A stretch of DNA of 64,000 nt from an uncultured Flavobacteriaceae bacterium (GTDB taxonomy: Bacteria > Bacteroidota > Bacteroidia > Flavobacteriales > Flavobacteriaceae), in contig CALFUL010000021.1 in NCBI GenBank assembly GCA_937929935.1, positions 1-64,000 on the forward strand, read 5' to 3'. Of the stretch, positions 1-64,000 are shown one piece after another. Positions within the stretch are counted from its first letter, which is position 1. Every line of letters starts with the position of its first letter. The notes below the pieces were generated by a model. The model did not search any database. It was given only the letters and a program-made list of their open reading frames with translations, and had not been told where the DNA came from. A program made the translations under genes and the position numbers.

Positions 1-456
1 CCAATAATCATCAGCAGCATGAACATAGCCCCGTTTGCCAAAATAATTTGTGTTGCGCTCTGGCCAATGCAATTGATACAAATCAATGTAATCAGTTTGT
101 AAGCGCTTTAGACTTCCTTCAACGGCTTCAATAATCGCATCTTTAGCGAATCCTGTACTTCTGATAAATTTGGTAAAAGGCGCTTTACCTACAATTTTAG
201 AAGCGAGTATAATTTGATCTCTATTTCCTTTTTTCTTAAACCAATTACCAATAATTTTTTCAGTGACTGAGTGACGATCTGGATGCGCTGGTATGGGATA
301 TAATTCTGCCGTATCAAAAAAATTAACGCCATGTTCTACAGCAAAATTCATTTGTTCATAACCTTCTTCTTCTGTGTTTTGATTACCCCAAGTCATGGTG
401 CCCAAACATATTTTACTGACTTCAACATCAGTATTTGGCAAGTTTGTATATTTCAT
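1..456 (-). CDS. Aldo/keto reductase, partial (C-terminus beyond left edge)
   Basis: The first 152 codons of an NADPH-dependent aldo/keto reductase of the Tas/YakC type are present. Translation from the ATG at 454-456 begins MKYTNLPNTDVEVSKICLGT, followed by MTWGNQN and then VNFFDTAELYP, which contains the Asp (and, three residues on, the Tyr) of the AKR active site. The frame is open to the window edge, so the catalytic Lys and His and the rest of the barrel lie outside it. Family and start are clear; the substrate cannot be told. The gene is divergent to nothing and is followed on the same strand side by the separate exonuclease III gene. Confidence 0.9.
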   Translation of the reverse strand, partial: MKYTNLPNTDVEVSKICLGTMTWGNQNTEEEGYEQMNFAVEHGVNFFDTAELYPIPAHPDRHSVTEKIIGNWFKKKGNRDQIILASKIVGKAPFTKFIRSTGFAKDAIIEAVEGSLKRLQTDYIDLYQLHWPERNTNYFGKRGYVHAADDYW

Positions 457-512
457 AAATAGTTAAAATTCAATAAAAAAAGTAGCAAATTTATGGCAAT
501 GAAGTTTAATAA

Positions 513-1280
513 TTAGTTTTGATCAAGCTCAACCAAAATTGGGCAATGATCACTATGTCTTGCTTCTGAAAGTATAACTGAACGCTTAAGCCTGCTTCTT
601 AAAGACTCAGCAACCATGGCGTAATCTAGGCGCCAACCTTTATTATTGTTTCTTGCATTGGCCCTATAACTCCACCAGGTATAATTATCAGCTTCTTTAT
701 TAAAATGCCTGAAGCTATCAATAAACCCGCTTTTTTGAAAATTACCAATCCATTCACGTTCTACTGGTAAAAACCCAGAGACATTTTTAAGTCCAACTGG
801 GTTATGAATATCAATTGCTTCGTGGCAAATATTATAGTCTCCTAAAACCACAAGATTAGGTTTCTCTTTTTTGAGTTCATTGAAGTATTCTTGAATTTCA
901 GCCATATAATTCAGCTTGAAATCTAGGCGGTCAAGGTTAGTACCCGAAGGCAAGTACATACTCATGATTGAAAGATCACCAAAATCAGCTCTGATATTTC
1001 GTCCTTCAAAATCCATAGTTTCAATGCCTGTACCTAATTCTACATGGTCAGGTTTTGTTTTTGATAAAATTGCAACACCACTATACCCTTTCTTTTGTGC
1101 ACTATACCAGTAATTGTACGCATATCCTGCATCGGCAAAAACAGACAAATCAAGTTGATTCTCTTGCGCTTTTATCTCTTGTAAACAAATTACATCAGGG
1201 TCTACTGATTGTACCCATTCAATGAAGCCCTTTTTCAAGGCAGCGCGAATTCCGTTGACATTATATGATACTATTTTCAT
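513..1280 (-). CDS. xth: Exodeoxyribonuclease III / AP endonuclease
   Basis: This 255-residue protein has the normal length of exonuclease III, the Mg-dependent nuclease that cuts 5' to abasic sites and degrades one strand of duplex DNA from the 3' end in base-excision repair. Visible motifs are SYNVNG with Asn7, CLQEIKAQ with the metal-binding Glu35, YLPSG near 109-113, LGDYNICHEAIDIHNP near 145-160 with the catalytic Asp and Asn, WRLDYAM, and the terminal SDHCPI with Asp244 and His245. All catalytic positions are intact. It has no signal peptide, which separates it from the secreted relative at 22902-23969. Confidence 0.95.
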   Translation of the reverse strand: MKIVSYNVNGIRAALKKGFIEWVQSVDPDVICLQEIKAQENQLDLSVFADAGYAYNYWYSAQKKGYSGVAILSKTKPDHVELGTGIETMDFEGRNIRADFGDLSIMSMYLPSGTNLDRLDFKLNYMAEIQEYFNELKKEKPNLVVLGDYNICHEAIDIHNPVGLKNVSGFLPVEREWIGNFQKSGFIDSFRHFNKEADNYTWWSYRANARNNNKGWRLDYAMVAESLRSRLKRSVILSEARHSDHCPILVELDQN

Positions 1281-1371
1281 TGCTTTGAATTTTACTCGAA
1301 AGTAAAGAATGTTTTAACCATTAAAAAAGTTTGGAACGACATTTGATTTTCTCTCAATGAAAATACTTGTT

Positions 1372-1887
1372 ATGAAAAATTCTATTTTAATACTTTCACT
1401 GTTTACTTCTTTTTATATCAGTGCTCAGGCGTATAATGATGGTTTTAACAACCACGAACTAAGATTTAATATGGGGCGCTTTTTAAGTTCAGCCGTTGTT
1501 GAGGGTGCCTATGAATATTATTTTACCCCTGATACTAGTATTGGTGGCACTATGTATATGAACGCAAACCCATTAGGTAGAACAGGCAATTTTGGCATTG
1601 GGCCAAATTTACGTGCCTATTTTGGCTTGCAACCTAAAAGTGGCTTTTTTGCTGAAGTATTCGGATTATACTATACTGGTCAAACTGATTTAGAACTAAA
1701 TTTAGGCGATATAAATTATGATTATTCAAACCTTGCCATAGGCCTCGGAATTGGCAAAAAGTGGTCTACTTTTGGTCAAAAATTGAGTATGGAAGTGTAT
1801 GCGGGCATAGGCAGAAATATGAAAGAACAAGAATTTGAAAGCCCCTTTATATATAGGTCCGGACTGTCTTTAGGGTTTAGATTCTAA
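1372..1887 (+). CDS. Outer-membrane beta-barrel-like protein (paralogue 1)
   Basis: Small predicted secreted protein. I place the start at the ATG at 1372, because it gives a clean signal peptide (MKNSILILSLF, cleavage near AQA); an in-frame ATG at 1357 would add five residues. The rest is rich in alternating hydrophobic strands and aromatic girdle residues and ends in a Phe (SGLSLGFRF), as outer-membrane barrels do. It shares the EVYAGIGRN motif and the G-S-G-[FY]-RF ending with the next gene, so the two are tandem paralogues. The function is unknown. Confidence 0.75.
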   Translation: MKNSILILSLFTSFYISAQAYNDGFNNHELRFNMGRFLSSAVVEGAYEYYFTPDTSIGGTMYMNANPLGRTGNFGIGPNLRAYFGLQPKSGFFAEVFGLYYTGQTDLELNLGDINYDYSNLAIGLGIGKKWSTFGQKLSMEVYAGIGRNMKEQEFESPFIYRSGLSLGFRF

Positions 1888-1968
1888 ATTTGATTAAAAT
1901 AAAAAACACAATAAAAGTAGGGCAAATAACTATTGCATTGTTATATATTCACTAAAACAAAAAATGCT

Positions 1969-2514
1969 ATGAAAAATATCTTTCTTGCCCTTTCTATTCT
2001 TCTATTTGGTTTTATTTCTTACGCCCAAGATAATGATCCCCAGGATCAAGCTCAAGATGAAATAAAAATCAATGTTACCAACTTTATTATATTCTCATAC
2101 GGTGACTTGGCTTACGAACGCCTCATAAATGAAGAATCTTCTTTTGGTGTAAGTTTTGTATTTAATATTGGCATTAATGATGATGCTGAGTTACCAGATT
2201 ATGGGCGAAAATTTTCAGTAACCCCATATTATCGTCAATATTTTTCGCGTTCATATGCGAAAGGTTTTTTTATTGAGGGCTTTAGCATGATTCATGGTGG
2301 AGAAGATGAAGTTTTCAATCAAATTACTTTTGAGTTTGACCGAAATGAAAGTTATACCAATGTTGCTTTTGGTGTTTCAGTAGGCGGTAAGTTTGTTACT
2401 GGCAATGGTTTCGTAGCTGAGGTCTACGCAGGTATTGGTCGAAATCTTTTGAACACTAATGCTTCTACAGCACTTGTTGGTCGCGGTGGTGTTTCAGTGG
2501 GTTATCGCTTCTAA
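1969..2514 (+). CDS. Outer-membrane beta-barrel-like protein (paralogue 2)
   Basis: Second member of the tandem pair. An upstream in-frame ATG at 1933 exists, but the ATG at 1969 starts a typical signal peptide (MKNIFLALSILLFGF, cleavage near SYAQ) and is preferred. The mature part begins with an acidic, Gln-rich stretch, then alternating strands, the EVYAGIGRN motif and a terminal GGVSVGYRF. Membership of a small flavobacterial porin-like family (DUF3575-like) is an inference from this pattern. The downstream TonB receptor is on the same strand after about 75 bp. Confidence 0.75.
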   Translation: MKNIFLALSILLFGFISYAQDNDPQDQAQDEIKINVTNFIIFSYGDLAYERLINEESSFGVSFVFNIGINDDAELPDYGRKFSVTPYYRQYFSRSYAKGFFIEGFSMIHGGEDEVFNQITFEFDRNESYTNVAFGVSVGGKFVTGNGFVAEVYAGIGRNLLNTNASTALVGRGGVSVGYRF

Positions 2515-2590
2515 ACTGCAATCAATACTTTTATTTTCAGAACCTTAAATACTTTATAAACTTCATGTACTTTAGCTGTAAAAAGTAGTG

Positions 2591-4669
2591 ATGTTTAAAA
2601 GTTGTTTTTGCCTCTTTTTAGTACTGACCAATGTTCTTTTAGCACAGCAAAAAATTGCAAAAGACTCGATAACGCAGCTTGATGAGGTTATTCTCTTAGA
2701 TGCCTTGAAGAAAAAAAATGCATCTGGTTTAATTTCATCAGAAGTTATTGCCGCAAAAACTTTTCAGAATTACAGTCCGGTTTCAATGGTAAATGCCATG
2801 AATCAAATTCCGGGGGTTTACATATTTTCAGGGGCTTTGAACACCAATCGTATTACGGTTAGAGGCGTTGGCGCACGAACCCTATTTGGCACTGATAAGC
2901 TGCGCATGTATTATGATGATATTCCGGTTACAGATGGCTCCGGACTTTCAACTATTGAAGCTTTTGATTTAGAAAATCTTAGCCAAATAGAAGTCATTAA
3001 AGGGCCCAAAGCAACAGGTTTTGGAGCCAATTTAGGGGGTGCACTTATTTTAAGCCCCGAAGAGGCCTTGGGAAAATCAACGAACTTTTCAAACAATTTT
3101 ACAACGGGTTCATACGGACTTTTAAAAAATAATCTTTCATTCAATCATTTTGACGGAAAACTTAGATTGGGTCTTCAATACGGACATTTAGAAACCAATG
3201 GCTATCGTCAAAATAGTGCTTTTGAAAGAGATGGTTTTTTGTTGAACACCTCTTATCAAATCAATGTAAAAAATAGAATTTCACTTTTAATTAATCATAT
3301 AGATTATAAAGCTCAAATTCCAAGTTCGCTAGGTGCGACTGCCTTTGCTGAAGACCCACAACAAGCAACTTTTACATGGCGCGTTTCTCAAGGTTTTGAA
3401 GAGAATAACAGTACGCTTGCAGGGCTATCATTGAATCATAACTTCAGTGAAAAATTTGAAAACACAACCAGCGTCTTTTATTCTTATTTGGATAAAACAG
3501 AGGCTGCACCTTTTGGCATTTTTGACGAAATAACAAAAGGATTTGGTTTTAGATCTCGGTTTTTTGGGTCTTTCAATTTTAAGGATAAAAAAGGGAATTA
3601 TTCCTTCGGAACAGAACTTTTAAAAGATGAATATGATTGGGATAGATTTCAAAATTTATGGAGAGACAATGATGAAAACGGAAGTTTGAAAGGCGATGTT
3701 GTAAGTAGAAATAAAGAATTTAGAAGTCAATTGAATGCCTTTGCTATACTCATGCTTCCGATTACCGAAAAGTTTTCTGCTCAATTTGGGCTCAACCTCA
3801 ACAAAACAGATTATGATTACCGCGATATTTTTAATGATGAGGTTGACAATAAAAGTGCCACAAGAGAATTTAAGGCCATTCTATTACCTTCCTTAAATCT
3901 TCAATATAAGGCATCAGAAAATCACAGGGTCTTTGCTAATATTAGTCGGGGCTTTTCTAACCCAACCTTAGAAGAAACATTAAACCCTGATGGCGTTGTA
4001 AACCCTAATATTTCTCAAGAAACGGGCACTAATTATGAAATTGGCACACAGCTATATACAGATGAAAGAAAGTTGCAATTAAACCTTTCTTTATATCAAA
4101 TGAATATTAATAACCTTTTAGTGGGCGAACGTATTGAACAAGATATTTTTGTGGGTAAAAATGCCGGTAAAACCCGTCATCAAGGCGTTGAACTGGGTCT
4201 TAGTTATAATTGGCAACTGACAAAAAATGTACATCTATCACCATTTATAAATTACACCTTTACCAATCATACTTTTATTGAATTTATTGATGAAGAAGAA
4301 GATTTTTCAGGTAATCAATTAACGGGGGTGCCAAAACACCGTAGCACCTCAGGCATTCAAGCTCGCTTTTTTGAAAACTTTTATAGCAATCTAACGGTAC
4401 AGCATGTCAGTGAAATATCGTTAACTGATGCTGCTGATTTGTTTAGTGACCCCTACGCTATTGCGAATATTCGAATGGGTTATTTCAACAAGCTTTCAGA
4501 TAAATTAACCCTAGGTATTGATTTTGGTATTAATAATTTTTTTGATGCAACCTATTCACAATCTGTTTTAATCAATACCCAAGGCTTTGGCGGTGGCGAA
4601 CCACGCTATTTTTACCCCGGCGATGCACGTAATTTTTACGGCAGTATTCGTTTAGGGTATAAACTGTAA
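2591..4669 (+). CDS. TonB-dependent outer-membrane receptor
   Basis: A receptor of about 692 residues that would import a ligand across the outer membrane using TonB-ExbBD energy. A signal peptide (MFKSCFCLFLVLTNVLLAQQ) is followed by a plug domain with the MNQIPGVYI and ITVRGVG motifs and IEVIKGPKA near residues 135-142, then a 22-strand-type barrel ending in Leu after YGSIRLGYKL. There is no N-terminal carboxypeptidase-like domain, unlike the receptor at 20007. The GTG directly before the ATG is also in frame, but the ATG at 2591 is preferred. Its length and plain plug resemble siderophore or metal receptors; the ligand is not determined by the sequence. Confidence 0.9.
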   Translation: MFKSCFCLFLVLTNVLLAQQKIAKDSITQLDEVILLDALKKKNASGLISSEVIAAKTFQNYSPVSMVNAMNQIPGVYIFSGALNTNRITVRGVGARTLFGTDKLRMYYDDIPVTDGSGLSTIEAFDLENLSQIEVIKGPKATGFGANLGGALILSPEEALGKSTNFSNNFTTGSYGLLKNNLSFNHFDGKLRLGLQYGHLETNGYRQNSAFERDGFLLNTSYQINVKNRISLLINHIDYKAQIPSSLGATAFAEDPQQATFTWRVSQGFEENNSTLAGLSLNHNFSEKFENTTSVFYSYLDKTEAAPFGIFDEITKGFGFRSRFFGSFNFKDKKGNYSFGTELLKDEYDWDRFQNLWRDNDENGSLKGDVVSRNKEFRSQLNAFAILMLPITEKFSAQFGLNLNKTDYDYRDIFNDEVDNKSATREFKAILLPSLNLQYKASENHRVFANISRGFSNPTLEETLNPDGVVNPNISQETGTNYEIGTQLYTDERKLQLNLSLYQMNINNLLVGERIEQDIFVGKNAGKTRHQGVELGLSYNWQLTKNVHLSPFINYTFTNHTFIEFIDEEEDFSGNQLTGVPKHRSTSGIQARFFENFYSNLTVQHVSEISLTDAADLFSDPYAIANIRMGYFNKLSDKLTLGIDFGINNFFDATYSQSVLINTQGFGGGEPRYFYPGDARNFYGSIRLGYKL

Positions 4670-4676
4670 AATCGAA

Positions 4677-6218
4677 TTACATTTTCTGCAACCACGTTTT
4701 CATATCAACTTCTTTATGAATAATCGATTTCAAATCAACGATAGCAACGCGTTCTTGTTGCATAGTATCACGATGACGTATGGTTACGGTTTTATCTTCT
4801 AGTGATTGATGATCTACGGTAATACAAAATGGCGTGCCGTTGGCATCTTGTCTTCTGTAACGGCGCCCTACGGCGTCTTTTTGATCATAAAGCACATTGA
4901 AATCCCATTTAAGGTCTTCAATTATTTCTTTTGCCAATTCTGGTAATCCATCCTTTTTCACCAAAGGAAATATAGCTGCCTTTGTTGGTGCCAGAACCGC
5001 AGGTAATTTTAAAACCGTACGTGTTGAACCATTCTCTAATTCTTCTTCTACAAGTGAGTTTGAGAAAATAGCTAAGAACATACGATCTAAACCAATTGAA
5101 GTTTCAACCACATAAGGCACATAATTCTTATTCTCTTCAGTGTCAAAATACTGTAATTTCTTTCCAGAAAACTCTTGATGTTTTGATAAGTCAAAATCAG
5201 TTCTAGAATGTATGCCCTCTAACTCTTTAAATCCGAAAGGAAAACGGAATTCAATATCCGCTGCAGCATCAGCATAATGTGCTAACTTCTCATGATCATG
5301 AAAACGATAATTATCCTCGCCCATACCTAATGACAAATGCCATTTCATACGATGCGCTTTCCAGTGTTCATACCATTCTTTTTGAGTGCCTGGTTTAATG
5401 AAAAATTGCATCTCCATTTGTTCAAACTCGCGCATTCTAAAAATAAACTGGCGGGCTACAATTTCATTTCTAAAAGCTTTTCCGGTTTGTGCGATACCAA
5501 ACGGTATCTTCATTCGACTCGTTTTTTGAACGTTTAAAAAGTTTACAAAAATACCTTGAGCCGTTTCAGGGCGCAGGTATAAATCCATAGCAGTATCTGC
5601 AGAAGCGCCCAACTTAGTGCCAAACATCAAATTGAACTGCTTCACATCTGTCCAGTTTTTTGAACCAGATAATGGGCACGCTATTTCTAATTCTTCAATT
5701 AGATTTTTTACATCAGTTAAATCTTCATTTTCTAAAGATTTACCTAACCGTTTTAAAATAGTATTCGCCTTTTCTTGGTAATCAACAACACGTTGGTTAG
5801 TAGATAAAAATTCTTCTTTATTAAAAGCTTCTCCAAATCTCTTTGCGGCTTTTTTAACTTCTTTTTCAATTTTGCCTTCAATTTTAGCCACATAGTCTTC
5901 AACTAAAACATCAGCACGGTATCTCTTTTTCGAATCTTTATTATCAATAAGTGGATCATTAAAGGCATCAACATGGCCAGAAGCTTTCCAAATAGTTGGG
6001 TGCATAAAAATTGCAGCATCTAAGCCTACAATATTATCATTTAGCTGAACCATGGCACGCCACCAATATTCTCTAATATTTTTTTTGAGTTCGGCTCCGT
6101 TTTGTGCGTAGTCATAAACTGCACTCAACCCATCATATATTTCACTTGATTGAAATACGTAACCATATTCTTTTGCATGCGATATTACTCGCTTGAAAGT
6201 ATCTTCTTGTTTTGCCAT
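4677..6218 (-). CDS. glyS: Glycyl-tRNA synthetase, class II, homodimeric type
   Basis: Charges tRNA-Gly with glycine. At 513 residues it is the single-chain alpha2 form, not the alpha2-beta2 form of proteobacteria. Class II motifs are visible: LRPETAQGIFVNF, FRNEIVARQFIFRMREFEQMEM (motif 2) and GLDRMFLAIF (motif 3), then a C-terminal anticodon-binding domain with KKDGLPELA and VGRRYRRQD. It runs convergently into the TonB receptor gene with a 7-bp gap. It appears intact and is a standard housekeeping gene. Confidence 0.96.
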   Translation of the reverse strand: MAKQEDTFKRVISHAKEYGYVFQSSEIYDGLSAVYDYAQNGAELKKNIREYWWRAMVQLNDNIVGLDAAIFMHPTIWKASGHVDAFNDPLIDNKDSKKRYRADVLVEDYVAKIEGKIEKEVKKAAKRFGEAFNKEEFLSTNQRVVDYQEKANTILKRLGKSLENEDLTDVKNLIEELEIACPLSGSKNWTDVKQFNLMFGTKLGASADTAMDLYLRPETAQGIFVNFLNVQKTSRMKIPFGIAQTGKAFRNEIVARQFIFRMREFEQMEMQFFIKPGTQKEWYEHWKAHRMKWHLSLGMGEDNYRFHDHEKLAHYADAAADIEFRFPFGFKELEGIHSRTDFDLSKHQEFSGKKLQYFDTEENKNYVPYVVETSIGLDRMFLAIFSNSLVEEELENGSTRTVLKLPAVLAPTKAAIFPLVKKDGLPELAKEIIEDLKWDFNVLYDQKDAVGRRYRRQDANGTPFCITVDHQSLEDKTVTIRHRDTMQQERVAIVDLKSIIHKEVDMKTWLQKM

Positions 6219-6324
6219 GCGGCAAAAATAGAATTTTCTAAGTTTTAAGTTTTAAATCCTACTAAATAAAAACAAATGATTTTGTGAAAAAGAACAAATA
6301 GTGTTCAAAAATGGCTTGAAACCT

Positions 6325-7221
6325 TTATTTTAATTGAAATTCAATGCTTTCGAGTAAGCGTTCATCTTCAAAAACATTCAAGGTGTACGTTCCTTCTTCA
6401 AGTGATCCTTCAGGAATGGTCACGAAATCAGAAACCTCATTTAATTTACCGTCAAAATAAAATTCAATGCGTCTACTATATATATTACCATTTACAGTAA
6501 TGGTGTTCGCATTGTCTTCAATGACATTTTTATTAGGACCTAAAAATTGTAAATACAATACTCTTTGTTGATCCGCTATTGTTGGGTCAGCATCAACTAC
6601 AATCTCTCCTTTGAGTTTAGATATTGCAGAAGCTTTATTGGTTTGAATCAATTTACCCAACTTTGTTCTATAAGAATGCGCTAGAATACCATTTAATTCA
6701 AGGTACGTTTTTGAATTAATCTCATTGTAAAGCTCTTTAATTTCACGCTTTTGTTGTGCTTCTTCTTCACTAATTGCAGCATAAGTATTTCGCAATTCTT
6801 GTATCTGTTTTTGACTATTATTATACTTACTAGTCAACAGTTTGTTGTTATACTTTAAAAAATCATTCTTAAGTTCAAGACTATCATTTTTGGTTTGAAG
6901 AATTCTAAGTTCACCCTGAAACTCTCTTAATTTTGCAACCGTAAAATTCAATTTTCCAACTGAATCCATCAATTGTTCAATACGGTTTTTAGAGGTTTGT
7001 AACTGAATATCATTCATTTCATCAAGAGCAGAAAGACGATCAACATCAGCTTTCATCAACGTTAAATCTTTCATTAAAAGCTCTTTTTGGTCTTCTAAAT
7101 ATGAGATTTTAGCATCAGACTTGACATAGCTGAAATAGAAGGCAATTAAAATACCTAAAATTACAGCGCATAAAGCGACCATAATAATTTTATAATTGAA
7201 ATTGGTATCTTGACTGTCCAT
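6325..7221 (-). CDS. Membrane-anchored coiled-coil protein, conserved hypothetical
   Basis: Residues about 12-32 form one transmembrane helix (IIMVALCAVILGILIAFYF). About 120 residues of heptad-rich coiled coil follow (SYLEDQKELLMKDL through QKREIKELYNEI), then a C-terminal domain of about 100 residues with beta character (VLYLQFLGPNKNVIE, RIEFYFDGKLNEV, GTYTLNVFEDERLL). The topology suggests an inner-membrane protein with a periplasmic coiled coil and a sandwich-like tip. I do not recognise a named family. It is divergent to the ComF gene with only 45 bp between them. Confidence 0.75.
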   Translation of the reverse strand: MDSQDTNFNYKIIMVALCAVILGILIAFYFSYVKSDAKISYLEDQKELLMKDLTLMKADVDRLSALDEMNDIQLQTSKNRIEQLMDSVGKLNFTVAKLREFQGELRILQTKNDSLELKNDFLKYNNKLLTSKYNNSQKQIQELRNTYAAISEEEAQQKREIKELYNEINSKTYLELNGILAHSYRTKLGKLIQTNKASAISKLKGEIVVDADPTIADQQRVLYLQFLGPNKNVIEDNANTITVNGNIYSRRIEFYFDGKLNEVSDFVTIPEGSLEEGTYTLNVFEDERLLESIEFQLK

Positions 7222-7266
7222 CAGAAAAGTTGGGGCTTTTAAGTAGTTTTAAATATTTACTAAGAT

Positions 7267-7980
7267 TTGTTACTCTTTAATCTTTCAAAGATACTAAATG
7301 ACATCAATAATATACTGGTACCACTGGTGTGTTTTGGATGTAATGCTCATTTAATTAGAGGAGAAGAACATCTATGTACCGTTTGTCGAAATCATATGCC
7401 TCTTACCGAGTATAACTTTAACGAAGAAAATGTCATTGACCGTATTTTTTATGGTCGAATTGTTGTGAAAAAGGCTAGTTCGTTTCTGTTCTTTACAGAA
7501 AACGGCATCATTCAACGTTTAATACATCATTTGAAATATAAAAACCAAGAACAAATTGGTTCATTTTTAGGTAAATGGTACGGACAAATCATTCAAAATG
7601 ATCCGTCACTAGGTAAAATTGATGTGGTCATACCTGTACCCTTACATGTCAAAAAATTGAAAAAACGTGGGTATAATCAAGTTGATTTGTTTGCCAGAGA
7701 ATTGTCCACTCACTTAAATGCCCAATACCTAACTGATGTGCTAATCAAAACCGCGAACACAAAAACGCAAACTAAAAAAGGAAGAATTGGCAGGTGGCAG
7801 AGTACTAAAGCATTGTATACCTTATCTCAGCCTAATAAACTTAAAAACAAAAGCATTCTTTTAGTTGACGATGTAATTACAAGTGGCGCAACCATGGAAA
7901 CCTGTGCTAAAACACTTCATGAGGCAGAGGGTGTTACCATTTATTTAACAAGTATGGCTGTAGTTCAGCAATTTCAATAA
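7267..7980 (+). CDS. comF: ComF family phosphoribosyltransferase-like protein
   Basis: A ComF/GntX-type protein of 237 residues. The N-terminus carries a four-cysteine zinc ribbon (CFGC and CTVC, residues about 23-41), and the C-terminus a type I phosphoribosyltransferase fold with the PRPP loop ILLVDDVITSGAT near 198-210. Homologues are needed for DNA uptake in naturally competent bacteria; in other bacteria the role is unclear. The start is uncertain: a stop codon lies just upstream in frame, and the first possible start is the TTG at 7267, since no in-frame ATG precedes the conserved cysteines. Confidence 0.88.
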   Translation: MLLFNLSKILNDINNILVPLVCFGCNAHLIRGEEHLCTVCRNHMPLTEYNFNEENVIDRIFYGRIVVKKASSFLFFTENGIIQRLIHHLKYKNQEQIGSFLGKWYGQIIQNDPSLGKIDVVIPVPLHVKKLKKRGYNQVDLFARELSTHLNAQYLTDVLIKTANTKTQTKKGRIGRWQSTKALYTLSQPNKLKNKSILLVDDVITSGATMETCAKTLHEAEGVTIYLTSMAVVQQFQ

Positions 7981-8021
7981 TGACAAATTAGTTGTTTCTT
8001 TGTTATACAGAAACACCCCAA

Positions 8022-9635
8022 ATGATTAGAAAATTTTTATCACTTCTATTTTTTATTTTAATTGCATTTTCAATTTTGCAATGTGGTCGTCGTGGTCGTA
8101 TCACTGGAGGTCCAAAAGATGAAACGCCACCTGTTTTAATAAAAACACAACCAGAAAATGGTAGTGTCAATTTTACAGGAAAAACAATAAAACTTTTCTT
8201 TGATGAGTATGTCAAATTAAAAGATGTTCAAAATCAATTAATTGTTTCGCCGCCGTTAAAATACGCGCCTGATATTGCCCCCCAGGGTGGAGCTTCAAAA
8301 TTAATAGAAATAACCATAAAAGATACATTAAGAGAGAACACTACCTATACCTTTAATTTTGGTCAAAGTGTTCAAGACAATAATGAAGGTAATCCTAGTA
8401 ATTTTTTAACCTATGTTTTTTCAACGGGTAACTACATTGATTCTCTTGAAGTTTCAGGTGTGGTTAAAGATGCTTTCAATAAAGAAACTGATGATTTCAT
8501 TAGTGTAATGCTCTATGAATTAGATACAACGTATACTGATTCTACAATCTTTAAAAAGCCACCCAATTACATTGCCAACACCCTTGATAGCACTGTTTTT
8601 TTTAAGTTACAGAACATCAAAGAAGGTAATTATGCATTGTTCGCTATGAAAGATGTAGGTAAGAACTATTTATTTGATCAAAACACTGATAAAATAGCTT
8701 TTCTAAAAGACACGGTTTCATTGCCTACAGATAGTACCTATCTACTTACACTTTTCAAAGAAATACCCAATTATAGTGCTTCAGTACCAAGCTTTAAGGC
8801 AAAAAATAGAATTGTCTTTGGGTACTATGGCGGTGAAGAAAATATAAAAATAAACCCCTTAACTAAACTGCCTGACACAGTGCTTACCAAAATATTGAAA
8901 GAGCCCAAAAAAGATACGCTGAATTTTTGGTTTACCCCTTTTGAAATTGATTCTATGGTCTTCGAGCTTGTAAATGAAAGGCGCAAAGTCATTGACACTT
9001 TTACTATCAAATCAAGAAAAGTTGAAATTGATTCAATGCAATTAAATGCGAGCACCAATAGATATCTTGATTTAAATAAATCATTTCACATTTCAAACAC
9101 TACACCCATATCTGAAATTGATACAAGTAAAATGAAACTAATGAATCAAGATTCTGTTTTCATTGATTTTAAAGTTAAACTCGATAGTCTAGAAAATAAA
9201 GCCGATTTTGATTTTGATATAATTGCTGAATCGAGTTATAATATTGAATTATTACCTGGTGCTATTACTGATTTATTTAATCAAACTAATGACACCTTAA
9301 CGTATAATTTAGCCACAAAAAAACTAGATGAGTACGGTAATTTAACCATTAATTTACAGGGCGATTTTGAATATCCTGTTTTGGTACAATTGACCAATGA
9401 GCAAGGTGAAAAACAATTAGAACTTTACAGTACTGAACCGCAAGCCATTGTTTTTAATTCAATAGAACCCGCCACCTATATATTGCGTGTTATACAAGAT
9501 ACCAATAAAAATAAAAAATGGGATACTGGTAATTTCTTAAAAAAACAACACCCTGAAAAAGTTAGTTACTACCCAAACGCTATTGAATTGAGAGCAAATT
9601 GGGAAAAAATTGAAACCTTTACAATTCAAAAGTAA
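8022..9635 (+). CDS. Ig-like domain lipoprotein (Big_5 type)
   Basis: Predicted lipoprotein: from the ATG at 8022 the signal peptide runs to SILQC, with the lipidated Cys at residue 21. Next comes RITGGPKDETPPVLIKTQPE, the usual entry to a bacterial Ig-like (Big_5/SbsA-like) domain at about residues 30-125, including FDEYVKLKD and TYTFNFGQSVQDNNEGN. The remaining 400 residues look like repeated beta domains and end with an ADxxxNKKWDxG-like motif (DTNKNKKWDTG) common in Bacteroidota cell-surface proteins. The upstream TTG at 7992 would only add a non-signal extension. The 3' end overlaps the convergent amidase gene by 17 bp. The function is unknown. Confidence 0.85.
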   Translation: MIRKFLSLLFFILIAFSILQCGRRGRITGGPKDETPPVLIKTQPENGSVNFTGKTIKLFFDEYVKLKDVQNQLIVSPPLKYAPDIAPQGGASKLIEITIKDTLRENTTYTFNFGQSVQDNNEGNPSNFLTYVFSTGNYIDSLEVSGVVKDAFNKETDDFISVMLYELDTTYTDSTIFKKPPNYIANTLDSTVFFKLQNIKEGNYALFAMKDVGKNYLFDQNTDKIAFLKDTVSLPTDSTYLLTLFKEIPNYSASVPSFKAKNRIVFGYYGGEENIKINPLTKLPDTVLTKILKEPKKDTLNFWFTPFEIDSMVFELVNERRKVIDTFTIKSRKVEIDSMQLNASTNRYLDLNKSFHISNTTPISEIDTSKMKLMNQDSVFIDFKVKLDSLENKADFDFDIIAESSYNIELLPGAITDLFNQTNDTLTYNLATKKLDEYGNLTINLQGDFEYPVLVQLTNEQGEKQLELYSTEPQAIVFNSIEPATYILRVIQDTNKNKKWDTGNFLKKQHPEKVSYYPNAIELRANWEKIETFTIQK

Positions 9636-10395
9636 ACGAATCTTGGTCGTCTAGAAATTTCAATTTTTCTCTTGTTTTTAAGACATGTTCTTTTGAAATT
9701 TTGAGCGTAACATTTTCTTCTTTTTCTAAAAAAACCAATTGTTTACCCAAACAATCATAGGCGCCAGAATTACCTGGATATTCTAAGCCGTTTTCATCAA
9801 ATCCAATTCTATTGACACCAATACAATAGGCCAAATTTTCAATGGCTCTTGCTTTTAACAAGGTGTTCCAAGCAGAAATTCTAGGTTTAGGCCAATTCGC
9901 CATAAATATCAAAACATCATACGCTTCAGTATTTCTTGACCAAACCGGAAATCTCAAATCATAACAGATTAAGGGGCAAATTTTAAATCCTTTGTAGGTA
10001 ACAATTAATTTTTCAGTACCTGCTTTAAAGACTTTGTGTTCGCCTGCCAAAGTAAACGTATGTCGTTTATCATATTTTTCATATGTGCCATTTGGATAAA
10101 CAAAATGTAGTCTATTGTAAAAATTTCCGTTTTCATGAAAAACCATGCTTCCCATCAAGGCAGCGTCTTTTTTCTTTGCCCATTCAAGCATCCAATCAAG
10201 CGTGCGTTTTCCTTCTTCAATATTTATTTGTTGCGGATTCATGGTGAAACCAGTAGTAAAGGTTTCTGGCAAGATGATTACATCAACATCCGAAGAAAGC
10301 GTGTCTATTTTTTTAGAAAAAGCAATTCTGTTCTCCTCAGGGTTTTCCCAAACTAAAGCAGATTGAATTAAAGCAACCTCAAGTGAATTTGTCAT
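9619..10395 (-). CDS. Nitrilase-superfamily amidase (omega-amidase-like)
   Basis: A 258-residue carbon-nitrogen hydrolase with the full catalytic triad: Glu44 in LPETFTTGF, Lys110 in YDKRHTF and Cys144 in PLICYDLRFP. MANWP follows, the signature of the YafV/omega-amidase subgroup, which hydrolyses alpha-ketoglutaramate and similar amides in methionine or glutamine salvage. Assignment to that subgroup is by motif similarity only. Its start is 3 bp from the ankyrin gene's stop, so the two probably form an operon transcribed away from katG. Confidence 0.88.
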   Translation of the reverse strand: MTNSLEVALIQSALVWENPEENRIAFSKKIDTLSSDVDVIILPETFTTGFTMNPQQINIEEGKRTLDWMLEWAKKKDAALMGSMVFHENGNFYNRLHFVYPNGTYEKYDKRHTFTLAGEHKVFKAGTEKLIVTYKGFKICPLICYDLRFPVWSRNTEAYDVLIFMANWPKPRISAWNTLLKARAIENLAYCIGVNRIGFDENGLEYPGNSGAYDCLGKQLVFLEKEENVTLKISKEHVLKTREKLKFLDDQDSFTFEL

Positions 10396-10398
10396 GGT

Positions 10399-10875
10399 TT
10401 ACATCTTTTCTAATACATCAATTAATTCTGGTCTGCCTTGCATTTTAGCATGATCAAGAGCCGTATTACCTCGCCCATCTTTTAAGCTTGTATCTGCTCC
10501 TTTTGAAATGAGCAATTTAGCTATCTCTAAATGATTAAAGGTGGCCGCATAAATCAAGGCCGTGCTACCCATGGCGTTTTGTTCATTCAACTGAGCACCC
10601 TTTGCAATTAGTAAATTTGCCATTTCAGAAAAACCCTTGAAGCAAACGCCCATTAAAGCCGTATTACCTGAAGCATCAACTGCATCAATAGGCGCGCCTG
10701 AAGTCAATAATAAATCTGTTATTTCTAAATGATTGTAATACGTTGCTAAGATAAGAGGTGAAAAACCACGTTGATCTCTAGCAGAAATTAATTCAGGGTT
10801 TTCTTTAATTAATTTCCCAACTACTTTAAGATTGTTAGCCCTGATTTCATTAAAAAAAGTCTCATTTAGATTCAT
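10399..10875 (-). CDS. Ankyrin-repeat protein
   Basis: 158 residues consisting almost entirely of ankyrin repeats. About four can be seen, with the G-x-[ST]-PLxxA and N-x-LxIxxLLLxxGA pattern (GFSPLILATYYNHLEITDLLLTSGA, shown here only as an example of repeat 2, lies near 37-61). It has no signal peptide and is probably cytoplasmic. It is divergent to katG across 188 bp. In Pseudomonas aeruginosa an ankyrin protein, AnkB, is encoded beside catalase katB and supports its activity. The same pairing here suggests a role in protecting or assembling the catalase-peroxidase, which remains an inference. Confidence 0.85.
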   Translation of the reverse strand: MNLNETFFNEIRANNLKVVGKLIKENPELISARDQRGFSPLILATYYNHLEITDLLLTSGAPIDAVDASGNTALMGVCFKGFSEMANLLIAKGAQLNEQNAMGSTALIYAATFNHLEIAKLLISKGADTSLKDGRGNTALDHAKMQGRPELIDVLEKM

Positions 10876-11063
10876 ACCCTTAAAAGTAAAAAACTATTCG
10901 GTGCACACCTTAAAATTGTATCATAAAACCCAAAATTACAACTATAGATTTTTTCAATACTATAATAAAACAATTTAAGGTATTATCAATGGCAAGATGA
11001 GAACAAATCAATACTTTTACATTACTTGTAAATCAAAGAATAATAATCTTAAAACAACTATAA

Positions 11064-13265
<2,202 letters not shown>

Positions 13266-13285
13266 TAGTTAAATAAATAAGTTAC

Positions 13286-13319
13286 AAGAGGCGGCATTTT
13301 TTATGTCGCCTCTTTTTTT
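13286..13319 (+). terminator. Rho-independent terminator of katG
   Basis: Eleven-base-pair stem (AGAGGCGGCAT pairing with ATGTCGCCTCT, with one G-T pair), a five-base T loop, and a run of seven T. It starts about 20 bp after the katG stop codon. Confidence 0.9.
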
Positions 13320-13452
13320 GTTTTAAACTGAAATTTTGCCAAAGCCTTTACCCCTTTAAAAACATAAGTTAAGACCCTTTCTTTAAAAACTTGTTAATAA
13401 GTATGAGATGCAAACCAAAAATCTAATTCTATATTTTGTGTAATTTTCTACT

Positions 13453-13788
13453 ATGGAAATAGTATCTCAAAGTACAAAAGAAAAAAAGACACAAATTTCC
13501 CCCGAATCAGAAAAATGCTCATTCTCAGGTAGCACAGCAGATTTTTATATTGGTCTCTCTGGTGTAAACCCCAGTAATACTGATGTACGTATTGTTGGTG
13601 CAGTAAGAGGTGATTTAGTTGAAACTGCAATTAATAAATTACTAGGTCAAGGTTCTGACGGTATCAATTGGCCCGTTATACTTGATTTGAATAAAAAGAT
13701 TATCTACCATTCTTTTGAGGCCAACGAAAATGGTTCTTCTGCCGTTATTGGCTGGCAAGAATACCAAGCGCAGAATTTGTCTGCGTAA
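13453..13788 (+). CDS. Hypothetical protein with duplicated 3' end downstream
   Basis: A 111-residue protein that I do not recognise. It has no signal peptide or membrane segment. Its first 25 residues are polar and Ser/Lys-rich; the rest looks globular (DFYIGLSGVNPSN, DVRIVGAVRGD, WPVILDLNKKIIYHSF). Its last 20 codons (13729-13788) have a degenerate second copy at 15730-15792, beyond the first toxin-like cassette, so the gene is a likely insertion point or duplication source. The spacing and the synonymous differences between the copies support a real coding gene. Confidence 0.7.
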   Translation: MEIVSQSTKEKKTQISPESEKCSFSGSTADFYIGLSGVNPSNTDVRIVGAVRGDLVETAINKLLGQGSDGINWPVILDLNKKIIYHSFEANENGSSAVIGWQEYQAQNLSA

Positions 13789-13961
13789 TTTTAAACTTCA
13801 TTTAAAATGAGTATTTCAATAATCTATTTGTAAGATATATTTTAATAGTTTTTGTTTAAAAACGTATAAATAAGTTTTTTCCTATAAAATTAATTTTTTT
13901 ATATATTTTAGGTGTTCAAACATCTAATTCTATAAACTGTTTTAAAAATAATTTATCACAT

Positions 13962-15209
13962 ATGAAAAACTTTAAAGGACATGTTTCGATTTTAAAAATT
14001 TTAATTTTATTTGGAATTATATCATTTATCGCAGGTTGTAATGACGATTTAGAAGAAATTATTGATTTTGAATCAAAATCTAATTACGAATTAAGTCATT
14101 TATCATCTAATGATATTCCAGAAATTAATGCTTCAATAGGTAATTATTTTGAAAAATCTGAAAGTAAGTTGCGAACATTAAAGTCTGCTGAAACAGTTCG
14201 CGTTCTGGACGAGAGTGTTTTAGTTGTTAAGGATTCTGCTGAAAATTTAACTTATTCTTTTCAATTAGTTAGTGAAAATTTTGATCCAAAAGATTTTTAC
14301 AATCTTATTGTAACCAAAAGAATTGATGAAAGCACCACCTCACCTTTTGTGATTAAATATACTTTTGATTCTGTAGAAGAAAAAATAAAGTATTACAACA
14401 GTTCGAAAAGGAATTTCAATGGTAAAGCTACAGTTTTTAAAATTGATAACTTCCTAAATCAATATAATAATAGCGGAAAATATAATGGTGAGCCTTGTTT
14501 TGAAGATATTGACATAGATAGTGTGCCCAGTGATAGCTCCTCTGACGGGGGTTCTTCTGGTAATGGAGGTAGTGCTTCTACAGGTGGTCCGGCACCAGGT
14601 GCAACCTCTGGCGAATATACTTTTGATTCAAACCCAGGACCCGGGGCAAGTACGGGTTCAGTCGAAGTAGGTGAGGGTAGTTTTGGTACTTTTGGAACAG
14701 ACGGTACCATGGAAAAAAGTTCCAAAACAAATAAAAAAAATGAAGACGATTGTCCCGATTCGGATATGTACATTCCGATTAATATGCTGCTTTGGCCGTT
14801 TCCAGATTGTTCCAGTTTTGAATACTCAAATGTTGGAAATATAAAAGGTGCAAAAGTTCTGGGTCTAAACAATACGTTCGTAGCATATGAAACTGTCAAT
14901 CCAACTACAACCAACGTTATTGTTAATACAATAACTTATCCTTCACTATTTTTTACTATGCCCAGCCCATGGACCAATGGTAGGTCAGCTACATTAACTG
15001 CGCAAGCTGTTGGTAACGCTGCAGACGCAACCCAAAGATGGTTTGAGAGTCATCCTAATGCATCGGTTCATTTGCTTCAGCAAGTATTTATGAATAATTT
15101 AAGGGCTCAAATGGCTGCTTATGGCGGAACAGTTAGTACTAGAGACGCTTTTACAGTAAGAAGTCCAGCACCATATACTACGAGTTGGTTTAAAAAAAAT
15201 TGTGGTTAA
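13962..15209 (+). CDS. Putative polymorphic toxin lipoprotein 1
   Basis: Lipoprotein with signal peptide and lipobox at FIAGC (Cys26). Residues about 45-180 form a domain shared with the protein at 16764: LSxxDIPEI, a VLDxS/T strand, TYSF, YNLIV, a T-x-P-x-V-x-KY strand, an FxGK/T strand and a closing PCFE. A Gly/Ser/Pro-rich linker follows at about 187-250, and then an unrelated C-terminal region (about 264-415) with several Cys and a helical segment, DATQRWFESHP. A constant surface-anchored N-part with a variable end, followed 9 bp later by a small exported protein, matches polymorphic toxin-immunity layout. The toxic activity is not identifiable from the sequence. Confidence 0.7.
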   Translation: MKNFKGHVSILKILILFGIISFIAGCNDDLEEIIDFESKSNYELSHLSSNDIPEINASIGNYFEKSESKLRTLKSAETVRVLDESVLVVKDSAENLTYSFQLVSENFDPKDFYNLIVTKRIDESTTSPFVIKYTFDSVEEKIKYYNSSKRNFNGKATVFKIDNFLNQYNNSGKYNGEPCFEDIDIDSVPSDSSSDGGSSGNGGSASTGGPAPGATSGEYTFDSNPGPGASTGSVEVGEGSFGTFGTDGTMEKSSKTNKKNEDDCPDSDMYIPINMLLWPFPDCSSFEYSNVGNIKGAKVLGLNNTFVAYETVNPTTTNVIVNTITYPSLFFTMPSPWTNGRSATLTAQAVGNAADATQRWFESHPNASVHLLQQVFMNNLRAQMAAYGGTVSTRDAFTVRSPAPYTTSWFKKNCG

Positions 15210-15218
15210 TAAAAAGAA

Positions 15219-15728
15219 ATGAATTTTGTAATTTTTTTTATTTTTACCTTTATGATAAATCAGGATCCTAATCCCGAAGTATACATCGGCAAAACTATAG
15301 CCGAAGTTTCAAAACAATCAGAACTTAATCTTGTCAATCAACAAGAAGACAAAAAAACATACATGATTAATGAAGCTTCAATTTTTGGAGCAAATATTAG
15401 AACGAAGCTTATTACCACTGACCTTGAGGGTATTGTTCAAGAAATCGCTTACGGTTTTGATTTCAAAATCGAAAAAGACTTCTATGAATTAATGGTTAAA
15501 ACTTATGGCGAACCAACTAAAATGTTTAAACAAGGTCCAATTAATAAAATTACTCACGATCGTGTTATAACGCATGGGTATATTGGGGTTCAAGAGCGTT
15601 CAACATCTATAGATTGTTCTTTTGAGGAGGATCCCATCTTTATTATTTGGCAATTATCAAACTTCAGTATTTCAATAGCCTTACCACCAAATCAAAATAC
15701 CTCAATGATAACCTATAGAGGTAAATAA
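15219..15728 (+). CDS. Putative immunity protein for cassette 1
   Basis: A 169-residue protein with a short hydrophobic start (MNFVIFFIFTFMI), probably exported, and a mature part without a recognised family. It lies 9 bp after the lipoprotein gene and in the same direction, so co-translation is likely. The position and lack of other function suggest that it protects the producer from the C-terminal domain of the upstream protein; this is inference from layout alone. The stop codon is followed after one base by the remnant of the 13453 gene's 3' end. Confidence 0.6.
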   Translation: MNFVIFFIFTFMINQDPNPEVYIGKTIAEVSKQSELNLVNQQEDKKTYMINEASIFGANIRTKLITTDLEGIVQEIAYGFDFKIEKDFYELMVKTYGEPTKMFKQGPINKITHDRVITHGYIGVQERSTSIDCSFEEDPIFIIWQLSNFSISIALPPNQNTSMITYRGK

Positions 15729-15729
15729 A

Positions 15730-15792
15730 AATGGATCTTCTACTGTTGTTATTGGTTGATAAGAATATCAGGCTCAAAATTTGTCGGCTTAA
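15730..15792 (+). pseudogene. Degenerate copy of the 3' end of the 13453-13788 gene
   Basis: Read in frame this stretch gives NGSSTVVIG, two stop codons, then EYQAQNLSA and a final stop. The intact gene ends NGSSAVIGWQEYQAQNLSA. Most codon differences are synonymous third-base changes, and the W and Q codons have become TGA and TAA. Similarity starts abruptly at AAATGG and ends at the shared stop codon. It is therefore a decayed duplicate of the last 20 codons. Confidence 0.85.
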
Positions 15793-15908
15793 AGTTTTCT
15801 AATATCTTTTATTTGAACATTAGAAACGATTTGTAAAATCATTTTTTAGATTTACCCATTTTTATTTATACTAACATAATTCTTTACTTGCATTTTACAA
15901 CCATTAAT

Positions 15909-16142
15909 TCAACCCAATCTCTCGTTAACGAAAGCAAAAACTCCCGTTGCTAAACTGATTACACCAAAAGTTGTAATAGCTCTCCAGACGGCATCGGTTT
16001 TGGTAAACTCCCAAATGGCTAAAATGCATAATACGGTACAAGCAACAAGAGAGAATGTTATTATAATAAAACTAAGAAGCCTCACAACTTTAGGGTTTAC
16101 GATGCCTTTTCTCTCTTTTTTATGGTCTCCATCTTTTTCCAT
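15909..16142 (-). CDS. Small two-helix membrane protein, hypothetical
   Basis: A 77-residue protein with a charged N-terminus (MEKDGDHKKERKG) and two predicted transmembrane helices (LLSFIIITFSLVACTVLCIL and an AITTFGVISLATGVFAF segment). It lies alone between the two toxin-like cassettes and is transcribed against them. No family is recognised. The composition is like that of a real membrane protein, but the small size leaves some doubt. Confidence 0.55.
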   Translation of the reverse strand: MEKDGDHKKERKGIVNPKVVRLLSFIIITFSLVACTVLCILAIWEFTKTDAVWRAITTFGVISLATGVFAFVNERLG

Positions 16143-16219
16143 AATATTCTTTTACGTAAATTTTGTCTACTTATAACAAACCAAGGGTTAAAGTAAATTT
16201 AAACCTTGTAAGAACCAAA

Positions 16220-16512
16220 TATATATATTTGGTGCAATTTATTGGCTTAAGGGTTTCTATTCGCACCGCGTATTTGAAAAATCAAGGTCATCAGGGTTGC
16301 GTATAACCAATTGATAGTTTTCTTTTTCACGTAACAAAACACCCGTTATTGATCCATTACCACTAGGTAAGGTTTCATCAAAGAAATCAGAAAATCCGCT
16401 ATTAATTAGGGCTATTTCATTGCCATCACAGTCAGTCAAAGTACGTTCTGTTTCTTCTCTCTCTAATGCATAGGGTTGGTTTAAATCATCATCAATAAAC
16501 TGTTTTAGCGAT
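16220..16512 (-). pseudogene. 3' fragment of the DUF5689 lipoprotein gene at 19181
   Basis: This encodes about 80 C-terminal residues (QPYALEREETERTLTDCDG onwards to NTRCE) of a protein nearly identical to the end of the gene at 19181-19978. Similarity also covers some 35 bp past the stop codon. A core of about 165 bp (16329-16492 against 19251-19415) differs at only a few positions, so the duplication is recent or kept alike by gene conversion. It has no start region or promoter and fades out near 16512. The second toxin-like cassette lies between the two copies. Confidence 0.85.
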
Positions 16513-16763
16513 GAATAGACCTGAAACAGACTAAGATTTATATTCCGTCACGCATATAACAAGCTACTACTGTTCATTGGTTTTATTGACCTAAAAGCTT
16601 GATGGTCAAAATTATTTTCATTAAAATTAATAATTGTAGTCGATTACCTATAATATTGTGTTATTAATACTATTTTTAAATTATTGATTAACAATTTAAG
16701 AGCAACATACATAATTTAACATTCTTAGAATATTAAAAATTCAGCCAATATGAAAACAAAAAA
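16513..16763. other. AT-rich spacer upstream of cassette 2
   Basis: About 250 bp without a convincing gene. It ends with a five-codon reading frame (16750-16767, MKTKK stop) whose TGA overlaps the ATG of the next gene. An A7 tract sits directly at that junction. Confidence 0.5.
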
Positions 16764-18320
16764 ATGATTAAATATTTACTCCTAACATTTATATTATTTG
16801 GTTGTAATGAAAGCTTGGAAGATTTGATTCCGATTGAATCAGAAAACACTTCACTAACAAAGACTTTTCACACGAAAACTTTATCCATTGAAGAAATACC
16901 CGAAATTGCAGAGTTCTTTGAATCTAAAACTAATAAGGGAATCTTTACAGCAAAGGGTAAAGAATTACCAACATTTGACGTAGAAAACATTATTGAAGTC
17001 TTAGATACATTAAAAAACAAGAATTACTCTTTCAACTTTACATTCGAAGATACGCCTGAAACAATTTTGTACAATCTGGTTATTGGTGTCGATTCTATTG
17101 GAAACAAAACAACTCCTATTGTCTTAAAGTATTCAAGTAGGGAAGAATATTATGACCAGTGGGAAGAAAGTGGTTATCATTTTTCAAAATTTAATGGAAC
17201 CTTAGCCCAGTATAAATACACTGATTTTTTTGAAAGTGATTTATTCTCAAAAAATGATTGTCCTGAACACTTAGCAAATGGAGACAATAACCCATGCTTC
17301 GAAAGTGATGTCACAAATGGCGCTATTGGAAACAGTGGTGGCGGGGGTGCTTCTTCTGGTGGGTCAGGTCCAGGAGCATCAGGAAGTTGTGAATATAATA
17401 GTTACTTTCACGCCTGTGGAGGGAGAAACCAATACACAACTCATGGTCCGGAAAGTTGCGGTGGAGATGGTGGTGGTTCATATTGGGTTCTAGAAGTAAC
17501 TTGTCCAAATGGTAATAACAGTAGTACACTAGAGAAAAATTCTAGCCAAGGAGATTGTACCGATTGCGAATCGGGTCCAAGCGGCGGTGTTGCGGCTAAC
17601 ACCTTGAATAAAAAAGCTTATGTAATTGAGGAAAAAATTGTTTCCAGTCAACTTAATCCTTGTACTAGTCAAATTCTTGAAGATCTTAAGACATTAAAAC
17701 AAAACGATATGGCGATGATTATTTCAAGATTTGGAGCTCCAAAAGCAGCATATGATTGGGAACTAAAATCTGCGAAGCCAACTATTGATTTAAATAATAG
17801 TGCAGAAACGGATTGGAAAATAAATATAGATAATTCTGTAATACCCTTCAAATATGTGACAAATATTAATCCAGATTATACAAATGTTGCAACTGAAATA
17901 TCAATAGCACGTACTATTCTACATGAAATGTTACATACCTATTTTCTTTCCATTGTAGATGATGCATTACTAAATAACGACACTACCTTAACGGAAGATG
18001 ACCTACAGAACATTCCTATGCTGTGGCAGTATATTGGAAATAAGAGTTTTGATAACTTATCACTACAATTGCAACATGAGCAAATGTCAAGAACATTTAT
18101 TGACCCAATAATGCAAGCATTAAAAGAATGGGATGGCGCAAAGGAAAAAGACGAGTATTACAAGGATCTTGCATGGGGTGGACTTACAGAGACATCTACA
18201 TTTAAACACTTCTATCCAGTAGGATCAGCTAAGAGCTTTAGAGCTGCTACTAGGAATGAGGCAGAAGACAACAATTCAAAAAGTGGTGCAATTAATCCGA
18301 AAGGTGACCCGTGTAAATAA
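16764..18320 (+). CDS. Putative polymorphic toxin lipoprotein 2, zincin C-terminal domain
   Basis: Lipoprotein with a short signal peptide and lipobox at ILFGC (Cys14). The shared N-terminal domain (about 40-180, from LSIEEIPEI to NPCFE) matches the protein at 13962. A Gly/Ser linker (about 185-210) and a Cys-rich connector with CxxC pairs (to about 270) follow. The C-terminal domain carries HEMLH (His387, Glu388, His391), a zinc-metallopeptidase HExxH motif, with His438 or Glu439 as candidate third ligand and the WGGL motif at 471-474. Such zincin ends occur in Bacteroidota polymorphic toxins. The downstream small lipoprotein, 7 bp away, is the likely immunity partner. Confidence 0.75.
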   Translation: MIKYLLLTFILFGCNESLEDLIPIESENTSLTKTFHTKTLSIEEIPEIAEFFESKTNKGIFTAKGKELPTFDVENIIEVLDTLKNKNYSFNFTFEDTPETILYNLVIGVDSIGNKTTPIVLKYSSREEYYDQWEESGYHFSKFNGTLAQYKYTDFFESDLFSKNDCPEHLANGDNNPCFESDVTNGAIGNSGGGGASSGGSGPGASGSCEYNSYFHACGGRNQYTTHGPESCGGDGGGSYWVLEVTCPNGNNSSTLEKNSSQGDCTDCESGPSGGVAANTLNKKAYVIEEKIVSSQLNPCTSQILEDLKTLKQNDMAMIISRFGAPKAAYDWELKSAKPTIDLNNSAETDWKINIDNSVIPFKYVTNINPDYTNVATEISIARTILHEMLHTYFLSIVDDALLNNDTTLTEDDLQNIPMLWQYIGNKSFDNLSLQLQHEQMSRTFIDPIMQALKEWDGAKEKDEYYKDLAWGGLTETSTFKHFYPVGSAKSFRAATRNEAEDNNSKSGAINPKGDPCK

Positions 18321-18327
18321 ATAAAAT

Positions 18328-18993
18328 ATGAAAAGAATTATATTGATACTATTTGCAAGCTTTGTTTCTTCTTGCCATTCTCAAAAACAGAAGAATGAAT
18401 TTACTAATGAACATTTAGAGGTTTTAAAGGCTTTTCTAAATAATAAATATGACCATAAAGATTCTTTTTATGTCAATAAAAATATTAAACAACAAAAATA
18501 TCTGATCAATTTCAGAAGCAATTATAAAAGGTATATAGAGGCTTATAAATCTTCAGATAGTATTTGCAAAAATAGTACTGACACCGCACTTCTTAAATTA
18601 AAATGCCCAATTGCCTTTTCTTTGAAAAAATATCAGAATCTGATTACAGAAAAAGATTTTAACTATTTGAAAAAAACATACAATGAGGAAAGAAAGAATG
18701 ATTGGAAATTTAATACCAATGAATTAAAGAATTATATACCATTGCTGTTAAATCATTCTAAAGATTTTTATGAAGTCTATAATAAAGACGTCGTTAAAGC
18801 ACGTAAATCTCATCGTGAGTATCCGAGTTTAGAAATTAGCGGTATTTATTTCCTAGAAGATCAAGAAATAGCAATTATTGCTCATTCAATGATTGAATCG
18901 CATATGGGCGGAGGTTTGGCCTATAGTATCATGAAAAAAGAAAATGGAGTTTGGTGGAGATTCGTTGGCAGTTTACAACTATCTTATGTTTAA
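18328..18993 (+). CDS. Putative immunity lipoprotein for cassette 2
   Basis: A 221-residue lipoprotein (lipobox VSSC, Cys16), so probably periplasmic or outer-membrane attached. The mature part is Lys/Asn/Tyr-rich and mainly helical, with a C-terminal strand-rich end (EIAIIAHSMIESHMGGG, VWWRFVGSL). It does not resemble the 169-residue protein of cassette 1, as expected if each partner fits its own variable domain. Only 7 bp separate it from the zincin gene. The immunity role is inferred from position and localisation. Confidence 0.6.
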   Translation: MKRIILILFASFVSSCHSQKQKNEFTNEHLEVLKAFLNNKYDHKDSFYVNKNIKQQKYLINFRSNYKRYIEAYKSSDSICKNSTDTALLKLKCPIAFSLKKYQNLITEKDFNYLKKTYNEERKNDWKFNTNELKNYIPLLLNHSKDFYEVYNKDVVKARKSHREYPSLEISGIYFLEDQEIAIIAHSMIESHMGGGLAYSIMKKENGVWWRFVGSLQLSYV

Positions 18994-19180
18994 AAAATGG
19001 AATTTATTTAATATTTAAATTAACTTTCATTTGATTATCAACTTGAGATTTCATTCACTCAATAGTAAATTTTCTATTAATTTACTCTATCATTGGCATG
19101 GCAAAAATAGTTGTTATATAAATTTACACTAAGTGCCAAGAAATTTAAATATTCGGTTCCATTTATTGTCTTAGAGGTTT

Positions 19181-19978
19181 CTACTCACAACGCATATTTG
19201 AAAAATTAATATCATCGAGGCTTCTTATGACCAATTTATAATTTTCTCTTTCACGTAACAAAACACCCGTTATTGATCCATTACCACTAGGTAAGGTTTC
19301 ATCAAAGAAATCAGAAAATCCACTATTAATTAGGGTTATTTCATTGCCATCACAGTCAGTCAAAGTACGTTCTGTTTCTTCTCTCTCTAACGCAAAGGGT
19401 TGGTTTAAATCATCAGCCACAAATTGCACATCACGTATTTGCACCAAAGTATTGGTTAAGGTTTTTTCAAAATCATTAATAGCCACAGCAGTAGGAAGTA
19501 GTTCAGATGTTTCATCACATGAAAGAAAAATATGTTCTCGCACTGCGACAGCTGGTAATCTGCCAACAAAAATATTTCCGAAAACAGATAATGTTCCTCC
19601 TAACTTAAAGACATCACTACTTTTTCCGAGGTAGAGTCCTTTTAACTTTATCAAAATTTTACTTCCCTCAGGAAAAAACAAGTGCGAATCAATCAAATCA
19701 AATTCAATTCTGAATCCTTCAGTTGGATTAACTGGTTTATCTTGAAAATGAAGCACACTAAAAAAATTACCTTCACGATCTGAGGAAGTTACATAACCTT
19801 CAATGATTAAATCTTCCTGAATTTGAACAGTTTCATCAACATACAACGCTTTAACTTCAGAATAAGAGCTATTGGCAACTAAATCATTATCACAATTAAC
19901 TGATAAGGTTTCAAAGTTTTGACTGTCAACACAGCCTAAAAAAGTAGCTCCGAATAATAATAGAAGTGCAAATTTCAT
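19181..19978 (-). CDS. DUF5689-type lipoprotein
   Basis: Predicted lipoprotein; from the ATG at 19978 (MKFALLLLFG) the lipobox LGC places the lipidated Cys at residue 16. An in-frame ATG at 20002 adds eight residues. SYSEVKALYVDETVQIQEDLIIEGYVTSSD (only the ends of this stretch matter: SEVKAL and GYVTSSD) is the start of the DUF5689 domain, an OB-fold-like module common beside TonB receptors in Flavobacteriia. It follows the receptor gene at once and is probably its surface partner. Its 3' end is duplicated at 16220-16512. Confidence 0.85.
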   Translation of the reverse strand: MKFALLLLFGATFLGCVDSQNFETLSVNCDNDLVANSSYSEVKALYVDETVQIQEDLIIEGYVTSSDREGNFFSVLHFQDKPVNPTEGFRIEFDLIDSHLFFPEGSKILIKLKGLYLGKSSDVFKLGGTLSVFGNIFVGRLPAVAVREHIFLSCDETSELLPTAVAINDFEKTLTNTLVQIRDVQFVADDLNQPFALEREETERTLTDCDGNEITLINSGFSDFFDETLPSGNGSITGVLLRERENYKLVIRSLDDINFSNMRCE

Positions 19979-20006
19979 GTATATCGATTTTTCCTTCTCC
20001 ATATTT

Positions 20007-22748
20007 CTAAAAACTATAGGCCAAATTCAAAAAGTAGGTTCTGCCGTAACCATACCAATATTTAGGAGCGAAAGAGGGCGTGCCACTTAAACTATCTTCT
20101 CTAAGTTGACCAAAGTTTCCGTTTCTACTTTGCTCATATCCACCAGATCTAAAAGTTTGATTGAAAACATTATTTACACTAGCAAAAATGCTGATATACT
20201 TGCCATTTTTAAGCCATGATTTACCCCCAACTAAATTCAAAAGATAAAAATCATCAAGGGGTTTTTGAGCTAAAAGTTTATTGACATTTTCTTCAGTCGC
20301 ATCAGGAAAAGGATTGCCAGTTTCTGGATCTAGAAAGAAACTATCAGTACGTAAAAGGGTTGAAATATTCGCATAATTTTCAGCCATATAATTAGCCGTT
20401 GCACCCACCCACCAGTATTTTGGGTCTCTGTAATTAATTCCTAGCGCATATGCTTGTTGTGGCCCTTGTGCTAACTTATAGTCTTTAATATTTGCAATAC
20501 CCAAATCAAGATTACCTTCAAGGTTAATTAATTCATCTTCTAAGCCTGCAGTATCAAAATTTATAGCTACTTCAGGATTATTGGCATAAACATAATTACC
20601 AATTGCTGCTACCGCAGTAAGGTTTACAGTTGACGATACTTGGTATTCAAGTCCTATTTCTAATCCTTGATGCAACTTATCTAAATCAGAAACAACTTCT
20701 TGAACAAAGTCAGAGCCAACCCCTGAATCAACAAAAAAGAAATTGACATCGGTAGTATTTTCAAAAAGCGTAGAGAAACCTGTAACTCTTCCGGTCAATT
20801 GTGGTAAGCGAATAAAATAATTAAGGTCTACCGTTTTTATGTGTTCATTTTGAATGTTTGAAACTACTTGATTATTCTCTCTCGGATTCACAAAAATATT
20901 TTGAAGTATTGGGGCCTTTCTTATAAATGCACCATTAAAAACTAAAGAGTGTCTACCAGTAATTTTATAATCTACTCCCCCTTTAAAACCGAAACCCTTG
21001 AAGTTAATAGATTGACTTTTTCCGAAGGAAGAACTATCAAATCTCTCATTTAAAAACAAGCCCTCCCTTTGGTTTTTTGTTTTAGAATAATTCGCCGCCA
21101 AAAAAGCGCCGAATTTTTTTTTCAAATAGTTGGCTTGAATAAATGTTTCAAAACGAGATGCTTCAACGCGATAATTATAATTGAATTTTTCTTTTTCTTC
21201 TTTTTGCAGGTTGCCGTTTATATCATTCAGTGTATTTGAAAATGGATCTATGTCTTCATGAAAGCTAGCCCCTAATAAATCATTAATTTTAGCATAGTTG
21301 TGTGAATTCAAATGTTGATAGGTAAGGCCTAAATCTAATTTCACTTCAGCATTAAGTTGCCAGTTAACATTTGAAGCTAATAGCATTTGTTTGTCGTCAA
21401 TTGTATCATCAAAAAGTAAGTACGCTGCTTTTCCGTTTTGCGAACTTAATTGATTAGCCGTGTATAGGTTATTCCAATTTAATTGGGGGTCATTTTGAAA
21501 AACTTCTTCAACATTATTGGCACTTATAAAATTTGCTCCTATTGAACTATTGATATAAAAGCTAGGTAAATTTCTATAGTAGGTTGGGTCAGGGTTTGGC
21601 GCATTATAATAACCGATTCTACCCCTCTTGTTAGTACCAAATTGATAGGCTACACTTGAATTAATAGTAATTTTATCAGATGTAAAAAAATGATTGAAAA
21701 TAAATAGTGGCTCTGAAATTTTACGTTCTCTTGAATTTCGAATTTTTTCATCTTGATTTCCCCAATACGGGTTATATCTGTTACCAACCAAATCAAAAAC
21801 TTCTTCTGTAATGGCTGAAGAACGGCCTCTTCTATTTGAAGCTACTATTCCTGTAAAGAGAAAACTGTTTTGTTTGTTGAGTTTATATTCTACCGCAGTG
21901 AAAATTGAAAAGGCATCATACAATGTACCTTCAATGTAGCCCTCTTGCGCCCATCTTCTTGAAGCTGAAATGCTATAGGCAATTTTATCATTTTTAAACT
22001 TTGAAGTATGTGTTGCCATTACTCTTTTGGCATATGTGCGATTAGAAACAGATGATGAAAATCGAGTTCCGGGTCGCATTCCACTAGGTCTTGTATCAAT
22101 ATTTACTGTGCCTAAAATAGATCCAAATGTTTGGTCTGAAGGTTTTAGTCCGTGTCGAAATTGTTGATTTCTAGTAACGTCATTTAGCCCGCCCCAATTA
22201 TTCCATTGCGGCCTGCCATTACTTATTTTATTCATGGGTATATTATTTAAAAACACCTTTCCATATTGCGAGTCATAACCTCGAACTCTGAAAAAAGCTT
22301 GTCCGAAATCAAATGCCGCCTTGTTCAAAAAAATATCTTTAGTAGCCTGTAATAAACCCGATGTATGAGCACTTATTTCATCATCAAATAATTCGGCATC
22401 AGTGAGTGAAATTAAATTATCATTTTGTTCTGTAGCTATATCTCTTTCAAGATAAATAATGCCTAATTCGAGATGCTGATTTTCAATATGAATAGGAATT
22501 CTTTTGACTACATAATCAACAAGAAAAATAGAAATGATGTAATTATCTGGTGCATTCAACTCAAGATTGAAGAATCCGTTGGCATCAGTATTTACCTTAT
22601 AATTTTTATTTTCTACGGATATACCAACGTTTTCAAGTGCGTTTTTACCATGGTTATCAAACACTTTACCTGAAACTTGAAATGTCTTTTGAGCAACTAT
22701 GAGTGTCAGCGTTAGAAAATAAATAACGAGTGTTAAAATCGAACGCAT
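20007..22748 (-). CDS. TonB-dependent receptor with carboxypeptidase-like N-terminal domain
   Basis: A 913-residue outer-membrane receptor. Signal peptide (to IVAQK), then a carboxypeptidase-regulatory-like Ig fold at about 22-105 (VSGKVFDNHGKNALENVGIS), a plug from about 125 (AFFRVRGYDSQYGKVFLNNIPM), and a long barrel ending in Phe (FLNLAYSF). DUF5689 lipoprotein downstream and a secreted endonuclease/phosphatase divergent upstream suggest a nucleic-acid or phosphodiester scavenging locus. The ligand is inferred from neighbours only. Confidence 0.92.
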   Translation of the reverse strand: MRSILTLVIYFLTLTLIVAQKTFQVSGKVFDNHGKNALENVGISVENKNYKVNTDANGFFNLELNAPDNYIISIFLVDYVVKRIPIHIENQHLELGIIYLERDIATEQNDNLISLTDAELFDDEISAHTSGLLQATKDIFLNKAAFDFGQAFFRVRGYDSQYGKVFLNNIPMNKISNGRPQWNNWGGLNDVTRNQQFRHGLKPSDQTFGSILGTVNIDTRPSGMRPGTRFSSSVSNRTYAKRVMATHTSKFKNDKIAYSISASRRWAQEGYIEGTLYDAFSIFTAVEYKLNKQNSFLFTGIVASNRRGRSSAITEEVFDLVGNRYNPYWGNQDEKIRNSRERKISEPLFIFNHFFTSDKITINSSVAYQFGTNKRGRIGYYNAPNPDPTYYRNLPSFYINSSIGANFISANNVEEVFQNDPQLNWNNLYTANQLSSQNGKAAYLLFDDTIDDKQMLLASNVNWQLNAEVKLDLGLTYQHLNSHNYAKINDLLGASFHEDIDPFSNTLNDINGNLQKEEKEKFNYNYRVEASRFETFIQANYLKKKFGAFLAANYSKTKNQREGLFLNERFDSSSFGKSQSINFKGFGFKGGVDYKITGRHSLVFNGAFIRKAPILQNIFVNPRENNQVVSNIQNEHIKTVDLNYFIRLPQLTGRVTGFSTLFENTTDVNFFFVDSGVGSDFVQEVVSDLDKLHQGLEIGLEYQVSSTVNLTAVAAIGNYVYANNPEVAINFDTAGLEDELINLEGNLDLGIANIKDYKLAQGPQQAYALGINYRDPKYWWVGATANYMAENYANISTLLRTDSFFLDPETGNPFPDATEENVNKLLAQKPLDDFYLLNLVGGKSWLKNGKYISIFASVNNVFNQTFRSGGYEQSRNGNFGQLREDSLSGTPSFAPKYWYGYGRTYFLNLAYSF

Positions 22749-22901
22749 GATAATAAATAGTATTAAAAATCTAGCTTACAATATATTAAATTTGTAAGAA
22801 TATATGTATGTATTGTGTTGTATAATACTATTTATATGATTAATACCCTATATTTATATATCATCAGTTTTAGATTATTATTGACCTCGAACAACTTCTT
22901 A

Positions 22902-23969
22902 ATGTATTTTAATTACGCATATAAATTGAAATTTAGTATCCTAGGTTTCTTACTCTTTTTTGTATCACTTGGCGTTTCACAAGAAAAAAAGAACTATGAG
23001 ATTCGTACCATTGCTTTTTACAATGTTGAAAATCTGTTTGACATTGAAAATGACAGTTTAATTCATGACGATGACAGAACACCTGACGGTAAAGATCGAT
23101 GGACAAAAGAACGCTTAGACTTAAAGATCAATCATATTTCAAGAGTCTTGTCAGAAATAGGAAGCGAGATAACTAACACCTCACCTGATATTATTGGGCT
23201 ATGTGAAGTTGAAAATCATGGGGTTATAAAAAGCCTAGTTACCCATCAAAATCTCATCAATAAAAACTATGAAATCATTCATTTTGATTCGCCTGATGAA
23301 AGAGGAATAGATGTAGCTTTATTATATAAACCATCAGTTTTTATTCCTGGAAATTTCAAAAGCCACAGACTGCTTTTATCGAATGAAGACGGTTACAGAG
23401 ATTACACTAGAGATCAATTGGTAGTCAATGGTTTTTTAGAAGCTGAAGAAATCAATTTTATTGTTAACCATTGGCCTTCAAGAAGTGGTGGCGAGTTAAG
23501 AAGTAGACCTAACCGATTACTTGCATCTAAATTAAATAAGCGCATCATAGATTCTTTACGCTTTTTAGATCCTGATGCTAAAATTATTTCAATGGGTGAT
23601 TTTAATGATGACCCAAACAATGACAGCTTTAAAAAAATTCTAAAAACAAAAGGAAAACAACAAGACTTAGAAGCAATAGACCTTTTCAACCCCATGGAGA
23701 AATTATTCAAAAAAGGAATTGGTTCGCTTGCTTACCGAGACAAATGGAATCTCTTTGACCAATTTTACATTTCGAGCAACTTAATTTCTGAAGACAAACA
23801 AGCGTTTTCTTTCTGGAAAGTAAACGTTTTTAACCCCTCTTATTTAACCGATCAAAACGGCAGATACAAAGGGTACCCGATACGCACCTATGCAGGGGGT
23901 AGCTATATTGGTGGGTACTCAGACCATTACCCCATTTATTTGTATTTGATAAGGCACGCAGCGCCGTAA
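22902..23969 (+). CDS. Secreted endonuclease/exonuclease/phosphatase family protein
   Basis: Mg-dependent hydrolase of the DNase I-like fold with an apparent signal peptide (FSILGFLLFFVSLGVSQ) when started at the ATG at 22902; a GTG at 22815 is also in frame. The catalytic set is visible: FYNVENLFD, GLCEVEN, NHWPSRSGGE, GDFNDDP and a terminal SDHYP. The N-H-W-P-S-R motif is typical of the extracellular group that cuts nucleic acids or phosphodiesters. A TAAATTTG sequence at 22787-22794 fits the Bacteroidota -7 element. It is divergent to the TonB receptor operon. Confidence 0.88.
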   Translation: MYFNYAYKLKFSILGFLLFFVSLGVSQEKKNYEIRTIAFYNVENLFDIENDSLIHDDDRTPDGKDRWTKERLDLKINHISRVLSEIGSEITNTSPDIIGLCEVENHGVIKSLVTHQNLINKNYEIIHFDSPDERGIDVALLYKPSVFIPGNFKSHRLLLSNEDGYRDYTRDQLVVNGFLEAEEINFIVNHWPSRSGGELRSRPNRLLASKLNKRIIDSLRFLDPDAKIISMGDFNDDPNNDSFKKILKTKGKQQDLEAIDLFNPMEKLFKKGIGSLAYRDKWNLFDQFYISSNLISEDKQAFSFWKVNVFNPSYLTDQNGRYKGYPIRTYAGGSYIGGYSDHYPIYLYLIRHAAP

Positions 23970-23984
23970 AGCAATTTTATTTCT

Positions 23985-26900
23985 TTACATGCGAATCGCA
24001 CCAATACCGGCTTCCCATAGTTTTTTATTTAATTCTGGAATTGACGTTTTCATAAAGGTATCTGCCCTACTTTTCAGCACGTTCCATTGGGTATCTAGTT
24101 CTTTTTTACGGTCTTTAGACGCTTGGTTTACTCTTGGTATGGTACTGTTTGTAGCATCAATTAAAAACAGGTACTCAGCCGTGAATTTATTTGGAAAATT
24201 CTCTACATCATCATAGGCTTGTGACTTACGCTGAATCATGTCTTTATCCCAAGCGTCTAATTCTTTTAAGAGCGTATCGCTTGCTTCTTTAACTGATGCA
24301 TCCGCTACACCTTTCAATGCCGTTTTGATTTGGCTTTGCACTTTATATAAAGAATTCACCATATCATGCATTTCATTTAAACGACCTTCCATTTCAGTCA
24401 TGATGGTGTGATATTCAGCATACTGTTCAGGGGTGGTTTTATAGGTAGGCATTGCTACTATTTTACCTTCTGTAGTGCTCTTTTTATCTCCGGCCTTTAC
24501 GTTAATTCTATAGGTTCCTGGTGGCACTACATGACCTCCAAAACGTGATTCAATATAGGTGTTGGCTATTCCTTTTAAAATGGGCGTTTTCATATCCCAT
24601 ACAAAACGATTTAAGCCTTCTTTTTTAGATAAAACCGGAGCTGGTCTTGGTCCGCCACCGTTATGAGGAATGTAATTTTTATCTCTTTCTGATGTAAAAC
24701 TACGGATGGTATTTCCGGCAGCATCTTTTATATCCATAGTGATTGTAATGGCCTTGTCTAGTTTCGGAAGCTCGTAGTAGATTACCATGCCGTTTGCCGG
24801 GTTAACGCCAGCTAAGGTATTCGTTCCTTTAAAATTATCCGTTTTTCCACTCATCGGACTATACCACGAACCGTTCATAGCATCGTCTGGCTGATACAGT
24901 TTCATGCCTTTTTGAGTTGCCTCATATTGGCTTAACATAGATAGATCATCGAGTATCCACATCGCTCTTCCTGAAGTGGCAACGATCAAATTACCTTGAT
25001 GTATTTTAATATCTGTAATCGGCGTTTTTGGCAAATTCAATTGAAATGGCTTCCAGCTTTTTCCATCATTCCATGACAGATATAGCCCTTTTTCTGTTCC
25101 GGCATATAACAAGCCTTTTCGAGTTGGGTCTTCGCGAACTACACGGGTAAAAGATCCGTAAGGAATTCCAGAATTAATACTCGCCCAAGTTTTTCCGTAG
25201 TCGGTACTTTTATAGATTGCAGGGCTATGGTCATTGAATTTATACTTGGTTGTTGCTACATAAACCGTTGCCTTATCATGCGGAGAAACCTCAATCGCAT
25301 TCACTAAAGATTCACCTAAATTCTTCGGCGTTATGTTTTGCCAGCTTTCGCCATTATCTCTTGTGATTTGCACATACCCATCATCACTACCTGTATAGAA
25401 CACCCCGGCTTCATGCTGAGATTCGATAACATAAGCTAGTGTTCCGTAATTCTCTGCCCCAACTGCTTCATTGGTATACGGGCCACCGCCATTGCCCTGT
25501 TTTGAATCAATATCACGGGTTAAATCAGGAGACATTTCATCCCAGGTAACACCCATATCACGCGTTCTTAAAAGTAATTGCGCACCGTGATAAAAGGTAT
25601 TTTCTTCATGCTGCGAACGTAAAGTTGGCGCATTCCAATTATACAAATATTTCATGTTTCGTGCTTCTCTACCCAAATACTGAATCGGCGCAGCCATAAC
25701 ATTTGTAGATGCTTTTGATTCCATGTCTAAAACTTCAATCGTACCCAAATAACTACCGCCCATCACGTATCTCGGGTTATCTGGATCGAATGCTAAAAAC
25801 GCACTTTCACCACCTGCTGACGGACTAAAATCTGACATGGTTAGTCCGCCTCGCCCAACAGACATATTTGCAATCATCGCTGACGAGTAATCTTGCTGCC
25901 CAGCGTAGATGTTATACGGAAAAAGGTTGTCAGTATTAATACGATAAAACTGCCCCGTAGGCATATTCACTTGCGAAGAAAATGTTTTTCCGAAATCAAA
26001 AGTAACGGCTGCTCCGCCGTCATTTGCAATCACAAAATTCAAAGAATTCTTCGGATTAATCCATAAATCATGAAAATCACCATGGGTGCCCGTAATACGT
26101 TCCCAGTTTTTACCTCCGTCTAAAGATCTGAGGGCCGGGGCACTCATGACATAAACAATATCTTCATCTTGTGGATCGGTAAATACCTCAATATAGTACC
26201 AAGCACGCTGCACCAATCGGTTATCGCCACTTGCCATACTCCAAGTTTTTCCTGCATCATTCGAGACGAAAAGTCCGCCTTTATCTTGATTTGAATCACT
26301 TTCAATCAAGGCATATACTTTATTTGAATTCGCTGGACTCACAGAAATTGCCATCTTTCCTTTTTCTTCAGGAAGGCCTTCCGTCAACTCCGTCCAGGTT
26401 TCGCCAGCATCGGTTGATTTGTACAAGCCGCTACCTTCGCCACCACTGACTACCATATTGGGTTTACGTTGGTGTTCCCACATGGCCGCATACATAATTT
26501 CAGGATAATTCGCATCCATAGAAAGCTCAGCAGCACCAGTTAATTCATTAACAAACAAGGTATTCTTCCAAGTCTTTCCGCCATCGGTAGATTTATAAAT
26601 TCCACGTTCTTTATTGGGGCCATACAATTGCCCTTGCGCGGCTACATACACAATATCAGGATTGGTAGGATGAATGATCACCCGTGAAATATGTTGCGTT
26701 GCTTTGAGTCCCATATGCTTCCACGTCGCTCCGGCATCTGTAGATTTGTAAACGCCATCGCCATAAGAAGACATTACCCCTCGTGGCGCATGCTCGCCCA
26801 TACCTACATAAACAATATTTGAATTATAGGTTGAAACCGCAACCGCACCCACAGAACCCATTTCAAAAAAGCCGTCCGAAATATTATTCCATCGTTGGCC

Positions 26901-27113
26901 AGCATCTTCGGTTTTCCAAAGACCGCCACCAGTCGTGCCCATATAATACGTCATTGGGTCGCCCACTACTCCTGATGCAGAAACGCTACGCCCCCCTCGA
27001 AAGGGACCAATATTTCGAAATTTCATGGGTTTAAAATAGTCTTCTGCCGTTTGAGCGAAGGTTATGGTTGTGGTTAAAAGGGCTAGAATTAGGAGTTTTA
27101 GATTGTTTTTCAT
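23985..27113 (-). CDS. VPS10/BNR-repeat propeller protein (glycosyl-hydrolase-like)
   Basis: A 1042-residue exported protein (signal peptide to TFAQ) made mostly of sialidase/sortilin-type BNR repeats with repeated S-x-D-x-G-x-T-W Asp-box motifs ([33 protein letters not shown]). These would form one or two large beta-propellers. Near residue 750 it changes to an Ig-like region and then a helical C-terminus. Homologues are annotated as glycosyl hydrolases or VPS10-domain proteins without proven enzyme activity. It is a paralogue of the protein at 27754. Confidence 0.88.
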
Positions 27114-27155
27114 TTTGGGTTTTTAGGTGCTGTTCGAGTTTTGGTGTTTCTAGGG

Positions 27156-27227
27156 TCTCGACTCCGCTCGACATGACAGTAGTGGTTGGTTTTTACACCT
27201 AATCTGTCACTTCGAGCGGAGTCGAGA
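27156..27227. repeat. REP-like palindrome, left of the GIY-YIG gene
   Basis: Inverted repeat with 24-bp arms (27156-27179 and 27204-27227; 22 of 24 positions pair) built on TCTCGACTCCGCTCGA and ending in TGACAG. It is very close in sequence to the element at 27620-27747. Confidence 0.9.
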
Positions 27228-27246
27228 AGCTTAGGAACACATATTT

Positions 27247-27570
27247 CTATTTTTTATCTAAATTTTTATTCTTAGCATGACTTTCATTTCTACATTCAGC
27301 CAACAAAGGCAACATATCAAATTCATCATTCGCCAAAGCTAATTTCTTAGCTCGGCTCCATCTTTTAATTTTCTTTTCAAAATATTCAGCTTGCACAAAT
27401 TGCATGAATTCTTGATGCCAAATAAGTTTTACTGGTCTTCTTTTAGAAGTGTATGAGTTATCGTTTAATCCAAAGTTATGTTCTTTTAGTCTACGTTCTA
27501 CATTGTTAGTTAGCCCTGTATAAATTGATTCGTCTGAGCATTCGACCATGTAGACGTAGTAGAATTTCAT
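27247..27570 (-). CDS. GIY-YIG nuclease domain protein
   Basis: A stand-alone GIY-YIG domain of 107 residues (YhbQ/UPF0213-like). It has the YVYMVEC and YTGLT strands that give the family its name, Arg27 in NNVERRLKEHN, and a conserved Glu in AEYFEKKIKRWSRAKK. Such domains cut DNA or remain of unknown function. The gene is set between two nearly identical REP-like palindromes, which suggests it spreads with or acts on them. It has a Lys/Asn-rich C-terminal tail of no clear fold. Confidence 0.9.
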   Translation of the reverse strand: MKFYYVYMVECSDESIYTGLTNNVERRLKEHNFGLNDNSYTSKRRPVKLIWHQEFMQFVQAEYFEKKIKRWSRAKKLALANDEFDMLPLLAECRNESHAKNKNLDKK

Positions 27571-27619
27571 ATTTAGGAACTTTTTTTGTTGGAGGCGACT
27601 TTATTACCAGTAACATCGG

Positions 27620-27747
27620 TCTCGACTCCGCTCGACCTGACAGCTTAGGAAGATTGGTCATGCCGAGAATTTAATCATTCCCGAACACAAATAGCTTACA
27701 ACTATACTGTCACTTCGAGCGCCCCGAAGCCTCGGGGGAGAACCTAG
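27620..27747. repeat. REP-like palindrome, right of the GIY-YIG gene
   Basis: The left arm 27620-27643 repeats the left arm of the 27156 element except for one base. The right arm starts CTGTCACTTCGAGCG at 27707 and continues in a second hairpin, CCCCGAAGCCTCGGGG. The region between holds more partial copies. Confidence 0.85.
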
Positions 27748-27753
27748 AAACAC

Positions 27754-30700
27754 CTACTCCTCCACAAACAAATAATTCAATTTCAGCTCGTTAAAAGCAG
27801 CATTAAACTCTTTCATTTCTGAATCAACCATAGCTTCAAAAGCTTTTAGCTGAGACTCTATTTTACCCGTCATTTCTTTTTGTACTGCCATATCTTGTTC
27901 AGTTGGCGGAAAATCGCCCATGCCTACTAATCGATTCAAATGCGCTAGTTTATTGGTCAAACGAATCGGGAAGTTCAAAGGATCTTGACCGCTTCGGTTT
28001 TGCGTTTGGTACAAGGCTTTTTCGATTTTACCAAACTCCTCTTTCATGGCTTTAGCTTTCTCCACTAAATCCTTTGTGGCATCATTATCCTTATATTGAG
28101 ACGTAAAGGCATCTAGTTGTTTATTGACGCCTCTGATTTTCTTAATAGAACCATGTGCCTTGTTGATCGTTGCATTGATTTCGGAAATAAAATCATGCTG
28201 CGTTTGCATATCGGCAACAGTAACCTCAGCCCTTGGATCCGGAATAATATTGAACTCTTGGGTTTGGCTCGAACCATTTACATTTAGATGGACTTTATAC
28301 TTACCCGGTACCGCTTTTGGGCCATTGAAACCAGCTGCCCAAAAAATCATTCCTTTTAAGGTTTCCGCCTTTTCGCCACGGGTATTCCAGACATGGGTAT
28401 TACCTCCTTTTTCTACTTTTAGTTTTTTGTCTTTTTCTTTTGCTGTGTTATTGAAGGATGCTAAAGTATCACCCGCCATGGTTGTATACGTAATCGCTAC
28501 TTTGTCATCATCACCTAAATTCTTCAAATAGAAATGTGATATCACACCATTAGGATGATTCGCTCCTTCGGTTTTTGAAGGCTCTGAACTTGAGCGACCA
28601 CCGGTTCTGTAGCTGTCTTTAGGTTGGTATAAAATAGCAGCACTGCTTTTCTTCGCCGCATCTAATTGATGTAGGACGGTCAGATCATCTAAAATCCATA
28701 AACTACGCCCTTGAGTGGCTACAATGAGGTTGTTGTCTTTAATTGCCAAATCAGTTATGGGGACAATAGGAAGGTTCATTTGAAACGGACTCCAATTCGC
28801 CCCATCATCAAAAGAAACATACATTCCTGTTTCAGTACCCGCATAAAGTAAGCCTTTTCTTTTCGGGTCTTCACGTACTACGCGTGTAAAATGCTCTTGA
28901 TTTATACCGTTCGTTATTTTTGTCCAAGACTTCCCGTAATCGGTGGTTTTATAGAGGTACGGTCTAAAATCGCCTAGCTTATATTTTGTTGCTGCTACAT
29001 AGCAAGTACCCTCATCAAAAGCCGAAGGTTCAATGCTATTGATCATATTCCATTCAGGCATCCCCGCAGGGGTAACATTATCCCAAGTGGCACCACTATC
29101 TTTAGAAACATGAATTAATCCATCATCAGATCCTACCCATAATAATCCTTCTTTTAAAGGGCTTTCATTTGCTGCGAAAATAGTACAGTAATATTCTACT
29201 CCCGTATTATCCTGCGTAATGGGTCCGCCACTAGAAACTAGTTTTGTAGGGTCATTCCGTGTTAAATCCTCAGAAAGAATATCCCAACTTTGCCCTTCGT
29301 TGGTACTCATATGCACATGCTGCGAAAAGGTATATAATTTCTTCGGGTCGTGCTTCGAGAACATAATAGGAAAATTCCATTGAAAACGATATTTCATTCC
29401 CTCTGCACCATATCCCATCGGGTTATCAGGCCACACATTAATACCTCTTACAGTTCCTGTTTTGTGGTTTACACGGGTAAGGAATCCGCCATAAGAACCT
29501 CCGTAGACAATATCATTATCTAAAGGATCTACAGCAATATGTGCAGATTCACCACCTGCGGTAACCTCCCAATCATTTTCACTAATACTGCGCCCATCAG
29601 AACGATGCTTTACGCGCAAAGTCGAATTATCTTGCTGCGCCACATAAATACGATACGGATGCGAATTATCAGTAGTTACCCGATAATACTGCGCCGTAGG
29701 TTGGTTGTAATAGGTACTCCACGTTTCACCGGCATCATAAGAAATCTGGGCGCCCCCATCATCGCCAATAATCATGCGCTTTGAATCTTCAGGGGCGATC
29801 CATAAATCATGGTGATCACCATGCGGTGCATTGAAGGTATTAAAGGTCTTTCCGCCATCAGTTGAACGGTGGTAGCGTACGTTGAGCACATACACCACAT
29901 CTTCATCTTCAGTATCAGCATACAAACGGGTATAGTACCATGCACGTTGGCGTAATTTTCGCTCGCTGTTTACCTGTGTCCAATCTTTTCCGCCATTTTC
30001 AGAACGGTAGAGTCCGCCTTTTTTCTTGTTCTCTACCAAGGCCCAAACACGCTCTGAGTTTTTCGGCGAAACCGTAACACCAATAATACCTAAAGTATCT
30101 TGTGGAAAACCTTCGTGCTTTGAAATCTCGGTCCATGTTTCGCCGCTATCGGTACTTTTCCATAAAGCCGAACCATCGCCACCACTACTCAAACTATAAG
30201 GCGTACGTTGCGCACGCCATGAAGAAGCATATAAAATACGGGGGTTGTTGGGGTCTAAAGTCAGATCCACAAAACCCGATTGGTTATTAACAAATAATTT
30301 TTTGACCCATGTTTTTCCGCCATCGGTACTTTTATAAATCCCACGGTCTTGGGTAGGCTTATAAATATTACCCAGTACGGCCGCATATACAATATCGGCA
30401 TTGGTAGGGTGGATTTTAATTCGGGGTACATGACGACTATTTTTGAGTCCCGCAGATGACCATGTTTTACCTCCGTTTTCGGTTTTCCAAATGCCGTAAC
30501 CTGAAGATACATTACCACGCAGGGTTTTTTCTCCCCCGCCTACATAAATGACATTGGGGTCACTTTTTGATACCTCAACGGCACCAATACTACCGCCAAA
30601 ATAGCCATCAGAAATATTGGCCCATGTACGGCCACCATCTAAAGTTTTCCAGACCCCACCACCTGTAGATCCCATATAGAACAAATTGGGTTCACCGGGC

Positions 30701-30894
30701 ACACCAGTTACGGCAGCAGAACGCCCACCACGATGCGGACCGATTGATCGGTACTGCATACTAGAATAGAGTTCTTGGTTAAAAGCTGTTTTTACAGGTG
30801 TTGTTTTTTTCTTTCTTCTTTGTGCGTTTGCTGTAAACGTAACAAATAATAGGGCTAAGGCCAATAGGCCTAGCTGGGTGTAGAATTTTTTCAT
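27754..30894 (-). CDS. VPS10/BNR-repeat propeller protein, paralogue of 23985
   Basis: A 1046-residue exported protein (signal peptide to TANAQ, then a basic RRKKK stretch) with the same architecture as the protein at 23985: repeated Asp-box motifs ([31 protein letters not shown]), an Ig-like segment near 790-880, and a C-terminal helical region with HGSIKKIRGVNKQLDAF. Shared stretches such as FRNIGP/YRSIGPHRGGRS and [10 protein letters not shown] show common ancestry by duplication. The function is unknown; a peptidase-associated or carbohydrate-binding role is often supposed. Confidence 0.88.
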   Translation of the reverse strand: MKKFYTQLGLLALALLFVTFTANAQRRKKKTTPVKTAFNQELYSSMQYRSIGPHRGGRSAAVTGVPGEPNLFYMGSTGGGVWKTLDGGRTWANISDGYFGGSIGAVEVSKSDPNVIYVGGGEKTLRGNVSSGYGIWKTENGGKTWSSAGLKNSRHVPRIKIHPTNADIVYAAVLGNIYKPTQDRGIYKSTDGGKTWVKKLFVNNQSGFVDLTLDPNNPRILYASSWRAQRTPYSLSSGGDGSALWKSTDSGETWTEISKHEGFPQDTLGIIGVTVSPKNSERVWALVENKKKGGLYRSENGGKDWTQVNSERKLRQRAWYYTRLYADTEDEDVVYVLNVRYHRSTDGGKTFNTFNAPHGDHHDLWIAPEDSKRMIIGDDGGAQISYDAGETWSTYYNQPTAQYYRVTTDNSHPYRIYVAQQDNSTLRVKHRSDGRSISENDWEVTAGGESAHIAVDPLDNDIVYGGSYGGFLTRVNHKTGTVRGINVWPDNPMGYGAEGMKYRFQWNFPIMFSKHDPKKLYTFSQHVHMSTNEGQSWDILSEDLTRNDPTKLVSSGGPITQDNTGVEYYCTIFAANESPLKEGLLWVGSDDGLIHVSKDSGATWDNVTPAGMPEWNMINSIEPSAFDEGTCYVAATKYKLGDFRPYLYKTTDYGKSWTKITNGINQEHFTRVVREDPKRKGLLYAGTETGMYVSFDDGANWSPFQMNLPIVPITDLAIKDNNLIVATQGRSLWILDDLTVLHQLDAAKKSSAAILYQPKDSYRTGGRSSSEPSKTEGANHPNGVISHFYLKNLGDDDKVAITYTTMAGDTLASFNNTAKEKDKKLKVEKGGNTHVWNTRGEKAETLKGMIFWAAGFNGPKAVPGKYKVHLNVNGSSQTQEFNIIPDPRAEVTVADMQTQHDFISEINATINKAHGSIKKIRGVNKQLDAFTSQYKDNDATKDLVEKAKAMKEEFGKIEKALYQTQNRSGQDPLNFPIRLTNKLAHLNRLVGMGDFPPTEQDMAVQKEMTGKIESQLKAFEAMVDSEMKEFNAAFNELKLNYLFVEE

Positions 30895-30934
30895 TTTCTG
30901 TTCTTTTGGTTGTGGTTTACCATTTCATAAATGC

Positions 30935-31051
30935 GTCATTTCGAGTGATTCAATGAAATTGAATTGTATCGAGAAAAAGCATTTCTAAAATTGTTCTCGA
31001 TAAATTTTGCTGACTTCAACTGCGTTAAGTCATCAAAACACTTGAACTGAC
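30935..31051. repeat. Long imperfect inverted repeat (REP-like)
   Basis: Outer arms 30935-30947 and 31039-31051 (GTCATTTCGAGTG against CACTTGAACTGAC, 11 of 13 pairing) with inner complementary TATCGAGAA and TTCTCGATA. This family is different from, but related in style to, the GAGCGGAGTCGAGA palindromes. It occupies most of the 332-bp gap between the propeller gene and hsdM; the rest (31052-31226) shows only AT-rich sequence and presumably the hsdM promoter. Confidence 0.8.
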
Positions 31052-31226
31052 ATTTTAGAAGAATTGTGTTAAACCCCTTAGTTGAAATTAGTCTCTCTAA
31101 ATGTAGTGAAATGGGGAATATTAAAAAAATGCAATTAATTGTGATATTATAGATTTCTGTTTGTAATTGTTATGGGGGATTTAGTACATTGGGATTTCTA
31201 ACCAAAACGACTGCAACCTATTAAAA

Positions 31227-32780
31227 ATGGCAAAACAAGTAAAAGAAAAATCGATAGAAGAATCACTATGGCAAGCCTGTGACAAACTAAGAGGCTCGGT
31301 AGAATCTAGCGAATACAAGCATGTAGTATTAGGACTTATCTTCTTAAAGTTTGCCAGTGATAAGTTTGAAGAACGCAGAGCTGAAATTATAGCCGAAAGA
31401 CACGAAAAATTTATAGAAATGAAAGAGTTCTATAATGAAAAAAACGTGTTTTACTTAAACGAAACCTCTCGTTGGTCTTTTATAAAAGCCAATGCTAAAC
31501 AAGATGATTTAGCTCTAAAAATAGATACCGCCTTACACAACATTGAAAAGAACAACCCTGCGCTTAAAGGCGCATTACCAGACAATTATTTTTCTAGATT
31601 AGGATTAGACAAAACCAAACTCGCTTCGCTAATTGACCAAATAAGTGAGATAAACACCATCGCCGACAAGCAAAACGATATTGTTGGGCGAGTGTACGAA
31701 TATTTCTTAGCCAAATTTGCCATTAAAGAAGGAAAGGGAAAAGGAGAATTCTACACCCCAAAAAGTATTGTAAACTTGATTGCCGAAATGATAGAACCGT
31801 ATCAAGGTATTATCTATGACCCTGCGTGTGGTTCTGGTGGTATGTTTGTGCAGTCTGTAAAGTTTATAGAGCAACACCACGGAAACAAAAAAGAGGTTTC
31901 TGTATACGGACAAGAATATACCAATACTACCTACAAACTAGCTAAAATGAATTTAGCCATACGGGGTATTTCTGCCAATTTGGGCGAAAAAGCAGCCGAT
32001 ACTTTTGGAGCCGACCAACACCCAGACCTGAAAGCCGATTTCATCATGGCAAACCCGCCTTTTAACCAAAAGGATTGGAGAGGAAAAGATGAACTCACTG
32101 ACGACCCACGTTGGAAAGGCTATGACGTGCCGCCAAAATCTAACGCCAATTATGGTTGGATTTTAAATATGGCTGCTAAACTCTCCGATAACGGAGTCGC
32201 TGGTTTTATATTAGCAAACGGAGCACTTTCTGGTGGTGGCGAAGAATTTAAAATACGTAAAAAACTGATTGAAAATAATGTGGTAGAAGCCATTATTATT
32301 TTACCTAGAAATATGTTTTATACTACAGATATTTCGGTTACACTTTGGGTTTTAAACAAAAACAAAACTGCAAAAATAGTAGATAAAGGAACAGCAACTA
32401 GAAATTACCGAGAGCGTGAAGAAGAAATTTTGTTTATGGATTTACGCCAACAAGGCGAACCTTTTGAGAAAAAGTACATTCAATTTTCTCCTGCTCAAAT
32501 AAAAGACATTGCACAAACGCTTCATACCTGGCAAACAGATACAGCAACCTATAAAGATATTCCGGAATACTGCTACTCCGCTAATAAAAAAGAAGTAGAA
32601 AAAAAGGATTTCTCTCTAGTACCTAGTAAGTACATAGAATTTGTAAACCGAGATGAAAATATTGATTTTGACACCAAAATGAAAGGTTTACAAACCGAAC
32701 TCAAAGATATATTAGCGCAAGAAGAAGCCTCGAAAGCCGATTTACAAAACGTATTTAAAAACTTGGGTTATGAGTTATAA
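31227..32780 (+). CDS. hsdM: Type I restriction-modification methyltransferase subunit
   Basis: N6-adenine methyltransferase subunit of a type I system. Residues 1-150 form the helical HsdM N-domain (LWQACDKLRGSVESSEYKH, LIFLKFASDKFEERR). The SAM motif DPACGSGGMFVQS lies near 198-210 and the catalytic NPPF near 276. At 517 residues it has the normal length. The 3' end overlaps hsdS by 11 bp, which ties M and S together in translation. Confidence 0.96.
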   Translation: MAKQVKEKSIEESLWQACDKLRGSVESSEYKHVVLGLIFLKFASDKFEERRAEIIAERHEKFIEMKEFYNEKNVFYLNETSRWSFIKANAKQDDLALKIDTALHNIEKNNPALKGALPDNYFSRLGLDKTKLASLIDQISEINTIADKQNDIVGRVYEYFLAKFAIKEGKGKGEFYTPKSIVNLIAEMIEPYQGIIYDPACGSGGMFVQSVKFIEQHHGNKKEVSVYGQEYTNTTYKLAKMNLAIRGISANLGEKAADTFGADQHPDLKADFIMANPPFNQKDWRGKDELTDDPRWKGYDVPPKSNANYGWILNMAAKLSDNGVAGFILANGALSGGGEEFKIRKKLIENNVVEAIIILPRNMFYTTDISVTLWVLNKNKTAKIVDKGTATRNYREREEEILFMDLRQQGEPFEKKYIQFSPAQIKDIAQTLHTWQTDTATYKDIPEYCYSANKKEVEKKDFSLVPSKYIEFVNRDENIDFDTKMKGLQTELKDILAQEEASKADLQNVFKNLGYEL

Positions 32781-33927
32781 ACGTTTGGGCGATTACATAC
32801 AGCCTGTAAATATTAGAAATAAAGAATTAGAGGTAACTACTTTGTTAGGTGTAAGTATTAGAAAAGTATTAATGCCTTCTATTGCCAATACTATTGGTAC
32901 AAATATGAAGACATACAAAATCATTAAGCAAAATCAATTTGCTTATGGTCCTGTTACTTCTAGAAATGGAGATAAAATTTCTATTGCTTTATTAGAAGAG
33001 CACGAAACTGCAATTGTATCTCAAGCCTACACAGTTTTTGAAGTTATAGACGAACAAGAATTACTGCCAGAATACTTAATGATGTGGTTTAGAAGACCAG
33101 AATTTGACCGTTTTGCTCGTTTTAAATCGCACGGAAGTGCAAGAGAAGTTTTTGATTGGGAAGAACTTTGTGATACGCAACTCCCAATCCCATCCATAGA
33201 AAAACAACAACAAATAGTAACTGAATACAATACAGTAACAAACCGCATAAAATTAAACAACCAACTCAACCAAAACCTAGAAGCCACCGCACAAGCTTTA
33301 TACAAACATTGGTTTGTAGATTTCAACTTTCCTAACCAAGATGGCAAACCTTATAAAGCTGACGGTGGTAAAATGGTGTATAATGAGGAGTTGGAAAAGG
33401 AGATTCCTGTTGGGTGGAGTGTGGAGAAGGTTTCCTACTTTATCGAAATTAAATACGGTAAGGATTATAAGCATTTATCGGAGGGAAACATTCCTTTATA
33501 TGGTTCAGGTGGCATAATGAAATATGTAAATGATATTCTATACGATAAGCCGAGTGTCTTGATTCCACGAAAAGGAAGTTTACAGAATATTCTATTAGTT
33601 GATGAGCCTTTTTGGTCGGTTGATACAATGTTTTATTCAAAAATTAAAGAAACATATTGCAGATATTATATTTATTACTTTCTATGTGGTATTGATTTTT
33701 ATGCATTAAATCACGGAGCTGCTGTTCCTAGTACTACATCTGAACTTTTGAATAACTTACAATTAATCAATTCTAAAGGGGAAGAATTAAAGAAATTTAA
33801 TTCTAGAGTTGAATTACTTTTTAAAAGAATTAGAGAAAACACCAAACAATCCCAAACCCTCCAAGAACTTCAAAGTCTATTACTAGCAAAAATGACACAG
33901 GTAGTACCTAAAGCCGAACTTGTATAA
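32770..33927 (+). CDS. hsdS: Type I restriction-modification specificity subunit
   Basis: A 385-residue HsdS with two target-recognition domains. The first runs to about residue 140 and ends in a helix (LPIPSIEKQQQIVTEYN, NQNLEATAQALYKHWFVDF). The second starts near 205 and ends in another conserved helix (SRVELLFKRIRENTKQSQTLQELQ). The two TRDs differ, as expected for a bipartite target. The sequence recognised cannot be read from the protein. Confidence 0.93.
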   Translation: MSYKRLGDYIQPVNIRNKELEVTTLLGVSIRKVLMPSIANTIGTNMKTYKIIKQNQFAYGPVTSRNGDKISIALLEEHETAIVSQAYTVFEVIDEQELLPEYLMMWFRRPEFDRFARFKSHGSAREVFDWEELCDTQLPIPSIEKQQQIVTEYNTVTNRIKLNNQLNQNLEATAQALYKHWFVDFNFPNQDGKPYKADGGKMVYNEELEKEIPVGWSVEKVSYFIEIKYGKDYKHLSEGNIPLYGSGGIMKYVNDILYDKPSVLIPRKGSLQNILLVDEPFWSVDTMFYSKIKETYCRYYIYYFLCGIDFYALNHGAAVPSTTSELLNNLQLINSKGEELKKFNSRVELLFKRIRENTKQSQTLQELQSLLLAKMTQVVPKAELV

Positions 33928-33944
33928 AGAAAAAGATAAAAGCA

Positions 33945-34778
33945 ATGCAAGAAACTAATTTTTTACGCTATACCACTCCTTCAAATGATGTGCGTTTAAA
34001 TGTGGTGCTTAAAGAAGAAACTGTATGGCTCACGCAAAAAGCAATGGCAACCTTATTTGGTGTAGGTGTGCCTGCTATTAGCAAGCATTTAAGTAATATT
34101 TTTGAGAGTGGCGAATTGAAAAAAGAAGTGGTTATTTCCAAAATGGAAACAACCACTAAACACGGTGCTATTGCAGGTAAAACACAAACTAAAGGTGTTG
34201 ATTTTTATAATTTAGATGCCATAATTTCTGTAGGATATAGAGTAAATTCTACCAAAGCCACTCAGTTTCGTATTTGGGCTACCCAAACCCTAAAAGAATA
34301 CATTATTAAAGGCTTTACCATAGATGATGAACGGCTAAAACAAGGCAAAACACTTTTTGGCAAAGACTATTTTAAAGAGCTATTAGAGCGTGTACGTTCT
34401 ATACGTGCAAGCGAACGAAGAATTTACCAACAAGTAACTGATATTTTTGCAGAGTGTAGTATCGATTATGACCCAGAAGCTATTACAACTAAGAAGTTTT
34501 ATGCTACTATTCAAAATAAATTTCATTACGCTATCACAGGTAAAACGGCAGCAGAAATTATCTACTTAAAAGCAGATAGTAAAAAAGAAAATATGGGCTT
34601 AACTTCTTGGAAAAATGCACCCGATGGTAGAGTCATTAAATCTGATACCAACATCGCTAAAAACTACCTGCCAGAAAAAGAAATTAAACAACTAGAGCGT
34701 ACCGTAACAAGGTATTTTGATTATATCGAAGGTTTAATGAACGCGAAAATACGTTTACTATGGAGCAATTGGCCTTAA
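33945..34778 (+). CDS. RhuM family protein, C-terminus lost by frameshift
   Basis: A RhuM (virulence RhuM/Fic-associated) protein often found inside type I restriction loci. It has the typical LKEETVWLTQKAMATLFGVG N-terminal helix-turn-helix-like part, IRASERRIYQQVTDIFAECS near 150, and a C-terminal YLPEKEIKQLERTVTRYFDY. At about residue 265 a one-base deletion (near 34738) ends the frame with KIRLLWSNWP. The expected tail continues in another frame to 34928. Whether the 277-residue product still works is unknown. Confidence 0.85.
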   Translation: MQETNFLRYTTPSNDVRLNVVLKEETVWLTQKAMATLFGVGVPAISKHLSNIFESGELKKEVVISKMETTTKHGAIAGKTQTKGVDFYNLDAIISVGYRVNSTKATQFRIWATQTLKEYIIKGFTIDDERLKQGKTLFGKDYFKELLERVRSIRASERRIYQQVTDIFAECSIDYDPEAITTKKFYATIQNKFHYAITGKTAAEIIYLKADSKKENMGLTSWKNAPDGRVIKSDTNIAKNYLPEKEIKQLERTVTRYFDYIEGLMNAKIRLLWSNWP

Positions 34779-34928
34779 GCGTAAACAAGTTTCTAAGTTT
34801 TAATGAATACAAGGTTTTAGCAGGTTTGGGTAAAAAATCAAGCAGAAAGCAAAGCTTTTACAGAATATGATAAGTTTAACAAAACACAGCACATTGAATC
34901 TGATTTTGATAAGATGGTAAAAAATTAA
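34739..34928 (+). pseudogene. Out-of-frame 3' tail of the RhuM gene
   Basis: Read one base over, the sequence gives ENTFTMEQLALSVNKFLSFN and KVLAGLG. After a second break near 34840 a third frame gives FTEYDKFNKTQHIESDFDKM. These are the conserved end of RhuM proteins. Restored, the gene would have about 328 residues, the usual family length. Two independent lesions make a sequencing error less likely. Confidence 0.85.
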
Positions 34929-34957
34929 AAAAGGGAGAGAAATAACATAAAGGGCCA

Positions 34958-35063
34958 TTTAATTTGAATTCGGAATACAAATTATCTTTTATTTAATTTC
35001 ATTTAGCGATAATATTGTAATTACCTGATTTTCAGGTAGTTTTTATTTAATTTGAATTCGGAA
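34958..35063. repeat. 18-bp direct repeat around a hairpin in the hsd locus
   Basis: TTTAATTTGAATTCGGAA occurs at 34958-34975 and again at 35046-35063. Between them is a hairpin (see terminator). The repeat is in the 200-bp gap between the rhuM tail and the DUF262 gene. Confidence 0.85.
35022..35044 (+). terminator. Probable terminator after rhuM
   Basis: Perfect seven-base stem TACCTGA/TCAGGTA with a three-T loop, followed by GTTTTT. It would end the hsdM-hsdS-rhuM transcript, so the DUF262-hsdR part may need its own promoter. Confidence 0.65.
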
Positions 35064-35080
35064 AAACAATTTTATTGAGT

Positions 35081-35116
35081 ATGAGTCAAAAATTTACAGA
35101 AGAACCTTCAAACTAA
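35081..35116 (+). pseudogene. Duplicated 5' end of hsdR
   Basis: The frame reads MSQKFTEEPSN and stops. Its first 20 bases are identical to the start of hsdR at 36930-36949 (MSQKFTE). This is best explained as the original hsdR start left behind, or copied, when the DUF262 gene entered. Confidence 0.85.
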
Positions 35117-35127
35117 CTAAGAAATAA

Positions 35128-36918
35128 ATGGCAAAATATAGTGTACACCAACAACCTGTAGAAACCTTATTAAGTTGGATAAAATCTGGCGATATCGCCA
35201 TACCAGAAATTCAACGTCCTTTTGTTTGGAAAGCTGCAAAAGTAAGGGATTTAATAGATTCATTGTACCAAGGGTATCCTGTAGGTTATATTATTACTTG
35301 GCGAAACCCAGATGTTAAATTAAAAAATGGAGAATTATCGGCAGGTAAAAAAGTATTAATAGATGGACAACAAAGAATTACAGCATTAACAGCTGCCATT
35401 GTTGGGCAACGTGTTTTAAATAAAAACTATAAAGAAATTAATATTCGTATTGCTTTTAATCCCTTAAACGAAAGATTTGAGGTGCTTAATAAAGCCTATG
35501 AGAAAAGCCCAGAATGGATTAACAATATCAATCCAATTGTAAATGATGAAATTTCAATTACTAAAGCTATACGTCAATACTTAAAAGATAATCCAGATGC
35601 GGATGAAGATTTAATAGAAGATAGAATTGAAAAGCTTAAAAAGATAAAAAGTAAGCAAGTTGGTATTATAGAGTTAGATGCGAGCTTAGATATTGATACC
35701 GTAACCGAAATATTTATTCGTATCAATCAAAAAGGCGTTGTATTAAGTAATGCCGACTTTGTAATGTCTAAAATTGCTTCAGACGAGCAACACGGAGGAA
35801 ACAAAATGCGTAAAATGGTAGATTATTTCTGCCGTTTGTTGGTAGATAAAAGTTTCCATAAGCATATTGTAGATAACGATACCAATTTTACAAAAAGTAA
35901 TTATTACAAAGGCATAAAATGGATAGCCGCAAATACAGATGAATTGTATTGCCCCGATTATATTGATATGCTTCGAGTGGCTTTTACCTTTAAATTTAGT
36001 CGTGGTAAATTTAGCGATTTGGTCGCTTTATTATCTGGTAGAAACTTCGAGACCAGAACGTACGAAGGTGAAATATCAGCAGCCAGTTATCAAAAATTAT
36101 CTGACGGCTTAGAAGCCTTTGTTAACCAAACCAACTACCAAAGGTTTGTAATGATACTCCAATCTACAGGATTAATAAGCAGAAAGCTCATTTCGTCACA
36201 AAACAGTATAAATTTTGCATACGCATTGTATTTAAAACTTCGTGATGACGGGATGAGCGAACCAGAAATACAAGGCTATGTAAAAAGATGGTTGATATTA
36301 TCCATATTTATTGGTCGCTATTCAGGTTCGGCAGAATCTAGAATAGACGAAGACATCAAACAAATAAATGAAAAAGGGGTTGCAGCATATTTATTACAAA
36401 TGGAGCAAGCCCATTTAGGGGAAGGCTTTTGGGATTTTGGTTTAATTAACGATTTAGAAAGTACGAGCGTTAACAACAATGGGTATAATTTGTATTTAGC
36501 TGCTCAGGTAAATAGTAATTCGGTTGCTTTCCTATCAAAATCAATGACAATAACCAGTTTAATAAAACAGAGAGGAGACATACATCATATTTTCCCAAAA
36601 CAGTATTTAATAAACAACGGTTATCCTCAAAAAGCATATAACCAAGTTGCTAATTTTGTATATACAGAACAAGCTACCAACATAAAAGTGGGTAAAATGC
36701 CCCCTACTGAATATTTAGGTAAAATTAGAAACCAAATAAACGAAGGTGTTAATGAAATTAGCACATTAGATGCCGAATCTGCTCTAGAAGAAAATATTAA
36801 AACAAACGATATTCCGTCTTTTATTAAAGAAGCAACACACCAAGATTACACAAAGTTTTTAGAAGAAAGGCGTAAGCTGATGTCTAAGAAATTAAAAGCA
36901 TATTACGAAAGTCTATAA
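35128..36918 (+). CDS. DUF262/HNH domain protein (GmrSD-like type IV nuclease candidate)
   Basis: A 596-residue protein with an N-terminal DUF262 (ParB/sulfiredoxin-like NTPase) domain: IPEIQRPFVWKAAKVRDLIDSL near 25-46 and the DGQQR motif near 79. The C-terminus has an HNH-like nuclease motif DIHHIFPKQYL near 484-494 and TNIKVGKMPP after it. Proteins of this make-up (GmrS+GmrD type, also BrxU) cut modified phage DNA. The gene sits between rhuM and hsdR and ends 11 bp before hsdR. A duplicate hsdR start upstream suggests it was inserted. Confidence 0.88.
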   Translation: MAKYSVHQQPVETLLSWIKSGDIAIPEIQRPFVWKAAKVRDLIDSLYQGYPVGYIITWRNPDVKLKNGELSAGKKVLIDGQQRITALTAAIVGQRVLNKNYKEINIRIAFNPLNERFEVLNKAYEKSPEWINNINPIVNDEISITKAIRQYLKDNPDADEDLIEDRIEKLKKIKSKQVGIIELDASLDIDTVTEIFIRINQKGVVLSNADFVMSKIASDEQHGGNKMRKMVDYFCRLLVDKSFHKHIVDNDTNFTKSNYYKGIKWIAANTDELYCPDYIDMLRVAFTFKFSRGKFSDLVALLSGRNFETRTYEGEISAASYQKLSDGLEAFVNQTNYQRFVMILQSTGLISRKLISSQNSINFAYALYLKLRDDGMSEPEIQGYVKRWLILSIFIGRYSGSAESRIDEDIKQINEKGVAAYLLQMEQAHLGEGFWDFGLINDLESTSVNNNGYNLYLAAQVNSNSVAFLSKSMTITSLIKQRGDIHHIFPKQYLINNGYPQKAYNQVANFVYTEQATNIKVGKMPPTEYLGKIRNQINEGVNEISTLDAESALEENIKTNDIPSFIKEATHQDYTKFLEERRKLMSKKLKAYYESL

Positions 36919-36929
36919 AAATAAAACGG

Positions 36930-39900
36930 ATGAGTCAAAAATTTACAGAGGCGCAATTAGAAGCTGCTTTTTCAGAATTGATAGGCAATGAAGGCTATCC
37001 GCATCATTTGGGAAACACCTTAAACCGTGCGGAAGACGAAGTGATATTAGCAGATGATTTGCGTAGTTTTTTACTTGAAAAATACAAAGCAGAAAACCTA
37101 ACCGAGTCCGAAGTCAATAGTATTATTCTACAACTAAAAACCTTACCTGCATCCGATTTATATGAGAGTAATAAGCGTTTTATGCGAATGCTTTCTGATG
37201 GTTTTATTTTAAAAAGAGAAGATGCTTCACAAAAAGATATTTACATACAACTAATTGATTTTTCAGGCTTAGAGAATCAAACACAAAGCGAGAATATAGA
37301 AACTATAGTAGCCGAACCACAACTCAATTACGGAGATACTAATAGTTACAAGTTTGTTACGCAATTAGAAATTACCGAAGCCAACCAAAAACGTATTCCA
37401 GATGGTATTTTATACATCAACGGTTTGCCTTTGGTGGTGTTTGAGTTTAAATCTGCCATACGAGAAGAAGCAACGATACATAATGCCTACGAACAATTAA
37501 CGGTTCGTTACAAAAGAGACATTCCGCAACTATTTATTTGCAATGCTTTTTGTGTAATTTCTGATGGTGTAAATAGCAAAGCAGGTTCATTTTTTGCACC
37601 TTATGAATTTTATTATGCTTGGAGACGTGTTGCAGGATTAGCCAAAGATGTAGATGGTATAGATGCTATGTTTACGCTCGTGCAGGGAATGTTGCACAAG
37701 GATAGATTTAGAGACATCATCCGCAATTTCATTTACTTGCCAGATAGTAGTAAAAAGGACGAGAAAATTGTGTGTCGTTATCCGCAGTATTATGCTGCTA
37801 GAGCATTATACGACAATATTAAATTTGCTCAAAAAAATAAAGATGGTTCTGGTGGAGACGGAAAAGGTGGAACTTATTTTGGAGCAACAGGATGCGGTAA
37901 GAGTTTTACAATGCTTTTCTTAACGCGCTTATTAATGAAAAGCGAATATTTTGGTAATCCAACCATTTTGTTAATTACCGATAGAACTGATTTAGACGAC
38001 CAGCTTTCAGCACAATTTACCAATGCCAAAAACTATGTAGGTGATAACGGAATTGTAAGTGTAGAAAGCCGTAAACAATTACGAGAAAAATTACAAGGTT
38101 GCGAATCTGGAGGCGTGTTTTTAACGACCATACACAAGTTTACAGAAGACTTGGCTTTATTAACCGAAAGAGCAAATGTTATTTGTATTTCTGATGAAGC
38201 ACACCGTAGCCAAACCAATTTAGACCAAAAAGTTACGGTAACCGAAAAAGGGGTAAAAAAGACCTATGGTTTTGCAAAATATCTACACGATTCTTTGCCT
38301 AACGCAACATTTGTAGGGTTTACAGGAACACCTATTGATGCAACTTTAGATGTCTTTGGAAAAGTAGTAGATGCCTACACAATGACCGAATCTGTAAAAG
38401 ATGAAATTACGGTTCGTATCGTGTATGAAGGACGAGCAGCAAAAGTGATTTTAAATAATAGTGAGCTTGCAAAAATAGAAGCCTATTATAACGAGGCTGC
38501 TGCTGAAGGTGCAAACGATTATCAAGTAGAAGAAAGTAAAAAGCAGTCCGCCAATATGAATGCTGTTTTGGGCGACCCAGATATTCTAAAGAAAATAGCG
38601 AATGATTTTGTTACCCATTATGAAAACAGAATTAATGAGGGCGCAACCGTAAAAGGAAAAGCAATGTTTGTGTGCAGTAGTAGAACAATTGCGTATGCTT
38701 TTTATCAAAACTTAATAGCTTTACGTCCAGAATGGGCAGAAATAAAAATAGCAGAAGACGGGGCAGAATTAACAGACAAAGACAAAAAAGAAATAAAACC
38801 CATGCAACGTGTTAAAATGATAATGACACGTGGTAAAGACGACCCAAAAGAAATGTACGACTTGTTGGGTACAAAAGAATATCGCAAAGAACTAGACCGA
38901 CAGTTTAAAAACGAAAAATCGAACTTTAAAATTGCCATTGTTGTAGATATGTGGTTGACTGGTTTTGATGTGCCGTTTTTAGATAGTATGTATATCTACA
39001 AACCAATCTCGCAACACAATTTAATACAAACAATTTCTCGTGTAAATCGAAAGTTCGCAGGAAAAAATAAAGGTTTAGTAGTCGATTATATCGGCATTAA
39101 AAAAGCAATGAATGTAGCTTTAGCCAAATACAACAAAGGCGACCAAGATAATTTTGAAGATATAGATGCTTCATTATCTGCTGTTCGAGACCAACTAGAT
39201 GTGTTGGGCAAACTCTTTCATAAGTTTGATAGTTCTAAATATTTTAATGGCACACCACTAGACCAACTAAACACCTTAAATAGCGCAGCCGAATATGCTC
39301 AGATAACCAAAGCGTTAGAAACTCGTTTTATGGGCGTAGTAAAACGCTTAAAAGCGGCATATGATATTTGTACAGGAAGTGAAAAGCTAACCCAAATAGA
39401 ACGAGATTACACCCATTTTTATTTAGCAGTTCGTTCTATTGTATTTAAACTAACCAAAGGAAACGCACCAGATACCGCACAAATGAATGCTAAAGTGCGA
39501 GAGATGATAAAAGACGCTTTACAAAGTGATGGTGTGGAAGAAATATTTAAGATTGGAGAAGAAGCAGGTAGTGAGCAAGATATATTTGATGATGATTATT
39601 TGGCAAAGTTGGACAAAATAAAAATGCCGAACACTAAGATTAAACTCTTGCAACAATTACTTGCCAAAGCGATTGGAGAAATCAAAAAAGTAAACCAAGT
39701 AAAAGGTGTTGATTTCACTAAGAAAATGGAAACTTTAGTAGCTAACTACAACGACCGTAGCGAAAATGATGTCTTGCGTAGTGAAGTATATGATGAAATG
39801 GCTGATGCATTAACAGATATGATAATGCAAGTACGTGATGAATTTGATTCTGGCGACGAACTCGGAATTGATTTTGAGGAAAAAGCTTTTTATGATATTC

Positions 39901-40157
39901 TATTAGAATTATGTAAGAAATATGACTTCACATATCCTGAAGAAAAACTAATTGCATTGGCTAAGAAAGTAAAAGAGTTAGTGGATAGTCAAGCTAAGTT
40001 TCCTGATTGGAGTAAACGAGACGATATAAAATCTGCATTAAAAGTTGGTTTGATTTTACTATTGGATGAATTTGGATATCCTCCAGTAGATAAAGATGAA
40101 GTGTATCAAGAGATTTTTACTCAGGCTGAGAATTATAAGAAATACAATACGAAATAA
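36930..40157 (+). CDS. hsdR: Type I restriction endonuclease subunit
   Basis: Motor and nuclease subunit of the type I system. The nuclease domain has IPDGILYINGLPLVVFEFKS near 155-175 (PD-(D/E)xK motif with Asp, Glu and Lys). Walker A is GATGCGKS near 318-325, the DEAD-box motif SDEAH near 420, and later helicase motifs include VGFTGTPI and QTISRVNR. A C-terminal helical region that binds the methylase follows. The full 1075 residues appear intact. The start is MSQKFTE, of which an upstream copy exists. Confidence 0.95.
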   Translation: MSQKFTEAQLEAAFSELIGNEGYPHHLGNTLNRAEDEVILADDLRSFLLEKYKAENLTESEVNSIILQLKTLPASDLYESNKRFMRMLSDGFILKREDASQKDIYIQLIDFSGLENQTQSENIETIVAEPQLNYGDTNSYKFVTQLEITEANQKRIPDGILYINGLPLVVFEFKSAIREEATIHNAYEQLTVRYKRDIPQLFICNAFCVISDGVNSKAGSFFAPYEFYYAWRRVAGLAKDVDGIDAMFTLVQGMLHKDRFRDIIRNFIYLPDSSKKDEKIVCRYPQYYAARALYDNIKFAQKNKDGSGGDGKGGTYFGATGCGKSFTMLFLTRLLMKSEYFGNPTILLITDRTDLDDQLSAQFTNAKNYVGDNGIVSVESRKQLREKLQGCESGGVFLTTIHKFTEDLALLTERANVICISDEAHRSQTNLDQKVTVTEKGVKKTYGFAKYLHDSLPNATFVGFTGTPIDATLDVFGKVVDAYTMTESVKDEITVRIVYEGRAAKVILNNSELAKIEAYYNEAAAEGANDYQVEESKKQSANMNAVLGDPDILKKIANDFVTHYENRINEGATVKGKAMFVCSSRTIAYAFYQNLIALRPEWAEIKIAEDGAELTDKDKKEIKPMQRVKMIMTRGKDDPKEMYDLLGTKEYRKELDRQFKNEKSNFKIAIVVDMWLTGFDVPFLDSMYIYKPISQHNLIQTISRVNRKFAGKNKGLVVDYIGIKKAMNVALAKYNKGDQDNFEDIDASLSAVRDQLDVLGKLFHKFDSSKYFNGTPLDQLNTLNSAAEYAQITKALETRFMGVVKRLKAAYDICTGSEKLTQIERDYTHFYLAVRSIVFKLTKGNAPDTAQMNAKVREMIKDALQSDGVEEIFKIGEEAGSEQDIFDDDYLAKLDKIKMPNTKIKLLQQLLAKAIGEIKKVNQVKGVDFTKKMETLVANYNDRSENDVLRSEVYDEMADALTDMIMQVRDEFDSGDELGIDFEEKAFYDILLELCKKYDFTYPEEKLIALAKKVKELVDSQAKFPDWSKRDDIKSALKVGLILLLDEFGYPPVDKDEVYQEIFTQAENYKKYNTK

Positions 40158-40285
40158 GCCAACGCAAGTTCAAGCACATTTAAAGTGCTCGTGCCTCACA
40201 AATTTAAAAGAGCTTTCTCGCCAACGCTGCAGCTCGCCCTCAGTTGACGCTGTGTCGCCTTTAAAATAATGAGGGGGCCAGAAAT

Positions 40286-40852
40286 TTACTTTTTCAACAA
40301 ACCATCCAAAAGCCTTCTTACTTTTTTGCTATTCCAGTCCGCAGAGCCGGTTTCTTTAATGATGATTTTACCTTCTGCATCAATTAAAAAACTAGTTGGT
40401 ATATTCTTATGTGTTAATTCTTGAGGCGGGTTCATACGGGCAATATAAACAGGCAGGCTATAGTTTTTCTTTTTTATAAATTGCTCTACAACTGCTATAT
40501 CTTCATTGGTAATGAGTAAGAAATCGATTTTTTGACCAAAGTCTTGATACAGGGCTTCCATACTCGGTAATTCGGCAATACAAGGTGGGCACCATGTTGC
40601 CCAATAACTGATAAAAGTGATTTTACCATTTCCTATTTCGATCATTTGATTATGACCTTCTAAATTTTTTAGTTCATACCCGAAAGGGGCTATTTGCGCT
40701 TGGTCTTCTTCATCTAAAACTGATGGCGACCAGACTAATAGTTTTACTTTATTAACCGCTACTTGAATAGGGGATCTGGTTTGAGGTATGATTAAGAGTA
40801 CCAGAAATACAGCGAAAACAATATTACTGAGAGAAAGGGGTTTCTTTTTCAT
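40286..40852 (-). CDS. TlpA-like membrane-anchored thioredoxin
   Basis: Periplasmic thiol-disulfide oxidoreductase. From the ATG at 40852 a single N-terminal membrane helix (LSNIVFAVFLVLLIIP) anchors a thioredoxin fold with the active site WCPPC (Cys88 and Cys91) and the cis-Pro in NIPTSFLID. TlpA/ResA-type proteins reduce apo-cytochromes or other exported thiols. An upstream ATG at 40900 would only add a basic stretch. The partner is unknown; it stands alone. Confidence 0.88.
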   Translation of the reverse strand: MKKKPLSLSNIVFAVFLVLLIIPQTRSPIQVAVNKVKLLVWSPSVLDEEDQAQIAPFGYELKNLEGHNQMIEIGNGKITFISYWATWCPPCIAELPSMEALYQDFGQKIDFLLITNEDIAVVEQFIKKKNYSLPVYIARMNPPQELTHKNIPTSFLIDAEGKIIIKETGSADWNSKKVRRLLDGLLKK

Positions 40853-40918
40853 GTTACAAAGTAACAGTTTCTTTTTATACCTCCCCTTTCTCCCCCGCAA
40901 AAGAGCGGGTAATTCATT

Positions 40919-40940
40919 CCCCTCCTTGCAAACGGAGGGG
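40919..40940. repeat. G/C-rich hairpin (small REP-like)
   Basis: Arms CCCCTCC and GGAGGGG, 7 bp, with an eight-base loop. A similar kind of hairpin follows hemE. It lies upstream of the thioredoxin gene. Confidence 0.6.
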
Positions 40941-40951
40941 AGCTAAAATAT

Positions 40952-41818
40952 CCCTTTGATTTGATGAGCCAGGTGGCGCGGTGGGAATAAAAAATGTTTT
41001 TTTTGCCTCGTTTTGGATCAAGCCAAAATGAAGGGAAGTTTATTTTAAAGGGAATGTGTTTGGAAGTGAAGTATACAATTGAGATTCAATTCTTTTAATG
41101 TTTTACTTTCATTTTCTTTGCGCATCCAAAGAAAACGAAACAAAAGAAAAGATGCCTTCTCCAGAGGAAATTTTAAAACTTTGTTTTAAAACCAATCACA
41201 AAACTCGGCGCTTTTCTCTGAAAAGCTGAATCTCCGAGCTTTTGTTCTTTTTTCTGCGGATAAGGAAAACCCTAAGTTCAACGTCATAGTTAAAGAAAGT
41301 TTTTTGCTCGAAGGTTTTTAAGAAATAGTGATGCCAAAAGCGGAAGTGCGTTTCGCGAAGCGAAAAAGAGCATAGGGCAGAAAAGCGAAGGTACCGTGTA
41401 CCTTTGATTTGATGAGCCAGGTGGCGCGGTGGAGAAAACCATGAAAAACGTCTTCACTGAAACTATCTTTACCGCAGCTAAAAGACTCCATGTGAAAGTT
41501 TATTGAGGTCAATAGATTGTAGCACCTGAATTTTTGCTTCGTTTTGGATCAAGCCAAAATGAAGGGAAGTTTATTTTAAAAGGAATGTGTTTGGAAGTGA
41601 AGTATACAATTGAGATTCAATTATTTTAATGTTTTACTTTCATTTTCTTTGCGCATCCAAAGAAAAGACACCTTCTCCTATATATTTTTAAGACTATGTC
41701 TTAAAACCGCTCGCAAAACTCTGCGCTTTACTCCGAAAAGCTGAATCTCGGAGCTTTTCCTCACTATACTACGGATAAGGGAAACCCTAAATTCAACATT
41801 TGAGTTAAAAGAAAAACT
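40952..41818. repeat. Long structured intergenic repeat, copy 1 (compound)
   Basis: The spacer of about 970 bp between the thioredoxin and S41 genes is filled by repeat blocks: a unit starting GCTTCGTTTTGGATCAAGCC (two copies here), a unit with CTCGGCGCTTTTCTC and its hairpin, and a unit with hairpins 41351-41365 (TTTCGC/GCGAAA) and 41388-41404 (AAGGTAC/GTACCTT). Short reading frames in it recur only as parts of the repeat and are not taken as genes. Confidence 0.9.
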
Positions 41819-43420
41819 TCAATTTTTACCCCTTATAATCTCTAAAGTACGTTCTAATTCGGTGTCAACGTCATTAAGAAAATCTTCTACGGTAGGCACT
41901 ACAAAAACGTCTGGTTTAATACCAAAGCCATCAGGTTCTTGTTGATGTGGCGTACCAATATTCATGACACCAAAATTATAGGTAACCTTACTATTGGGTA
42001 GCGTAATTATCTTCATTTGACCAGCAACCGTACCATTATAAGCGCCCCCGGTTTCTTCACCTATAAACATAGCGCGCTTATCACCATGTAACTTTGATGC
42101 TATTATTGAAGAAGCAGAAAATGAACCTCCATCAATCAGCACATAGACCTTGCCTTTAAACCGTAATTCATTCGGAGACTTTGTTTTGGATTGCTTAAAA
42201 CGATAGTATAATTGTCCGTCTTTCTTACGGGTACGGTACAAATTATCTGCTGCAAAAAAGGGAAATACAATCGATTGAACAACCACAGATAAGGGATTCG
42301 AATACCGATTGTAAAAGTTCTTCGTGAAAGGCAAACGCGTTTCTACCTCAGCAGGTTTTACAAAAACATAATCTTCTTTAGCCAGATAGGCATAAAAATC
42401 TGCAACTTGATCAAGGCTTCCGCCCGGGTTACCTCGTAAATCTAAAATCAGATGCTTGGTTTTGGCGGAGTCAAGCTTCGTGAAGATTTCTTTTAGAAAA
42501 TCTTTAACCGGACCATACCTCCAACGTCTTACCTTCATATAGCCAATTTGCGCAGCACTGTCTACAAATCTGAAACTTCTGATATAGTGGTCTCTACTTT
42601 TGACATAGCCGTAGTTACGTTTATACTTTTTAAGAAGTTTCTGTTTTGCCTTTTCTTGCTTTTTTTCGGCAGGTGTTTTTTTCGTTGAAGGTTTCTTTTT
42701 TTCTACTTGCTTTGTGGTGTCAATCTTTGCTTTTTTTAAAGCTGTACTATCTTTCAAATAGCGTTTAAACTGTTTTACAAAAACCGAATCTCCCTGCTTT
42801 AAAATAAGCTTAATGCTATCTCTATGATTCACATGCTTGGCGTAATAGCTCGTGAAATTTTTTCCTATATGTCTGTTTTGTAAGGTGGTATTAAACCCGT
42901 CAGGAGAAAACGTATTTCGATATTTGGTAAACAACTCAGGCACTGTTTCAGTACCCATAGCAATCACTTGACTTTTTAATAAAACTGAATCTTTAGGTCC
43001 TGTTCTAGAAATAAAAAGTCCGTCTTCAATATATTTGGTGTCTATTTCTGTGAAATCAATTTTTGTTTTTGAAATTGATTTCCGCTCTTTTTTAGTGAAT
43101 TTTCTTTTCGGGTAACTGCCTGAAATATGACCTTGTCGAATTTCTGAAACTACCGGAGCTAGTTGAAAATAAAACGCTTTAGCATCTAAAGGCGAAGTAA
43201 TGCTACCCTTTAAGCTATCAAACTTACGGTCTAGTTCTTCTTTTGAAATATACTGGTATAAATTGGGGTGTAGTTTTTGTATTTTTTTATACGTGTAATC
43301 AACATCTTGCCTAAGTTGTACAGGGGTGTAGAAGGTTCCTAAACTAGCATTATGTTTTTTTACGCTTCCGCAAGAAGCTAGTAGTGTTATTAAAATTCCG
43401 AAAACTATTCTTTTTAACAT
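41819..43420 (-). CDS. S41 family peptidase, lipoprotein
   Basis: C-terminal-processing-like serine protease anchored as a lipoprotein (lipobox LLASC, Cys17 from the ATG at 43420; ATG codons at 43423 and 43453 are alternatives). The core has LDLRGNPGGSLDQVADF and the catalytic Ser in DGGSFSASS near residue 430-440, with the S41 fold around it. A Lys-rich insertion (KKKPSTKKTPAEKKQEKAK) splits the N-terminal part. It would act in the periplasm or on the cell surface. The substrate is unknown. Confidence 0.88.
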   Translation of the reverse strand: MLKRIVFGILITLLASCGSVKKHNASLGTFYTPVQLRQDVDYTYKKIQKLHPNLYQYISKEELDRKFDSLKGSITSPLDAKAFYFQLAPVVSEIRQGHISGSYPKRKFTKKERKSISKTKIDFTEIDTKYIEDGLFISRTGPKDSVLLKSQVIAMGTETVPELFTKYRNTFSPDGFNTTLQNRHIGKNFTSYYAKHVNHRDSIKLILKQGDSVFVKQFKRYLKDSTALKKAKIDTTKQVEKKKPSTKKTPAEKKQEKAKQKLLKKYKRNYGYVKSRDHYIRSFRFVDSAAQIGYMKVRRWRYGPVKDFLKEIFTKLDSAKTKHLILDLRGNPGGSLDQVADFYAYLAKEDYVFVKPAEVETRLPFTKNFYNRYSNPLSVVVQSIVFPFFAADNLYRTRKKDGQLYYRFKQSKTKSPNELRFKGKVYVLIDGGSFSASSIIASKLHGDKRAMFIGEETGGAYNGTVAGQMKIITLPNSKVTYNFGVMNIGTPHQQEPDGFGIKPDVFVVPTVEDFLNDVDTELERTLEIIRGKN

Positions 43421-43573
43421 CATGCCCCCTGGTTTTGATTGTTTTAGAATCATTATTCATGCCAAAATACGACTTCAAATTGTTATACTATAATTTCTTT
43501 TGTTCTGGCAAAAGAAAACGAAATAAAAAAGTTTAGAAAAGAGAGTTGTATAGCTTGTTAAACTTGGTTTTTT

Positions 43574-44155
43574 CGAAGGTTTTTCAGAAATAGTGATGCC
43601 ACAAGCGGAAGTGCGTTTCGCAAAGCGAAAAAGAGCATAGGGCAGAAAAGCGAAGGTACAGTGTACCTTTGATTTGATGAGCCAGGTGGCGCGGTGGAGA
43701 AAACCATGAAAAACGTCTTCACTGAAACTATCTTTACCGCAGCTAAAAGACTCCATGTGAAAGTTTATTGAGGTCAATAGATTGTAGCACCTGATTTTTT
43801 GCTTCGTTTTGAATCAAGCCAAAATGAAGGGAAGTTTATTTTAAAGGGAATGTGTTTGGAAGTGAAGTATACAATTGAGATTCAATTCTTTTAATGTTTT
43901 TACTTTCATTTTCTTTGCGCATCCAAAGAAAACGAAACAAAAGAAAAGACGCCTTCTCCAGAGGAAATTTTAAAACTTTGTTTAAAAACCAATCACAAAA
44001 CTCGGCGCTTTTCTCAGAAAAGCTGAATCTCCGAGCTTTTGTTCTTTTTTCTGCGGATAAGGGAAACCCTAAGTTCAACGTCATAGTTAAAGAAAGTTTT
44101 TTGCCCGAAGGTTTTTCAGAAATAGTAGCGCCGCAAACAAAAAATTCGTTTCGCG
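43574..44155. repeat. Long structured intergenic repeat, copy 2
   Basis: Fills the gap between the S41 and lactonase genes. It repeats the blocks of copy 1 in the order hairpin unit (43616-43630 TTTCGC/GCGAAA; 43653-43669 AAGGTAC/GTACCTT), GATGAGCCAGGTGGCGCGG, then the GCTTCGTTTTG unit and the CTCGGCGCTTTTC unit. Loops differ from copy 1 while stems are kept. Confidence 0.9.
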
Positions 44156-44186
44156 AGCTTACTATTTAAACCTAGAAGATATCGCT

Positions 44187-45284
44187 TTACAAAAACACCA
44201 AACAAACAGGTTTTGAAACTGCTTCTTCATGCAAAAAAGTAAGTGTTCCTTTTTCTACATCTCTTTTAAACACCGTAATGTTGTTACTTTTTTGATTCGC
44301 TACCAATAGGTATTTTCCAGTTGGGTCAATAGTAAAGTTTCTAGGCCAATTACCGTGTACTGATTCACGGTCAACAAGCGATAATCGTCCTGTTTGCTGG
44401 TCTACCGAAAAAATGACGATGGTGTTTTCGCCTCGATTAGAGCCATATAAAAACTTTCCGTCAGCAGACAAATGAATATCAGCACAAAAGCTTTCTCCTT
44501 TAAAATCTGCTGCTAAAGTGGACTCGTTTTGAATGGTTTTAAACTTGCCTGTAGCGTCTTTTTCAAAAACGGAGATACTAGAATTTAATTCGTTAATCAC
44601 ATACAGAAACTTTCCGCTATGGGCACCTGTAAAATGCCTTGGTCCTGCTCCTTCAGGTAGTTCCAAAACGGAGCTTGGTGTTGCCTCTCCGGTAGCATTC
44701 ATTTCATAGCCTAAAACAGCATCTAAGCCTAAATCTGCAATGTAAATTTTACCATTCAGCCATTGCGCCATATGTGTATGGGCAGTTTTTGTAGTATCTA
44801 TTTGATTGTGATTGATGATTGCTGATGGTCCGGTTAGAATACCATCCGCAGAAACATCATAAACACTTGCATTACCTCCTGTATAGTTAGAAACTGCAAC
44901 TTTATTTCCTGTCGGAGATATGCTGATATGACAGGGGTGTGCCCCTTTACTTGAAACAGTTTGTAATTTCTTCAGACTATCATTTTCTATTGAAAAGGTA
45001 GTTACAGCTCCCGCACCCTCTTCAAAATCATTGGTTTCTTGAACGGCATAAAGAAAGTCTTTATCCTTTGAAATTGCTAAAAATGACGGACTCGTGATTT
45101 CAGCTGCTAAATTGTTGCTCACAATCTTTCCGTTAGCTGTATCAAATTGCAACTTATAAATACCTTCACTCTCTGTATCAGTATAGGTGCCGACATATAA
45201 TGTGGCTAATGGTGTTTCTTCTTTTTGGCTACATTGAATTACGCTCATTGCAAAGGCTACTAAAACTATTGATTTTATGTTCAT
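44187..45284 (-). CDS. Lactonase-family beta-propeller lipoprotein
   Basis: A 365-residue seven-blade propeller of the 6-phosphogluconolactonase/YbhE (Lactonase_7) family. Blade signatures are LYVGTYTDTESEGIYKL, SPSFLAISKDKDFLYAVQE, HPCHISISPTGNKVAVSNY, GPRHFTGAHSGKFLYVINE and WPRNFTIDPTGKYLLVANQ. Unlike cytosolic YbhE it starts with a lipobox (VIQC, Cys18), so it is exported and probably not the pentose-phosphate enzyme. Repeats lie directly on both sides. Confidence 0.88.
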   Translation of the reverse strand: MNIKSIVLVAFAMSVIQCSQKEETPLATLYVGTYTDTESEGIYKLQFDTANGKIVSNNLAAEITSPSFLAISKDKDFLYAVQETNDFEEGAGAVTTFSIENDSLKKLQTVSSKGAHPCHISISPTGNKVAVSNYTGGNASVYDVSADGILTGPSAIINHNQIDTTKTAHTHMAQWLNGKIYIADLGLDAVLGYEMNATGEATPSSVLELPEGAGPRHFTGAHSGKFLYVINELNSSISVFEKDATGKFKTIQNESTLAADFKGESFCADIHLSADGKFLYGSNRGENTIVIFSVDQQTGRLSLVDRESVHGNWPRNFTIDPTGKYLLVANQKSNNITVFKRDVEKGTLTFLHEEAVSKPVCLVFL

Positions 45285-45344
45285 TTGGAGATAGATTTTT
45301 TCTTTCTAATTATTTTTAAAAGTAAGGATAATTTAAAGTTTCAA

Positions 45345-46003
45345 GGTTTTACTTTCATTTTCTTTGCTTGTCTTGGGCGGAAAAGTAAAGGCACAGTTTG
45401 CCTTTGATTTGATGAGCCAGCTGAAGCGCGGAGGAAACAAAAGAAAAGATTCCTTCTCCAAAGGAAATTTTAAAACCAATCACAAAACTCGGTGCTTTTT
45501 TCACAAAAAAGCTGAACCTCCGAGCTTTTGTTCTTTTTTCTGCGGATAAGGGAAACCCTAAGTTCAACATCATAGTTAAAGAAAGTTTTTTGCCCGAAGG
45601 TTTTTTAGAAATAGTGATGCCGCAAGCGGAAGTGCGTTTCGCAAAGCGAAAAAGAGCATGAAGCGTTAGGGGCATTCACGGTTTTGTCGAAGACAAAAAT
45701 TTCCTATAAAAACTTCTTGATTTTTTGCTTCGTTTTGGATCAAGCCAAAATGAAGGGAAGTTTATTTTAAAGGGAATGTGTTTGGAAGTGAAGTATACAA
45801 TTGAGATTCAATTCTTTTAATGTTTTACTTTCATTTTCTTTGCCTGTCCAAAGAAAACGAAACAAAAGAAAAGACACCTTCTCCTATATATTTTTAAGAC
45901 TATGTCTTAAAACCACTCGCAAAACTCGGCGCTTTTCTCCGAAAAGCTGAATCTCCGAGCTTTTCCTCATTATATTACGGAGAAGGGAAACCCTAAATTC
46001 AAC
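45345..46003. repeat. Long structured intergenic repeat, copy 3
   Basis: Fills the gap between the lactonase and HAD genes. A changed version of the second hairpin stands at 45387-45405 (AAAGGCA/TGCCTTT) and another TTTCGC/GCGAAA hairpin at 45637-45651. Two forms of the CTCGG hairpin unit follow. It ends just before the HAD stop codon. Confidence 0.9.
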
Positions 46004-46006
46004 GCT

Positions 46007-46666
46007 TTACGTAAATAGAAGTTTCGCCGCTTCAAAACCAATTTCACTAAATGAACTCACCACTTTATTGGCAAGGTGATAGTCTTGATTTTTTGAATGA
46101 GGACTTTGGTATGCTACACAATAAATACCGGCGGCATGCGCGGCTTTAATTCCGTTAGTGGAATCTTCAATAACCATACATTCTGACGGTAAAAACCCCG
46201 AAGCTTCAGCGGCTTTTAAAAATATTTCAGGATGCGGTTTTGATTGCCTCAAATCTGCACCACTTAGTTTTGCCTTAAAATATTGATCTAATTCAAAACG
46301 CGAAAAAACATTATTAATCGTTTGCATTGATGCCGAACTCGCGAGAATTAATGTGAGTTCGTTTTGATAATAATCTTTGATTACATCTTCTACGCCATCA
46401 AGTAATTTTAGATTAGGATCGCTAAAAAAAAGATCGGCGAAAATGCGGCGTTTAATCTGAACTAATTCAGTTGGTGGATTATTGAGTTTGAAAATAGCAA
46501 CTAGTTGACTACAAACATTCAAGGTCGCTTGGCCCGTGAAACTTTCGTAAAGTGTATCAGAGACTTCAATGCCTATTTCTTCAAACATACCGTAGTATGC
46601 TTTGTGATGTAAGGGTTCAGAATCAATAATAACTCCATCCATATCAAATAAAACGGCTTTAAGCAT
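46007..46666 (-). CDS. HAD-superfamily phosphatase/phosphoglucomutase-like
   Basis: A 219-residue HAD hydrolase of the beta-phosphoglucomutase-like subfamily: motif I FDMDGVIIDSE (nucleophile Asp8), motif II Ser in LASSAS, Lys in SKPHPEIF, and motif IV with IEDSTNGIKAA. It acts on small phosphorylated molecules in the cytosol; the substrate is unclear. It starts 6 bp after the hemH stop and probably shares its transcript. Confidence 0.9.
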   Translation of the reverse strand: MLKAVLFDMDGVIIDSEPLHHKAYYGMFEEIGIEVSDTLYESFTGQATLNVCSQLVAIFKLNNPPTELVQIKRRIFADLFFSDPNLKLLDGVEDVIKDYYQNELTLILASSASMQTINNVFSRFELDQYFKAKLSGADLRQSKPHPEIFLKAAEASGFLPSECMVIEDSTNGIKAAHAAGIYCVAYQSPHSKNQDYHLANKVVSSFSEIGFEAAKLLFT

Positions 46667-46672
46667 AGCTTT

Positions 46673-47704
46673 TTATACAGGCAACACCTCTTTAGCTTGC
46701 CACTCATTTACCCATTTTGCCATCAGGTTTACCCAAGCATCGCTGTCATTTAAGCAAGCAATATGTTTGTAATGTTCGCCACCAGCTTCCTCGAATTGCT
46801 CTTTACCTTCCATAGCAATTTCTTCAAGAGTTTCTAGGCAGTCAGAAACAAAAGCCGCAGTGACAACAGCCAACTTCTTTTTACCTTCTTTTGCCAAACG
46901 CTCAAACTCATAATCAGTATATGGTTTTAACCATGGATCGCCCGCTAATCGCGATTGAAAAGAAGTACTAATTTTATCTTCAGGTAATCCTAAGTAATTT
47001 TTGACCATTTCAGTAGTTTCATACACTTGGTGTCTGTAACAACTATTATGCGCTACTGAGTTTACACTGCAACAGCTTCCATCAATTTTACAATGAAATT
47101 TTGTCGGGTCACTTTTACGAATATGACGTTCAGGAATACCGTGATACGAAAATAATATATGATCGTAATCAAAACCTTTTAAGCCCTCAGCGATACTTTC
47201 AGAAAGTACTTTGATGTATTCTGAACTTTTATAAAAAGCAGGTAAGGTGGTAATTTTCATTTCAGGAAATGACGCCTCTTTTACTTGCATTGTCTTCACC
47301 ACAACTGTTTCATAGGATGACATAGCGTAATGCGGATACAAAGGCACCAATAGCACCTCATCTACTCCCTTTTCTTTGAGTTCTTGCAAGGCCTTTTCAA
47401 TTGACATGCTTCCGTAACGCATGCCTAGGGCAACTGGCATATCAGTTTGTTTGCGGACTTTAGCTGTAAAACGTTCTGAGATTACTACAAGCGGTGAACC
47501 TTCATCCCACCAAATCTTTGCATAGGCTTCAGCTGATTTTTTAGGACGGGTTTGTAGAATAATTCCACGCACTAAAATAGTACGTAACACTTTATTGACA
47601 TCAATAACGCGCTCATCCATCAAAAATTCATCTAAATATGGCTTTACATCTTTCGCAGTAGGGCTATCAGGAGAGCCCAAATTAACCAGTAATACACCCT
47701 TCAT
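46673..47704 (-). CDS. hemH: Ferrochelatase
   Basis: Inserts Fe(II) into protoporphyrin IX, the last step of haem synthesis. The 343-residue protein has VNLGSPDSP at the N-terminus, the catalytic His188 in FSYHGIPERH, and FVSDCLETLEEI with the conserved Glu. Cys205, Cys211, Cys212 and Cys222 cluster after the active-site loop (CKIDGSCC...C), where some bacterial ferrochelatases carry an iron-sulfur cluster. The other haem genes lie 2.5 kb away on the opposite strand. Confidence 0.96.
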   Translation of the reverse strand: MKGVLLVNLGSPDSPTAKDVKPYLDEFLMDERVIDVNKVLRTILVRGIILQTRPKKSAEAYAKIWWDEGSPLVVISERFTAKVRKQTDMPVALGMRYGSMSIEKALQELKEKGVDEVLLVPLYPHYAMSSYETVVVKTMQVKEASFPEMKITTLPAFYKSSEYIKVLSESIAEGLKGFDYDHILFSYHGIPERHIRKSDPTKFHCKIDGSCCSVNSVAHNSCYRHQVYETTEMVKNYLGLPEDKISTSFQSRLAGDPWLKPYTDYEFERLAKEGKKKLAVVTAAFVSDCLETLEEIAMEGKEQFEEAGGEHYKHIACLNDSDAWVNLMAKWVNEWQAKEVLPV

Positions 47705-47901
47705 AAGTTACAATTTTCTTTTATTCGTATAGAGGTGCTGAAACAAGTTCAGCATTTGTAAGAATCATTTCTTTTTCAAGTTGCAAAAATAAGTGATGTT
47801 ATGCATATGAACCCGAGCAAGATGAATTTGTTTTCTAATAGTCGTATAATCAATTTCGATTTCAGACAGATAAATTCGTAATTTTACGGCAAACCCTTGC
47901 C

Positions 47902-48744
47902 ATGAAGTTGAGTATAATAACCTTTGTTTTTCTTTTTTTTAGTGTGATGCTTTGGGGGCAACAAATTACCTGTTCTGAAAAAGATAAGCAGGCATTTGAA
48001 GACAAAACAATTGCCATTGATGGTTTGCTTGAAGATAACTTTGGAAAAACTTTGGCAGCAATAGGAAAAACGTTTCTGGGTGTTCCCTATGTCGCCAAAA
48101 CACTTGAGATAGGCACAAAAGAATCTTTGGTCATTAATTTACAAGGTTTAGATTGTACTACCTATATAGAAAATGTGCTGGCTTTTAGTCATATTTTAAA
48201 GGAAGGAAAAACTGATTTTACGGCCTTTACAAAGGCTTTAGAAACCATTCGGTATAAAAATGGAAAACTCAGTGGCTATGCGTCACGCCTACACTATTTT
48301 TCAGAATGGATTGCCAACAATGAAAGTAAAAATTTAGTCAAAGATATTACGGCTGAAATTGGAGGGCGCGAGACGACAAAAAAAATCGACTTTATGAGTA
48401 CGCACCGTGAGTTGTATCCGTATTTAAAAGATGACACCAATTTTGAAAAAATTAAAGCTTCAGAAGCCTATTTGAACATGCAACCGCTTTGTATTTTAGC
48501 ACAAGAAGAAATTGAAAAAAATGAACATTTGATTCAAACCGGAGACCTAATTGCCCTAACCACATCAATTAATGGTTTAGATATTACCCATACCGGCATT
48601 GCCACGCGTGAAAAAGATGGTCGCATACATTTGTTACATGCTTCGACTTCTTCTAACCAGGTTGAAGTGACCACCTTACCTCTAGTTGATTATATCAAAA
48701 AAATTAAAAAGAATACGGGTATTATGGTCGTTAGACCTTTGTGA
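47902..48744 (+). CDS. DUF1460 (amidase-like) secreted protein
   Basis: A 280-residue exported protein (signal peptide MKLSIITFVFLFFSVMLWG) of the DUF1460 family, an NlpC/P60-like fold related to N-acetylmuramoyl-L-alanine amidases. It has the cysteine nucleophile in GLDCTTYIENVLAF, a conserved YASRLHYFSEW motif, and ITHTGIA with a His. A role in cell-wall turnover in the periplasm is likely but the exact bond cut is not settled. It runs convergent to the VOC gene with 2 bp between. Confidence 0.88.
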   Translation: MKLSIITFVFLFFSVMLWGQQITCSEKDKQAFEDKTIAIDGLLEDNFGKTLAAIGKTFLGVPYVAKTLEIGTKESLVINLQGLDCTTYIENVLAFSHILKEGKTDFTAFTKALETIRYKNGKLSGYASRLHYFSEWIANNESKNLVKDITAEIGGRETTKKIDFMSTHRELYPYLKDDTNFEKIKASEAYLNMQPLCILAQEEIEKNEHLIQTGDLIALTTSINGLDITHTGIATREKDGRIHLLHASTSSNQVEVTTLPLVDYIKKIKKNTGIMVVRPL

Positions 48745-48746
48745 AA

Positions 48747-49121
48747 TTATATGCGCCAAGGCGGATTTTTTCTATTCTCGCCACCGTAATATAAAATAAC
48801 CTGATTTCCATCTAAATCACGCAATCTAGCCTCTCTCCACAACCATCTTTTATCCGTAGGTAATTCTTCAAAAACAATTCCTTTTTCTTCCAAAATTGCT
48901 ACTTGATCATCCAAATCTGCACATTCAAAATAAACGTAAATTCCGTCTGCACTTAGTTTCTCATCTACCTGATGAATTGAAAAAGTAGCATCGCCTTCAG
49001 GACATTCAAAACGAGCGTAATGAGGTAATGATTTCACAATAAGTTTTAGTCCTAAGTTTTCGTAAAAAGAAATCGCTTTTTCTACGTTTATGGAAGGAAC
49101 AGTTATTTGATTTAAATTCAT
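48747..49121 (-). CDS. VOC family (glyoxalase/bleomycin-resistance-like) protein
   Basis: A 124-residue vicinal-oxygen-chelate protein with paired beta-alpha-beta-beta-beta units: VPSINVEKAISFYENLGLK and ADGIYVYFECADLDDQVAILEE, then WLWREARLRDLDGNQVILYYGG. Metal-binding His/Glu are partly recognisable, but the substrate is unknown. It ends 4 bp before the AraC regulator's stop side and is on the same strand, so the two may be co-transcribed. Confidence 0.88.
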   Translation of the reverse strand: MNLNQITVPSINVEKAISFYENLGLKLIVKSLPHYARFECPEGDATFSIHQVDEKLSADGIYVYFECADLDDQVAILEEKGIVFEELPTDKRWLWREARLRDLDGNQVILYYGGENRKNPPWRI

Positions 49122-49125
49122 TTAA

Positions 49126-50016
49126 TCAAGAATTTACGCTGCCCATTAAATATTTCTTAGGTGTAGTACCATACTTTTTCTTAAATGCACTGATGAAATG
49201 ACTTGCCGTGCTATACCCTACTTTTAGGCCCACTTCATTCACATTATGCTTGCCGGTTTCAAGCATTTTTCGGGCGAATTCCATTTTATAATCAAACAAA
49301 AAACTGTACACCGTATCGCCATAAATTTGCTTAAAACCTTCTTTTAATTTTTTCAATGGTAAGCCAATCTCACTAGCAAGCTCTTTTAAACTGGGTGGTT
49401 CAGCCATTCTTGAAATTATAATTTCTTTCGCTTGCTTGATTCTACGTACATTTTCTTCATCTACCAAAAAAGGACATTGTTCAATATCTGCCTCAGAACC
49501 CTTATTAAAATACAAAGAGATGAGTTCATACACCTTGCCTTTAATATATAATGACTTCAAAGAAGGGTGCAAATTATAACTCATCATTTGACTTAGTATC
49601 ACAGCAAGTGCCGGACTAAAACCTTCTTGTGTGTAGTATTTCTTGTCTTTGTTCTCTTCACTTAAAAAGGGAATGTGATCCGCTTCGCGAGAAAACAAAG
49701 AATGAAACTTTTGAATAGTCATCACCACACTAACCAGCCAAGAATTCGCATTCAAATTTACATTTAAAGGCAGGTCTAGTTGCGTATTATATAACAAAAG
49801 AGAGTTTTCTTCAGAAAGGTCTAAGGCATAGTTTCCGTCATTGAAAACAAATTTAGCATGACCTTTCAAGCAAAAATGAAACTGAATAAAAGAGCTATTA
49901 ATTTTACGCTTAACATGTTGAATTTCAGAAGCATCATTCTGTATTTTAAGTACGTAAAACCCTTCTTCAATTAAAACTTCATTAAAAGACCCTTCAGCGA
50001 CATTTTTAACTTCCAT
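49126..50016 (-). CDS. AraC family transcriptional regulator
   Basis: A 296-residue regulator with an N-terminal cupin-like sensor (FQFHFCLKGHAKFVFND) and a C-terminal double helix-turn-helix near 205-295 (SLKELASEIGLPLKKLKEGFKQ and VGYSTASHFISAFKKKYG). It is divergent to hemA across 200 bp, so it could control either the VOC gene or the haem operon. The effector is unknown. Confidence 0.9.
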   Translation of the reverse strand: MEVKNVAEGSFNEVLIEEGFYVLKIQNDASEIQHVKRKINSSFIQFHFCLKGHAKFVFNDGNYALDLSEENSLLLYNTQLDLPLNVNLNANSWLVSVVMTIQKFHSLFSREADHIPFLSEENKDKKYYTQEGFSPALAVILSQMMSYNLHPSLKSLYIKGKVYELISLYFNKGSEADIEQCPFLVDEENVRRIKQAKEIIISRMAEPPSLKELASEIGLPLKKLKEGFKQIYGDTVYSFLFDYKMEFARKMLETGKHNVNEVGLKVGYSTASHFISAFKKKYGTTPKKYLMGSVNS

Positions 50017-50190
50017 TTAAAATAAATTTTAATACTATTTATTTAGAAACATTTTAAATAAAACCCTAGTAAACCCAGTATTTCATATAAATTTAGTGCA
50101 TTACAACCAAATAACTAGTAAATACATCTAAAAAAACGCTCACCGTTATTAATTGAACTTGTGGCGTTATTTTTAACAAAAGTACCGACT

Positions 50191-50198
50191 TATTTTTG
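50191..50198 (+). promoter_or_regulatory. Possible -7 element of the hemA promoter
   Basis: TATTTTTG fits the Bacteroidota TAnnTTTG element and lies 18 bp before the hemA start codon. No good -33 element at the right spacing was found, so this is weak. Confidence 0.3.
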
Positions 50199-50215
50199 CC
50201 TTTGTAAATTTTTGC

Positions 50216-51478
50216 ATGCAAGAATACCATATTTCAAAGTTTAATTCTTTCTACACCATTGGTCTTAACTATAAAAAGGCTGATGCTGACCTTCGAGGCA
50301 AATTCAATTTAGATGCTGTAGCGATGGATACCCTTTTACTTCAAGCCAAAGAATCAGGTATTGATGGTCTTTTAGTTACCTCAACATGCAATCGCACGGA
50401 ATTACATGGTTTTGCCCAACATCCTTTTCAATTGATTAAACTACTTTGTGATCATTCACTGGGTACCGTAGAAGAATTTCAAAAGGTTGCCTACGTATAT
50501 AAAAACAATGATGCTATTAGCCATCTTTTTAAAGTTGGTACCGGTCTTGACAGTCAAATTCTAGGTGATTTTGAAATTATAAGTCAACTCAAACAGAGTT
50601 TTGTGCGCTCTAAGAAAATAGCTATTGCGAACCCTTTTATTGAGCGTTTATGCAATGCCGTTATTCAGGCCAGTAAACGCATTAAAACAGAAACAGAAAT
50701 TTCTACTGGCGCCACCTCTGTAGCTTTTGCTTCAGTGCAGTACATTCTTAAAAATGTGCCCGATATATCAAACAAGAAAATTTTACTTTTTGGCACCGGA
50801 AAAATTGGAAGAAATACTTGTGAAAACCTAATAAAACATACCAAAAACTCTGATATTACCCTAATCAATAGAACCAAAACTAAGGCCGAAGAAATTGCAG
50901 GTAAATTTAATTTGGTGGTTAAAGATTATGGCGATTTACAAACTGAAATTAGAACCACAGACGTTTTGATTGTTGCAACAGGAGCTCAGAAACCCACCAT
51001 AACCAAAAGCCTTATTCATAGCAAAAAGCCGCTATTAATCTTAGATTTATCAATTCCTAAAAATGTGGCTGATGATGTCAAAGGGTTAGCCATGGTTACC
51101 ACAGTTCATTTAGACCAACTTTCGCAAATTACTGATGAAACCCTTGAACGCAGAAAGAAATTTATTCCGCAAGCTGAAGCTATTAATGAAGAAATTAAAG
51201 ACGGTTTCATTAAGTGGCTTGAAACTCGAAAATTTGCGCCTGTAATTAAAGCTTTGAAACAAAAATTAAGCGATATCAAAGACGAAGAGATCGATTATCA
51301 ATCAAAAAAACAAAAAGACTTTAGCAAGGATCAAGCTGATATTGTTTCAAACCGAATTATTCAAAAGATTACCAAACAATTTGCCAACCATTTAAAAGAT
51401 GATACTGTTGATGCGAATCACAGTCTCGAATTACTGAAAAAAATCTTTCAACTTGAAATCGATGCTCAAAATGAATAA
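50216..51478 (+). CDS. hemA: Glutamyl-tRNA reductase
   Basis: First committed step of the C5 haem pathway: reduces glutamyl-tRNA to glutamate-1-semialdehyde with NADPH. The 420 residues show the catalytic Cys58 in TSTCNRTELHG, the GSQILGDFEI-like motif (LDSQILGDFEI), and the nucleotide-binding IGRN segment (GTGKIGRNTCENL). A dimerisation helix ends the protein. The stop overlaps the start of the hemC-hemD gene (ATGAATAA), showing translational coupling. Confidence 0.96.
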   Translation: MQEYHISKFNSFYTIGLNYKKADADLRGKFNLDAVAMDTLLLQAKESGIDGLLVTSTCNRTELHGFAQHPFQLIKLLCDHSLGTVEEFQKVAYVYKNNDAISHLFKVGTGLDSQILGDFEIISQLKQSFVRSKKIAIANPFIERLCNAVIQASKRIKTETEISTGATSVAFASVQYILKNVPDISNKKILLFGTGKIGRNTCENLIKHTKNSDITLINRTKTKAEEIAGKFNLVVKDYGDLQTEIRTTDVLIVATGAQKPTITKSLIHSKKPLLILDLSIPKNVADDVKGLAMVTTVHLDQLSQITDETLERRKKFIPQAEAINEEIKDGFIKWLETRKFAPVIKALKQKLSDIKDEEIDYQSKKQKDFSKDQADIVSNRIIQKITKQFANHLKDDTVDANHSLELLKKIFQLEIDAQNE

Positions 51479-53051
51479 GATAATACGCATAGGAACAAGA
51501 GAAAGCGAACTCGCTCTTTGGCAGGCCAATACGGTCAAAGATCAATTGAAAGCTTTAGGTTTTGATTCAGAATTGATATTGGTAAAATCAACTGGTGATC
51601 TAGTTCTTGACAAGCCTCTTTACGAATTAGGAATTACAGGTATTTTTACCAAAACCTTAGACATTGCTATGCTTAATGGCGAAATTGACATCGCAGTGCA
51701 TTCTCTTAAAGATGTGCCCACCGCTTTACCAAAAGGCATTGTTCAAACGGCAGTTTTAGAGCGTGGTAATTATCTTGATATTTTAGCGTACAAAAAAAAT
51801 CAAGAGTTTCTTAGCGAAAGAGATGCCGTTATTGCAACGGGTAGTCTTCGCAGAAAAGCACAGTGGCTGCATCGGTACCCAACGCATACTATTGTAGATT
51901 TAAGAGGTAATATTAATACCAGGCTTGAAAAATTAGATTCAAATGACTGGAACGGGGCCATTTTTGCTGCGGCTGGTTTAAACAGAATCAATTTGAATCC
52001 GGAAGATACTATAGGACTTACCTGGATGGTTCCGGCACCAGCTCAAGGAGCCATTGTTGTAGTTGCTAGAGAAGAAGATGAAGAAATTATAGCCGCTTGT
52101 CAACAATTGAATCATGAACCTTCTGAACTGTGCACTTCAATAGAGCGTGAGTTTTTAAGACTACTAGAAGGGGGCTGCTCAGCGCCTATTGGAGCACATG
52201 CTAAAATGGATTTTGAAAACAAACAGATAACCTTAAAAGGAGTTTTACTTACTGTTGATGGCGCCAAAAGATTAGAATCTGAGTTTAGTGCTGAAGTAGG
52301 TAATCATCAAAACTTAGCTAAAGATTGCGTTAATAGCATCTTAAGTAGAGGAGGTAAACGTTTGATGAGCGAATTGCAACATGTAGAACGCAAAACAAAC
52401 ATATTTTCTACTAAAAAAATAACCAAGGATCAACTACAATTGTTTAATGATAAACTAAAGGTTGTATCTGATGATTTTATCAAAGTTAGTCCGGCTAGAA
52501 TTCCTGAAAAAATTCTAAAAACCCCAATTCGCAATGTGGTCATCACTAGTAAAAATGCTGTAGAATCTATATTGACTATGGTTTCTTCTCAAGATTTAAA
52601 ATTTGAGAATATCTTTTGCGTGGGGCGCAAAACACGCCGACTCATTGAGCAAAAAATAGGCAAGGTAACCCACATGGAAAAAAGTGCAAAGAAACTAGCT
52701 GAGTACTTAGTTGATTATCTTGAAGGCACTGAATTAACCTATTTCTGTAGTAACATTCGCCTTGATGACCTGCCCACTATTTTAAAAGAAAATAATATTG
52801 AGGTTACTGAAATTGAAACCTACAAAACCAAGCATGATTCAGTTGCCATTGAAGAAGGTGTAGAAGGCGTTATGTTTTATAGTCCGTCAACAATTGAAAG
52901 CTATTTGTTGAAAAATAAAGCAGATAAAATTGCCTATTGTATAGGCGAAACAACTGCCACAGAAGCACGTAAACATTTTGAAGATGTTCGAGTTGCTAAG
53001 ATTCCTGACACAGAGCGTTTGATTGCTTTGGTTAATGAGCATTATGGTTGA
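51471..53051 (+). CDS. hemC: HemC-HemD fusion: porphobilinogen deaminase / uroporphyrinogen-III synthase
   Basis: Residues 1 to about 305 are porphobilinogen deaminase (IGTRESELALWQ, HSLKDVPTALP, TGSLRRKAQWL, DLRGNINTRL, and the dipyrromethane-cofactor Cys in GGCSAPIGA near 235). The rest, from about 320 (IRNVVITSKNAVESI), is uroporphyrinogen-III synthase (YSPSTIESYL, CIGETTATEA). Separate genes are usual, but fusions of this order occur in Bacteroidota. The ATG at 51471 overlaps hemA; an ATG at 51453 is less likely. Confidence 0.94.
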   Translation: MNKIIRIGTRESELALWQANTVKDQLKALGFDSELILVKSTGDLVLDKPLYELGITGIFTKTLDIAMLNGEIDIAVHSLKDVPTALPKGIVQTAVLERGNYLDILAYKKNQEFLSERDAVIATGSLRRKAQWLHRYPTHTIVDLRGNINTRLEKLDSNDWNGAIFAAAGLNRINLNPEDTIGLTWMVPAPAQGAIVVVAREEDEEIIAACQQLNHEPSELCTSIEREFLRLLEGGCSAPIGAHAKMDFENKQITLKGVLLTVDGAKRLESEFSAEVGNHQNLAKDCVNSILSRGGKRLMSELQHVERKTNIFSTKKITKDQLQLFNDKLKVVSDDFIKVSPARIPEKILKTPIRNVVITSKNAVESILTMVSSQDLKFENIFCVGRKTRRLIEQKIGKVTHMEKSAKKLAEYLVDYLEGTELTYFCSNIRLDDLPTILKENNIEVTEIETYKTKHDSVAIEEGVEGVMFYSPSTIESYLLKNKADKIAYCIGETTATEARKHFEDVRVAKIPDTERLIALVNEHYG

Positions 53052-53091
53052 TGGCTGTTGGCAAAAAATATAAAATAGAATACATTTTAAG

Positions 53092-53448
53092 ATGCGAGAT
53101 TTTAGAAAACTTGACATTTGGAAAAACGGAATTGAAATTGTAAAACTCATTTTTAAGTCATCTAGTTCTCTGCCATCTGAAGAAAAATATGGTTTAAGAA
53201 GTCAAATTACGCGCGCTGCCATTTCTATACCTTCCAACATTGCAGAAGGGTGCAGTATAAATAGCCAAATTGAATTCAAACGATATTTAGAAATTGCGAT
53301 GGGTTCGCTTTTCGAAGTAGAAACACAATTAATAATTGCCAAAGAATTAGAATTTATAAAATCCGAAGAGCTTAAACCAGTTTTTGACTTACTTAATAAA
53401 GAAGCAAAAATGATAAATAGCTTAATTCAGAAAATCAAAAATAGCTAA
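53092..53448 (+). CDS. Four-helix-bundle protein (23S rRNA intervening-sequence family)
   Basis: A 118-residue protein of the IVP/S23 four-helix-bundle family. It has MRDFRKLDIWKNGIEIV at the start, then SQITRAAISIPSNIAEGCS, FKRYLEIAMGSLFEVETQL and a terminal helix. Such genes are found inside 23S rRNA intervening sequences or scattered between genes, and their role is unknown. Here it splits hemC-hemD from hemE. A short imperfect hairpin at 53442-53468 follows it. Confidence 0.9.
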   Translation: MRDFRKLDIWKNGIEIVKLIFKSSSSLPSEEKYGLRSQITRAAISIPSNIAEGCSINSQIEFKRYLEIAMGSLFEVETQLIIAKELEFIKSEELKPVFDLLNKEAKMINSLIQKIKNS

Positions 53449-53468
53449 AAGCCAAAGGCTAGCAGCTA
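53442..53468. repeat. Small hairpin after the four-helix-bundle gene
   Basis: TAGCT/AGCTA and AGCC/GGCT arms around an AAA loop, starting at the gene's last codons. Similar short hairpins often border genes of this family. Confidence 0.45.
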
Positions 53469-53478
53469 ATATCCAGTT

Positions 53479-54507
53479 ATGATAAAAAACGATTTATTTT
53501 TAAAAGCCCTGAAGGGCGAAACGGTTGAAAGACCTCCTGTTTGGATGATGCGTCAAGCAGGTAGATATCTTCCTGAGTTCATGGAAATCAAAGCGAAATA
53601 TGATTTCTTTACGCGCTGTCAAACTCCTGAATTAGCCTCTGAAATTACCGTGCAACCCATCCGCAGATATGGCATGGATGCTGCGATATTATTTTGCGAT
53701 ATTTTAGTGATTCCGCAAGCCATGAATATTGAGGTAGAGATGAAACCTAATTTCGGACCGTATCTACCCAACCCCATTCGTTCTCAAAAAGATTTAGATT
53801 CAGTTATTATACCTGATATCAATGACACGCTTGGTTATGTCATGGAAGCCATCAAAGCAACTAAAGAAAAGCTAAACGATGAAGTGCCCCTTATAGGTTT
53901 TGCAGGCTCACCCTGGACGATTCTTTGCTATTGTGTACAAGGGCAAGGAAGTAAAAACTTTGATAAAGCCAAAGAGTTATGCTTTACCCAACCTGTAGTA
54001 GCTCATTCTTTACTTCAAAAAATTACAGATACTACAATCGCCTATCTTAAAGCTAAAGTAAAAGCGGGTGTCAATGCCTTACAACTTTTTGATTCTTGGG
54101 GAGGCATGCTTTCACCTACTGACTACAAAGAGTTTTCTTGGCAATATATGCAGCAGATCGTTGATGCTTTAAAGGATGAAGCTCCGGTAATTGTTTTTGG
54201 AAAAGGCTGTTGGTTCGCCTTAGGTGATATGGCCAAATCAGGTGCTTCTGCATTAGGAGTTGACTGGACCTGCTCAGCAAGAAACGCACGCTACCTAAGC
54301 GGCGGAAAGATTACACTTCAAGGTAATTTTGATCCCTCGCGTTTATTCTCGCCTCCGGCAGAAATTAAAAAGATGGTCACTCAAATGATTAATGAATTCG
54401 GTAAGGATAATTATATTGTCAACCTTGGTCATGGTATTTTACCCACGGTGCCCGTTGAGAATGCAAAAGCCTTTATTGATGCCGTTAAAGAGTATCGCCC
54501 CCTCTAG
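53479..54507 (+). CDS. hemE: Uroporphyrinogen decarboxylase
   Basis: Converts uroporphyrinogen III to coproporphyrinogen III. 342 residues with the [17 protein letters not shown] motif carrying the conserved Arg residues, the Asp in [22 protein letters not shown], and [11 protein letters not shown]. Complete and typical. It follows the four-helix-bundle gene by 30 bp and is followed at once by a hairpin that could attenuate or end transcription. Confidence 0.96.
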
Positions 54508-54573
54508 CTCCCCCGAGGGGGAGAGAATGATTACTCGTGTAAAAGACCCCACCTAACCTCCCCAATGGGGAGG
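54508..54573. repeat. Two G/C-rich hairpins after hemE
   Basis: CTCCCCC/GGGGGAG (54508-54523) begins right after the hemE stop codon, and CCTCCCC/GGGGAGG (54557-54573) follows. There is no T tract, so these look like small REP-type repeats rather than classic terminators. The rest of the spacer to 54671 is AT-rich. Confidence 0.65.
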
Positions 54574-54671
54574 AACAAAAATGAAATTGAAAAAATTGAA
54601 GTTAGTTCTAAATTTAAAATACTAAAAAATTAAAGTCCCTACTTGGGAGGGATTTAGGGAGGACTTAAAAA

Positions 54672-55235
54672 ATGATTAATGATTTCAAAGAGTATTATAT
54701 TGACGCCATACATGAAAAATATGCATGGCGCATTTGTGATTTTTGTGTGGCAAATGCCGATAGATTAAAGCGCTTTTTTCCGCAGACCTTAGCACAAAAT
54801 TTGAACCCCGATTTATCTCTAGTATTCGTTGAAACTAAGGTCAAACAATTCACTGCTAAGGAAGAGTTTCTTTTTGTTTTAAAGGAAAAAGAGAATCGTA
54901 CCGTAATAGGTTTGATTTACTTAAAAGAATTAGATTGGGATAAAAAACAAGGCGAACTTGCCTATGCCATAGGATACCAAGTGGAAGGTAAAGGCTATAT
55001 AACTGAAAGCGTTAAAGCTATTTCAGAATGGGCCTTTGAAGAACAACAATTACGTACACTTCAAATCATAGCACATCACTCAAATAATGCAAGCATTCGT
55101 GTGGCAGAAAAATGTAGCTTTACGTGGCAAAAGGTTTTAAAAGGTGCGCATACACCCCCTAACGAAGCACCGCTTGATATGGAATTATATGAACTAACAA
55201 AGACCTGCAAGGCGTTGCCAAAGGCCTCCTTGTAG
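54672..55235 (+). CDS. GNAT family acetyltransferase
   Basis: A 187-residue RimJ/RimL-like N-acetyltransferase: LIYLKELDWDKKQGELAYAIGYQVEGKGYITESV, listed here by its key parts GELAYAIGYQ and GKGYITE (acetyl-CoA-binding loop), and HHSNNASIRVAEKCSF at the C-terminus. The acceptor is unknown. The last residues, KTCKALPKASL, are encoded by a REP palindrome, and the stop codon itself lies in the REP arm, so the tail has been altered by the insertion. Confidence 0.9.
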   Translation: MINDFKEYYIDAIHEKYAWRICDFCVANADRLKRFFPQTLAQNLNPDLSLVFVETKVKQFTAKEEFLFVLKEKENRTVIGLIYLKELDWDKKQGELAYAIGYQVEGKGYITESVKAISEWAFEEQQLRTLQIIAHHSNNASIRVAEKCSFTWQKVLKGAHTPPNEAPLDMELYELTKTCKALPKASL

Positions 55236-55239
55236 GTCT
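55201..55239. repeat. REP palindrome, left border of the RAYT element
   Basis: Arms AGACCTGCAAGG (55201-55212) and CCTTGTAGGTCT (55228-55239) pair over 12 bases with one G-T pair. The GACCT-CAAGG core is the same as in the palindrome at 55810. It includes the GNAT stop codon. Confidence 0.9.
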
Positions 55240-55257
55240 AATTTTAAATGGACGAGA

Positions 55258-56760
55258 ATGAAACTTGAAACTATCGAAAAAGATTGTTATTATCATATCT
55301 ACAATAGAGGTATTAATGGTTGTGTCATTTTTCAAAATGACGAAAACAAACGGTATTTTCTTGACCTTGTTAATACCCATCTTTCAGAAAAAATAGCTGT
55401 ATTAGCTTATTGCTTAATGGACAACCATTATCATATGGCCGTTAAAATAAAGTCAGACGGTAAAGAGGCCGTACAAGCTTTTTCAAATCTGATGAATGCC
55501 TACGCAAAAGCGTTTAATAAAAGAGTGGGAAGAACCGGTAGCTTGTTCGAAAAACATTTTAAACGGATCCTAGTAAATGATGAAACGTATCTAAAAAACC
55601 TAATTGTTTATATTCATACCAATCCTCAAAATCATGGTATTGTAGACGATTTTACAAAATTTCAATTTTCTTCTTATCCGTCCTATTTTTCTAAAAAAGC
55701 AAGTTCGACTCTTGAAATAGAATCACAAGAGGTTCTGAATCTTTTTGACAATTTAGACAACATGGCTTTTGTACACAGAGAAAGCTCTGGCGATGCTGGA
55801 GAAAAAATAGACCTACAAGGTTTTGAAAACCTTGTAGGTCATACTAAAAACATTCAGGTTAAGGATCAATTCTATCAATATATTCAAGATTTACAAGACA
55901 CCATAACTGCTAAGGTTGAAGAAATAGATGGTGAGGCCACATTTCAAGAAGACAACTGGAAACGCCCCGAAGGTGGTGGCGGAAGAACACGCGTAATTAC
56001 CAATGGTAAGGTGTTTGAAAAAGGAGGGGTCAATATTTCAGGTGTACATGGCGAACTACCCAAAAGTATGCAAGATTATTTTGGTGTCAAAGATGCTGAT
56101 TTCTATGCCTGCGGATTGAGTTTGGTGCTACATCCAAAGAATCCGATGGTGCCAACGGTACATGCGAATTGGCGGTATTTTGAAATGTATGATAAAGCCG
56201 GAAACATTGTTAATCAATGGTTTGGTGGCGGTCAAGATTTGACCCCATATTATCTTTTTGACGAAGATGCTATTCATTTTCATTCAGTTTGTAAAAAAGC
56301 ATGCGATGCGCATCATCCCGATTTCTATTCCACCTATAAAAAGCGTTGTGATGAGTATTTTTATAATACCCATAGAAATGAAGCTCGTGGAATTGGCGGA
56401 CTCTTTTTTGACTATTGCAAAGCAACAAATGAAATGAGTATGCCCCAATGGTATGACTTTGTGACTGAAGTAGGTAACAGTTTTTTAGCATCATATATAC
56501 CCATCGTTATAAAACGCAAAGATCTTGATTTTACTACCCTTCAACGTGATTGGCAAGAGATAAGAAGAGGGCGATATGTTGAATTCAATTTAGTGCATGA
56601 TAAAGGCACTTTATTTGGTTTAAAAACTAACGGCCGTATTGAAAGTATTTTGATGAGTTTACCTCCTCATGTGCAATGGCGCTATGACCATCAGCCTGAA
56701 GAAGGTAGTGAAGAAGCCAAACTTTTAAGTGTATTGAAGCAACCAAAAGACTGGGTTTAA
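55258..56760 (+). CDS. hemF: Fusion: REP-associated tyrosine transposase (RAYT) + coproporphyrinogen-III oxidase (HemF)
   Basis: One open frame of 500 codons. Residues 1 to about 178 are a Y1/RAYT transposase with YYHIYNRGIN, the HUH motif His57/His59 (DNHYHM) and the catalytic Tyr118 in IVYIHTNP. Residues 185-194 are encoded by a REP palindrome. From residue 201 (VKDQFYQYIQDL) to the end is a full-length HemF of 300 residues with DNWKRPEGGGGRTRV, VHANWRYFE, WFGGGQDLTPYY, EARGIGGLFFDY and GLKTNGRIESILMSLPP. The codon where HemF normally begins is GTT, not ATG; Met169 is the nearest in-frame internal ATG. HemF oxidatively decarboxylates coproporphyrinogen III using oxygen. Confidence 0.93.
   Translation: MKLETIEKDCYYHIYNRGINGCVIFQNDENKRYFLDLVNTHLSEKIAVLAYCLMDNHYHMAVKIKSDGKEAVQAFSNLMNAYAKAFNKRVGRTGSLFEKHFKRILVNDETYLKNLIVYIHTNPQNHGIVDDFTKFQFSSYPSYFSKKASSTLEIESQEVLNLFDNLDNMAFVHRESSGDAGEKIDLQGFENLVGHTKNIQVKDQFYQYIQDLQDTITAKVEEIDGEATFQEDNWKRPEGGGGRTRVITNGKVFEKGGVNISGVHGELPKSMQDYFGVKDADFYACGLSLVLHPKNPMVPTVHANWRYFEMYDKAGNIVNQWFGGGQDLTPYYLFDEDAIHFHSVCKKACDAHHPDFYSTYKKRCDEYFYNTHRNEARGIGGLFFDYCKATNEMSMPQWYDFVTEVGNSFLASYIPIVIKRKDLDFTTLQRDWQEIRRGRYVEFNLVHDKGTLFGLKTNGRIESILMSLPPHVQWRYDHQPEEGSEEAKLLSVLKQPKDWV
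55810..55840. repeat. REP palindrome, RAYT-HemF junction
   Basis: Perfect 15-bp inverted repeat with a one-base centre: arms 55810-55824 and 55826-55840, starting GACCTACAAGG and ending CCTTGTAGGTC. It has the same core as the palindrome at 55201 and is read in frame as DLQGFENLVG. Confidence 0.95.
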
Positions 56761-56773
56761 TTAACTTTATAGT

Positions 56774-56923
56774 ATGCCCAAAACTGGAAAAGAAAAAAAT
56801 ACGCGTAACAAAGCGAAGCATACCAAGCTTCTCAAACTCAAAAAGACCAAGCTTAAAAAAGAGGCCCAACTTCGAAAAGAACGGTTAAAAGCTATCCTCT
56901 TGAAGAGTAAACAAAAAGAATAA
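56774..56923 (+). CDS. Small basic protein, hypothetical
   Basis: A 49-residue frame starting MPKTGKEKNTRNKAKHTKLL, with about 20 Lys/Arg and no acidic cluster, 13 bp after the hemF stop codon. The composition suggests an RNA- or DNA-binding or ribosome-associated small protein, although short Lys-rich frames also arise by chance. Its position right behind hemF and 14 bp before the next gene supports it as a real gene. The function is unknown. Confidence 0.55.
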   Translation: MPKTGKEKNTRNKAKHTKLLKLKKTKLKKEAQLRKERLKAILLKSKQKE

Positions 56924-56937
56924 TCAACCATACCGCC

Positions 56938-57711
56938 ATGCTTAAATATATCTCTCGAATTGTTCTGATTATCAATTGGAAGACCTTACTGATTACTTTT
57001 CTTTCTATTGCTTCTACAGCCTTTTGTCTATACTATGAGATCAAAGCAGATTTTCCATTAACCCTAATTGGCACTGCTATTGTTTTTCCCATTGTTTTTT
57101 CAATTGGGGGTGCTTATAAACGTCGCGAAGTGGCGTTAGATGAATACGGTTCTATAAAAGCCCACGGGCGAGCCTTGTATTTTGCCGTATCACATTGGCT
57201 CGAAAATCCGCCGCAAGAATTGAAAACCGAACTTAAAACACATTTAGAAAGTTTACTTCATTCATGTCGTGAAATATTCACTCATCCTATTAACGAACTA
57301 GAGACCTACGAAAAAGAAGTATATACTAGTTTTCAAAATCTTTCTGTTTTTATAAAATCTATGCGTTCACATGGCTTACCCTCAGGCGAAGCCTCACGTT
57401 CGAATCAGTTTTTAAGTAAAATGATGATTTCTTTTGAACGCATAAAACATATTTATCAATATAGAACGCCACGTACTTTAAGAACTTATAGCGATATTTT
57501 TATAGTGGTACTTCCAATCATTTACGGGCCTCATTTTGCGGAAAGTGTTACCAGTTATAGCTATGGACTACAATTTGCAGTGCCTATATTATTTAGTGTT
57601 ATTCTAGTCGCTTTAGATAACATTCAATCGCATTTAGAAAATCCGTTTGATCAACAAGGTGAAGATGATGTGCATTTCAATGTAGAAAAGTTTATCAGAA
57701 ATTTAGAGTGA
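56938..57711 (+). CDS. Bestrophin-like membrane protein
   Basis: A 257-residue membrane protein with two N-terminal hydrophobic helices (TLLITFLSIASTAFCLYY and PLTLIGTAIVFPIVFSIGG) and two more near 190-225. The end DNIQSHLENPFDQQGEDDV resembles the Asp-rich, calcium-sensing end of the bestrophin/UPF0187 anion-channel family. The family match is by these features only. It ends the operon before a convergent terminator. Confidence 0.7.
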   Translation: MLKYISRIVLIINWKTLLITFLSIASTAFCLYYEIKADFPLTLIGTAIVFPIVFSIGGAYKRREVALDEYGSIKAHGRALYFAVSHWLENPPQELKTELKTHLESLLHSCREIFTHPINELETYEKEVYTSFQNLSVFIKSMRSHGLPSGEASRSNQFLSKMMISFERIKHIYQYRTPRTLRTYSDIFIVVLPIIYGPHFAESVTSYSYGLQFAVPILFSVILVALDNIQSHLENPFDQQGEDDVHFNVEKFIRNLE

Positions 57712-57752
57712 TACTTCGTTAAGAAAACTAAAAGGTATTAGTTTTTAGTAAT

Positions 57753-57782
57753 AAAAAAGGGCGGTTAAACCACCCTTTTTTA
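57753..57782. terminator. Bidirectional terminator between convergent genes
   Basis: A-rich and T-rich flanks around a GGGCGGT/ACCACCC stem with one C-A mismatch. It can work for the bestrophin-like gene (+) and for the ABC-M1 gene (-). Confidence 0.8.
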
Positions 57783-57789
57783 TGTTCTT

Positions 57790-60700
57790 TTATTCTTCAA
57801 CAGATATTAAATTATCATCACTGTTTCTATCAATCAATTTGTTATAAGGATCAACACCCGACTTCAAAGGTTTCTCATCTGTAACCATGGTAAACGTAGT
57901 ATCACCAGGCTTTAACCATTTGGTTTCAAAGTAAAGTGGATTTTTTATGGTTACCCCATCTTCATCAACTACATCTTCACCAAACAAACCAATGTCAATC
58001 AAATTTTTGACTTTAGATACTTCACGTTCTTTGCCTGTATCATCATAATAAATCTTTTTTGAATTAACCGTAAAAGTGGTTTCCCACTGGTCATTATCGA
58101 TAGCTTTAGTTGTTGCATCAAGCACTCTGTTTTCATACAATACAATCTCTTTGAAGCCATCATCAACCTTATATTTTAACGAATCGGGTGTCACTTCATA
58201 AATCGCCTCATACAAATCTTCAGACGTAGCATACACCCCATTTTCATTATATTTAAATTCATTTAAAAATGATTTCAACGCTGTATTGATATTGTCTTCA
58301 CCGATCACATCTTGCAAGTCATACATAATCATAGACCCTTTTTCATACCAAATGTGGGTTTGCGTTTCAACATTGATTAAAGAGCGTTCTGGTTTAAAGC
58401 TAAATGATCTATTTGAGAGATACGTATCTAAAGAATTCTTTAAAAACCCTTTAATTCCATTTTCGCCATACTCATGTTTCATAGTCATTAAAGAAACATA
58501 TTCAGCTAGTGTTTCTGAAATAATATTTGCCCCTGTTGTATTACTAGGCGTAACTATATGACCCCACCATTGATGTGCTACTTCATGCGAGGTAACTCTA
58601 AAAGCATAGTTATAATCTTCAGCTTTTGTAAAATCAGCCACAAAACCAAAATCTTCAGAATAGGGTATGGTTGTTACAAAAGACTGAGCAAAATTAGAAT
58701 GAGCAGGAAATTCAATAATGCGTATTATAGAATTAGGATACTCATAAAAATTCTTTGAATTGTACTCTAAAGAAACCTTGAGCCCGTTAATAAAATGCTC
58801 TAAATTATTCTTGTGCTTTTCAGAATGATAAATTTCAATAGCTACCTTTTTACCACTAGGTGCCGTCCAAGAATCTTTATGTATCTCATAATCGCCAGAA
58901 ACAATATTGAAGAAAAGGTCAGTTTTTGATTCTAAATCATAGTGGTAGAATTTTCTACCATCTTTTTCCCATTGTTTAGTTAATACCCCCGGCGCTACTG
59001 CTGTTTGATTAGCAGTAGTACTAACCGTTGCTTCAAAATCAATATAATCTGCATCTGAACTAAATAAATTAGTTTTTAAAGCCAAGCTATCAGTACGTGG
59101 CGAGTTCAAATAATCTAACTCTTCAAGGTCATATTTTTTTCGCACTCCGTTATCAGAAAGTGAGCGTTCAAAGTGAAATCTAGGAAAAATACTATGCGTA
59201 AAAAAGCTACCATTATTTAAGACTTCAGTTTCTCGACTTGTTGTAAAACCTTTGGTTATCGCTTTAGTCTCTATATATAAGTTAGCCGTGTCTTTTGGTT
59301 GCATTATTCTAGGTAACTTATATATAAACAAACGGTATGCGCTGTCTTTTAAAAAAGGTTGAATCTCAGTATTTTCAAAAACAACCTTTTCAATGGTTGT
59401 GGTTGCAATAGGAAAATTAATTTCAAGTAATAAGGTATCAATAGGTACTTTAAATTTATTAACCACTTTAAAATTACCCTTAGCACGTACTTTTCTTTCT
59501 TCTGGATATATTGCAATATCTGCTTTTAAAGCAAGTACTTTAAGATGAGGCTTGTCAATATATTTGCCATATTTCTTTTCAGCATCTGCACTAGATTTCT
59601 CATAATAGTTACCATCTTCAAGCGTATTCAAAACTTTTAAATTGTAGTAACTATACCCTGCTACGCCAACAAAACTTAACACAAAGAGTAAAGTATAGGC
59701 TATAGTTTTTCCTTTGAATCGGCTGGCCGCTAATCGAAAACGCTCTTTAAAGCCTGATACAAATCCACGGTTCCAGAATATTTTTCCAACAGCCGCCAAA
59801 ATACAGGTAAACAAGATCCAATAGGCATTTAACCAAAATTTTCCGTTTAGGTAATGCCCAAATCCATTTAAGTCACTTAAAAAGCCTGAAATTGTTGAAG
59901 AAAACGTCACTAGCGGATTTGAAGATTTAAATGCCAAGCCAACTAGAATGGGCCATCCAATATAAATTAGAACAACAATAAAATGACCTAAAAACTTATT
60001 ATTGAATAAGACGTGAATAAAAAATGCAAGTAATAAAATCATTAGGTATTGCGGAAAAACATCAACAAAACCATAAACAAAATACATGCTCAATTCATAG
60101 TTAAAATAGCCATTAATAGTTTGAAATAACATACCCACGATAATACCTAAAAGTGTTAAAAGAATAGCGGTACCAATCAGCGCAATAATTTTAGAAAGGT
60201 AAAGCGTATTGTTACTCACAGGCAAGGCATCATAAAACTCAAAGGTTTTGTTTTTACGAGTTCTATGCACAGCTTCACCTGCATAAATGATTAGAATAAT
60301 ACTCGAAAACAGACTAATGCCCCCAAATATTTGAGCAACCATATACCTAGTTAGCGGTAATGATGGCGTACCATATACTTGATTTGACTGAAAGGCAACC
60401 AGCCCAGCAATCAAAACCCCTAAAACAAACAAAACAATAAAAACAGGTTCTTTGATAATTGAAAGAAATTCTATTTTACTCAGTGACCATAATTTAGATT
60501 GTTCAGTCTTCTTTGAGAAAATTTGTTGAATTGCAGGAACTTGTTGTTCTGAATAAACGGCATTATCTTCTTTGGTGGTTTTCTTTTTGCTAGAAGACAA
60601 AAAGCCTTTGAATGAAAAACGAAACAAGGTGTAAAGAAAAACAACTATACCAATGCCTAACCACAATAGTCTATTTAACAAAAACTTGCCAGATAGCGAT

Positions 60701-61392
60701 AACTGGTTCGTGTTTAATTCATCAATTGACCAGTACTTAGAAAGATAATTATGAGCTGATCCGCCAAAGGGGTCAACATAAACTGATAACCACTGCGTAT
60801 CAAGATTAGACAACAACTGATCAGTTACCGTATTTAAAATTAAAAATAAAATACCCCCTAAATACAAAATAGGCATGCGTTTAAAAAAGGCCATCAATGC
60901 GAAAAAAAGACTACCTATAAAAAATGCATTAAACGTAAGTATGTATAAAAAAGGATAGAAATAAGAAGCAAAATTAAAACCAGTATACACCCCATAATCA
61001 GGCCGATCAAGAAGCGCACCGATACTAAAGCCTATAATGGCCCCTAGCATTGCCCCAATATTGATTAGGGTAACAATGGTAAAACTACCTAAGAAACGAC
61101 CTAGTACATAACTTTTTTCGGTTACCGGAAAAGTGAAATACGTCTGAGCCGTATGGTGCTCTGCATCTCGAAAAATAGGAACCCCCATTATTGCTGCATA
61201 AAAAAACATGCCAATGATACTTACCGGACCTAGAACACCTATGATGGCATCAGGGCTATTGGTAAACTGCGCCGTTACAGAACTTTCAAAAACAGCTATT
61301 AATAACGGAATCAAAAACAGCAAAGCTGCGTAAATATAAGTCGCAGGTCTGCGTAATCTATATTTTAACTCAAAAAGGAATATCTCTTTCAT
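57790..61392 (-). CDS. ABC-2 type permease fused to M1 aminopeptidase
   Basis: A 1200-residue protein. Residues 1 to about 600 are an ABC-2-type permease with at least ten hydrophobic segments in two blocks. From about 610 to the end is an extracytoplasmic gluzincin M1 peptidase domain with HEVAHQWWGH near 933-942 (HExxH plus the Trp-Trp) and the third ligand Glu in SETLAEYVS, 19 residues on. Its ATPase is encoded immediately upstream on the same strand. Such fusions occur in Bacteroidota; the transported or cleaved substrate is unknown. Confidence 0.92.
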   Translation of the reverse strand: MKEIFLFELKYRLRRPATYIYAALLFLIPLLIAVFESSVTAQFTNSPDAIIGVLGPVSIIGMFFYAAIMGVPIFRDAEHHTAQTYFTFPVTEKSYVLGRFLGSFTIVTLINIGAMLGAIIGFSIGALLDRPDYGVYTGFNFASYFYPFLYILTFNAFFIGSLFFALMAFFKRMPILYLGGILFLILNTVTDQLLSNLDTQWLSVYVDPFGGSAHNYLSKYWSIDELNTNQLSLSGKFLLNRLLWLGIGIVVFLYTLFRFSFKGFLSSSKKKTTKEDNAVYSEQQVPAIQQIFSKKTEQSKLWSLSKIEFLSIIKEPVFIVLFVLGVLIAGLVAFQSNQVYGTPSLPLTRYMVAQIFGGISLFSSIILIIYAGEAVHRTRKNKTFEFYDALPVSNNTLYLSKIIALIGTAILLTLLGIIVGMLFQTINGYFNYELSMYFVYGFVDVFPQYLMILLLAFFIHVLFNNKFLGHFIVVLIYIGWPILVGLAFKSSNPLVTFSSTISGFLSDLNGFGHYLNGKFWLNAYWILFTCILAAVGKIFWNRGFVSGFKERFRLAASRFKGKTIAYTLLFVLSFVGVAGYSYYNLKVLNTLEDGNYYEKSSADAEKKYGKYIDKPHLKVLALKADIAIYPEERKVRAKGNFKVVNKFKVPIDTLLLEINFPIATTTIEKVVFENTEIQPFLKDSAYRLFIYKLPRIMQPKDTANLYIETKAITKGFTTSRETEVLNNGSFFTHSIFPRFHFERSLSDNGVRKKYDLEELDYLNSPRTDSLALKTNLFSSDADYIDFEATVSTTANQTAVAPGVLTKQWEKDGRKFYHYDLESKTDLFFNIVSGDYEIHKDSWTAPSGKKVAIEIYHSEKHKNNLEHFINGLKVSLEYNSKNFYEYPNSIIRIIEFPAHSNFAQSFVTTIPYSEDFGFVADFTKAEDYNYAFRVTSHEVAHQWWGHIVTPSNTTGANIISETLAEYVSLMTMKHEYGENGIKGFLKNSLDTYLSNRSFSFKPERSLINVETQTHIWYEKGSMIMYDLQDVIGEDNINTALKSFLNEFKYNENGVYATSEDLYEAIYEVTPDSLKYKVDDGFKEIVLYENRVLDATTKAIDNDQWETTFTVNSKKIYYDDTGKEREVSKVKNLIDIGLFGEDVVDEDGVTIKNPLYFETKWLKPGDTTFTMVTDEKPLKSGVDPYNKLIDRNSDDNLISVEE

Positions 61393-61394
61393 AA

Positions 61395-62270
61395 TTACAC
61401 GGTTTGAGTTTGGTTAATACTATAGAAATAAAAATCTTCAAGATTATTATTAACCTTTTCAAACCCTACACCTGGGTTAGTATCAGCCGCGACATTAACA
61501 TAAAATGTACCGCCTCTTAAATAATTAGATAAGACTTTATATTCATTTTCATAGTGTTCCAATTCTTCTTTGGCAATCTGCTTACGAAATACTTTGCCGT
61601 TTAAAGAGTTCGAAAGTTCTTGCGGATGCCCTTGCACCATCACTTGACCTTCATTAAAAACGGCCATATTAGTACACAAATTGATAACGTCATCAACAAT
61701 ATGTGTTGATAGAATTACAACTGAATCTTCACCTAATTCACTTAAAAGATTGTGAAAACGATTACGCTCTAAAGGGTCTAAACCTGCAGTAGGTTCATCA
61801 ACAATGATAAGTTTTGGATTACCAATCAAAGCTTGAGCAATGCCAAATCGTTGACGCATACCCCCAGAATAATCTCCAAGATTTCGCTTTCTAAATTTGT
61901 AGAGATTAACTTTATTTAGCAAATCAGCGACATAGGCTTTTCTGTCAGTTTTACTTTGAATTCCTTTTATTTTGGCAATATGATCTAACATCATTTCTGC
62001 TGACACTTTTGGATACACTCCGAAATCTTGGGGTAAATAACCTAAAACCTTTCTTATTTCTTCTGGTTCTTCAAAAACATCAATATCATTAAATTCTATT
62101 GAACCGCTATCAGCGAGTTGCAGTGTGGCAATGGTACGCATCAACGTAGATTTTCCGGCACCGTTAGGGCCTAATAGTCCAAACATTCCTTTTCCTATTT
62201 CAAGGTTCACATTATTCAAGGCCTGGGTTCCATTAGGATAGGTTTTGTTTAAATTGGTGATTAAAAGCAT
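61395..62270 (-). CDS. ABC transporter ATP-binding protein
   Basis: A 291-residue ATPase with Walker A GPNGAGKST (34-42), Q-loop LPQDFG near 80, signature YSGGMRQRFG (134-143), Walker B LIIVDEPTAGLDP near 154-166 and switch His190. It precedes the permease-M1 gene by 2 bp, so the two form one transporter. A perfect palindrome lies about 130 bp upstream. Confidence 0.95.
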   Translation of the reverse strand: MLLITNLNKTYPNGTQALNNVNLEIGKGMFGLLGPNGAGKSTLMRTIATLQLADSGSIEFNDIDVFEEPEEIRKVLGYLPQDFGVYPKVSAEMMLDHIAKIKGIQSKTDRKAYVADLLNKVNLYKFRKRNLGDYSGGMRQRFGIAQALIGNPKLIIVDEPTAGLDPLERNRFHNLLSELGEDSVVILSTHIVDDVINLCTNMAVFNEGQVMVQGHPQELSNSLNGKVFRKQIAKEELEHYENEYKVLSNYLRGGTFYVNVAADTNPGVGFEKVNNNLEDFYFYSINQTQTV

Positions 62271-62397
62271 AGTTTTTAGTTTTACGGTTATTAATCTTAC
62301 AAGGTAGGTGTTAATTTCTCTTTTAATGTTACAAATTAACCCTTACTTATTTGTGCCAAAGAAAGGGTAAAATTAATGTGAAATGCAAAATAAGTAA

Positions 62398-62419
62398 CCC
62401 TATTTTTATAAAAATAGGG
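62398..62419. promoter_or_regulatory. Perfect 22-bp palindrome upstream of the ABC operon
   Basis: CCCTATTTTTA followed by its exact reverse complement, with no spacer. It lies between the regulator stop and the ATPase start. It could be an operator for a dimeric regulator or the hairpin of a terminator; no T tract follows in either direction. Nothing else of note was seen in the 235-bp gap. Confidence 0.55.
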
Positions 62420-62505
62420 AGCCAAATAAGATTACAAAGCACTGATTATTAATATTTTAACTACATTTTTTCTAAAAACGAAGTTAAAAACGTTAGTATT
62501 CAATT

Positions 62506-64000
62506 TTAGTGCTCTTTATTCACTTTTTTAATAAATAAAGAAGGTGACAAGCCTGTATTTTGTTTGAAATATTTAGTGAATGAATCAACACTTTTATAAC
62601 CAATTTCTTCTGCAATAGCTTTTACAGAATATTGCCGCATTTGGTTATTAGTTTTTAGCTCAGTAACAATGTAATTAATCCGAATCTCGTTTACAAATGC
62701 ATTAAAAGTAGTATTCAAATGATTATTGATTACATTAGAAAGATATGATGTATTTGTTTTTAACTTTTTAGCCGTATTATAAAGCGTAGTTTTGGGTTTA
62801 AGAAAAAACCCTTCTTCATTCAGTCGGGCAATTTGTCGAATCAATTCTGCAACTTTTTCATCTTTTATGACTAATGCTTGTGTTGTTTGAGAAATACCCG
62901 TCTCATTCAAATCTTTACTATTTTCAATACGCTGTCTGTTCATTAGCGTATTAAACTTTGCCTGATTTTGCTTTTGTTTAAAGATTATGAAAAGCGTTGT
63001 AAATAACACTAAAACTCCAATCATATACCATAAGTAACTTATATAGTCTTCTAGTTTGCTTTTTGCCTCTCTTTCCTTTATTTGAAGGTCTTTGGTTTCA
63101 ATACCATGCAACCCCTCCATAACTTTCATTCTTCCATCATTATATTTCTCAAGATAAAAAACCAAATCTTTTAGATATTTTTCACTCAACTCCTTACTTC
63201 CTTTTTGTTCATAAATCTCATGCGATAAACTGAAAAATTCTGGATCGAGTAACGGTTTTCATTCTTAATAAGAAGGGCCATTTGCAATGTAATTCAAATA
63301 AACAATTGAACTATCTATTTTATTTAAATCAAGATAAATACTGCTCATTTTTATTAATAATTGGCTTGGCATTCGAGCATAATCACCAAATTGCTCACTT
63401 CCATATTTCTTGTACTTTGTTAGTGCTTTATTTAAATCTCCTTCACGATAAGCCTGGTTTCCTTCATTAAATAAAGTTCTAAATTTCATAAAATCTTTAC
63501 CGCTTATTTGCACCTCTTTTTCATACTTTTTTAAATACAGATTCACTGAATCAGTATTTCCAAATTCGCCATGAATATTTGCTATTGCTAAAGCCAAGAA
63601 CTGTCTCCAATTGCTCGAATGAGATGTGTCATTAAATACTGAGTCAAGCTCCATATTAAACATCTTTACATAAAGGTCTAATGCTGAACCGTTTCTGCAA
63701 ATAATCTGATTTAGCCGTACTAATTCTGATCTTGCTGTAAACAAGACCAAATTTTTATTTTTCTCAGTAGGGTATTTATCATATTCAATCAATTCATAAT
63801 ACAGTTTAAAAGCCTTTTCATATTCAAAGAGATCAGAATATGCTGAAGCCATCAAAATTTTAGTTTGTGGTGTAAATTCATTGAGATTATTCTTATCAAT
63901 GATTTCAGAAACCTTAGTTAGATAGTCAAGTGCTAACCTAGAATTATTTTCTAAATAAATATTTCCAGCTACTGTATATATGACAGCTTTGTCATATTCA
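62506..64000 (-). pseudogene. TPR-TM-AraC regulator broken by two in-frame stops, partial
   Basis: One continuous reading frame from the right edge to 62506, interrupted only by TAA at 63265-63267 and TGA at 63259-63261. The upstream part has TPR-like helices (NIYLENNSRLALDYLTK; DLFEYEKAFKLYYEL). The part after the stops continues KPLLDPEFFSLSHEIYEQKG and then has a coiled coil, one membrane helix (YLWYMIGVLVLFTTLFIIF) and an AraC-type DNA-binding domain (SYLSNVINNHLN, EEIGYKSVDSFTKYFKQNTG). This is the usual flavobacterial TPR-TM-HTH layout of 500-600 residues. It may be a pseudogene, or two coding parts, or carry a sequencing error. Confidence 0.8.

Follow-up and report, generated by a model that had tools for sequence, protein, structure and literature searches.

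A REP-associated transposase joined in frame to the heme synthesis enzyme HemF recurs among flavobacteria

In an uncultured Flavobacteriaceae bacterium, a REP-associated transposase (RAYT) and the heme synthesis enzyme HemF share one reading frame. This raises the question of how a mobile-DNA protein came to stand in front of a core metabolic enzyme, and whether the cell makes the two as a single protein. The locus lies in the stretch of DNA analysed here (contig CALFUL010000021.1, positions 1 to 64,000; 64,000 nucleotides, hereafter the window). A sequence-only reading of the window had explained the locus by a REP-RAYT element that inserted directly at the start codon of hemF. The features to which the text refers are as follows:

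51453..53051, + strand: hemC-hemD, upstream neighbour common to many relatives (profile, locus comparison)
53479..54507, + strand: hemE, upstream neighbour common to many relatives (profile, locus comparison)
54672..55235, + strand: GNAT acetyltransferase gene, the last codons of which run into the 5' REP (ORF and profile)
55202..55238, no strand assigned: 5' REP palindrome, overlapping the 3' end of the GNAT gene (pattern match)
55258..56760, + strand: RAYT-HemF fusion ORF, 500 amino acids (profile matches; same architecture in 24 further loci)
55258..55791, + strand: RAYT (TnpA-REP, Y1/HUH) domain, residues 1-178 (profiles, AlphaFold2, Foldseek)
55423..55434, + strand: HUH motif N56-H57-Y58-H59 (conservation in hemF-locus RAYTs)
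55609..55611, + strand: catalytic Tyr118 (33/33 hemF-locus RAYTs)
55762..55764, + strand: Met169, last in-frame ATG before HemF, within the RAYT C-terminal helix 166-176 (sequence and AlphaFold2)
55810..55840, no strand assigned: 3' REP palindrome, 14 bp with a 3-nt loop, in-frame linker DLQGFENLVG (pattern match, covariation)
55858..55860, + strand: GTT, residue 201, at the start-codon position of unfused hemF genes (comparison with relatives)
55870..56754, + strand: HemF (oxygen-dependent coproporphyrinogen oxidase) domain (PF01218, E about 1e-132)

The description of the frame given by the sequence-only reading proved accurate. A single stop-free ORF of 500 amino acids encodes the RAYT domain, a linker formed by a REP hairpin and a complete HemF, the start codon of which is now GTT at codon 201. 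The catalytic residues of the RAYT are intact (Asn56-His57-x-His59 and Tyr118), and palindromes with the same core lie on both sides of it, one at the end of the GNAT gene and one in frame at the junction. Among profiles, NF047646 (REP_Tyr_transpos) matches residues 24 to 138 with an E value of 3e-12 and 46.6 bits, which is under its curated cut-off of 80. PF01797 matches residues 9 to 121 with 21.6 bits, just below its cut-off of 23, and PF21407 (Shedu SduA_N) matches residues 116 to 176 with 32.9 bits, above the Pfam cut-off of 27. By sequence, the RAYT half yielded no match to solved structures up to E 1 and none to PHROGs up to 0.01. The AlphaFold2 model (mean pLDDT of 78.4, pTM of 0.54) has a confident N-terminal domain, with pLDDT block means of 80 to 97 at residues 1 to 180, a disordered linker (pLDDT of <50 at residues 187 to 199) and a HemF domain of mixed confidence, with values of <50 at residues 442 to 478. 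Foldseek matched the N-terminal part to 4er8_A, the structure of a RAYT in complex with a REP hairpin (E 2.5e-6), and weakly to the IS200/IS605 transposases IS608 and ISDra2 (E about 1e-3); the best solved-structure matches of the C-terminal part were HemF structures. The HemF domain is full, as PF01218 matches residues 205 to 499 over profile positions 2 to 295 of 295. A second hemF elsewhere, which the sequence-only reading had set against its own case, was not found: the fusion ORF holds the sole PF01218 match in the window's genome, the assembly of which is 85% complete. A promoter within the fusion gene was considered and rejected. The flavobacterial promoter-like pattern TTTG-N17-23-TANNTTTG has 3 matches in the window compared to 6.35 expected, and in the fusion gene no match precedes HemF on the + strand.

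A search of the HemF proteins of relatives for a RAYT domain, as had been proposed, revealed 24 further fusions. A locus was called fused solely if both domains lay in one frame, because automated open-frame lengths disagreed for some rows with HemF only (G224: 580 versus 307 amino acids). The resulting 25 fusions, one of them in Maribacter polysiphoniae, comprise 17 from a draw of the family, the one in G003, two loci from a contig scan and five more in genus g20. In the family draw of 397 genomes, 67 had any RAYT match, 17 were fused (15 by full-length match, and G219 and G137 by the shared frame) and 9 carried a separate RAYT. The contig scan with the RAYT half identified six loci: those of M. 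polysiphoniae and of a Flavobacteriales metagenome-assembled genome are fused, and in four Arenibacter the RAYT is a gene of its own that precedes hemF. Together with the nine of the family draw, the latter make up the 13 loci with an unfused RAYT near hemF. Fusion was detected in 2 of 14 genomes of the window's genus (full-length search) and in 6 of 12 species of g20. Among the matches listed for 395 genomes drawn across the class, two were fusions, the window's and that of G137, and the others were to HemF alone. With both domains sharing one stop-free frame in 25 loci, the fusion is beyond chance.

The RAYT has a characteristic place in the genome. Assembled from loci of differing length, the usual gene order is hemC/D - hemE - EI24 - GNAT - RAYT - hemF - (SEC-C or bestrophin-like gene) - hemB. 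The RAYT lies close upstream of hemF in most loci found; in L062 and L064 it precedes hemE, and in L054 and L056 it is located 1.1 to 2.7 kb before hemF. In the first tree, one clade (100/97) united all 33 hemF-locus RAYTs to the exclusion of 23 other RAYTs, and the 38 hemF-cluster RAYTs of a larger set were again a clade (100/95) with respect to 4 outgroup rows. Partial or distant rows (L065, L017, L018, and L019) and duplicates (L088 of L016, L001 of L002, and L089 of L042) had been dropped before trees were built, and the duplicates L097, L109, L111, and L112 were left out later. All 33 members of the clade are in the hem cluster, compared to none of the 23 RAYT loci examined elsewhere (L065-L087, of which 22 are in the tree), judged by hem-cluster genes in the fetched flanks of about 4 kb per side. 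The clade was not found as a scattered multi-copy element, and the window's genome contains one RAYT match of the fusion kind. The supposed one-off insertion at the hemF start therefore did not stand, as the clade sits in the hem cluster in 33 of 33 cases, with 25 fused and 13 unfused loci. Plasmids and phages were rejected as carriers of the RAYT, giving distant matches only: 10 plasmid records, all with an identity of 34% or less, and one phage record with 25%.

Several other features of these regions were recorded. HemC and HemD of the window are also fused, forming one 532-amino-acid ORF at 51453-53051 (PF01379, PF03900, and PF02602); the same applies to L048, and in the Arenibacter loci hemC and hemD are two ORFs. 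A gene for a 23S rRNA intervening-sequence protein (PF05635, E 5.6e-35) is located at 53092-53448 between hemCD and hemE, and a small lysine-rich ORF of 49 amino acids without Pfam match follows hemF at 56774-56923. In genome G000, partial Y1 transposase matches lie directly at contig ends (C1:20-334, C27:20-310, C19:89-247, and C25:89-247), which suggests a multi-copy Y1 element that breaks the assembly; a further RAYT-like match above the cut-off is located at C29:17713-18192.

The fused or separate state changes six times on the first RAYT tree, with at least three changes forced by starred branches; fusion or fission has therefore occurred more than once. The HemF tree follows genera, the window's HemF grouping with nine unfused rows of its own genus (97/94), and the presence of the RAYT on this tree is patchy, with 18 changes over 75 rows. 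Such patchiness is consistent with a REP-RAYT unit that moves between related species and re-enters at hemF (recombination at the hem locus and targeted insertion are both conceivable), rather than with one old insertion that was inherited and often lost. We regard such movement as a serious possibility, somewhat short of an even chance, and it is compatible with the other readings considered below. The six g20 RAYTs are not placed together on the RAYT tree, where they need three changes, and in several pairs the RAYT dS is lower than the HemF dS, which suggests lateral exchange: it is 0.39 to 0.43 versus 0.83 to 1.04 in the trio L024/L099/L101 and 0.39 versus 1.22 in the pair L050/L051. In most unfused hemF genes, moreover, the ATG is intact and no scar can be seen. 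Against such movement, the RAYTs at hemF are a single clade found in the hem cluster, their distances correlate with those of HemF (r of 0.61 for 33 loci and 0.56 for 25 less redundant loci), and a single g20 clade is not rejected (AU P of 0.067). There are also two possible scars of loss. L014, from the window's genus, has half a REP, and its HemF codon 1 is ATA with a new ATG lying 7 codons before it, a pattern suggestive of RAYT loss in a fused ancestor; in L091, whose HemF is sister to a fused one, the start codon is TTG. We tentatively regard many losses of an old RAYT of the hem cluster, together with some lateral exchange, as most likely.

REP palindromes flank most of the 33 hemF-locus RAYTs. 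In 23 of 25 fusions, an in-phase palindrome forms part of the linker and encodes DLxGFxNLxG or a closely similar peptide; the two fusions without a REP linker are L022 and L026. The 21 distinct linker palindromes are open in the used phase in all 21 cases and in the other two phases in 9 and 7; the phase is thus largely dictated by the need for an open frame. Since the last GNAT codons are read from the 5' REP, the upstream GNAT protein is extended by a REP as well. The linker hairpin is kept across fusions. Among the 21 distinct REP linkers, 7 of 14 stem pairs changed on both sides and 92.9% of cells were paired, a level reached in 0 of 500 shuffles, which ignore relatedness. An initial run on 13 linkers, with the weaker L023, L059, and L060 left out, had the same outcome, with 95.6% pairing. 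Pairing is kept even at the cost of a peptide change (DPPGFENPAG in L032 and DLSDFENLTG in L101). The covariation may stem from REP exchange within the genome, or from the REP family as a whole, rather than from selection on the linker. In M. polysiphoniae DSM 23514 (L048, 4541-4927), where the fusion measures 610 amino acids, the linker between RAYT and HemF is about 130 residues long and contains two identical REP-coded stretches (DLQGVENLAGL).

The RAYT half could have been retained passively, as dead weight kept for the translation start that it gives to HemF, with HemF tolerating an N-terminal tail. The flexible linker is consistent with this, as is the stretch from Tyr118 to HemF, which varies from 72 to 192 residues across fusions. 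However, purifying selection acts on the RAYT, the dN/dS of which was 0.075 to 0.218 in those fused pairs that allowed dS to be measured, next to 0.04 to 0.08 for HemF; the window's own RAYT has no value, because dS is saturated in its pairs. Catalytic residues are kept in the hemF-locus RAYTs (N56, H59, and Y118 in 33/33 and H57 in 32/33, the exception being H57Q in L033). The low dN/dS values suggest continued use of the RAYT itself, presumably with REP hairpins as its targets.

REP numbers bear on the same issue, since they follow the presence of the RAYT. With one pattern, the median count per genome was 19 in fused genomes (n = 18), 13 in those with an adjacent RAYT (n = 9), 11.5 in those with a RAYT elsewhere (n = 10) and 0 in those without a RAYT of this kind (n = 23). 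Only 3 of the last 23 genomes contain two or more REPs; this set includes 11 from the window's genus, most of which were tested with the full-length query only, and G002, which has a distant RAYT match. In comparisons of same-genus pairs, the fused member was richer in REPs in 9 of 9. Five or more pattern matches were present in 14 of 18 fused genomes, and the remaining 4, including the window's, have 1 to 3, which may all sit at the locus. A second RAYT match in the fused genomes G049, G146, G147, G219, and G337 could account for REPs there. In the window's genome, GACCTRCAAGG-N3-30-CCTTGYAGGTC has two matches in 3.1 Mb, both at the fusion locus and none beyond it, as passive retention would allow; because these are the only REPs of the pattern there, activity of the RAYT in this organism is doubtful despite its intact catalytic residues. 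On this evidence, purely passive retention of the RAYT half appears unlikely.

The sequence-only reading had noted the loss of the hemF start codon in the window. Among the fusions, the window's GTT is one of 17 such losses. HemF codon 1 is not ATG, GTG, or TTG in 17 of 25 fusions, compared to 1 of 50 unfused genes, in an enlarged set. In the first set, start loss was found in 14 of 20 fusions and 1 of 43 distinct unfused genes (Fisher P of 1e-8); against the 13 separate-gene loci, the same 20 fusions gave a Fisher P of 5e-5. Codon 1 in these 20 is ATG in 6 and GTT, CTG, ATC (5), ATA (2), TTT, ACC (2), CTC, or GTC in 14; the 5 later fusions have ATG in 2 and ATC in 3. The 43 unfused genes have ATG in 41, TTG in L091, and ATA in L014, and with 7 later ones, all ATG, the total is 48 of 50. 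CTG, ATA, and ATC are possible rare start codons.

These data bear on whether HemF is still made separately, by internal initiation or proteolysis, with the long frame being incidental. An ATG at HemF codon 1 is retained in 8 of 25 fusions, and internal starts are therefore possible in these. The sequence-only reading had also proposed Met169 as a start for HemF in the window. This is possible there, and candidate starts lie in the linkers of L003 (TTG at -7), L028 (GTG at -2), and L031 (ATG at -20), but as a general model it is weak: 11 of the 14 start-less fusions among the first 20 have no in-frame ATG, GTG, or TTG from HemF codon -25 to +18. Start loss is, moreover, concentrated in fusions. 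Separate production as the general rule is accordingly improbable. Dependence on HemF may differ between species. HemN was above the cut-off in 21 of 24 genomes tested, and therefore HemF need not be strictly essential. It was not found above the cut-off in the window's genome (85% complete), in G150 (separate, 99% complete) or in G337, a fused genome that is 96% complete and has TTT at the HemF start. For this step, some species may thus have HemF alone, and most would have two oxidases.

That a REP-RAYT recently entered the hemF start in the window's organism alone, as the count of only 2 fused genomes out of 14 in its genus might suggest, is very improbable; as a private event it is ruled out by 24 other fusions with the same RAYT clade and mostly the same linker type (lateral arrival belongs to the movement between species discussed above). 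An assembly or sequencing artefact, conceivable for a fragmented genome of 40 contigs and 85% completeness, has a negligible chance, given both domains in one frame across 25 loci, some on contigs of more than 4 Mb and one in a named strain.

The explanation that we favor is that a REP-RAYT locus beside hemF made HemF its C-terminal domain by loss of a stop codon and decay of a start codon. A REP-flanked RAYT with intact catalytic residues would have resided in the heme gene cluster of some flavobacteria and lost its stop codon in several lineages, whereupon the 3' REP would be read through and connect the RAYT in frame with HemF. Translation of HemF could thereafter begin at the RAYT start, and the old ATG would decay. 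With HemF translatable in this way and its ATG decayed, the cell's HemF is most likely produced as the C-terminal part of a single RAYT-REP-HemF polypeptide, a view that we hold with reasonable confidence. From then on, the RAYT frame would be held by HemF: the RAYT would be locked in place, because a stop or frameshift in its frame would also destroy HemF. More tentatively, a selfish or domesticated REP-RAYT may repeatedly have become indispensable by taking over the start of translation of a core metabolic enzyme, with its own REP hairpin as coding linker, which would amount to addiction by fusion. The product might perhaps have two functions and couple REP processing to the synthesis of heme.

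RAYT genes are thus joined in frame to a heme enzyme in many species, and their unfused relatives at the same place are natural controls, by which retention by fusion becomes directly testable. A palindrome here would serve at once as DNA hairpin and protein linker, and a core enzyme seems to depend on the start codon of a transposase. A protein of mobile DNA seems coupled to a gene of core metabolism in the window's bacterium and in no fewer than two dozen of its relatives.

To our knowledge, RAYTs have been described as stand-alone genes. A text search of titles and abstract openings, with partial coverage of the literature, found no report of a RAYT-HemF fusion, and the terms hemF and coproporphyrinogen are absent from the available parts of PMC6006769 and PMC3733652. 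According to the portion of PMC6006769 available, TnpA-Y1 subclasses 2.4 and 2.6 were both reported from Bacteroidetes; the former has REPs inserted within the tnpA gene, and the latter has a median length of 179 amino acids and a YIH[QN]NP motif. The NH[YF]H motif of the fusion RAYTs also fits subclass 2.1 as given there. The same survey states that proteins longer than expected were excluded, being regarded as fused genes or misannotations. According to PMC8266576, it is still open why RAYTs persist in genomes in the manner of housekeeping genes. The IS200/IS605 elements IS608 and ISDra2 share the Y1 domain fold, with weak matches, but the RAYT clade was found at only one genomic neighbourhood. 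Compared with known HemF, which the window's enzyme resembles in the full PF01218 domain and the matches to solved structures, a transposase domain plus linker of 200 residues stands in front here and the enzyme's own start codon is lost. Another of the closest known systems is the RAYT or TnpA-REP with its REPs, the REPtron (E. coli TnpA-REP, PDB 4er8), with which the N-terminal half shares the HUH motif with a single Tyr, the fold, the flanking REPs in most of 33 loci, and further REP copies elsewhere in many of the RAYT-bearing genomes, the window's having none beyond the locus. It differs from that system in that the reading frame here runs on past the RAYT, through the 3' REP, and on into an enzyme; the RAYT is fused to HemF in 25 loci and stands alone in 13 relatives.
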